Below are positions 1-35,231 of a stretch of DNA of 35,231 bases, piece by piece (position 1 is the first letter of the stretch; each line of letters opens with the position of its first letter). Source of the stretch: Pseudomonadota bacterium (lineage in GTDB: Bacteria; Pseudomonadota; Gammaproteobacteria; Burkholderiales; Methylophilaceae); NCBI GenBank assembly GCA_029781535.1, contig JAKOWL010000152.1:1-35231 (forward strand). Reading direction: 5' to 3'. A program made the position numbers and the translations under genes. The notes under the pieces are model-generated. The model did no database searches. It had not been told where the DNA came from and was given only the letters and a program-made list of their open reading frames with translations.

Positions 1-1
1 C

Positions 2-346
2 GAATACCTCGTCGTAATGGTCGTTGATATTTTCTACATCCGCCGTCCAGCTTTCCTTCGGCAAGCCTTGTTTCTCAAGGAACGCTTCCAGCACTTTCAG
101 TTCCACCGCCAGCTTACCCAATGCCCCACGCTGGGTCGCATCGGTAACCCCTATATTGATCGTCCACTCCGCACTATCCGCTTTGATGGGCTTTTCTGCC
201 AAGCCCTTTACGGTGATGCTTTGCTGACCGGATACCGCACGTTTGGCCTGTACGCCAAGAATGAACGCCGCACCAGCCATGCCGATGGCCAGCAACAGGC
301 CCAGAATGGTCATTGCGTTAAAAAAGCTTTTGTTTTCTGTCTGCAT
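2..346 (-). CDS. SIMPL-domain (DUF541/YggE-like) protein, C-terminus cut by window edge
   Basis: Reading the minus strand from the ATG at 346-344 gives 115 codons without a stop down to base 2, so the gene runs off the left edge. The product begins MQTENKSFF. A single membrane anchor follows (about residues 10-33, AMTILGLLLAIGMAGAAFIL), then ITVKGLAEKPIKADSAEW, the usual opening of a SIMPL (DUF541) domain. These are periplasmic or membrane-anchored proteins of uncertain function, some linked to oxidative stress. The ATG is one base past the hisS stop, so the two genes are probably co-transcribed and translationally coupled. In many proteobacteria the gene after hisS is yfgM; this one does not resemble it. 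The family call is by pattern recognition; the open frame was read directly. Confidence 0.75.
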   Translation of the reverse strand, partial: MQTENKSFFNAMTILGLLLAIGMAGAAFILGVQAKRAVSGQQSITVKGLAEKPIKADSAEWTINIGVTDATQRGALGKLAVELKVLEAFLEKQGLPKESWTADVENINDHYDEVF

Positions 347-347
347 G

Positions 348-1604
348 TCAGCCTCTGATTCTTGCTGCTACTTCAGCCAGTTTACAGCGCGCCTGCTCGC
401 CTTGCTCCAATAAAGGTTTCAATGCAATTTCACCGGCATTCACTTCATCATCACCCAGAATAGCTGCAAAGCGTGCGCCACTTTTATCTGCACGCTTCAT
501 TTGCGATTTGAAACTGCCGCCACCCGCATTCATCACTACACTCAACCCTGCGTCACGCAAGACTTCTGCTGTGCTCATTGCCTGCTTTTCTGCCAGTTCT
601 CCGGCAAATACCAGATAAACATCCGGTGTTTGCGACGCGGTCACGCCGTATTCCTGCATCAGCAGAATCACGCGTTCCAGCCCGATACCGAAACCGCACG
701 CCGGTGTAGGGTTGCCGCCACTACGTTCCACCAGCCCATCATAACGGCCGCCACCGGCAATGGTACCCTGCGCACCCAGTTTGTCTGTCACCCACTCGTA
801 CACGGTACGGTTGTAATAATCCAAGCCGCGGACCAGCCTATGGTTAACGACATAGGAAACGCCCGCCTGGTTCAACAATTCACACACACCGTCAAAATGT
901 GCTTTGGATTCCGCACCCAGTGTGTCCATCAGCTTGGGCGCAGCTTCACACATCGCTTGCATTCGCGGGTTCTTGCTATCCAGGATACGCAATGGGTTGG
1001 TATGCAGACGGCGCTTGGCGTCTTCATCCAGAATGTCCATATACTGCTCGAAATACGCAATCAGGGTCTTGCGATAAGCAGCGCGCTCCTCTGCATCGCC
1101 AATCGTATTCAACTGCAGTTGCACGTCGGCGATGCCCAGTGCCTTCCATAACCTTGCCAGCAGGATGATCTGCTCGGCATCCACGTCCGGCCCGGCATAC
1201 CCGAATGCCTCGGCCCCGATTTGATGGAACTGGCGCTGACGACCCTTCTGCACGTTCTCGTGCCTGAACATCGGCCCCGTGTACCACAAGCGCTGCGGCG
1301 CATTATAGGTCAGACTATGTTCCACTACAGCACGCACCGTTCCTGCTGTGCCTTCCGGCCGCAATGTCAACTTGTCGCCATTAAGGGGATCCATCCAAGC
1401 GTACATCTCCTTCTCGACAATGTCAGTATGCTCACCCACGCTGCGGACAAACAATTCTGTACTCTCCACTACAGGTGTACGGATCTGGTTATAGCCGTAC
1501 TGCGCCAGCACCTGACGTGCGGTATCTTCCAGCTTGAACCACAGAGGAGTGGCCTCGGGCAGGATGTCGTAAAAACCTTTTATGCTCTGAATCTTTTGTG
1601 CCAT
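348..1604 (-). CDS. hisS: Histidyl-tRNA synthetase
   Basis: Charges tRNA-His in the cytoplasm. The 418-residue length is normal. Class II motifs are in order: motif 2 spans [15 protein letters not shown] (82-96) and [20 protein letters not shown] (113-132); the histidine-specific [15 protein letters not shown] is at 257-271; motif 3 is [13 protein letters not shown]; a C-terminal anticodon-binding domain follows. The N-terminus [17 protein letters not shown] matches the family, which supports the start at 1604. It lies 8 bp after the ispG stop on the same strand and one base before the SIMPL gene, inside a minus-strand housekeeping operon. Confidence 0.97.
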
Positions 1605-1612
1605 GAATTTGA

Positions 1613-2899
1613 TTAGTGATTAACTGCTTGAATCGGAATAGATTTTTTAGTATCAACCTGAGAGGCAGATTCCATGCGGCTTCCAGCCATATCGTTTTGA
1701 TAGTGCTCTTTTACGTAATCATCCACGATCTGCTGGAACTCTGCGGCGATATGGTCGCCCTTCAGCGTCACGGTTTTCACACCATCCACAAACACCGGCG
1801 CAACAGGCGTCTCACCAGTACCAGGCAAACTGATGCCGATATTGGCTAGCTTGGACTCTCCCGGCCCGTTGACCACGCAGCCCATCACCGCCACGTTCAT
1901 GTTCTCCACACCAGGATACCGGGTACGCCAAACCGGCATCTGGTTACGCAGGTAAGTCTGTATTTGCAAGGCCAGTTCCTGAAAATAAGTGCTGGTCGTG
2001 CGCCCACAACCCGGGCAGGCTGTCACCAAAGGCGTGAATGAACGGATACCCATGGTCTGCAAGATCTCCTGCGCGACGATGACTTCTTTGGTGCGGGATT
2101 CGTTAGGTTCTGGCGTCAGGCTGACTCGAATGGTGTCGCCGATGCCCTGCTGCAGCAAAATCGCCAGCGCTGCAGTGGAAGCCACTACACCTTTGGTGCC
2201 CATGCCTGCTTCGGTCAAGCCCAGATGCAGCGGGTAATCACAGCGTTTGCCCAGTTCGACATAAACCTTGACCAGATCCTGCACGTTGCTGACTTTGCAG
2301 GAAATAATGATCTGGTTCGGGTCCAGTCCCCATTCTACAGCCTGCTGCGCGCTTTCCAGTGCAGATTGGATCAGCGCCTCACGCATGAGGTCATCCGAAG
2401 ACAATGGATTAGCGGATTTGCCGTTCTCGTCCATCATCTGCGCCATCTTGGCCTGATCTAGGCTGCCCCAGTTGACGCCGATGCGCACGGATTTCTTGTA
2501 CTGGATCGCTGCTTCTATCATGGCGGCGAACTGCTCATCGCGCTTGCTGCCCTTGCCCACATTGCCCGGGTTGATGCGGTATTTGGCCAAAGCCTGCGCG
2601 CATTCCGGATAAGCCTGCAGCAATTTGTGCCCATTGAAGTGAAAATCCCCCACCAGCGGCACATTGCAGCCCATCGCATCCAAACCCACACGGATATTAG
2701 CGACCTGCGCAGCAGCCTCCATGGAGTTCACCGTGATGCGGACAACTTCACTGCCAGCTTGCCAGAGATCATAAACCTGCTGGATGGTGGCCTGCGCATT
2801 GGCGGTGTCAGTATTGGTCATGCTCTGCACCACCACCGGATGCTGCGAACCTACCGCCACATGGCCGATCATGACGGTGCGTGTGCTTCTACGCTGCAT
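1613..2899 (-). CDS. ispG: 4-hydroxy-3-methylbut-2-enyl diphosphate synthase (flavodoxin)
   Basis: Penultimate step of the MEP isoprenoid pathway: converts MEcPP to HMBPP using a [4Fe-4S] cluster. The three cluster cysteines are visible as ACPGCGRT (C295, C298) and [12 protein letters not shown] (C341), with the conserved Glu348 nearby. The N-terminal TIM-barrel signature [11 protein letters not shown] (22-32) and HFNGHKLL are present. At 428 residues it matches the short bacterial form. It sits between rodZ-like (4-bp gap) and hisS (8-bp gap), the common betaproteobacterial order, so one transcript is likely. Confidence 0.97.
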
Positions 2900-2903
2900 A
2901 CAA

Positions 2904-3917
2904 CTACTCTACCTTAAGTCGCGCCACATTGACTTTAGTATGCGGTCCCAGGTTCGTCTCAACACCATTCACGCTCAAGCTGGTACCGCTGGCGTTACCT
3001 ATCACCACGTTCAAAGGCGGAGGTGCTTCAAAAACCTCATGGTTACCGGCAAACAAAATCTTATTAAAGATCTCCTTACCATTAGCATCCGTGACGCTGA
3101 TCCAGGTTTCCTGTGTAGCAGAAAACTCCAGCTTGGAAACTTTCGTCGCATTGACTGGCGCCACAGCAGCTGTACCCTCAGATGGTGCTGCCGAAGGAGA
3201 CTGCGTCATCTGCGTATCAGCGTTTACCTGAGGTGCTGGCGTTGGCGCAACCTCAGTGACTGTTGCGGGCGTCGCAGTGTTGCCAGGTGGCAAGGTGATT
3301 TCCGTTGTGGCCGATTGCGCATCAGACGCTTCAGGTTGGCGTTCACCAGCCGGCAATGCAGCCTGTGGCAAAGGCTCCGGGGCAGGCAATTTACTGGCCG
3401 TTGGCGCCACAGGATTTGGTTTCTCAATGTAGGATTGGTAAAACAGCCAGACACCTGCGCCTAGCAGAACCACCAGCAACATAGGCAATAATCCCTTGAG
3501 ATTAGGTTTTTTATATTGCCTGCTACCAGCATAGGGGGCTGGAGGAACCGTGAAGGATTGTGGCGCCTTGTCTGGCACCAAGACATTGTATGCATCCAGT
3601 AACGGTTCGAAACTGATACCCAGTTGCTTGGCATAATTGCGGATGAACCCGCGCACGATAGTGGGTTCTGGCAGCGCATCAAAGTTGTCTGACTCCAAAG
3701 CCTCGATCTGCTTGACACTCAGGCGCAAGCGGCTTGCAACGGTCTGTACACTCAACCCCTGCTTTTCGCGATTCGTCCGCAGCGCTCCGCCGCAGCGGGA
3801 ACGATATTCCGACGTGACAGCGCTTTCTGACGTTGCGTCCTGCTGCGCTATCGATTCCTGACCAATCTCGGCAGCTTCCAGTTTTTCTTCTGTCTTGGTT
3901 TTAGGTTTTCTAGCCAT
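2904..3917 (-). CDS. rodZ: RodZ-like cytoskeletal HTH membrane protein
   Basis: RodZ links MreB to the cell-wall elongation machinery. The sequence shows an N-terminal charged segment, a Cro/CI-type helix-turn-helix ([20 protein letters not shown]), the typical [20 protein letters not shown] helix, one transmembrane helix ([19 protein letters not shown]), a Pro/Ala/Thr-rich periplasmic linker and a C-terminal beta domain ([20 protein letters not shown]) of the DUF4115 type. An upstream ATG at 3947 is in frame, but the ATG at 3917 (MARKPKTK) has AGGTGA about 5 bases before it and is preferred, giving 337 residues. It lies between pilF and ispG. Confidence 0.9.
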
Positions 3918-3958
3918 AACTTCACCTTTGGGAAACGGATGTTGCAACAGATGTCACA

Positions 3959-4723
3959 TCACTGAGCGTTTAAGAGTAATCTGGTTTGCTCAGCATTAGG
4001 ATACTGGCGGCGCAATTGCAACGCATAGCTCGCCTCGTCATCCTTGTTACCGGTTGCGCGGGCGATACGGACACCCAACCATAGCACATCTGGTCCTGGC
4101 GCTGACACCAGTGCATTTTGCAAAGTCTTTTGCGCGGTCGTCACATCACCACGCGCAAACTGTATCTCCGCCAGCTGATATGCTGCCGCATGTGTGAGCG
4201 GCTCTATCTGCAATGCCTTGTTGAGATACCGCTCGGCAGCAGCGAAATCCTTTTTGCGGACTGAGCAGATACCTGCATTTGCATAAGCCAGGTTTGGGGT
4301 GGAATACAATGGGTTCTTCACCGCATCCATGAACTGAACAACAGCCTCGTCGTAACGGCCTTTATTACATAAGAAGTTGCCGTAATTATTATGCGACTCA
4401 GAATTGTTAGGCTGGAGCTGAATAGCTTTTTTGAAGCTGGCTTCCGCTTCAGCGTCTTCACCTAATGCAGCACGCACCAACCCCATGCCATTATAGGCAA
4501 GCGCATAATTCGGATATGCCTTGATCGCCTCGGTAAATTCATCCAAAGCCACTTCCAGCTTGTTCTGCTGAAAATACGCCGCACCCAAGTCGGTATGCGC
4601 CTTGGCACGCGCCAGAGCAGCCACATCGGAACGTGAACTTTGGCTGGGCCCCGTAGCACAAGCAGAAACGCTCAACACAAACACCATCAAAGCTATGTAT
4701 TTCATCTTCCTCATGCCTGACAT
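3959..4723 (-). CDS. pilF: Type IV pilus assembly lipoprotein with TPR repeats (PilF/PilW)
   Basis: An outer-membrane pilotin-type lipoprotein that helps the PilQ secretin assemble. The N-terminus is a lipoprotein signal (KYIALMVFVLSVSACATG), with lipidation expected on the Cys of VSAC. It is followed by consecutive TPR units such as AYFQQNKLEVALDEFTEAIK, ALAYNGMGLVRAALGEDAEA and ESHNNYGNFLCNKGRYDEAV. About 254 residues, normal for PilF/PilW. Start codons at 4723, 4714 and 4705 are all possible; GGTGA lies about 9 bases before the 4714 ATG. The gap to the upstream rlmN stop is 9 bp. The rlmN-pilF-rodZ order is common in this class. Confidence 0.9.
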   Translation of the reverse strand: MSGMRKMKYIALMVFVLSVSACATGPSQSSRSDVAALARAKAHTDLGAAYFQQNKLEVALDEFTEAIKAYPNYALAYNGMGLVRAALGEDAEAEASFKKAIQLQPNNSESHNNYGNFLCNKGRYDEAVVQFMDAVKNPLYSTPNLAYANAGICSVRKKDFAAAERYLNKALQIEPLTHAAAYQLAEIQFARGDVTTAQKTLQNALVSAPGPDVLWLGVRIARATGNKDDEASYALQLRRQYPNAEQTRLLLNAQ

Positions 4724-4732
4724 TCACCTTCG

Positions 4733-5839
4733 TTATTCGTTCACCGACACAATCGGCACATGTTTCTGCGTGCGTCTGGTCTTATCCAGCACCTTGCCGG
4801 CCAGTTGACCGCAAGCTGCATCGATATCCTCGCCGCGCGTCTTGCGGATAGTTACCACATGCCCGGCGCTCATGAGCATATCACGAAACACGCGGATTTG
4901 ATGCGGTTTCGAGCAGTCATATCCACTGCTGGGGAACGGGTTGAATGGGATAAGATTGAACTTACACGGCACATTCTTCACCAGTGCAATCAGTTGCCTG
5001 GCGTGTTCTTCCGTATCATTCACGCCATCCAGCATCACATATTCAAAGGTCACGAAATCACGCGGCGCCTTCACCAGATAACGCTGACAGGCCGCCATCA
5101 ATTCTTTCAGCGGGTATTTCCTGTTGATTGGCACGATCACGTCACGCAAAGCGTCGTTAGGCGCATGCAGGCTGACTGCCAATGCCACCGGACAATCCTC
5201 TTTCAACCTGTCCATCGCCGGCACCAGACCAGACGTGGAAAGCGTCACGCGGCGGCGGCTCAGGCCATAAGCGCTATCATCCAGCATGATCTGCATCGCG
5301 GTCACCACGTTATCGTAGTTGGCTAGCGGCTCGCCCATGCCCATCATCACCACATTGGAGATCATGCGTTCACCAGCCGGCAGCATGTCATAACCGTCAC
5401 GCTGTTTCAGACGCTGGTTGGCTACCCAAACCTGCCCGATGATCTCGGATACCTGCAGGTTGCGGTTGAAGCCTTGCCTGCCCGTGCTACAGAAAGTGCA
5501 TTCCAGCGCACACCCCACCTGGCTGGACACACACAGCGTGCCGCGGTCTGCCTCGGGAATGAACACCGTTTCGATGCTATTGACCGCATCGGCACCAATC
5601 AGCCACTTTACCGTACCGTCGTCGGATATCTTTTCCGTCTGCACCGCAGGCGGCACGATCTCGGCCTCGGCTGCTAGCTTTTCGCGCAGCGCCTTGGCGA
5701 TATCGGTCATTTGGGAGAAATCAGTCACGCCAAACTGATGTATCCATCGCATCAGCTGCTTGGCGCGAAAAGGCTTCTCGCCGATACTGACAAAGTAATC
5801 GGCGAGTTGTGATTGACTAAAATTTAACAAATTAATCAA
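4733..5839 (-). CDS. rlmN: Dual-specificity 23S rRNA (A2503)/tRNA (A37) C2-methyltransferase, radical SAM
   Basis: Methylates C2 of A2503 in 23S rRNA and A37 in some tRNAs. The radical SAM motif CxxxCxxC is C110-ALE-C114-TF-C117 ([13 protein letters not shown]). The family motif [13 protein letters not shown] and the C-terminal [13 protein letters not shown], holding the Cys that resolves the methyl adduct, are present. At 368 residues it is near family length. The N-terminus [20 protein letters not shown] is typical. Downstream of ndk and upstream of pilF on the minus strand. Confidence 0.97.
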
Positions 5840-5875
5840 TAAATTACCTAATTAATTTAAAGTAAATAATTAATA

Positions 5876-6280
5876 TTAGCCAAAGAAATATTTGATTTCG
5901 ATAGCTGCGTTTTCCAGGCTATCAGAACCATGCACTGCATTCGCATCGATGCTTTGTGCGAAATCAGCGCGAATCGTTCCCGGAGCCGCATCTTTCGGGT
6001 TGGTTGCGCCCATCAGCTCGCGATTCTTAGCTACTGCGTTCTCGCCTTCCAAAGCCTGGATCATCACTGGGCCGGAGATCATGAATGCCACCAGATCTTT
6101 AAAGAATGGGCGCTCTTTGTGCACAGCATAGAAACCCTCAGCCTCAGCTTGAGTCAGGTGCGCCATTCTAGCGGCCACGATTTTCAGGCCAGCATCTTCA
6201 AAACGTGTGTAGATCTTGCCGATCACGTTTTTAGCCACTGCGTCTGGTTTGATAATGGAAAGGGTACGTTCGATTGCCAT
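5876..6280 (-). CDS. ndk: Nucleoside diphosphate kinase
   Basis: Balances NTP and dNTP pools by phosphate transfer through a phospho-histidine. [20 protein letters not shown] and the active-site NAVHGSDS (His117) are clear, and the 134-residue length fits bacterial Ndk. It heads the minus-strand cluster. The 36 bp to rlmN is very AT-rich (5840-5875) and shows no clear terminator. Confidence 0.97.
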
Positions 6281-6506
6281 GCTAACTCCAAAAGAATTTA
6301 TAAAATAAAAAGAAAATTAACAACTTAGGAAAAAACGAGATTCTAACATTTTCTGGCCGATTTTTCATTGCCTAAAGCACTGGCCTGTCAGGCGCATCCT
6401 TCCTGCCTTGCAGGGCACACTTTTCTTAATGAAAACGCGCGCGTATGATGGCTGCTTATTCGCAGGCGCGGACACCTCCTTTCTCATCAAACAAAACTAA
6501 CAACTT
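6281..6506. other. Divergent intergenic region between ndk and the fhc-side gene
   Basis: About 226 bp between the ndk start (minus) and the 6507 gene (plus). It must hold the ndk promoter and probably one for the plus-strand genes, but I cannot assign clean -35/-10 boxes. A short CCTGC/GCAGG inverted repeat is near 6402-6414, and a GCGCGCG run near 6436. Confidence 0.4.
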
Positions 6507-6908
6507 ATGGAAATCCTGACTTCCGGACTGATCTGGGATCTGCTCAAAAACATCAAATCCTGGCTGACGAATTTAAATCGCGCCAGCAAGGAGAGAAAGG
6601 AGCAGTCCATCAAGGCGCTGAGGAATGTCATTACCGCATCAAGAGAGACTGCTGTCTACATACGCCAGATGAACGATACCGGAAATCGCAGCCATGAGAC
6701 CGAGGCGCACCTGGCTTTACTCTGGACTGAGCTAGGATTTGCGCTGGAAGACATCGGCATCGCCAAACTGGCAAAACGCTGCCAGATAAAAGGCAAGGAA
6801 TGGGCGGACCCTGGCCATTATGACAAAGACTTCATACAAAAAGCCGATGTCAGCCTGGATAGAATGGAAAAGCTTGCCAACGAAATACTGGTGCAAATCA
6901 CCCGTTAA
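6507..6908 (+). CDS. Uncharacterised 133-residue helical protein upstream of fhcB
   Basis: I do not recognise the family. The product (MEILTSGLIWDLLKNIKSWL...) is charged, appears largely helical (SKERKEQSIKALRNVITASR), has no signal peptide or clear membrane helix, and ends with an amphipathic segment (SLDRMEKLANEILVQITR). There is no strong Shine-Dalgarno before the ATG at 6507. Codon use resembles the neighbours and no competing gene overlaps. It ends 42 bp before the fhcB start on the same strand, so it could share the fhc transcript. Confidence 0.6.
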   Translation: MEILTSGLIWDLLKNIKSWLTNLNRASKERKEQSIKALRNVITASRETAVYIRQMNDTGNRSHETEAHLALLWTELGFALEDIGIAKLAKRCQIKGKEWADPGHYDKDFIQKADVSLDRMEKLANEILVQITR

Positions 6909-6950
6909 TTCCAAGACGCATTGTTACTCTATTTATGGCAAAATGTTCTT

Positions 6951-8135
6951 ATGTCCTCGAACATTCAAATACCGAACGCCACCTGCCCCGCTTGCGGTTT
7001 GCTATGCGATGACATTCGCATAGAAGATGTAACAGCGCACAATGCCTGCACGAAGGGCATCGCGTTTTTTAGCCAGGCGATTGCCAATCCGCAGCCGTTG
7101 GTTAGCGGCAAACCTTCCTCACTCGAAGAAGCAGTAAAACACGCAGCTGGAATCCTGAGTCAATCTCTACGGCCTATGATTGCGGGCTTGAGTACGGATA
7201 TCCACGGCATGCGCGCCTTGACACCGCTGGCGACTAAATTAAAAGCCGATTTGCAGCACATCAACCAGGCTAGTCTGCAGCATAACATGCAAACCATGCA
7301 AAGTGCCGGCTGGTTCACTACCACCCTGAGTGAGGTAAAGAACCGCGCAGATGTCATTGTGTGTATCGGCACGGATATAGTGACCCACAACCCACGTTTC
7401 TTTGAACGCTTTGTGTGGGCGAAGAACGCGATGTTTACCGACCCGAACACGCGCAAAATCATTTATTTAGGCGGTGAAAAACTGGACACAATGCATGGCC
7501 GCGAATGCGCATGGGTATTGACTTCCAGGATAGCAGATTTACCTGATATCCTGGCAACATTGAATGCTTTGCTACTGAACAAACCGCTAAAAGCCAGTAC
7601 CGTCGCGGGTATCGCGATGACTGATTTACAGAAACTGGCCGAAACACTCAAACAGGCAAAATATGCCGTATTGGCCTGGGCGGCGAAGGATCTGGATTTC
7701 CCGCATGCGTCGCTAGCGGTGCAACAGATTACTAACATCGTTGCCACTTTAAACCAGACCACGCGCGCGGCTGGCTTGCCGCTGGGCGGCAGCGATGGTG
7801 ATTACAGCATCAATAATGTGCATGCATGGCGAACTGGCAAAGTGTTGCCCGATTTGACAGATGCCAAGCCTGACGCGCAGGTTTGGGTCAACAGTTTCAA
7901 CGCCGACGCCCCGCCCAGTTTTTGCCACACGCCTACGATTATTTTGGGTAACGCCAATACACCTTGGAGCAACCATGCCGACGTGTTCATTCCTATCGCA
8001 ACCCCAGGGCTAGATTGCAACGGTACGATGATGCGTGTGGATTCCTCCATCAGTCTGCCGCTGAAGCAAGTGCGCGAAAGCGGATTACCGACACTGGCGG
8101 ATGTAGTGCGCAAACTGGAGGCGCTGCTGCCATGA
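6951..8135 (+). CDS. fhcB: Formyltransferase/hydrolase complex subunit B (formylmethanofuran dehydrogenase subunit B homologue)
   Basis: Part of the Fhc complex, which transfers formyl from formyl-H4MPT to methylofuran and hydrolyses it to formate. The protein resembles archaeal FmdB/FwdB but is believed not to act as a molybdenum/tungsten dehydrogenase. The N-terminus keeps CPACGLLCDD (C12, C15, C19) plus NAC (C33), the spacing of the FwdB iron-sulfur motif. Later it has NADVIVCIGTD-like and LGNANTPWSNHADVFIP segments of the molybdopterin-oxidoreductase fold. The ATG at 6951 is preferred over 6921 because it gives the expected N-terminus (394 residues). The stop overlaps the fhcA start (ATGA). 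Confidence 0.92.
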   Translation: MSSNIQIPNATCPACGLLCDDIRIEDVTAHNACTKGIAFFSQAIANPQPLVSGKPSSLEEAVKHAAGILSQSLRPMIAGLSTDIHGMRALTPLATKLKADLQHINQASLQHNMQTMQSAGWFTTTLSEVKNRADVIVCIGTDIVTHNPRFFERFVWAKNAMFTDPNTRKIIYLGGEKLDTMHGRECAWVLTSRIADLPDILATLNALLLNKPLKASTVAGIAMTDLQKLAETLKQAKYAVLAWAAKDLDFPHASLAVQQITNIVATLNQTTRAAGLPLGGSDGDYSINNVHAWRTGKVLPDLTDAKPDAQVWVNSFNADAPPSFCHTPTIILGNANTPWSNHADVFIPIATPGLDCNGTMMRVDSSISLPLKQVRESGLPTLADVVRKLEALLP

Positions 8136-9787
8136 TTACACTATTAAAAGGCGGCCGCCTCTACGACCCTGCACACAACAAGGATGGCGTACAGCAGGAC
8201 ATCTACATTCGCGACGGCCGCATCATCGACAAGCCGGATGCAACTGAAAAAATAGGCCAAGCTTATGATTTGACAGGGAAAGTGGTGATGGCCGGTGCGA
8301 TTGACATGCACAGCCACATCGGGGGCGGCAAAGTGAACATCGCCCGCATGCTGTTGCCGGAATTCAGAACATACACCGAGCCGGAAGCGCACATCTGCAC
8401 GCCGCACTGCAAGCACCACGCGACGCCCACGACGACCGAAACCGGTTTCCGCTATATCGAGATGGGTTACACCGCTGCTTTCGAGCCGGCGATGATGCCT
8501 ATCAACGCCCGCCAGACGCACCTGGAAATGGGCGATACGCCGTTGATAGACAAAGGCTGTTATGCCATGCTGGGCAATGACGATTATTTCCTGCGTCTGC
8601 TCCACCAGAAAGCCGACCAGAAGATTATCAACGACTATGTGGCCTGGACTCTGCATGCCACCCAGGCCATCGGCATTAAAGTGGTCAATCCGGGCGGCAT
8701 CTCGGCCTTCAAGTTCAACCAGCGCAAGCTGGATCTGGATGAAAACAACGCACATTATCAGGTATCGCCGCGCGACATTCTTAAGGCCCTTAGCAGCGCC
8801 GTGCATGAATTAGGCATCGCCAAGCCTCTGCACGTACATTGCAATAACCTAGGCGCTGCTGGCAACTTCGAGACCACTCTCAACACCATGGGCGCGAGCG
8901 ATGGCCTGCCGATGCACCTGACGCATATCCAGTTCCACAGCTACGGTACAGAAGGCGACAAGAAATTCTCATCCGCTGCGGCGCAGATTGCCGAAGCTCT
9001 GAACAAACATAAGCACATCACAGCCGATGTCGGACAAATCTTGTTCGGCCAAACCGTGACCGCATCCGGCGATACGATGCAGCAATACCTGAACAGTAAA
9101 CTCGCCCACCCGAAAAAATCCGTACTGATGGATATCGAGTGCGAAGCGGGTTGCGGCGTGGTGCCTTTCAAATACAAAGACCAGAATTATGTGAACGCGC
9201 TGCAATGGGCAATTGGGCTGGAAATCTTCCTGAGTGTCGAAGATCCCTGGCGCATCTTCCTGACCACAGACCACCCGAATGGTGCGCCGTTTGTCAGCTA
9301 CCCGCACTTGATTCGCCTGCTGATGGACAAGACTTTCCGTAACGAGATGTTCGACAAACTGAATCTGGATGCGCAGGCGATGAGTAACCTGAAGTCACTG
9401 GAGCGTGAATACACGCTGTATGAGATCGCCACCATGACCCGTGCTGCTGCTGCCAAACTGATTGGTCTGAAAGACCGCGGACATCTGGGCGTCAGTGCGG
9501 CAGCGGACATCACAGTATACACCGACCAGGCTGACCGCGAAGCAATGTTCAGTAAGCCTGATTTCGTGTTCAAGGATGGTAAATTAGTCGTCAAAGATGG
9601 CAAAGTCATCAAAGTGACCTGGGGCGCCACCCACACTGCGAAACCTGTATTCGACAACAGCGTAGAGCGCGGCTTGCGCGATTACTTTGAAAAATACCAG
9701 ACGATTCAACTGGATAACCTTAAAATCAGCAATGACGAGATTGCCGATAACGGCAACGGCAGAATCATCAACCAGACTATAGATTAG
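8132..9787 (+). CDS. fhcA: Formyltransferase/hydrolase complex subunit A (amidohydrolase-fold formyl hydrolase)
   Basis: The hydrolase subunit of Fhc: it releases formate from formyl-methylofuran at a metal centre. The amidohydrolase metal motif is DMHSHIGGGK (H60, H62), followed by HVHCNN, THIQFHSYG and the aspartate-bearing TTDHPNGAPF. 551 residues, similar to FwdA/FmdA homologues. An in-frame start at 7964 would lie far inside fhcB; the ATG at 8132 overlaps the fhcB stop as ATGA and gives the expected MITLLKGGRLYDP start. Confidence 0.95.
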   Translation: MITLLKGGRLYDPAHNKDGVQQDIYIRDGRIIDKPDATEKIGQAYDLTGKVVMAGAIDMHSHIGGGKVNIARMLLPEFRTYTEPEAHICTPHCKHHATPTTTETGFRYIEMGYTAAFEPAMMPINARQTHLEMGDTPLIDKGCYAMLGNDDYFLRLLHQKADQKIINDYVAWTLHATQAIGIKVVNPGGISAFKFNQRKLDLDENNAHYQVSPRDILKALSSAVHELGIAKPLHVHCNNLGAAGNFETTLNTMGASDGLPMHLTHIQFHSYGTEGDKKFSSAAAQIAEALNKHKHITADVGQILFGQTVTASGDTMQQYLNSKLAHPKKSVLMDIECEAGCGVVPFKYKDQNYVNALQWAIGLEIFLSVEDPWRIFLTTDHPNGAPFVSYPHLIRLLMDKTFRNEMFDKLNLDAQAMSNLKSLEREYTLYEIATMTRAAAAKLIGLKDRGHLGVSAAADITVYTDQADREAMFSKPDFVFKDGKLVVKDGKVIKVTWGATHTAKPVFDNSVERGLRDYFEKYQTIQLDNLKISNDEIADNGNGRIINQTID

Positions 9788-9811
9788 AAAGTCTGGGGAT
9801 TAGGAGCTTTT

Positions 9812-10471
9812 ATGAGTAGACTGTACGGCAAACAGCACCGCGATTTGCAGGACACGTTCAACACGCGTGCAATGGCTGACCGCGTGGAAGAGCTTGCCTG
9901 CCATACCGAGTTTGACGAGGAAACCGCCGGATTCATCCAGATGATGGACATGTTTTTCCTGTCCACAATTGACCACCAAGGCCGTCCAACCGTCTCTTAT
10001 AAAGGCGGAGACCCGGGCTTTGTAAAAGTGATTGATAGCAAGACACTCGCCTTCCCAAGCTATGACGGCAACGGCATGTTCTTCTCGATGGGCAATATCA
10101 GCACCAATCCGCAAGTCGGACTGCTGTTCATTTCGTTCGAACGGCCGCACCGCATCCGCGTGCAAGGTACCGCGACCATTTCACGCGAAGACCCACTAAT
10201 GAAAGAATACAAGGAAGCCGAATTCATCGTACGTGTCACCTTATCGGAGTTCTGGCAGAATTGCCCTCGCTATATCCATCAGCGCCAAAAAGTACGCGAT
10301 TCGCGCTATGTACCACGCACAGAATGCGAGACTCCGCTGGCCGAATGGAAGCGCGTCGACTTGATGCAGGATGTGCTTTCCGAGACCGATGCAAAAAAAG
10401 CGCAAGCACTGGGCACTATCGGCATCGAGGAATGGATAGACAAGATCAAATCGGGTGACCCAACAGCCTAA
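9812..10471 (+). CDS. Pyridoxamine 5'-phosphate oxidase-like FMN-binding split-barrel protein within the fhc operon
   Basis: A 219-residue protein with the flavin split-barrel signature: FIQMMDMFFLSTIDHQGRPT (about 47-66), then PSYDGNGMFFSMGNI and VGLLFISFERPHRIRVQGTA. Members bind FMN or F420/haem and act as oxidases, reductases or oxygenases; the substrate here is unknown. It has a strong AGGAG 5 bases before the ATG at 9812, lies 24 bp after fhcA and ends 13 bp before fhcD, so it is almost certainly co-transcribed. It is not one of the four named Fhc subunits. A role in methylofuran or pterin cofactor chemistry is inference only. Confidence 0.85.
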   Translation: MSRLYGKQHRDLQDTFNTRAMADRVEELACHTEFDEETAGFIQMMDMFFLSTIDHQGRPTVSYKGGDPGFVKVIDSKTLAFPSYDGNGMFFSMGNISTNPQVGLLFISFERPHRIRVQGTATISREDPLMKEYKEAEFIVRVTLSEFWQNCPRYIHQRQKVRDSRYVPRTECETPLAEWKRVDLMQDVLSETDAKKAQALGTIGIEEWIDKIKSGDPTA

Positions 10472-10484
10472 AGTGAACTAAAGC

Positions 10485-11381
10485 ATGCAAATCAACGGGA
10501 TAACAATTGACGACACTTTCGCCGAAGCATTCAACATGCGGGCGACGCGCGTCATCATCACCGCCATCAATCCGACTTGGGCACTGCATGCCGCTCGTGC
10601 GATGACCGGGTTTGCCACCAGCGTGATTGGGTGTGGTGTGGAAGCCGGTATCGAGCGTGAATTGAACTCAGATGAGACCCCGGATGGACGCCCAGGTATC
10701 AGCGTCCTGTTGTTCGCGATGGGCAGCAAAGTGCTGATGCAGCAACTAGAAACCCGCATGGGGCAATGTATCCTCACCTGCCCGACCGCTGCCGCATTTG
10801 CCGGTATCGAAAGCGAAGACATGATCAGTCTGGGCAGGCATCTGCGCTACTTTGGCGATGGCTACCAAATTTCTAAAGTGATTGGTGGCAAACGCTACTG
10901 GCGCATCCCCATCATGGAAGGCGAGTTCCTGACCGAGGAGACCACCGGCATGGTACGCGCGATTGGTGGTGGCAACTTTCTGGTGCTGGGCAAAAGTCAG
11001 GCACAAGTATTGGCAGCCTGTGAGGCTGCAATAGAAGCCATGAAACAAGTACCGAACGTTATCATGCCCTTCCCCGGCGGCATTGTACGCAGCGGCTCCA
11101 AAGTGGGCAGCAAATATCCCAAGATGTTCGCCAGCACCAACGACGCATTCTGCCCGACATTGAAAGGCTTGGTGAAATCCGAGCTGGATGATGAGACCCA
11201 ATGCGTGATGGAGATCGTAGTGAACGGATTGACATTTGACGACATCAAAGCCGCTATGAAGGCAGGCCTGGAAGCCGCATGCAGCCTTGGTTCAGAGGCA
11301 GGCATCTCGCGCATTTCCGCTGGCAATTACGGCGGAAAACTCGGTCCGCACCACTTCAAGCTGCACGAGGTGCTGAAATGA
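10485..11381 (+). CDS. fhcD: Formylmethanofuran:tetrahydromethanopterin N-formyltransferase subunit D of Fhc
   Basis: Transfers the formyl group from formyl-H4MPT to methylofuran. The protein matches the Ftr family end to end: MQINGITIDDTFAEAFNMRA at the start, ANPT-like TAINPTWALHAARAMTGFAT, GGGNFLVLGKSQAQVLAACE in the middle and AGISRISAGNYGGKLGPHHF at the C-terminus. 298 residues is the normal length. It follows the PNPOx-like gene by 13 bp and overlaps fhcC by 4 bases (ATGA). Confidence 0.97.
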   Translation: MQINGITIDDTFAEAFNMRATRVIITAINPTWALHAARAMTGFATSVIGCGVEAGIERELNSDETPDGRPGISVLLFAMGSKVLMQQLETRMGQCILTCPTAAAFAGIESEDMISLGRHLRYFGDGYQISKVIGGKRYWRIPIMEGEFLTEETTGMVRAIGGGNFLVLGKSQAQVLAACEAAIEAMKQVPNVIMPFPGGIVRSGSKVGSKYPKMFASTNDAFCPTLKGLVKSELDDETQCVMEIVVNGLTFDDIKAAMKAGLEAACSLGSEAGISRISAGNYGGKLGPHHFKLHEVLK

Positions 11382-12055
11382 GCGCACTTCTGTTCAAACT
11401 AAAGAAACAACCCGAAGGCTGGCTGGACTTGCGTGCGCTGGCACCAGACAGACTGGATGGCCTGAGCTTGGCGGAGATCGCTGGGCTACGGCTAGGAGCC
11501 AGCCAGCATTCTCCACAAGTGGCTGATTATTTTGATGTTAGTGGCGAAGACTCCAGCCAGATGATTTTTGAAGGTGATTGCAGCCGCTGCGACTACATAG
11601 GTGCAGGCATGCGCCGCGGGCAAATTACCATTTGTGGCAATGCGGGAGATTATGTTAGCGCCAGTATGCTGGGCGGCACATTGATTTGCCAAGGCAATGT
11701 GGGCGACAGGCTGGCCGATAGCATGCGACGCGGATTGGTGCTGGTTGATGGGAACGCGGGCAGCTATGTTGCCAGCCGTATGATAGCCGGTACTGTCGGT
11801 ATCTACGGCAAAGTAGGCGACCATCTAGGGTTCGCCATGAAGCGTGGCACGATATTGCTGACACAAACGCCAGCTTTACATGCCACCATGGTAGATTGCG
11901 GCGTTCACCAACTCGGCTTTTTACCTTTGCTGCTACGCAGCTTCGCCAAACTGGAAACACGCTTCAAGGCACTGACTCCTCAAGCTGTACACAAGTTTGC
12001 CGGAGATGTTGGTGTGAACGGCAAAAGCGAAATCCTGATTTTCAATCAGTTTTAA
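11378..12055 (+). CDS. fhcC: Formyltransferase/hydrolase complex subunit C (GXGXG beta-helix)
   Basis: Structural subunit of Fhc, homologous to FwdC/FmdC and to the C-terminal domain of glutamate synthase. It shows the right-handed beta-helix repeats: GDCSRCDYIGAGMRRGQITI, GNAGDYVSASMLGGTLICQG, GNVGDRLADSMRRGLVLVDG, GNAGSYVASRMIAGTVGIYG and GKVGDHLGFAMKRGTI, each about 19 residues. The ATG at 11378 overlaps the fhcD stop; the in-frame start at 11279 would lie inside fhcD. 225 residues. Last gene of the operon; a small hairpin overlaps its 3' end. Confidence 0.95.
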   Translation: MSALLFKLKKQPEGWLDLRALAPDRLDGLSLAEIAGLRLGASQHSPQVADYFDVSGEDSSQMIFEGDCSRCDYIGAGMRRGQITICGNAGDYVSASMLGGTLICQGNVGDRLADSMRRGLVLVDGNAGSYVASRMIAGTVGIYGKVGDHLGFAMKRGTILLTQTPALHATMVDCGVHQLGFLPLLLRSFAKLETRFKALTPQAVHKFAGDVGVNGKSEILIFNQF

Positions 12056-12059
12056 TTTT
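12035..12059 (+). terminator. Candidate intrinsic terminator at end of fhc operon
   Basis: CTGATT-TTC-AATCAG (12035-12049) is followed by TTTTAATTTT. The 6-bp stem is short and AT-rich, and it overlaps the fhcC stop. The convergent carbonic anhydrase gene ends at 12072, so the site sits where a terminator is expected. Confidence 0.5.
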
Positions 12060-12071
12060 GACCATATAGAT

Positions 12072-13328
12072 TTATTCCAGCACAGGCCTGCCATTCAATG
12101 GCTGCACGGGTCTGCTGTTGTCATGATGTATCGCCTGTTTGAACAACTCGATTTGTGACTTTGAGGCTGTCATCGGCGTCTTCATTAATATCCATCGCAC
12201 ACCCTCACTACAAGGTGGCGTAGTCAGCGAACCGCTGAACCGATAGTAAGTGCGATTCTGCGGAATCAGTTCACCTGGCAACACACGGCTTTTTAACGGA
12301 ACAGGCTTGTCAATTTCTTTTGGCATCTCGTTCCAAAGGTGTTCCAAAGCCTCATTAGGCTTGCCCTCTTCAAACACCACACCAATCACCGTCAGTTCCC
12401 CTCTGGAGTTGGCGTGGACAAAATGTGCCTCAAGCGGATAGGATTTTCCATGCAAGGTATTTTCGCTTGGTGTATGGAAATGCACCTGCTTCATCTGGAA
12501 TGGCGCGTTATCCAACACCATCATATTGCCCTCTTTGAAGTTGACCTGAATCGTATGGCCATTATTGACAATGTCCTTACCCGGAAACTTCTGCAATGTT
12601 TTCAATTGCTTCAGTGAGGCATGTATCGTTTGATCGATATTAATAGGTGATTGATTGCGACCTGTATCACACTGCGAGAATTCCGTACTGAGCTTGCCCC
12701 AGTTTTCCGGGCCTTCTTTGCCTTCGTATGTCCAGTGTTTCTTGTGGTCTAGCTTGTTGTCTGCAGATTTAGCCTCTACTTTAGCAGGCGGCGCAGTTTC
12801 AGTTACAGCAGGTTTTTCTTCTACCGGCTTTTCCTGGTTGTCCTCAATAGCCTTTTTCTCCCCTACTTCAGGCTTTTTAGCTATGTCTGTTTTGCTGGCC
12901 TTTTCTGGCTTCTGCGCCATAGCATCAGTCTTGCCGATTTCACATACATAACGCATGCCATAATCGATGTCTGTTTCCGGCACAGGTTCGATAAATCTGG
13001 CGGCTTTGTAATCTACCGCAGCAGAATAAATAAGTTCTTCATTGGAATACTGGAACACCTGAGAGGTCGCCGCTGTTTGCGTTGCGCAATCAAAGAACCA
13101 CAACATCTTGGACAAATTGTATGTCTTATCCGCAGCTTCTGCATTGATTTGGGGAGCTTTATAAGTAACCTTCACCCAAGCGCGCTTATATTTTTCCTTG
13201 TCCAGTATGGACTGCTTATCCAGCATGAGCTTGGCATTACCATTCTCTTGCAGCTTTACCCAAGCCGCAGCATAACTGTTCGCCGAAACGATACAGCTTA
13301 ACAACACAACGCCAATGATTTTATTCAT
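12072..13328 (-). CDS. Periplasmic alpha-carbonic anhydrase with N-terminal adhesin-E-like domain
   Basis: Catalyses CO2/bicarbonate interconversion outside the cytoplasm. Residues 1-21 are a signal peptide. Residues 22-130 (AAWVKLQENGNAKLMLDKQS...MRYVCE) look like the surface-adhesin E (Adhesin_E) fold. A Lys/Glu/Pro-rich linker covers about 135-195. The alpha-carbonic anhydrase domain runs 198-418 with zinc ligands H283 and H285 (QVHFHTPSEN) and H302 (EAHFVHA), the NNGHTIQV histidine in the proton-shuttle region, and SLTTPPCSEGVRW. Most bacterial alpha-CAs are about 250 residues; the extra domain and linker account for the difference. It converges on the fhc operon, and CO2 handling suits a methylotroph, but the link is inference. 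Confidence 0.9.
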   Translation of the reverse strand: MNKIIGVVLLSCIVSANSYAAAWVKLQENGNAKLMLDKQSILDKEKYKRAWVKVTYKAPQINAEAADKTYNLSKMLWFFDCATQTAATSQVFQYSNEELIYSAAVDYKAARFIEPVPETDIDYGMRYVCEIGKTDAMAQKPEKASKTDIAKKPEVGEKKAIEDNQEKPVEEKPAVTETAPPAKVEAKSADNKLDHKKHWTYEGKEGPENWGKLSTEFSQCDTGRNQSPINIDQTIHASLKQLKTLQKFPGKDIVNNGHTIQVNFKEGNMMVLDNAPFQMKQVHFHTPSENTLHGKSYPLEAHFVHANSRGELTVIGVVFEEGKPNEALEHLWNEMPKEIDKPVPLKSRVLPGELIPQNRTYYRFSGSLTTPPCSEGVRWILMKTPMTASKSQIELFKQAIHHDNSRPVQPLNGRPVLE

Positions 13329-13488
13329 TCAACCCCCACTCGCATCAAAACATTCACAGCAAAAGGCCATACAACCTCACTCCCCATTGTCCGGGAAGTG
13401 CTTTGCGATTCATGTGGGAATTAACTACGTATTTACCGCTTAATTTTTCTTTTTAAAACTATCACTTAACAACAGCAATTCAACTGGC

Positions 13489-13734
13489 TCAGATATCACT
13501 CTTGATACAATGTGCTTTCATCGCTTCTTGATAGACTTGGTCAATTTTCTCATCATTAGCTGCCGAAGAGAGCGCATCAGAAAACTTCTTGCATTCATTC
13601 GATGACTTGATAAGTTCTGCTGTAAGCTTTGTTTTTTCATTTAGCTGCAAGGTTGTGTTTTCATTCGAGCAGCCAACAAGTACAAGAAACAAAACAACCA
13701 GCACGGATAGCCTAAGCATGTTGACTCTACTCAA
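13489..13734 (-). CDS. Small lipoprotein of unknown function
   Basis: An 81-residue protein with a lipoprotein signal (LRLSVLVVLFLVLVGCSNEN; lipidation Cys in LVGC) and a short charged mature part with two more cysteines (NECKKF, AHCIKS) that could form a disulfide. The start may be 13734 or the in-frame ATG at 13719 (MLRLSV). I do not recognise a family. It lies between the carbonic anhydrase gene and the native ssrA terminator. Confidence 0.65.
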   Translation of the reverse strand: MSRVNMLRLSVLVVLFLVLVGCSNENTTLQLNEKTKLTAELIKSSNECKKFSDALSSAANDEKIDQVYQEAMKAHCIKSDI

Positions 13735-13794
13735 TTATTAAAAATGCAATAGTACACGTTTATCGCAATCTATCACGTATACGACAGGCAAATT

Positions 13795-13820
13795 AAAAGG
13801 CCACCTATTGGTGGCCTTTT
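13795..13820 (-). terminator. Bidirectional intrinsic terminator, probably the original ssrA terminator
   Basis: An 11-bp perfect stem, AAAAGGCCACC (13795-13805) and GGTGGCCTTTT (13810-13820), with a TATT loop and T-rich flanks on both sides. On the minus strand it lies just 6 bases past the left ssrA-derived repeat, where a terminator for ssrA would sit before the island inserted. It now ends the integrase side of the island. Confidence 0.85.
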
Positions 13821-13826
13821 GTTTGA

Positions 13827-13850
13827 TTGGTGGAGATGGGGGGAATTGAA
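13827..13850 (-). repeat. Left attachment repeat of the island (copy of the ssrA 3' end)
   Basis: A 24-bp sequence identical to 19007-19030, where it forms the 3' end of tmRNA including CCA. The flanks differ immediately outside it. It lies 21 bp past the integrase stop. This is the expected signature of site-specific integration into ssrA. Confidence 0.92.
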
Positions 13851-13871
13851 ACTGCGTCAATTAATTTAAAT

Positions 13872-15020
13872 TCAAACACTTACAACCTCCTTGTGGCAAA
13901 TTTGTTCCCAATACTGCATAACCTTGCCTCCTGCACTCGTATCAACTTCAGGAATCCAACGTCCGTAAGTTTTGCGAATCATCCCCCAATCTTTATGCCC
14001 CATTTGCTGGGCAACCCACATTGGGTTTTCCCCTGCTGACAAGAGAGTGCTAGCGTATGTATGTCTCGTTTGATATGGATTTCGATAGATGACCCCAGCT
14101 TTTCTTAAAGCTGGTTGCCATGCGGTTTTTCTGATCTGACCGTCTGTTTCCCACGGCTTATTGGTTCTTGGGTTATGAAAAACCTGTTTCCCTGTCAGAT
14201 AGCTAAAGGATTTTTGCCTGATAAGCGCTTCTAATGCAGGTGGAAATAATTTGATTTCCCTCTGCCCTGCTTGGGTTTTGGTTTCCTTGAATTGTTTGAG
14301 AACGAATGCGCGTCTAACCCTTACCACTTGCCTGTCAAAATCAATATCACTCCATTGAAGCGCTATCAATTCTGATGTCCTCATGCCTGTCCAGAATGCA
14401 AATTCGAATAGGTTTCTAGTTTGCACATCCATCACATCAAGAATCTTTTCTCTTTCTACAGGTGTGAATGGATCAGGTTCATTTTTTTCATTACGGAGAT
14501 TCTTGATCCTTTGCGTTGGATCACGATCAATCAATCCATCTGCAAATGCATCTCCCATGATTCCACGCAAAGGCGTAAGAATATTGTTTATTCTTTTGTT
14601 GGAAGTATTGTTTAGAGTAGATATCCAGACCCTAACATCTGAAGTTGTCAGATCAGCCAAAGACAAATGACCAAACTTCGGTTTAAGGTGAAACTCAACA
14701 ATGCTGTTATAACCTCTAAGCGTGCTTGCTGAGCATCTTTTCCTTGCAGCAGATATAAACTCATCAAGAGCCCTGCTTACTGACTTATATGCCCCTTTAA
14801 GGCCTATATTTGCACGCTTGCTATTTGGGAAGTGCATCCCATAATTGAAAGTGTTTGTAGATATCTCATGTTCTATTGCTGCTTTCTTTCGAGCCGCATA
14901 TTTAAGATTAGCTGGAGTGGCTTCAAGCCCAGTAGCTTCTCTACATCGTTTGCCCCGATAGGAAAACTCAATGTAGATTTTGTTGCCCCTGACGGTTACA
15001 CCTTTTTGCCTGCCATCCAT
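13872..15020 (-). CDS. int: Tyrosine site-specific integrase of the ssrA island
   Basis: Recombines the element with the 3' end of ssrA. The N-terminal arm-binding domain (about 1-70; GVTVRGNKIYIEFSYRGKR) is followed by a SAM-like core-binding domain (about 75-165) and the catalytic domain. Catalytic residues visible: R214 (TGMRTSELIAL), R319 in PYQTRHTYAS, H342 (QQMGHKDWG) and nucleophile Y352 (IRKTYGRWIP). In the usual HxxR box the first position is Tyr316, a variant common in this subfamily. 382 residues, full length. Its 3' end is 21 bp from the left repeat and its start overlaps the excisionase gene by 25 bp. Confidence 0.95.
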   Translation of the reverse strand: MDGRQKGVTVRGNKIYIEFSYRGKRCREATGLEATPANLKYAARKKAAIEHEISTNTFNYGMHFPNSKRANIGLKGAYKSVSRALDEFISAARKRCSASTLRGYNSIVEFHLKPKFGHLSLADLTTSDVRVWISTLNNTSNKRINNILTPLRGIMGDAFADGLIDRDPTQRIKNLRNEKNEPDPFTPVEREKILDVMDVQTRNLFEFAFWTGMRTSELIALQWSDIDFDRQVVRVRRAFVLKQFKETKTQAGQREIKLFPPALEALIRQKSFSYLTGKQVFHNPRTNKPWETDGQIRKTAWQPALRKAGVIYRNPYQTRHTYASTLLSAGENPMWVAQQMGHKDWGMIRKTYGRWIPEVDTSAGGKVMQYWEQICHKEVVSV

Positions 15021-15175
15021 GATTGGATCTCCGACAAATTGAAAACAATGCGACCGTCTGGTGCTTTATTCCACAACACACCTTGAGGCCATACGCCCTT
15101 TTTGATTTTGGCGCGTATCGCTTGCTCGGTATAACCTGTTTGTTCTACTACTTTTTTAATTAAGACTAAAGACAT
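14996..15175 (-). CDS. xis: Excisionase-like small DNA-binding protein
   Basis: A 59-residue frame read directly from the minus strand: it begins MSLVLIKKVVEQTGYTEQAI and ends SEIQSWMAGKKV. The pattern (helix-turn-helix near the start, WPQG.LW.KAPDGRI turn, then SEIQSWM) matches the short winged-helix excisionases that pair with this type of integrase. GGAG lies 7 bases before the ATG at 15175. The 3' end overlaps the integrase start by 25 bp, the usual xis-int arrangement. An inverted repeat and a TTGACA-type promoter lie just upstream. Confidence 0.85.
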   Translation of the reverse strand: MSLVLIKKVVEQTGYTEQAIRAKIKKGVWPQGVLWNKAPDGRIVFNLSEIQSWMAGKKV

Positions 15176-15176
15176 G

Positions 15177-15209
15177 ATATGACTCCATCGGGTTATGATG
15201 GTGTCATAT
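15177..15209 (-). promoter_or_regulatory. Inverted repeat upstream of excisionase (candidate operator)
   Basis: Arms ATATGACtCCATC (15177-15189) and GATGGtGTCATAT (15197-15209) match over 12 of 13 positions around a 7-base centre. The repeat lies directly before the xis ATG, covers its Shine-Dalgarno, and touches the candidate -10 box. It could be a repressor/Xis binding site or an RNA structure hiding the ribosome site. Confidence 0.6.
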
Positions 15210-15235
15210 TAAATTACACTAGTGTTATATGTCAA
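15208..15235 (-). promoter_or_regulatory. Candidate promoter for xis-int
   Basis: On the minus strand TTGACA (15230-15235) is followed after 16 bases by TTTAAT (15208-15213). The spacer contains the perfect 10-bp palindrome ACACTAGTGT (15216-15225). The start of transcription would fall about 25 bases before the xis ATG. Confidence 0.55.
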
Positions 15236-15243
15236 TACACTAT
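15217..15243. repeat. 27-bp direct repeat, copy 1
   Basis: Begins CACTAGTG and contains TGTCAATACACTAT; the second copy at 15597-15623 differs at two positions. This copy covers the stop codon of the 15240 gene and the spacer and -35 region of the candidate xis promoter. Confidence 0.75.
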
Positions 15244-15599
15244 TTTACTAATTCTGGAGAATTTGTTTTGACATCTGGATATTCGCCTTTAACGGCTTTC
15301 CAGAAGTTGGATAATTTAGATGTAACACGCCATGCCATAGACTTATGGGCATCCTTACCAATCGGCACACAACGCTCTTGAATTTTGACGCCTAGAATAC
15401 GTTCATACTCTTTGATGGTTGCTCGTCCATGCATTAAGTAGATTGGCTTCCAGCCCATCGTTCTAGCCATCATCAGCATACCGAAGGCATTACGAAGAAT
15501 CTCACTGTTCCCTTTGAAATTAAGAAAAGTGCGTTCCCATATTTCGAACATCTCTTCTTGTGAAATTTCCTTGATTTCATCAGTCATGAACTGGCTCAC
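15240..15599 (-). CDS. Uncharacterised island protein (119 residues)
   Basis: I do not recognise the family. The product is acidic at the N-terminus and basic in the second half (GVKIQERCVPIGKDAHKSMA). It has one Trp-rich stretch (MGWKPIYLMHGRATIKEYER), no signal peptide and no membrane helix. The longest frame starts with GTG at 15599, inside the repeat at 15597-15623; the ATG at 15587 (MTDEIKEISQ) is also plausible. It lies between the excisionase and the 201-residue gene, all minus strand, with the same AT-rich codon use as the rest of the island. A regulatory role is possible but unsupported. Confidence 0.65.
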   Translation of the reverse strand: MSQFMTDEIKEISQEEMFEIWERTFLNFKGNSEILRNAFGMLMMARTMGWKPIYLMHGRATIKEYERILGVKIQERCVPIGKDAHKSMAWRVTSKLSNFWKAVKGEYPDVKTNSPELVK

Positions 15600-15623
15600 T
15601 AGTGGTATTTGTCAATACACTAT
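15597..15623. repeat. 27-bp direct repeat, copy 2
   Basis: Second copy of the 15217-15243 repeat, with two mismatches and a 380-bp offset. It lies at the start of the 119-residue gene and keeps the TTGACA hexamer on the minus strand, but I see no matching -10 box here. Confidence 0.75.
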
Positions 15624-15661
15624 AATCAATTAAGAATTAAAATTCAAGCATTGAAAAATGC

Positions 15662-16267
15662 CTACTGTGGAACATATGCAGATAATTCGGCTATAACTTT
15701 CTGATTGCCGCTCATTCTTGCGCATTCCAGTCCTGCTATTAAGCCAAGAATTTTTACACTATCTGTTGCATCTTGAATCTCATCATCAGGGTATGTAGGA
15801 GTTTTGCCTTCTTTAGCCCACTGGCAAATTTGATAATATCCAGCATGAGTATAGGAAGAAAATAATTTGTATCCAATCTCCTTGAGATTTAATAAGTTTT
15901 CATAAACATCTTTAGGCAATTTAGATTTTTCAAGGTTATCCAAAAGCTCTTTAAGAGAAGGAAGCTCTACACCCTTACTGTAGTTATCAATTTGTTTATC
16001 TGTTGCACACAAATGAATCCATGTTCCTTTTATAGTTGCTTCAAATAATGGACGAATCAGCACAAAAGCGGATGTATGCATATCCAATCTAAATAGTTGC
16101 GAAATAGCATGAAGATGCTCCATAGCAACCTGAAAGGTAGCAATAGCTAAACGAACTCTTATCCCATCAGGGTATTTAAGAGTAGGAAGCACCATATCCA
16201 TATGAGCTAATAGATCAGCAATTTGGTCTGGACAAGACCTCATTGAATTACTTTGATTTGAGTCCAT
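15662..16267 (-). CDS. Uncharacterised helical island protein, DUF6988/DUF5677-like
   Basis: A 201-residue, apparently all-helical soluble protein. The segment VRLAIATFQVAMEHLHAISQ (about 42-61), followed by HTSAFVLIRPLFEATIKGTW and SYTHAGYYQICQWAKEG, resembles families of unknown function I associate with DUF6988 and, more loosely, DUF5677; this is from memory and needs a profile search. Conserved-looking residues include R..FEA and the YTHAG motif. The start at 16267 has a purine-rich AGAAG upstream. Such proteins often occur as cargo in islands; the function is unknown. Confidence 0.65.
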   Translation of the reverse strand: MDSNQSNSMRSCPDQIADLLAHMDMVLPTLKYPDGIRVRLAIATFQVAMEHLHAISQLFRLDMHTSAFVLIRPLFEATIKGTWIHLCATDKQIDNYSKGVELPSLKELLDNLEKSKLPKDVYENLLNLKEIGYKLFSSYTHAGYYQICQWAKEGKTPTYPDDEIQDATDSVKILGLIAGLECARMSGNQKVIAELSAYVPQ

Positions 16268-16700
16268 TAATTTCTTCTTTGAGTTTTTATGATTGATAGA
16301 AGAATTCTAAAGAAATTACGATTTATGTACCATTATCAAGTTTAATAGGCTTCGCATATGCGCGAAGCGCGGCTTCGCCGCGACACGCGCATATTCTCGC
16401 CCTATTCAACATCGTAAAAACTTGAACTATCTTTGCATTGGCAAAGGTTGCTTTGGCTTGCAGGGCGCGCCAAGCACTTCAGCTAAGCGCAGAGATTAGT
16501 GCTCGCGTTGATACATTTTCGAAGATTGTAAGATTAGGTTTTGAAGGGTTCCCTCGCCCCCCACCGCTTCGCGGCGGGTTCCCCGCTCGGCGCGCCGCCG
16601 CGCCCATACCCTCTAGGCTAACCATATATTAAAAATTCATATATCATGCAAGTATTCCTGTTCCAACTCATGTACCTTAGATTTTTACTTTAGGATCTTT
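16268..16700. other. Non-coding island segment with GC-rich hairpins
   Basis: 433 bp between divergent genes (minus at left, plus at right). The surroundings are AT-rich, but two patches are GC-rich: 16344-16406 and about 16545-16620. The second holds CCGC-TTC-GCGG (16564-16574), a GGCGCGCC palindrome and further GCC/GGC repeats; another GGCGCGCC lies near 16463. A 64-codon open frame inside (16438-16632) is probably chance. The protease gene promoter should lie near the right end, where AT-rich TATATT-like stretches occur. Confidence 0.6.
16344..16406. repeat. Large nested inverted repeat (63 nt)
   Basis: Three nested pairs: AATAGG (16344-16349) with CCTATT (16401-16406); ATATGCGCG (16356-16364) with CGCGCATAT (16386-16394); and CGCGGC (16368-16373) with GCCGCG (16377-16382) around a TTC loop. 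As single-stranded DNA or RNA this would fold into a long hairpin. Candidates are a rolling-circle origin or a structured transcript end. Confidence 0.75.
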
Positions 16701-17750
16701 ATGTCAAATAAAAATAGAAAGACATCGCGTAATCAAACACAACAATACCAATCCATTGCAGTAAGAACAAATATCGTTCCGTCATTGTTAGATGCAATGG
16801 TGGATAACAAGGAATACTCATCTATCGTTGATAAAACTGTAGCTCCCAATGTAAATCTTCTAGACGAAGTTGTACGTAGCATTAAAGATATAGAAGATCT
16901 GAGAAATCGACCTTGTTTATTATACGTTGGAAATGTCATTAGCTCTGACGGCACCTCATCCAGCATAGATGCTACTGATGATCTACCTTTTCAGGAATTA
17001 GTTAAGACAGTACCCGCAGATCAAAGATCGGTTGACGTTGTTCTTGCCACAAGTGGCGGATCTGGAGAGCAAATCACTAGATTTGTTCAATGCTTAAGAC
17101 GAAGGTTTGATGAGGTCAATTTTCTGATTCCATCCTTCTGTATGAGCGCAGGAACATTATTCGCGTTATCAGGAGACAATATATACATGACAAAAAATGC
17201 TTGTTTAGGTCCTATTGACCCTCAAGTTCCTTCAAAAGACGGTCGTTATGTACCTGCCCAAGCATTACTTTTATTAGTTTCGAAATTACAAAAAGATGGT
17301 GAAGATTCATTAAAAAATGGCACTGGCGTGCCATGGGCTGCAATAAGACTCATCGATAGTTTGGATAAAAAGGAATTAGGTGCAGCTATATCAGCTAGCG
17401 ATTGGTCAAAGTCTATAGCAACTCAATTTTTAAATTTATATAAATTTAAAAATTGGGTAACTCGACAATCGAGCGGCACACCAGTAACAGATGACTATAG
17501 ATTAAGAAGAGCGGAAGAGGTTGCAGAAGCCTTGGTCTCACATGACAGGTGGAAAAGTCATGGGCACGCAATATCTAGAGAAGTATTATGGGATGAAATT
17601 AAATTAAAAGTAGAGCACCCTGATGATAATCTGGAAAGATTGCTCACTAGACAATGGGCTTTAATAACCTGGTTATTTGATAAGACACCGATTCAAAAAA
17701 TGATTTGCTCAACAAATTTCCGCTATGTTAAATTTAGAGCACAACCTTAA
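16701..17750 (+). CDS. SDH-family ClpP-fold serine protease (island cargo)
   Basis: A 349-residue member of the serine dehydrogenase proteinase (SDH) group within the ClpP/crotonase fold. The oxyanion segment is LATSGGSGEQITR (SGG 118-120). The likely nucleophile is Ser149 in SFCMSAGTLFALSGD, followed by the conserved ACLGPIDPQVP (168-177). The C-terminal DRWKSHGHAISREVLWDEIK resembles the family tail. No signal peptide or membrane helix, so probably cytoplasmic. GGATC lies before the ATG at 16701. The first 50 residues are charged and low in order. A 71-residue gene follows by 11 bp. Codon use is AT-rich, like the island and unlike the chromosome. Target unknown. Confidence 0.85.
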   Translation: MSNKNRKTSRNQTQQYQSIAVRTNIVPSLLDAMVDNKEYSSIVDKTVAPNVNLLDEVVRSIKDIEDLRNRPCLLYVGNVISSDGTSSSIDATDDLPFQELVKTVPADQRSVDVVLATSGGSGEQITRFVQCLRRRFDEVNFLIPSFCMSAGTLFALSGDNIYMTKNACLGPIDPQVPSKDGRYVPAQALLLLVSKLQKDGEDSLKNGTGVPWAAIRLIDSLDKKELGAAISASDWSKSIATQFLNLYKFKNWVTRQSSGTPVTDDYRLRRAEEVAEALVSHDRWKSHGHAISREVLWDEIKLKVEHPDDNLERLLTRQWALITWLFDKTPIQKMICSTNFRYVKFRAQP

Positions 17751-17761
17751 CTGGAGTAATT

Positions 17762-17977
17762 ATGATTGATAAAAAACTTTTGGAACAATTAGGATGGGGC
17801 ACTGAATTAATAAACGAAGTAGAAACAGTAGCTCAATCGTTAAGAGAATCCATATCAACTACTGATATTGTTGGATATTCAACGGAGATATATCTTGCTG
17901 GAAATCAAATCCATGCTCCACAGCATATAGAATACTCTACCGAAAGCATTACTCTAGAAAACAAAGCTAGTAGATAA
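17762..17977 (+). CDS. Small uncharacterised partner of the SDH-type protease
   Basis: A 71-residue acidic protein (MIDKKLLEQLGWGTELINEV...) with a helical N-terminal half and a polar C-terminal half; no membrane segment or recognised domain. It has a clear GGAG 7 bases before the ATG and lies 11 bp after the protease stop, so co-translation is likely. Possible roles are adaptor, inhibitor or substrate of the protease; all are inference. Confidence 0.7.
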   Translation: MIDKKLLEQLGWGTELINEVETVAQSLRESISTTDIVGYSTEIYLAGNQIHAPQHIEYSTESITLENKASR

Positions 17978-17993
17978 TTTAAATATATTAACT

Positions 17994-18812
17994 TTATATA
18001 GGTAGCCTATTAATTCGATAACCTCCCCAAGTACATGCCCACCCATATATCGGGGCTTTATCTTTACCTTCCGACTGAAAATAATACCTAGCTACACCAC
18101 CATGCAATACGATTAGAGAAACTAACTCTTGAGCCGCTTCCTGTATTGTTTCGGCTCCCAATAAATATTTAACACGTGTCGGTTTTATATCCTTACTGGC
18201 TCGGTATCTGTGGCCTCCAAGTTCCCTCATAGCATTACCTAGCTGCTTAGTTAAATACTTCAGCAAATAATTACAAATCTTAACCACGTTGTCTTTGTCA
18301 GACACTCCAGCCCTTCTATGCCAACTTACATTAAAAGTACCACCTAGCTTACCTGCCGCCCTCTTCCAGCATTTATGATAAAAATGCAGTTTTTGTTTTG
18401 GCATCCAACCAGCGATTGGAAAATGAAAATGAAAAGCCCCACGTTCCTGTAATTCAGGAAAAACAATGAACTTATCATTTGGAAATTTTTCATGGACTAA
18501 ACGCTGAAAACGATCCATCACAGCCCAAGCTTTTTTAGGGTCGGTGACATTTTCCCTGAATGTGGTTGTACCTAATGAGGTCGGTCTTAAAGTAAGGATT
18601 AAACGCCTTGCATTTGTTCTTGCTCGCCTGATGGCAAACTTTTCGTTTTCTTCCCTATTCTCGCTTTCCCCTCTTTCAGCCTTTTCTTCTGGATACCTAT
18701 TTTTTGGTTCTGGGAATGGATACCAACTGCCTTCGACTAACCCATCACCATAATCGTAAATCGTAGCCATACAGTTTGAAGGATTGCCTGAGGGTGAATA
18801 AACCTTAGCCAT
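17994..18812 (-). CDS. rep: HUH-type rolling-circle replication initiation protein
   Basis: Nicks a replication origin through a tyrosine. Motifs, counted from the ATG at 18812 (272 residues): motif 1 RRLILTLRP (about 69-77), the HUH motif FHFHFPI with H128 and H130, and the tyrosine motif NYLLKYLTK with Y182 and Y186. This layout fits the rolling-circle replication proteins of small plasmids and filamentous-phage-like elements. A GTG at 18818 is also in frame, but the AGGGGG run is spaced correctly only for the ATG. It is convergent with the protease operon (16 bp gap). Direct repeats lie upstream. No coat or mobilisation genes accompany it. Confidence 0.85.
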   Translation of the reverse strand: MAKVYSPSGNPSNCMATIYDYGDGLVEGSWYPFPEPKNRYPEEKAERGESENREENEKFAIRRARTNARRLILTLRPTSLGTTTFRENVTDPKKAWAVMDRFQRLVHEKFPNDKFIVFPELQERGAFHFHFPIAGWMPKQKLHFYHKCWKRAAGKLGGTFNVSWHRRAGVSDKDNVVKICNYLLKYLTKQLGNAMRELGGHRYRASKDIKPTRVKYLLGAETIQEAAQELVSLIVLHGGVARYYFQSEGKDKAPIYGWACTWGGYRINRLPI

Positions 18813-18850
18813 AGACACCCCCTAAACGAAGGTGTTCTAGGCTCAAAAAC

Positions 18851-18892
18851 TGTGGCGAAATTGTGGCATAACTGTGGCAAAAATGCGCCACA
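18851..18892. repeat. Iteron-like TGTGGC repeats upstream of rep
   Basis: TGTGGC occurs at 18851, 18862 and 18873, exactly 11 bp apart, and its reverse complement GCCACA at 18887-18892, forming a hairpin with the third copy. The array lies about 40 bp upstream of the rep start and 115 bp from the right attachment repeat. A further TGTGGCAAA lies at 13892 near the left repeat. It could be Rep iterons or integrase arm sites. Confidence 0.7.
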
Positions 18893-18948
18893 ATGCAGCC
18901 AAATGGGGAATATTGTAGCCCACTACCCAGCAGGCGAAGAAAACAAAA

Positions 18949-18972
18949 AAACCCATTAGAATCAATGGGTTT
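18949..18972 (-). terminator. Intrinsic terminator downstream of ssrA, supplied by the island
   Basis: A 9-bp stem AAACCCATT (18949-18957) with AATGGGTTT (18964-18972) and a 6-base loop. On the minus strand it is followed by TTTTTGTTTTC. It sits 36 bp after the tmRNA 3' end and lies inside the island, so it replaces the native ssrA terminator displaced to 13795. Confidence 0.8.
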
Positions 18973-18977
18973 AATTG

Positions 18978-18995
18978 GTCTAGAAAAGTCTAGAC
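18978..18995. repeat. Paired GTCTAGA sites next to the right attachment repeat
   Basis: GTCTAGA occurs at 18978 and 18988 in direct orientation, and each contains the palindrome TCTAGA. They lie 12 bp from the right attachment repeat, so a recombination role is possible but unproven. Confidence 0.4.
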
Positions 18996-19006
18996 ACTCT
19001 TGCGAT

Positions 19007-19030
19007 TTGGTGGAGATGGGGGGAATTGAA
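19007..19030 (-). repeat. Right attachment repeat (3' end of ssrA)
   Basis: Identical to 13827-13850. This copy belongs to the intact tmRNA gene: it includes the acceptor-stem 3' strand, CCA and part of the T arm. Integration here leaves the tmRNA functional. Confidence 0.92.
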
Positions 19031-19369
19031 CCCCCGTCCGCAAGCCCTCCACAGACAGTTCTACATACTTAGCTGTGTTGTTTGATTTAACCGCACATTC
19101 ACCAACGAGCAAGCAACTGTGAGGCGAGTCACCTTAAGTTTAATATCGTATCAAGTAACCCGATACGACACGATCCTCTCTAAATGACGCTGCTGCGGTT
19201 GCCCGCCCGGCCGAGAGGCCTTCCGGTGCAGCGTCCGGCTGGATTAAGCAGCCAGAGCGTAAGTTTCGTCGTTTGCGACTATACTTTTTCAGATGGATTT
19301 ACGAGGAAACCTGAATCCTCGGTATGCCCTGCACTGCTTTGTAACCCACGTCGAAACCGGGTCATCCCC
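19008..19369 (-). ncRNA. ssrA: Transfer-messenger RNA (tmRNA)
   Basis: A one-piece tmRNA of about 362 nt that rescues stalled ribosomes with SmpB. The 5' end GGGGATGACCCGG (from 19369) pairs through GGGGATG with CATCTCC just before the 3' CCA, and the T arm GGTTCAATTCC is intact. The tag reading frame (19244-19276, minus) encodes ANDETYALAA then TAA, with the resume codon GCA in the usual place. Gene ends were set from the acceptor stem. The 3' end is the integration site of the neighbouring island. Confidence 0.96.
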
Positions 19370-19394
19370 AATGCGTACTTCTTTTGATGAACCG

Positions 19395-19400
19395 AGTATA
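19395..19400 (-). promoter_or_regulatory. Candidate -10 box for ssrA
   Basis: TATACT on the minus strand, 26 bases before the mature 5' end, which allows a short leader removed by RNase P. No strong -35 is visible at 16-18 bases, so this is tentative; a TATAAT at 19422-19427 is an alternative. Confidence 0.35.
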
Positions 19401-19478
19401 AATTAGTTCATTAAAAGTTTAATTATACGGCTTTTTGACACCAACGCCCATTGGAAAAGCGCCATTCAGGATTACAAT

Positions 19479-20312
19479 GTGGGGATGCCTATCGCAAAAA
19501 TCAACCACCCATCACTTTGGCAACATCTGCTGCCCAGGCCAGATGCTACCAGCAACAAATACACCCGTGGCAGCGCTCTAATCGTAGGCGGCTATCCTAT
19601 TACCGGCGCGGCGCGCTTGGCAGCGCTGGCTTGCGCACGCACCGGGGCCGGCATTACAGCTATTGCAAGCCCGCAGATTGCACTGCCGATCTATGCCAGC
19701 AGCATGCTAAGCGTGATGGTAAAGCCTTTTGACTCTGACAAAGACTTTCATGCACTCATTGGTGACGAACGTATCAACGCTTACCTGATTGGTCCTGGCG
19801 CTGGGGCTATGCGTGAAACGATGGCGCATTCACTTGCCATTCTGGATAGAAACAAGCCTTGCGTACTCGACGCCGACGCCATCAAATCCTTTACTGGCCA
19901 TCTGGTTGCACTGCGAAATGCGATTCAGGCACCATGCGTAATCACCCCACACGAAGGTGAGTTCAAGCATCTGTTCGAATTGGGAGAAGATAGAAATAGT
20001 GCCGTGGTACATGCCGCCCAACAAACTAGTGCGGTCGTTCTGCTGAAAGGAAGTGACACGCTGATTGCACACCCGGACGGACGCCTGATTGTCAATAAGA
20101 ATGCTCCAGCTACACTTGCTACCGCGGGTTCAGGTGATGTTCTCGCAGGCATAATCACAAGTTTGCTAGCACAGGGGTTACCAGCCTTTGAAGCCGCCGC
20201 CACAGGAGCCTGGATACATGCCGAAACTGCCAGACTGTTTGGAATTGGCTTGATTGCCGAAGATTTGATTGAAATGCTGCCGGCTGTACTGACGGGACTC
20301 ATGGAGGGCTAA
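19479..20312 (+). CDS. nnrD: ADP-dependent (S)-NAD(P)H-hydrate dehydratase
   Basis: Repairs damaged NAD(P)H hydrates at the cost of ADP. The ribokinase-like fold shows YTRGSALIVGGYPITGAARL near the start, GPGAGAM, CVLDADAIKSF, VITPHEGEFKHLF, VLLKGSDTLI and the nucleotide-binding ATLATAGSGDVLAGIITSLL. It lacks the N-terminal epimerase (NnrE) domain found in fused YjeF proteins, so 277 residues corresponds to the stand-alone dehydratase. Start is either GTG 19479 or ATG 19485. It is divergent from ssrA, about 110 bp from its 5' end. Confidence 0.93.
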   Translation: MGMPIAKINHPSLWQHLLPRPDATSNKYTRGSALIVGGYPITGAARLAALACARTGAGITAIASPQIALPIYASSMLSVMVKPFDSDKDFHALIGDERINAYLIGPGAGAMRETMAHSLAILDRNKPCVLDADAIKSFTGHLVALRNAIQAPCVITPHEGEFKHLFELGEDRNSAVVHAAQQTSAVVLLKGSDTLIAHPDGRLIVNKNAPATLATAGSGDVLAGIITSLLAQGLPAFEAAATGAWIHAETARLFGIGLIAEDLIEMLPAVLTGLMEG

Positions 20313-20333
20313 GCCCCGCCAGCATTGCATTAC

Positions 20334-20849
20334 TTACTTCACAGAATATTCACCACTCCAATCCACGTTGTAAGTGGTTTTGGAAGTGAAATAGCCATTG
20401 TAATTACCCGTGCCTTTGATACCGGCGTACTTGCCAGTACCATTCACATACTCCCAAGTACCTTTGAAACTGGTGCGAGGGCTGCCATCATCAGCCAGTA
20501 CCGTTGTCACTTGGCCTTTCCATAATGCGGTGGTGGAGTCAGTTCCCTTGGCCATGGTGTAATAGCCAGTATGCGGTCCATTGCCTTGGAACAACTGTCC
20601 TATCTCACGATTATCCACCGCTGCGCCATCCATATAGCCGCTGCCATCGGTGTTCTTGTTCACTCCAGTCAATTCACCGGAAACCAGCATATACCCATTG
20701 GCAGACGGCGCTAACGAAGCCTCCTGTTTGTTATAGCTTAGGGAAGCAGAACCGGAAATCTTCCCACCATCCGCCTGAGCCAGGCTGCCAAAAAATGTAC
20801 ATACTGAAAAGACACCGAAAGAAATAATGATATTTGTTGTAGTTTTCAT
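20334..20849 (-). CDS. Secreted small beta-barrel-like protein of unknown function
   Basis: A 171-residue protein with a signal peptide (about 1-26, cleaved near AQA-DG). The mature part is rich in Gly, Thr and Tyr; GTWEYVNGTGKYAGIKGTGN near the C-terminus resembles beta-barrel folds of the allene-oxide-cyclase/dirigent type, but I cannot assign a family. AGGAG lies 9 bases before the ATG at 20849. It is 47 bp after the aldehyde dehydrogenase gene on the same strand and probably shares its transcript. No catalytic motif was seen. Confidence 0.75.
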   Translation of the reverse strand: MKTTTNIIISFGVFSVCTFFGSLAQADGGKISGSASLSYNKQEASLAPSANGYMLVSGELTGVNKNTDGSGYMDGAAVDNREIGQLFQGNGPHTGYYTMAKGTDSTTALWKGQVTTVLADDGSPRTSFKGTWEYVNGTGKYAGIKGTGNYNGYFTSKTTYNVDWSGEYSVK

Positions 20850-20896
20850 GGCTAGATTCTCCTAAATTTATACAGTGGAATGTTTTACTACTAAAA

Positions 20897-22660
20897 CTAA
20901 CCTTGCATGGCCGCCCAGACGATGCCGGGCACTTTTGTCCAACTGGCGTTTTCCTCCATCGCCACAATGCGTCTGGTGACCACATTAGCCTTGCGATGGC
21001 TGGTAAGCCATGCTGGTTTGGGAAACACGGTCAGAGGCGCACGTATCACGGCTTTTTCTATACCCTCCAGCATGGCGGTGTTATGCACAAAACCATTGCC
21101 GCTCTGAATATCCTTCTGGGTGCTGCTTGGATATGCACCCCATGGTGAAGAAGCCAGCACGAACGAGATGCCCGGGAAAGTATTGATTGCTACGGTGCCA
21201 TATTTCAGCTTGCAGATGGCTTGCTCGAACACGGCTTTAACCGATGGGTCTCTCAGCGTTTTTGGGTGCACGATGATAGTGGCATTCAGGTTACCCCAGA
21301 GTTTGTTGTTGCAGAAGGCTACGGCTTTTTCCAGAAACTCAATCGGGTTCTGGCTGCCTACTTGCACGTCGGCAAACACAGAACAGAAAGCCTCCTCACG
21401 AAACAACACCTCGTCGTCATTCGCATCTAGCCCGGTAATGAATGTCCAGGGCAATGTCCCTATAGCGGGCTTGCCGATGCTGATAGCATTTCGGCGATTC
21501 TTGGTGAGCGTTTTCCAACGATCTTCTGCGCCGGGATAATAGGCTTTTCTTGGTTCCACGGCGCTGCAGGTCTTCTGGATAGCCCTCATGAAGCTGCCAC
21601 TGCCAGCCCAGCCTTTGGGCAGTACCAGCACCTTGGCGGAATTGCAGAAGAACGACGCGTTCATGGTCATAGCAGCCGCAATCGCATCTGCCTGGAAGGC
21701 GATTTCCTTGTCCGTGTATGGCCCCGGTACCACAATCACCGGCGAAACATTGCCCAACTCGGCGCTGATAGACTTTTTCAGCAACGGCTCGTTACGCTCT
21801 CTGCGCGCTTGCTGCTCTGCGCCGGGCGCACCCCATACAATCTGGTCATAGGTCTTGTTGGAGCCGGTTAGATGCACCTCGTCAACATCCGGGTGATATA
21901 CCAGATGCCGGCCTATTTCTGCTCCACCATACACCACGGCAAAATAATGCTTATCTATGGCAGCCTTAAACGCTTTTTCGATATATGGGCCAAGATAGGC
22001 GTTTACTGGGTTCATCTTGAGCAGGCAAACCTTACCCTCGTTGAACATCTTGGTAAGCACATCCATCACACCGATTGCACCGATATTGCCCGCACCCAGC
22101 ACCAGCGCCAGCTTGCCTTGATGGCCCGGCTTTTTGTAGAAGCTGGCGCGTGTGGTTGCCAGCACCTGTTCTGTCACATGCGGCTGCATGTGTACATCCA
22201 CAGTCACATCCTTGAACAGCATACCGTCAATGGCATTATTGGGGAACACATTTACAGCCAGATTGCCCGCTGCAGTACGCGTTACCTTGCCAATCGGCGT
22301 ATTGCCGGTTTTCTGGATGGCACGCAACGACTCCACAATCAACCGCAGCTGGCGCACGCTGCCCCAAGGATTAGTGGCCCATTCTTCCGCCTCGGCAGGC
22401 GAACAGATAGCGATACCCTTAGCCCTGCAGCCTGCATGAACGGCAGCTTCCGCCACCTGCAACAAGCCTCGCTGCATAGATTGCGCTAGGGTGATACGCT
22501 GATCAATCGTTAAATTGGCAAACTCATTCGCCGCAGCCTTGAGCTGGGCAACCTTTTGGCTAAGCTCACTCTGACTTGAATCTGCCGGCGTCTCAACGAG
22601 CGTTTGTGCTGCATAACTAGAATAAGCGTTTAACTGCGTATTGGTTGCGATGGTGCTCAT
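20897..22660 (-). CDS. Long aldehyde dehydrogenase family protein
   Basis: Oxidises an aldehyde with NAD(P). The catalytic pair is Glu301 (SAELGNVSPVIV) and Cys339 (MNASFFCNSAKVL); HLTGSNKTYDQ (263-273) and LVLGAGNIGAIGVMDVLTKM (187-206) form the cofactor site. At 587 residues it is longer than the usual 480-500, with an extra N-terminal region of about 70 residues and a C-terminal tail (LTSHRKANVVTRRIVAMEEN). It is divergent from the TPR regulator-like gene and is followed by the secreted 171-residue gene. The substrate is unknown; in a methylotroph, formaldehyde or another short aldehyde is possible but not shown. Confidence 0.85.
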   Translation of the reverse strand: MSTIATNTQLNAYSSYAAQTLVETPADSSQSELSQKVAQLKAAANEFANLTIDQRITLAQSMQRGLLQVAEAAVHAGCRAKGIAICSPAEAEEWATNPWGSVRQLRLIVESLRAIQKTGNTPIGKVTRTAAGNLAVNVFPNNAIDGMLFKDVTVDVHMQPHVTEQVLATTRASFYKKPGHQGKLALVLGAGNIGAIGVMDVLTKMFNEGKVCLLKMNPVNAYLGPYIEKAFKAAIDKHYFAVVYGGAEIGRHLVYHPDVDEVHLTGSNKTYDQIVWGAPGAEQQARRERNEPLLKKSISAELGNVSPVIVVPGPYTDKEIAFQADAIAAAMTMNASFFCNSAKVLVLPKGWAGSGSFMRAIQKTCSAVEPRKAYYPGAEDRWKTLTKNRRNAISIGKPAIGTLPWTFITGLDANDDEVLFREEAFCSVFADVQVGSQNPIEFLEKAVAFCNNKLWGNLNATIIVHPKTLRDPSVKAVFEQAICKLKYGTVAINTFPGISFVLASSPWGAYPSSTQKDIQSGNGFVHNTAMLEGIEKAVIRAPLTVFPKPAWLTSHRKANVVTRRIVAMEENASWTKVPGIVWAAMQG

Positions 22661-22742
22661 GTTTTTTCCTTTTTATCAACAATATGGCTTCATTAAATAC
22701 AGCGTTAGGATACTGCCAGGACTATTGCGAGTTAAGTTACTT

Positions 22743-22791
22743 ACTGTTACATTGATACCAAAGGTGACTGTTACGCCAACCGTATTGGTAT
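22743..22791. promoter_or_regulatory. Repeats in the divergent promoter region (candidate operator)
   Basis: ACTGTTAC occurs twice in direct orientation, 24 bp apart (22743-22750 and 22767-22774), and is interleaved with an inverted pair, ATACCAA (22755-22761) and TTGGTAT (22785-22791). This lies between the aldehyde dehydrogenase gene and the TPR-protein gene, close to the latter. Confidence 0.5.
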
Positions 22792-22802
22792 AACAACAAC
22801 GC

Positions 22803-24446
22803 ATGGACAGCCAACGTCAAAAGGGAGAAGTACCTGATCAGGCACTGGTTTATGAGTGCCTGGAACGCGTATTATCCAGCCCTGTTTTTGAGAAATCTCT
22901 CCGCCAGCAAGACCTGCTGCGCTACCTAGTCAAAGAAAACCTGGCCGGCAATGGGCAGCGGCTAAAAGGATACACACTTGGCGTAGAGCTGTTCGGCCGG
23001 GGCGTGGATTTTGACCCCACCACCGATGCGATTGTGCGGGTGGAAGTGGGCAGATTGCGTACCAAGCTGCGCGAGTATTACGGCTCGAACAGCCATGGAG
23101 ATGCCGTAACTTTTGCCTTGCCCAAGGGCGGCTATGTGATTGATATTCATACCTCCGAAAATCATCAGACAACAGCCTCCGCAACGCCAAAGCCTGTGAC
23201 CAATCTCTTTGAGCAGGAAATCTCACTTGCTGTTCTGCCATTTGCTAATCTGCCTTCCAATCCTGAACAGGAGTATTTCGTCGATGGCATCGTGGACAAC
23301 CTGATTTTCGAGCTTTCGCAGCTATCAGGATTGCTGGTAATTTCCAGGCAGTCTTCGTTTCGCTACCGCAACTCGAACATGTCTTCGCAGGAAATTGGCA
23401 ACCTGCTTGGGGTGAAGTACCTGCTGGAGGGCAATGTTCAGCTTTCAGAGAAACGTGTGCGGGTCACCGTCAGGCTTATCGAAGCCCTAACGAGCACTTG
23501 CGTATGGGCAGATAGGTATGAAGGTTTTCTGCAGGAAATCTTTGCCTTGCAGGACGAAATCACCTTGAGTATCGTCAAGCAACTACAGATCAAGCTTTCT
23601 CCTGCAGAGGCGCAATTGTTCGGTCACGAAGGTACGATAAGTATCGAAGCACATGATGCCTTGCTGCGTGGTATCGCCTGCCACTGGAAATATGCCCCAA
23701 AGTTCGTCGCAGAAGCAAGAAAACATTTCACCAAGGCGGTGGAACTAGACCCGAACTATGCTTCAGCTCATGCCTGGCTCGCCAGAACACTGCTTTTTTT
23801 ATGGGTGATGCGCTGGGAACCAGACGAAGCGTTGTATAGAGACGCGCTCGTGCATGCCAAGAAAGCGGCTGCTATCAATAGCCATTTACCTTATGTGCAA
23901 TCTATTCTGGGCTGGACGCACCTTTGGCACCGCAATCGAGACGAATGTATTGCCGCATGCCGGCAAGCCGTAGCGATTGATCCGAATAATTTCGAAGCTT
24001 ATATCTTTTTATCCATGAGTTTATCGTGTGCCGGATTTGGCGAGGAAGCCTTGTACTATATCGAAAAAGCGCAACGCATGAATCCGCATTCCTCACCTTT
24101 TTACGAATACACAATTGGATTGGCGCATTATGTACTAAAAGATTATGACAAGGCCGTTGCCGCTTTTAAACGCGGCTGTGCAATAGGCGCAACGTTTCCG
24201 CCCAATTTTGTGTATCTGTGCGTTACATACCAGTTGATGGGTTTAAAGGCTGAAGCACTGGCCGCACGTCGAGCATATTTGGCCATTTTAGGTGGTGATA
24301 CTTCCAAAATCCTTTTAAGTCCATGGTTGGAAAAAAACCTGCATGATACTTTTAGGCGCTTGCTTATTGAATCTGGCATTGGTTATTCTGGCACCAGCTA
24401 TCGGCCTTATGATGCGCCTGCTGGCATCCAAGAAATCCAAGAGTAA
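22803..24446 (+). CDS. TolB-like/TPR signalling protein, possible regulator
   Basis: A 547-residue soluble protein. Residues 1-115 hold the conserved segment RLKGYTLGVELFGRGVDFDP, IVRVEVGRLRTKLREYY and PKGGYVIDI, which often heads adenylate-cyclase-like TPR proteins. Residues about 138-265 are a TolB-N/FlgO-like domain (LAVLPFANLP, EYFVDGIVDNLIFELSQLSG, YLLEGNVQLSEKRVRVTVRL). Residues about 280-520 are TPR repeats (AVELDPNYASAHAWLARTLL, AVAIDPNNFEAYIFLSMSLS). Unlike many relatives it has no transmembrane helix. Divergent placement beside the aldehyde dehydrogenase suggests local regulation; this is inference. Confidence 0.78.
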   Translation: MDSQRQKGEVPDQALVYECLERVLSSPVFEKSLRQQDLLRYLVKENLAGNGQRLKGYTLGVELFGRGVDFDPTTDAIVRVEVGRLRTKLREYYGSNSHGDAVTFALPKGGYVIDIHTSENHQTTASATPKPVTNLFEQEISLAVLPFANLPSNPEQEYFVDGIVDNLIFELSQLSGLLVISRQSSFRYRNSNMSSQEIGNLLGVKYLLEGNVQLSEKRVRVTVRLIEALTSTCVWADRYEGFLQEIFALQDEITLSIVKQLQIKLSPAEAQLFGHEGTISIEAHDALLRGIACHWKYAPKFVAEARKHFTKAVELDPNYASAHAWLARTLLFLWVMRWEPDEALYRDALVHAKKAAAINSHLPYVQSILGWTHLWHRNRDECIAACRQAVAIDPNNFEAYIFLSMSLSCAGFGEEALYYIEKAQRMNPHSSPFYEYTIGLAHYVLKDYDKAVAAFKRGCAIGATFPPNFVYLCVTYQLMGLKAEALAARRAYLAILGGDTSKILLSPWLEKNLHDTFRRLLIESGIGYSGTSYRPYDAPAGIQEIQE

Positions 24447-24602
24447 TGGGTGAAGTTTTCATTATCCAAACACCCTCCTGAAAAGCCCGCCCTGCTTGGC
24501 CTGCAAGGCAATAGTTCACCAAATGAAACGCGCACATGCGCATGAAAACAGTCACTTAAATTCGGTGGCGCAGAGTTAAGCCTGTGCCGCAAGTGCGACA
24601 GT
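24447..24602. other. Convergent intergenic region
   Basis: 156 bp between the TPR gene and the smpB stop. It has short inverted pieces (GGCCTGCAAGGC near 24498) but no convincing terminator with a T-tract. Confidence 0.35.
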
Positions 24603-25058
24603 CTATGCTCTTCTGTTTTTACTTTTCATGATTGCGCTCTGTTCCCGCTTCCAATCTTTTTCCTTCTCGGCCTCACGCTTGTCATGTTGTTTTTTACCTT
24701 TTGCCAAACCAATCTGCAGTTTGATTCGGCCTTTGCTGAAATGCATATCCAGCGGCACTAAGGTATACCCAGCCCGCTCCACCTTGCCAATCAACTTGAC
24801 GATTTCTTCCTTATGTAGCAATAACTTACGCGTTCTAGTGGCGTCTGGTCGTATGTGGGTAGATGCCGCGCCTAAAGGCGTGATGTGACAGCCGAGCAAG
24901 TAAAGTTCACCGCGCTGGATGATGACGTACGATTCTTTCAGATTGACGCGCCCATCGCGGATTGCCTTGACTTCCCAGCCTTCCAGTACGACCCCTGCTT
25001 CGTACTTCTCTTCGATAAAGTAATCGAAAAAGGCTTTTTTGTTCTGTGCGATGCTCAT
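24603..25058 (-). CDS. smpB: SsrA-binding protein SmpB
   Basis: Binds tmRNA and brings it to stalled ribosomes. [60 protein letters not shown] and [20 protein letters not shown] are all diagnostic; the C-terminal basic tail is present. 151 residues. Its RNA partner ssrA lies 5.2 kb away in this window. Divergent from ratA. Confidence 0.97.
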
Positions 25059-25110
25059 GCGGTATGTGAATAGCTTAAAATCGCTATTTTACGCTAGGTT
25101 TGTTATTCCA

Positions 25111-25548
25111 ATGTACCGTGTTGAAAAAAGTGTTCTGGTGATGCACTCGGCAGAAAAAATGTTTCAGCTTGTCGATACGGTCGAAGACTACCCCAAGTTC
25201 CTGCCGTGGTGTGGCGGAACAGAAATCCATGCACGTGATGGAGGCATCACCAAAGCCACGATCCATATCAATTATCACGGGCTCAAACAGCATTTCACTA
25301 CACAAAACACAAAAACATTCCCCACTCATATGCAGATAGTTTTTGTGGATGGGCCTTTTAAAACACTGGAAGGCGAATGGCAATTTGTTAAATTACAGGA
25401 AAATGCCTGTAAAATCATATTCAAACTAGAATATACGTTTAACAATGCGTTGCTGGAGAAAGTAATTGCGCCAGTATTCAGCCATATTGCCAATACTTTT
25501 GTAGACCACTTTATCAAACGCGCTGACCAAACTGAACGAACACCATGA
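25111..25548 (+). CDS. ratA: RatA-family START/polyketide-cyclase domain protein
   Basis: A 145-residue START-like protein of the RatA/Coq10 type. RatA was described in E. coli as a toxin that blocks 70S assembly, while Coq10 homologues bind ubiquinone; which role applies here is open. Motifs: MYRVEKSVLVMHSAEKMFQL, VEDYPKFLPWCGGTEI, FVDGPFKTLEGEW and HIANTFVDHFIKRAD. The ATG at 25111 is chosen over 25039 because it gives the family N-terminus. It overlaps rnfH by 4 bases and follows smpB divergently, the usual order. Confidence 0.9.
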   Translation: MYRVEKSVLVMHSAEKMFQLVDTVEDYPKFLPWCGGTEIHARDGGITKATIHINYHGLKQHFTTQNTKTFPTHMQIVFVDGPFKTLEGEWQFVKLQENACKIIFKLEYTFNNALLEKVIAPVFSHIANTFVDHFIKRADQTERTP

Positions 25549-25877
25549 ACCCAAACACGATTACTGTCGAAGTTGCTTATGCCCTGCCGCACCAGCAATT
25601 GATCATCCCGGTACATATGCCGGAGAACGCCAATGCAGAGCAGGCTATTCTGGCCTCTGGCATCCTGCAGAAGTTTCCCGAGATAGACCTGAAGGTGAAC
25701 CAGGTAGGCATCTTCGGCAAACTCACGCGTATGGATACTCCATTGCGTCACATGGATCGGATAGAGATCTATCGCCCATTGATTGCCGACCCGAAAGCGG
25801 TACGCAAACAACGCGCTGAGGAAGGAAAGGTCATGAAAAAAGGCGGTGGGGATGCACCGCCTTCTGAAGCAAGCTAA
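25545..25877 (+). CDS. rnfH: RnfH-family (UPF0125) ubiquitin-like protein
   Basis: A 110-residue beta-grasp protein. ITVEVAYALPHQQLIIPVHM, AILASGILQKFPEIDL, VGIFGKLTRMDTPLRHMDRI and IYRPLIADPKAVRKQRAEEG are the family hallmarks. It overlaps ratA (ATGA), the conserved ratAB-type pair. Cellular role not established. Confidence 0.93.
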   Translation: MNPNTITVEVAYALPHQQLIIPVHMPENANAEQAILASGILQKFPEIDLKVNQVGIFGKLTRMDTPLRHMDRIEIYRPLIADPKAVRKQRAEEGKVMKKGGGDAPPSEAS

Positions 25878-25883
25878 ACTGGA

Positions 25884-26423
25884 CTAGTTACAGTACTCGT
25901 TGATGTCGTTCTGCGCTTTGGCCATACCCTGCTGCAGGTCGGCATCATCCATGTATTCCCGCTCACCTTTTTCGTTGGTGCGATAAATTCTGCCGCCTTG
26001 CTTATAAGTCTCCATATTGGCTTGGGCAGCTTTGCAGTTCTCAGCCCTTAACTTGGCTTGGGCTTCTTTTTCCTGTTTGTTTTTCTTCTCGATTTCGGCG
26101 TTACGTCTGCGCTGTTCTGCCGCAGTTTCTGCCGAATCTGGCATATTTCCGTCTGCGCCTTTAGGCGTTGCAGCTGCGGCTGGCTGAGATGCGTTTGCCG
26201 GTTTGCTGGTCGGGGTCTCGACCGGTGATAATGGTGCCTTGTCTGTCAGCTTGTTGATACGTTTACCGCCCATTGGTTCCTGCTTGGCATGTGCCGGTGG
26301 TGGCGTATCGGTATAACGAATGCTGCCATCCTTATCACGCCATTTATAGATTTCCGCATTAACAGGCAACACCCATAACAACGCGCAGGCCACCGTTAAC
26401 AATCTCACGCTTACTGTTTTCAT
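25884..26423 (-). CDS. DUF4124-domain periplasmic protein
   Basis: A 179-residue exported protein: signal peptide at 1-24 (LTVACALLWVLPVNA), then the DUF4124 core AEIYKWRDKDGSIRYTDTPP, a Pro/Thr/Ala-rich linker, a charged helical segment (AAEQRRRNAEIEKKNKQEKE) likely to form a coiled coil, and a C-terminal GGRIYRTNEKGEREYMDDAD. Function unknown. Convergent with rnfH (6 bp apart). Confidence 0.85.
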   Translation of the reverse strand: MKTVSVRLLTVACALLWVLPVNAEIYKWRDKDGSIRYTDTPPPAHAKQEPMGGKRINKLTDKAPLSPVETPTSKPANASQPAAAATPKGADGNMPDSAETAAEQRRRNAEIEKKNKQEKEAQAKLRAENCKAAQANMETYKQGGRIYRTNEKGEREYMDDADLQQGMAKAQNDINEYCN

Positions 26424-26544
26424 CGTTATCCTCTCTAGCGATCTGGTTCATTCTATCTCAAGCACAGTATAATTGTGCAAACTGCCCAGCCTTAAGATTC
26501 CATCCAATTCCGATTGTGGTTAAAACGCGACAAAACCAGCCTCG

Positions 26545-26620
26545 TTGACAAATAATAAGCCAATTATTTGTACTGAAAAGCGCAGCGCAAATCGCCTTAA
26601 AAGCACAATTTCTGTATAAT
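26545..26620 (+). promoter_or_regulatory. Candidate promoter elements for guaB
   Basis: TTGACA at 26545-26550 is followed after 18 bases by TGTACT. A separate perfect TATAAT lies at 26615-26620 without a clear -35. AAGGA is 6 bases before the guaB ATG. Either or both may drive guaBA. Confidence 0.45.
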
Positions 26621-26637
26621 CGCGTTTTGGAATTTAA

Positions 26638-28107
<1,470 letters not shown>

Positions 28108-28147
28108 ATAACGCGTTGATTAGTTAAAATTTATCGAGAAAAATCGA

Positions 28148-28186
28148 ATGCTCTGGAAGCCGCATGGATATTGGCTTGCAGAGCAT
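28148..28186 (+). promoter_or_regulatory. Hairpin between guaB and guaA (attenuator or partial terminator)
   Basis: ATGCTCTG-G-AAGCC (28148-28161) pairs with GGCTT-G-CAGAGCAT (28173-28186): 13 base pairs with one internal G/G mismatch and an 11-base loop. A short GTGTTTTA follows. It may set relative expression of guaB and guaA. Confidence 0.6.
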
Positions 28187-28213
28187 GTGTTTTAATAGCT
28201 CCCCAAATTTGAT

Positions 28214-29821
28214 ATGAACCACTCAAAAATCCTTATCCTTGATTTCGGCTCCCAGGTTACGCAATTGATTGCGCGCCGCGTGCGTGAGGCGCACGTTTAT
28301 TGTGAGATCCATCCTTGCGATGTGTCGGACGAATTCGTGAAAAACTTCGGGGCAAACGGCATCATCCTTTCCGGCAGTCATGCCAGCGCATACGAAGAAG
28401 ACACTGACAAGGCACCACAGGCTGCATTCGAACTGGGTGTGCCAGTGCTTGGTATCTGTTACGGCATGCAAACCATGGCCCAGCAATTGGGCGGCAAAGT
28501 CGAGGCTGGTCATAAGCGCGAGTTCGGCTATGCCCAAGTACGCGCGCGTGGCCACTCTGCCTTGTTTCGCGATATTCAGGACGCCACGAATGCTGAAGGG
28601 CATGGCTTGCTGGATGTGTGGATGAGTCATGGGGACAAGGTAACCGAGCTTCCGCCCGGCTTCAAAGTCATCGCCAGCAACGACACGACGCCCATTGCAG
28701 CATTTGCAGATGAAGAGCGCAAGTTTTACGGTGTGCAGTTCCATCCGGAAGTAACCCATACCAGACAAGGCCAGGCCATGCTGGAACGGTTTGTATTGGA
28801 CATCTGCCAAACCAAACCTGATTGGATCATGAAAGACCATATCGCCGAAGCGGTTGAAAAGATTCGCGCTCAAGTGGGCGATGAGGAAGTGATTCTCGGC
28901 CTCTCCGGCGGCGTGGATTCCAGCGTTGCTGCGGCGTTGATACACCGTGCGATTGGCGACCAGCTTACCTGCGTTTTCGTCGACCATGGCCTGCTGCGTC
29001 TGGATGAAGGCAAGATGGTCATGGAGATGTTCGCCGGCAAACTGCATGCCCACGTCATCCATGTGGATGCCACGGAACAATTCATGGGCAAGTTGGCCGG
29101 CGTGAGCGACCCGGAAGCCAAACGCAAGATCATTGGCCGCGAGTTCGTGGAAGTCTTCAAGGCAGAAGCCGCCAAGCTGAAAGCTGGCGATGCGGGCCAT
29201 AAGGGCGCGACATTCCTGGCCCAAGGTACCATCTACCCGGATGTGATTGAATCCGGCGGGGCGAAATCCAAAAAAGCCGTCACCATCAAAAGCCATCACA
29301 ATGTCGGTGGATTGCCTGAACAATTGGGCTTAAAACTGTTAGAGCCGCTACGCGATCTTTTCAAGGACGAGGTGCGTGAACTCGGCGTGGCGCTTGGTTT
29401 GCCACACGACATGGTATATCGCCACCCCTTCCCCGGCCCTGGTCTGGGTGTGCGTATCCTGGGCGAGATCAAGCAGGAATATGCTGACTTGCTGCGTCGC
29501 GCAGATGCCATCTTTATTGAGGAACTACGTAACACCATTGACGAGAAAACCGGCAAGAGCTGGTACGACCTCACCAGCCAGGCTTTCACTGTATTTTTAC
29601 CGGTGAAATCTGTAGGCGTGATGGGTGATGGCCGCACCTATGACTATGTGGTGGCATTGCGCGCAGTGCAGACCAGCGATTTCATGACCGCGCACTGGGC
29701 CGAATTGCCATACAGCCTGCTGGGACGCGTTTCCAACCGCATCATTAACGAAGTACGCGGCATCAACCGCGTAGTCTATGACATTTCCGGCAAACCGCCG
29801 GCTACGATTGAATGGGAATAA
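28214..29821 (+). CDS. guaA: GMP synthase (glutamine-hydrolysing)
   Basis: Aminates XMP to GMP. The class I amidotransferase domain (1-195) has nucleophile Cys82 ([15 protein letters not shown]) and the FHPEVTHT histidine and glutamate. The synthetase domain has the ATP-pyrophosphatase P-loop [15 protein letters not shown] (about 229-243), and the C-terminal dimerisation domain ends KPPATIEWE. 535 residues. Starts 106 bp after guaB. Confidence 0.98.
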
Positions 29822-29831
29822 TGGAGATACT

Positions 29832-30335
29832 ATGAGCCGTGCTTTTGTAAATGAAGAACGCTTTGAGCAACCAGGAGATATCTTTCCTGACCGCCCGATC
29901 AGCGAACATCCGAACTATGTGACACCCGAAGGGGCTGCGCATCTGGCCAAACAGGTGGAAATCTTGCAGGCCCTCAAGGAAAAATATGCTGCCGATAGCA
30001 AGAACGGTGACCTGACTGCCGCCGAGCGCTTGGCTGAGACTGAGCGGGATTTGCGCTATTTTGACACAAGGCTGGAGTCCTCTATCCTCGTCGATCCGAA
30101 ATCGCAGCCTAAAGATATCATCTTATTCGGTGCCACTGTGACCGTCGAAGATGAGGAGGGTCAGGAACACACCTACCAGATCGTCGGTGAAGACGAGGCT
30201 GATGTACAGTCTAACAAAGTCAGTTACATCTCACCGATCGCACATGCACTGATTGGTCGCAAACTTGGTGACAACGTGACCTGGCGCAGACCTGCCGGCG
30301 ATTTGGTATTGGAAATCAAACAGATAGACTATTAA
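29832..30335 (+). CDS. GreA/GreB-family protein with altered coiled-coil tip
   Basis: A 167-residue protein with the Gre layout: an N-terminal coiled coil (about 33-85) and a C-terminal FKBP-like domain (FGATVTVEDEEGQEHTYQIV, YISPIAHALIGRKLGD). Canonical Gre factors carry two acidic residues at the coiled-coil tip (Asp41 and Glu44 of GreA, in GDLKENAEY). Here the tip reads NGDLTAAERLAE: Asp60 remains but the second acid is Ala63, and the coiled coil is about 7 residues shorter. It may bind RNA polymerase without stimulating transcript cleavage; that is inference. The ATG at 29832 follows GGAGA; it lies 10 bp after guaA and 3 bp before the nitroreductase gene. Confidence 0.85.
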   Translation: MSRAFVNEERFEQPGDIFPDRPISEHPNYVTPEGAAHLAKQVEILQALKEKYAADSKNGDLTAAERLAETERDLRYFDTRLESSILVDPKSQPKDIILFGATVTVEDEEGQEHTYQIVGEDEADVQSNKVSYISPIAHALIGRKLGDNVTWRRPAGDLVLEIKQIDY

Positions 30336-30338
30336 CAC

Positions 30339-30944
30339 ATGAACGTTACCGAAGCCATCATCGAGCGCCGCTCGGTCAAAGCATATGATTCGCAGCATAG
30401 GATGACTGATGCAGAAATCAACAAGCTGCTGTCCTTGGCGATGCTCTCCCCTACTGCCTTCAATATCCAGAATTGGCGTTTTGTCCTGGTGACAGACCCA
30501 GAACTGCGTCAGCAAGTACGCGCGGCAAGCTGGGATCAGGCGCAGGTCAGTGATGCCTCATTGCTCATCGTATTAACTGCCGACCTGAAAGCCTGGGAAA
30601 AGCAACCGGAACGATATTGGCGTAATGCCCCGCAGCCAGTGCAGGACTTCCTGATTCCCATGATAGGCAACTACTATCGAAACAAGGAACAAGTGCAGCG
30701 CGATGAAGCGATGCGCTCTTGCGGCATGGCAGCCATGACATTGATGCTGGCAGCCAAAGAAATGGGTTATGACACCTGTCCGATGGATGGCTTTGATTTT
30801 GACGCGGTCGCCAAACTGCTCAACCTGCCTGCCGACCATACGCCTGTCATGTTCGTTGTGGTAGGCAAAGCACTGCAAGCCGCACAACCCCGCGGCGGTC
30901 AGCTCGATTTCAATGAAGTCGTGATCAACAACCAATTTGAATAA
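30339..30944 (+). CDS. Nitroreductase-family flavoprotein
   Basis: A 201-residue FMN-dependent oxidoreductase fold. MNVTEAIIERRSVKAYDSQH gives the FMN-binding RRSVKAY motif; PTAFNIQNWRFVLVTDPELR and the MLAAKEMGYDTCPMDGFD segment are typical of the NfnB/YdjA-type superfamily. Substrate unknown. Located between the Gre-like gene (3 bp gap) and the ABC-F gene (18 bp gap), so part of one plus-strand run. Confidence 0.9.
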   Translation: MNVTEAIIERRSVKAYDSQHRMTDAEINKLLSLAMLSPTAFNIQNWRFVLVTDPELRQQVRAASWDQAQVSDASLLIVLTADLKAWEKQPERYWRNAPQPVQDFLIPMIGNYYRNKEQVQRDEAMRSCGMAAMTLMLAAKEMGYDTCPMDGFDFDAVAKLLNLPADHTPVMFVVVGKALQAAQPRGGQLDFNEVVINNQFE

Positions 30945-30962
30945 ACCTAGATAGAGAATCTC

Positions 30963-32558
30963 ATGCTCATTGCAAGCAACATCACCATGCAGTTTGGCGC
31001 CAAGCCATTGTTCGAAAACATTTCCGTCAAGTTTGGTGAAAGCAATCGTTATGGCCTGATAGGCGCCAATGGGTGCGGAAAATCGACTTTCATGAAAATC
31101 CTCGCTGGTACATTGGAGCCTAGCAGCGGCAATGTAGCCATCGATAGCAATGAACGCATGGCCTTCCTGAAACAAGATCAGTTTGCTTACGAAGACCAGC
31201 GCGTGCTGGATGTGGTGATGATGGGCCATGAACAGATGTGGAAGGCGAATGTAGAAAAGAATGAAATCTACATGAACCCGGAAGCGTCAGAAGAAGACTA
31301 CATGCGCGCCGCTGAACTGGAAAACGTCTATGCCGAATATGACGGCTATACCGCGGAAGCGCGTGCAGGCGAATTGTTATTAGGCGTAGGGATCCCTACC
31401 GAGCAGCATAACGGCCTGATGAGTTCTGTTGCCCCAGGCTGGAAGCTGCGCGTACTCCTGGCGCAGGCACTATTCGCGAACCCGGACATTCTCTTGCTGG
31501 ACGAACCAACCAACAACCTGGACATCAACACCATTCGCTGGCTGGAAGACGTGCTGAACAACCGCAACTCGACGATGATTATCATCTCGCATGACCGGCA
31601 CTTCCTGAACCAGGTCTGCACCCACACATGTGACATGGATTACGGTACGCTGAAAGTGTACCCGGGCAACTATGACGATTACATGGAAGCCGCCCAGGCC
31701 GCACGAGCGCAACAGGCCAAGGATAACGCCCGTGCCAAAGAGAAGGTGGCCGAACTGCAGGAATTCGTGCGCCGCTTCTCTGCTAATAAATCCAAAGCCA
31801 AACAGGCCACCAGCCGCATGAAGATGATCGACAAGATCAAGATCGAGGAATTCAAGCCTTCATCCCGCCAGTACCCGTTCATTCGCTTTGATTTCGATGA
31901 TAAAGAGAAACTGCACCGTAATGCGCTGGAGGTGGAAAAGCTTTCGCATGGGTACGATAAGCCGCTGTTTAATGATTTCGACATCATCATCGAGGCTGGC
32001 GAGAAAGTGGCCATCATCGGTGAGAACGGCATTGGTAAAACCACCATGCTGCGCTGTCTGGCAGGCGATTTGACACCCAAGCACGGGAAAATCAAATGGG
32101 CAGAAAAGGCGAAGATCGGCTATTTTGCCCAGGACCACGAATATGAGTTCGAAAAAGGCGAAAACCTGTTCGAATGGATGTCACAGTACACGCAAGAAGG
32201 CGATGATGACCAGGCCGTGCGCAGCATGCTCGGGCGCCTGCTTTTCTCCGGTGATGAGACCAAAAAATCCGTCAAAGTGCTTTCTGGCGGCGAGAAGGGC
32301 CGCATGCTGTATGGCAAGCTGATGCTGGGGCGCACCAATGTGTTATTGATGGATGAACCTACCAATCACATGGACATGGAATCCATCGAAGCACTCAATA
32401 CCGCGCTCGACAAATATAAAGGCACCTTGATTTTTGTCAGCCATGACCGTGAGTTCGTGAGTTCCATCGCCACCCGCATTCTGGAAATTAAACCTTCTGG
32501 TATTGTGGATTACACCGGCAACTACGAAGATTACCTGGCAAGCCAAGGCATTGAGTAA
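30963..32558 (+). CDS. ybiT: ABC-F ATPase, YbiT type
   Basis: A ribosome-associated ABC-F protein with two ATPase domains and no membrane segment. Walker A motifs are GANGCGKST (34-42) and GENGIGKTT (second half); Walker B are [13 protein letters not shown] and [13 protein letters not shown]. The first signature is the degenerate [15 protein letters not shown] characteristic of YbiT, the second is the normal LSGGEKGR. The linker ([20 protein letters not shown]) is the P-site interaction motif region. 531 residues. Convergent with the pirin gene, 3 bp apart. Confidence 0.93.
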
Positions 32559-32561
32559 CCT

Positions 32562-33296
32562 CTAGGCAGGAACATCTATCACCAAGACCTCAGCGTCAGT
32601 CTCGGCGCTGATGGCCAGCGTTTTAGTGGCCGTCACTTCCGCGCCATCACCTGGCGACAATCTGCACCCATTGACGCTAAACGTTCCATACGAAGCCAGC
32701 ACATAGGCCTGATGTTCGATTTGAACTGCAACCTGCTGCGCTGCCAGGAGCCTGCCGCCGTAGATTGCAGCATCCTGGTGAACCATCAATGCATGAGCAC
32801 CCACATGTTTGGCCTGCCCGGAGGCCAGCACCGTCAATCCCTCGCCTGCAGTGGATTTAAGGAACTCCCTCGTCTCCCAGCGCGGCTGCACGTTCCTTTG
32901 TGCTGGCTCTATCCATATCTGGTACAAACGGGTGTCGATTTGCTCCAAGTTATATTCGGAATGCGCCACCCCGGTGCCCGCAGACATCACCTGTACATCA
33001 CCTGCTGACGTACGCCCCTCATTACCCATACTATCCCGATGTGTAATAGCACCTTGACGGATATAGGTAATGATTTCCATATTATCGTGCGGGTGGGTGT
33101 CAAAACCTCGTCCTGCGGCCACAATATCGTCATTAATGACCAACAGACGGCCAAAACCAGTACGTTGCGGATTCCAATAACGGGCGAAACTGAAATGGTA
33201 TCTGGCATCGAGCCAGCCATAATCGGAGTGCCCCAGCTCGGCGTAAGGGAAGCGCCGAATCAAGCCTGCAGAAGCATTCTTAACGTTATCTTGCAT
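32562..33296 (-). CDS. Pirin-family cupin protein
   Basis: A 244-residue bicupin. Metal ligands are visible: H68 and H70 in FDTHPHDNME, and H112 and E114 in GTGVAHSEYN. Some bacterial pirins (YhhW) act as quercetinases; others are regulators. A longer frame starts at 33479 but would overlap the NUDIX gene by about 150 bp; the ATG at 33296 (MQDNVKNASAGLIRRFPYAE) fits the family. It lies 25 bp after the NUDIX gene on the same strand. Confidence 0.92.
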   Translation of the reverse strand: MQDNVKNASAGLIRRFPYAELGHSDYGWLDARYHFSFARYWNPQRTGFGRLLVINDDIVAAGRGFDTHPHDNMEIITYIRQGAITHRDSMGNEGRTSAGDVQVMSAGTGVAHSEYNLEQIDTRLYQIWIEPAQRNVQPRWETREFLKSTAGEGLTVLASGQAKHVGAHALMVHQDAAIYGGRLLAAQQVAVQIEHQAYVLASYGTFSVNGCRLSPGDGAEVTATKTLAISAETDAEVLVIDVPA

Positions 33297-33321
33297 GGAT
33301 ATCTCCACAGAATGACAGGAA

Positions 33322-33924
33322 TTATCGTAAACGAGCTTCCAACTGGCGAAACAGGCTTGCCTGCTCATCCCATAATTTCCTGATCCGTTGTTGATGGTTA
33401 AACGCCAGATCCATATCAAATGACTGCTGGATCGGCACCCACTCCAGCCCATCCACCTCTCCCGGGTCTGCAAATGCATTGCTTAAATCGGGAAGCATCC
33501 CACTCCAGCCTACCAGCACTGCATAATGCATACTTATATTCTGTTTTACGTTATCTGTCCTATCGGTAATATTCCATGGCACATCGCTAAATGGCGGACT
33601 GAACACCATACTGCTATCAGAGTGCAAAAAGTTGGGATGAGATGACAGGCTTGGTAGAAATAGGCCACACTCCTCCCAAACCTCGCGAATCACGGCCTCA
33701 CATAGACTTTCATCCCAATCCAGATATCCGCAAGGCAAGCCCCAGAAACCCTGAAAGTCTGGCGTACCAGACCCGCGTTTGCCAAGCAGAACATACCAGT
33801 CGCTATCTGATTGATTATACAAACATATTTGTGCAACGACCGCGCATGAACGAGAGTTCCAAATTGTCTCACCGCTTGAGATTTCTATAGGCTGATTTTT
33901 ACGGTTTTTGAAGACTGGTTTCAT
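33322..33924 (-). CDS. NUDIX hydrolase
   Basis: A 200-residue protein with a full Nudix box at 66-88: GYLDWDE at its start, then REVWEECGL. FWGLPCGYLDW precedes it. The substrate is unknown: the family hydrolyses nucleoside diphosphates linked to another moiety. Tandem with the pirin gene. Confidence 0.92.
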   Translation of the reverse strand: MKPVFKNRKNQPIEISSGETIWNSRSCAVVAQICLYNQSDSDWYVLLGKRGSGTPDFQGFWGLPCGYLDWDESLCEAVIREVWEECGLFLPSLSSHPNFLHSDSSMVFSPPFSDVPWNITDRTDNVKQNISMHYAVLVGWSGMLPDLSNAFADPGEVDGLEWVPIQQSFDMDLAFNHQQRIRKLWDEQASLFRQLEARLR

Positions 33925-34117
33925 TGTTTCTCATCGCTTATTGGCAGAGAAGAAGGAATTCGACGCCAATAATTAATTTTATAATTAAATAATGATACAA
34001 CTTAATTCATATCCAACCCAAAATAAACCAAGAGATTTTCGCTCAAAAAAGCTACTCAAAATAACTTATCGTATGACCTCTTGATTCTCCAACTCAAACA
34101 ATTGTTTTAAAGGATCC
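33925..34117. other. AT-rich intergenic region
   Basis: 193 bp between the sensor kinase stop and the NUDIX start, both minus strand. It is very AT-rich at 33960-34020 (AATTAATTTTATAATTAAAT) and probably carries the NUDIX promoter; no clear boxes or terminator were found. Confidence 0.35.
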
Positions 34118-35231
34118 TCATTCCGCACTTGCATGTATATCATTGACATCAGTATCAACTGGATTTACGTTTTTATTAAAGCGCACAATGAAAACAGTCC
34201 CTTTTCCAATATCTGGAGATTTAATTGATATCGTCGCGTTATGCAATAGCACGATCTCTTTTACAATCGAAAGCCCTAATCCACTACCCTCTTGAGAGTT
34301 TCCGATAACCCTGTGGAATCTTTCAAAGACTTTCTCTCGTTCAGACTCAGATATGCCATATCCATTATCTTCTACATACAAAAAGGCATTTTTATCGTCC
34401 TCGTCTAGGAGGACGGTAACTTTCCCGCCATTTTGGGTATATCGGATTGCGTTATCAATCAAATTTTGAATCAGCATTTTTAGCTTTTCGGAATCAGCCA
34501 AGATCAAATAATTTGTCCCGTCGTTTTGTATCTTGAATTCAAATCCAAAATCAATATTTTTATGATATGCAAATGGGAACAAGTCTGAGCATACATCCTT
34601 AGTCAGCAAGAATAAATCCACTTGATCAAACTTTAATGCATTGATACTTTCAGGTTGATTACGAGCCAATTTAAGCAATTGATTGACTAAATGTACTAAT
34701 TTACCAACACTCTTGTTAACCATATCCAGTTCAGGTTTATTATTCTTGCCATTTTGGACAAGTTCTAATTGTGCTTGTATCCCTGCCAACGGCGTTCTTA
34801 GCTGGTGTGCTGCATCGGCAATGAATCTATTCTGCAACTCCATCGCTTTTTTTAATTTACCAATTAGCGAGTTTATCGATTCAACAAGTTGCCCGGCTTC
34901 TTCAGGAACATTTGACAATTGAACTGGTTCTAGCTGCTTGTCTGAGCGTTTAGCAATCGCCTCATTTAAGTCATTTAATGGTTTAAGTCCTTTTGAGACA
35001 CCTAACAAAAGCATACCTATTGAGACAATCAGTAAAATAAGCTGCGGAAGGAAGATTCCAGCTAATATTTGATGACTTAACTTGATACGCTTATTGAGCG
35101 TTTCAGCGACCTGAACATAGTAGTTAGTATTGAAGGCTTGATTGCCAATCGGACTTTGTTTAACAGTAACAACCCTTACCCGCTGGTGATTGACCTCATC
35201 ATATGAAAAATATTCATTTTTATTTCTAGTA
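34118..35231 (-). CDS. Two-component sensor histidine kinase, N-terminus beyond window
   Basis: The frame is open to the right edge, so the gene is partial; the ATG at 35014 is internal. From the edge inwards: a periplasmic sensor part (VNHQRVRVVTVKQSPIGNQA, YYVQVAETLNKRI), a transmembrane helix (IFLPQLILLIVSIGMLLLG), a HAMP-like stretch, the phospho-accepting H box ADAAHQLRTPLAGIQAQL, the N box NLIDNAIRYT, G1 VEDNGYGIS and G2 GSGLGLSIVKEI. The sensor and helix layout suggests the TctE/QseC (2CSK_N) group. Its response regulator should lie to the right, outside the window. Confidence 0.93.
   Translation of the reverse strand, partial: TRNKNEYFSYDEVNHQRVRVVTVKQSPIGNQAFNTNYYVQVAETLNKRIKLSHQILAGIFLPQLILLIVSIGMLLLGVSKGLKPLNDLNEAIAKRSDKQLEPVQLSNVPEEAGQLVESINSLIGKLKKAMELQNRFIADAAHQLRTPLAGIQAQLELVQNGKNNKPELDMVNKSVGKLVHLVNQLLKLARNQPESINALKFDQVDLFLLTKDVCSDLFPFAYHKNIDFGFEFKIQNDGTNYLILADSEKLKMLIQNLIDNAIRYTQNGGKVTVLLDEDDKNAFLYVEDNGYGISESEREKVFERFHRVIGNSQEGSGLGLSIVKEIVLLHNATISIKSPDIGKGTVFIVRFNKNVNPVDTDVNDIHASAE

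What the first reader, a model, noticed from the sequence alone, without database searches (positions are those of the whole stretch)
13827..19030. An ssrA-integrated rolling-circle element of about 5.2 kb
Identical 24-bp repeats bound a segment with a tyrosine integrase, an overlapping excisionase, an HUH replication protein and iteron-like repeats, but no coat, conjugation or transposase genes. It looks like an integrative plasmid or phage satellite that excises and then replicates by rolling circle. The cargo is an SDH-type protease pair and two unknown genes. I know of no described family with this gene set.
Basis: partly seen in the sequence, partly recalled or inferred. Interest (0 to 1): 0.75.

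Follow-up and report, generated by a model that had tools for sequence, protein, structure and literature searches.

The report
Tiny ssrA-integrated rolling-circle defence element
A 5.2-kb piece of mobile DNA sits in the tmRNA gene of a Methylophilus-like bacterium; it belongs to a widespread, apparently unnamed family of very small islands that pair one integration module with interchangeable phage-type rolling-circle replication genes and defence-like cargo.

Summary
Identical 24-bp repeats (13827-13850, 19007-19030; the second is the ssrA 3' end) bound a low-GC segment with integrase, overlapping excisionase, HUH replication protein, DUF6988 (a PADLOC defence candidate), an SDH protease plus 71-aa ORF, and orf119. 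It is one of a family: of 80 loci with related integrases, 42 carry a rolling-circle initiator upstream of int, 24 of them behind ssrA, and 21 have plausible flanking repeats bounding 4.0-9.1 kb. The initiator is exchanged under one integrase lineage (ORF2-G2P, gpII, P2-type gpA); cargo varies and includes defence-like genes; orf119 is a rare hallmark gene without family or fold match. One relative's empty ssrA site was found. Correction: the 'iterons' lie at fixed distances from the ssrA end whichever Rep follows and are missing in a diverged integrase clade; they look like integrase/excisionase arm sites, not an origin. Most likely Int/Xis excise the element, Rep copies it by rolling circle, and a helper phage carries it. 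None of these steps was observed; Zot is absent from the host assembly and present in 4 of 26 carriers. Ten searches of the held library found no such family; closest are PICMIs and Pseudomonas tmRNA islands.

The parts
19008..19369 (-). ssrA (tmRNA), integration target, left intact
   Evidence: ARAGORN and Rfam RF00023, E 7e-94
19007..19030 (.). att repeat at the ssrA 3' end
   Evidence: 24-bp identical repeat
13827..13850 (.). distal att repeat, 21 bp from the int stop codon
   Evidence: 24-bp identical repeat
18977..18991 (-). AGACC (+26 from the ssrA end) and AGACT (+16), 10 bp apart: presumed integrase arm-type sites
   Evidence: AGACC at both +16 and +26 in 12 of 31 members; the window has only one exact copy
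18949..18972 (-). terminator-like hairpin with T run between ssrA and rep
   Evidence: 6 such sites in the region, 3.9 +/- 2.2 in shuffles, so weak on its own
   Evidence: +131 and +142 are within one base of the family positions +130 and +141
17994..18818 (-). rep: HUH rolling-circle initiator (REP_ORF2-G2P), HxH in GAFHFHF and Tyr motif YLLKYL
   Evidence: Pfam 2e-10, PHROG 3419 2.9e-33, alignment with inovirus Reps
17762..17977 (+). 71-aa ORF behind the SDH gene, no family
16701..17750 (+). cargo: ClpP-like SDH serine protease
   Evidence: PF01972 1.3e-13; PHROG 11747 1.5e-46
15662..16267 (-). cargo: DUF6988 protein, phage-defence candidate PDC-S52
   Evidence: PF22491 4e-29; PADLOC 9.4e-29
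15240..15599 (-). orf119: hallmark small helical protein of the family (a downstream ATG may be the real start)
   Evidence: HMM matches beside int in 25 of 80 integrase-related loci; alignments; model pLDDT 84
15597..15623 (-). promoter/operator-like copy 1, in front of orf119, overlapping its listed GTG start
   Evidence: 27-bp repeat, 25 of 27 identical to copy 2; 0 of 200 shuffles
15217..15243 (-). promoter/operator-like copy 2, in front of xis, with TTGACA and palindrome ACACTAGTGT
   Evidence: promoter scan hit, but such hits are no more frequent in the region than in shuffles (12 against 15.3)
14996..15175 (-). xis: 59-aa AlpA-like excisionase
   Evidence: PHROG 9668 7e-13; 59-66% identical to relatives
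13872..15020 (-). int: 382-aa tyrosine integrase, open throughout
   Evidence: 64% and 62% identical to ssrA-element integrases in G004 and G065

Best explanation
A very small integrative element of a modular family. Int inserts the circle into the 3' end of ssrA and restores that end; Xis, helped by phased sites in the attP arm between ssrA and rep, drives excision (inferred from anatomy). The excised circle is copied by rolling circle by its HUH Rep (inferred from the Rep family). The replicon is a plug-in: under related integrases it is an inovirus-type ORF2/G2P protein, a gpII protein or a P2-type gpA, each a rolling-circle initiator (shown by comparison). Orf119 is a family-specific small protein, probably a regulator: in this copy its start region and that of xis carry the same 27-bp promoter/operator-like sequence (shown; regulation inferred). 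The remaining space holds exchangeable cargo, here DUF6988 and an SDH protease, which by analogy protects the host against phages. With no capsid, conjugation or mobilisation genes found, it most likely moves by being packaged by a helper phage, that is, as a phage satellite (inferred; helper unknown).
For: Boundaries and intact ssrA. Same arrangement elsewhere: 42 of 80 integrase-related loci have a rolling-circle Rep within 6.5 kb upstream of int on the same strand; 27 of these lie behind an RNA gene (24 tmRNA), and 22 of these have a repeat of 13 bp or more; leaving out L112, sizes are 4.0-9.1 kb. Replicon exchange on the integrase tree: the window's clade of 8 rows (support 95) holds 4 ORF2-G2P, 3 gpII and 1 row without detected Rep; 4 changes of Rep type are needed over the tree (quick method). 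Pfam assigns PF05840, PF05144 and PF23343 to the Reps. Arm repeats at fixed distance from the RNA-gene end: two or more of CACA +119/+130/+141 in 14 of 31 (largest of 60 shift controls 4), 17 of 31 if one base of slack is allowed, the window among these; AGACC at +16 and +26 in 12 of 31 (largest control 3). Empty site: in G007 ssrA runs directly into the sequence that follows the distal att in G004. Cargo: 50 chosen cargo proteins give matches to 171 PADLOC families, among them reverse-transcriptase defence systems, TIR, PD-Lambda-2, methylases and PDC-S models; Pfam adds caspase, KAP NTPase, ParDE and HepT. The window's Rep is nearest to filamentous-phage Reps in the plasmid and phage collections.
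Against: No excision, circular form, replication or transfer was observed. No helper: no Zot gene in the host assembly (94.7% complete) and in only 4 of 26 carrier genomes, against 14 of 274 class genomes; Fisher p 0.059, with different taxa compared. Only 1 of the 7 tested carriers with an inovirus-type Rep has Zot. No DNA similarity of the element to any phage record beyond two short integrase stretches. The window's own empty site was not found: its left flank lies next to ssrA in none of the 20 fetched relative stretches, several of them cut short by contig ends. Orf119 is missing from several members (L040 and L041 among them), and the duplicated operator is not significant as a direct repeat in any of 7 relatives tested. 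The arm repeats are absent or partial in 14 of 31 members. Many cargo proteins have no match.
Confidence: 0.6

Rival explanations
1. A helper-free integrative plasmid: same excision and rolling-circle replication, but it spreads by uptake of naked DNA or as a chance passenger, not by phage particles.
For: All genes are explained without a helper; no packaging gene found and no Zot gene in the host assembly. The Rep also resembles Reps of three small Gram-positive plasmids at 27-31%.
Against: Presence across Beta- and Gammaproteobacteria with defence-like cargo and phage-type Reps suits phage-linked elements better (my judgement). Among 25 plasmid records with integrase matches the best is 50% identical and none was read for gene content, so a free form was neither found nor excluded.
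Confidence: 0.22
2. An integrative mobilisable element: the HUH protein acts (also) as a relaxase at an oriT and a conjugative plasmid carries the element.
For: HUH Reps and relaxases share chemistry (recalled); MOBT relaxases are related to Rep_trans initiators (PMC11389934, passage seen), and one orf119 locus has a Rep_trans protein.
Against: The Reps of the integrase family studied fall into phage replication families (gpA, gpII, ORF2/G2P), not relaxase families; no coupling or conjugation gene in the window element. An oriT was not sought.
Confidence: 0.08
3. A decayed filamentous prophage that lost its coat and Zot genes.
For: Rep is inovirus-like; a filamentous prophage with Rep and Zot lies beside ssrA in the same bacterial family (L028), and pMsip02, a filamentous-phage genome deposited as a plasmid, carries an SDH/SppA-type protease.
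Against: The same compact architecture with other Rep families and cargo recurs in many genomes; int, xis and rep are open; the L028 prophage has a different integrase (Arm-DNA-bind_3).
Confidence: 0.05
4. A static defence island that no longer moves.
For: No movement observed; a relative in G013 has a truncated integrase and seems to be decaying.
Against: The window copy has open int, xis, rep and identical att repeats; ssrA is occupied with different cargo in G000, G004 and G013 of the same genus.
Confidence: 0.05

Closest known systems
PICMI, phage-inducible chromosomal minimalist islands (PMC10803314; start of abstract and passages seen)
   Same: Six-gene scale, integrase plus AlpA-like factor, no capsid genes, immunity to phage reported, circular/concatemeric replication
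   Different: PICMIs are searched for by a DUF3987/DUF5906 primase and the fis target in Vibrionaceae; here an HUH initiator, ssrA, Beta-/Gammaproteobacteria
Pseudomonas tmRNA genomic islands I23/I44/I55 (PMC12595487; start of abstract and passages seen)
   Same: Tyrosine integrase at tmRNA, direct repeats, AlpA, defence cargo, no transfer genes; one is carried by a jumbo phage
   Different: Those islands share about 18 kb and have int at the tmRNA end with alpA at the far end; here about 5 kb, int at the far end with xis overlapping it, rep next to ssrA; no rolling-circle Rep appeared in the passages read ('rolling' occurs 0 times in the text)
Inovirus satellites: pDolos plasmid of Shewanella (Schmid 2024, PMC11107163 not held; known only through citations) and RS1 of CTXphi (one passage; its genes recalled)
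   Same: Small satellites of filamentous phages (rolling-circle replicon and lack of coat genes recalled)
   Different: pDolos is an autonomous plasmid and RS1 (recalled) uses host XerCD; neither is a tyrosine-integrase ssrA element with exchanged Reps
Filamentous phages of Methylophilaceae: pMsip02 (deposited as plasmid) and the prophage beside ssrA in L028
   Same: Rep of the same family (36-37% identical); L028 lies beside ssrA; SDH-fold cargo in pMsip02
   Different: They carry Zot and pMsip02 an annotated capsid gene; L028 has another integrase family
Actinobacterial AICEs such as pSAM2 (recalled)
   Same: Int, Xis and a rolling-circle Rep in a tRNA-type site
   Different: No transfer (Tra) gene found; RepSA match only 18.4 bits against a cut-off of 34

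Membership tests
PICMI | integrase plus AlpA | tested here: inconclusive
   Int clear; excisionase by PHROG 7e-13, but Pfam AlpA 0.027, under its cut-off
PICMI | DUF3987/DUF5906 primase | tested here: not met
   No such Pfam match among the element's proteins
PICMI | integration in fis | tested here: not met
   Integrated in ssrA
Inovirus | rolling-circle Rep of inovirus type | tested here: met
   PF23343 2e-10, alignment
Inovirus | coat proteins and Zot/pI | tested here: not met
   No such match in Pfam or PHROGs; no Zot in the host assembly
Phage satellite (functional class) | induction and packaging by a helper phage | not testable with these tools
   Needs culture; Zot co-occurrence is not significant
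Pseudomonas tmRNA islands (IntY class) | int next to tmRNA and alpA at the opposite end | tested here: not met
   rep is next to ssrA; xis overlaps int at the far end
AICE (pSAM2 type) | RepSA initiator and a Tra translocase | tested here: not met
   RepSA 18.4 of 34 bits; no Tra match
IME | relaxase with oriT | tested here: inconclusive
   HUH protein present but of a replication family; oriT not sought
Family proposed here (ssrA rolling-circle elements) | Int of this lineage at an RNA gene, AlpA-like Xis, exchangeable HUH Rep beside the RNA gene, phased attP arm, size under 10 kb | tested here: met
   in the window the CACA block is in register with a one-base shift and one AGACC copy reads AGACT

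The most novel reading that the evidence does not exclude
A widespread, undescribed family of 4-9-kb phage satellites in Beta- and Gammaproteobacteria built as a chassis: one ssrA-specific recombination module with a fixed attP arm, a hallmark regulator (orf119) and a socket beside ssrA into which rolling-circle initiators from tailed and filamentous phages are swapped, possibly to change helper, with defence genes as payload.
Probability: 0.35. Interest if true: 0.8.

Novelty: new variant of a known kind. Interest (0 to 1): 0.62.

Why it matters
Elements this small are easily missed by prophage and satellite finders, yet they seem to carry defence-like genes between many environmental Proteobacteria, ammonia oxidisers and methylotrophs among them. 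A family in which the replication gene is swapped while the recombination module and its DNA sites stay fixed makes it testable whether the replicon decides which phage, if any, carries a satellite. Its cargo bays are also a hunting ground for new defence genes; the DUF6988 and SDH genes here are candidates.

Tried and rejected
Replication iterons: rejected, because the repeats keep their distance from the ssrA end (+119/+130/+141, within one base) with gpA, gpII and ORF2-G2P Reps, while the distance from the ssrA end to the Rep start varies (390 bp in L079, 395 bp in L080, 189 bp in the window, taking the first start codon; arithmetic), and because they are absent from the six Rheinheimera/Idiomarina-type members (L109, L111, L112, L115, L116, L117), which also have gpA.

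General orf119 operator: the 27-bp duplication is significant in the window (0 of 200 shuffles), but none of 7 relatives reached significance for a direct repeat; for inverted matches L042 had 4 of 200 and L045 13 of 200. Kept as a window-specific observation.

Orf119 by structure: confident helical model, but no PDB or viral fold match with E below 0.001 and no convincing sequence match in the PDB. Function left open.

Single-protein scans of viral contigs with Rep and with SDH found no relative. Rep and SDH had no meaningful sequence match in the PDB. The literature library showed no paper with this gene set in ten searches, but most subscription papers and preprints are not in it.

Of the 38 of 80 integrase-related loci without a detected Rep, four (L047, L105, L113, L118) were looked at as elements; the other 34 only by the HMM, RNA-gene and repeat searches. 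Some start or end at contig edges, and 24 rows without Rep form, with two gpA rows, a separate integrase clade. I did not test whether these are tailed prophages, although related integrases occur on viral contigs of roughly 30-60 kb.

The 50 cargo proteins scanned were my choice of non-core ORFs from the window and 24 loci, not all ORFs, and some come from the four loci without a detected Rep (the KAP NTPase is from L118); tables were given for the first 25 families only, so no count of defence-positive elements is claimed.

While checking this report I found that L028 shares with pMsip02 only Rep and two small genes and that no second ssrA-end copy of 12 bp or more lies in the 14 kb held; a last Pfam scan showed Zot in L028. 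The wording on L028 was changed accordingly. The same check showed that the window's CACA repeats are in register with the family (one-base shift), not displaced by a turn as I first wrote.


Full report
What is there. The window is contig G000:C105, from a genome grouped in one genus with Methylophilus methylotrophus DSM 46235 (the G004 contig and that of the named locus L040 have the same length, 1,347,054 bases; the link is inferred). Identical 24-bp repeats lie at 13827-13850 and 19007-19030; the second is the 3' end of an intact tmRNA gene. Between them, reading away from ssrA: a repeat-rich stretch, rep, a 71-aa ORF and an SDH protease on the other strand, DUF6988, orf119, xis and int, then the second repeat. 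The segment is poorer in G+C than most of the contig. The DUF6988 protein matches the PADLOC candidate PDC-S52 at 9.4e-29.

It is a family. In the genus, G004 has an element with a 64% identical integrase at ssrA but with a gpII-type Rep (PF05144, 1.3e-61) and other cargo; G065, in another family of the order, has a 62% identical integrase, an ORF2-G2P Rep and a TIR-DUF3298 gene. G013 holds a third element of the genus, with a gpII Rep and a truncated integrase. A scan of one genome per species with the three-integrase alignment gave 165 pattern matches, 110 relatives, 80 kept. With HMMs built here, 42 of the 80 have a rolling-circle Rep within 6.5 kb upstream of int on the same strand; 27 of these lie behind an RNA gene within 9.5 kb (24 tmRNA, 3 tRNA); 22 have a second copy of the RNA 3' end of at least 13 bp. 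One of the 22 (L112, 13 bp at 10.5 kb) may be chance; the others span 4.0-9.1 kb. Hosts of these include Methylophilus, Nitrosomonas, Thiothrix, Methylotetracoccus, Marinobacterium, Motiliproteus, Catenovulum, Rheinheimera and Idiomarina. Four loci (L047, L105, L113, L118) have repeats but no Rep of the three types.

Replicon exchange. The integrase tree (71 rows, quick method) has a large clade in which 28 of 31 rows have gpA and, elsewhere, the window's clade of eight rows with four ORF2-G2P, three gpII and one without detected Rep; sister rows L045/L046 and L079/L080 differ in Rep type, and four changes are needed among the three types. L086 and L106, with gpA, fall in the clade of mostly Rep-less loci. 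All three Rep families are HUH rolling-circle initiators (general knowledge; family assignment).

The repeats are an attP arm. I aligned 31 members (the window, L235 and 29 loci; 20 gpA, 5 gpII, 4 ORF2-G2P, 2 without detected Rep) on the end of the RNA gene. They show AGACC at +16, +26 and often +36, frequently an inverted copy near +85/+95, and CACA at +119, +130, +141. Two or more of the three CACA copies at exactly these positions occur in 14 of 31 (largest of 60 circular-shift controls 4), AGACC at both +16 and +26 in 12 of 31 (control 3); in a subset of 20 thinned for relatives the counts are 11 and 8. The 14 are gpA and gpII members; with one base of slack the count is 17 and includes three ORF2-G2P members, the window among them. 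L045 has CACG in place of CACA. The sites thus occur with all three Rep types; they are missing in the six Rheinheimera/Idiomarina-type members, which also carry gpA, and in L071 and L118, and L101 has only an AGACC copy. They follow the recombination module better than the Rep. Which protein binds which block is inference: 10-bp phased sites next to the core suit an arm-binding integrase, 11-bp phased repeats suit a cooperative excisionase (analogy with lambda, recalled).

Orf119. This small protein has no Pfam or NCBIfam family and no PHROG (best 0.16), no match in 50,697 phage records, is found in 2 of 369 class genomes, one being the window's own, and in 2 viral contigs, both with gpA, excisionase and integrase of this family. 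It lies beside int in 25 of the 80 loci (22 with, 3 without a detected Rep). It also occurs with other integrases next to rolling-circle Reps: L032 with ORF2-G2P, L264 with Rep_trans. The AlphaFold model is helical (pLDDT 84) without fold matches. In the window a 27-bp sequence with TTGACA and a palindrome core stands before both orf119 and xis (25 of 27 identical, 0 of 200 shuffles); relatives do not show this, and promoter-like hits in the region are no more frequent than in shuffles. A regulator of excision is the best guess.

Cargo. Of 50 chosen cargo proteins, scans list matches to reverse-transcriptase defence systems (RT_IX, RT-TIR_XII), PD-Lambda-2, TIR/ThsB, type II methylases, PDC-S20 and PDC-S66 and Pfam caspase, KAP NTPase, an ABC-3C domain, ParDE and HepT. 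The PHROG scan, of which 25 of 60 families were shown, lists methyltransferases, regulators and toxin-antitoxin parts and no named structural protein. The window's SDH protein shares a stretch of the protease core with the SppA-like protein of the filamentous phage pMsip02 (36% over 69 residues).

Mobility. G007 supplies the empty site for the G004 element: its ssrA (117-487) is followed without interruption by the G004 post-att flank, aligned from 476 to 4312 at 76% identity. For the window element itself no empty site was found. Helper: no Zot gene in G000; 4 of 26 carriers against 14 of 274 class genomes (Fisher p 0.059), a comparison across different taxa. Only 1 of the 7 tested carriers with an inovirus-type Rep (L045) had Zot; the other three with Zot (L053, L066, L078) are gpA carriers. 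So packaging by filamentous phages is possible but not supported beyond the Rep's kinship; for gpA members a tailed-phage helper is equally conceivable.

Verdict. A genuine integrative element with a rolling-circle replicon, member of a broad and apparently unnamed family, most like a phage satellite in logic and nearest to PICMIs in scale, but different in replicon and target. Literature basis: ten searches of the held library and passages of five papers; none was read whole, and the inovirus-satellite paper of 2024 could not be read.

Noticed in passing
L038 (NC_012972.1, Methylovorus plasmid pMsip02): A record deposited as a 9.8-kb plasmid has the annotated gene set of a filamentous phage (Rep, capsid, DUF2523, Zot) plus an SppA-like protease; its Rep is 95% identical to that of the Zot-bearing prophage beside ssrA in L028.
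   Followed up: partly
L028 7520-8299: The filamentous prophage beside ssrA in L028 carries a gene with a putAbiC (putative abortive infection) domain match, 1.1e-15.
   Followed up: no
L242/L243 (G015) and L244 (G020): Two genomes of the genus hold a second, partial or diverged ssrA copy on the same contig; in G015 one copy is cut at the T-arm where the att core lies, as if a larger island with its own ssrA piece had inserted.
   Followed up: no
L264 3786-6694 and L032 6609-9400: Orf119 relatives sit next to Rep_trans or ORF2-G2P Reps with other integrases near tRNA-Arg and tRNA-Lys, hinting that orf119 plus a rolling-circle Rep may be a unit independent of the ssrA integrase.
   Followed up: partly
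window 16333-16417: An 85-bp imperfect inverted repeat (arms 41 nt, 71% complementary) and a GC-rich noncoding stretch up to about 16610 lie between DUF6988 and the SDH gene; unexplained, possibly a strand origin.
   Followed up: no
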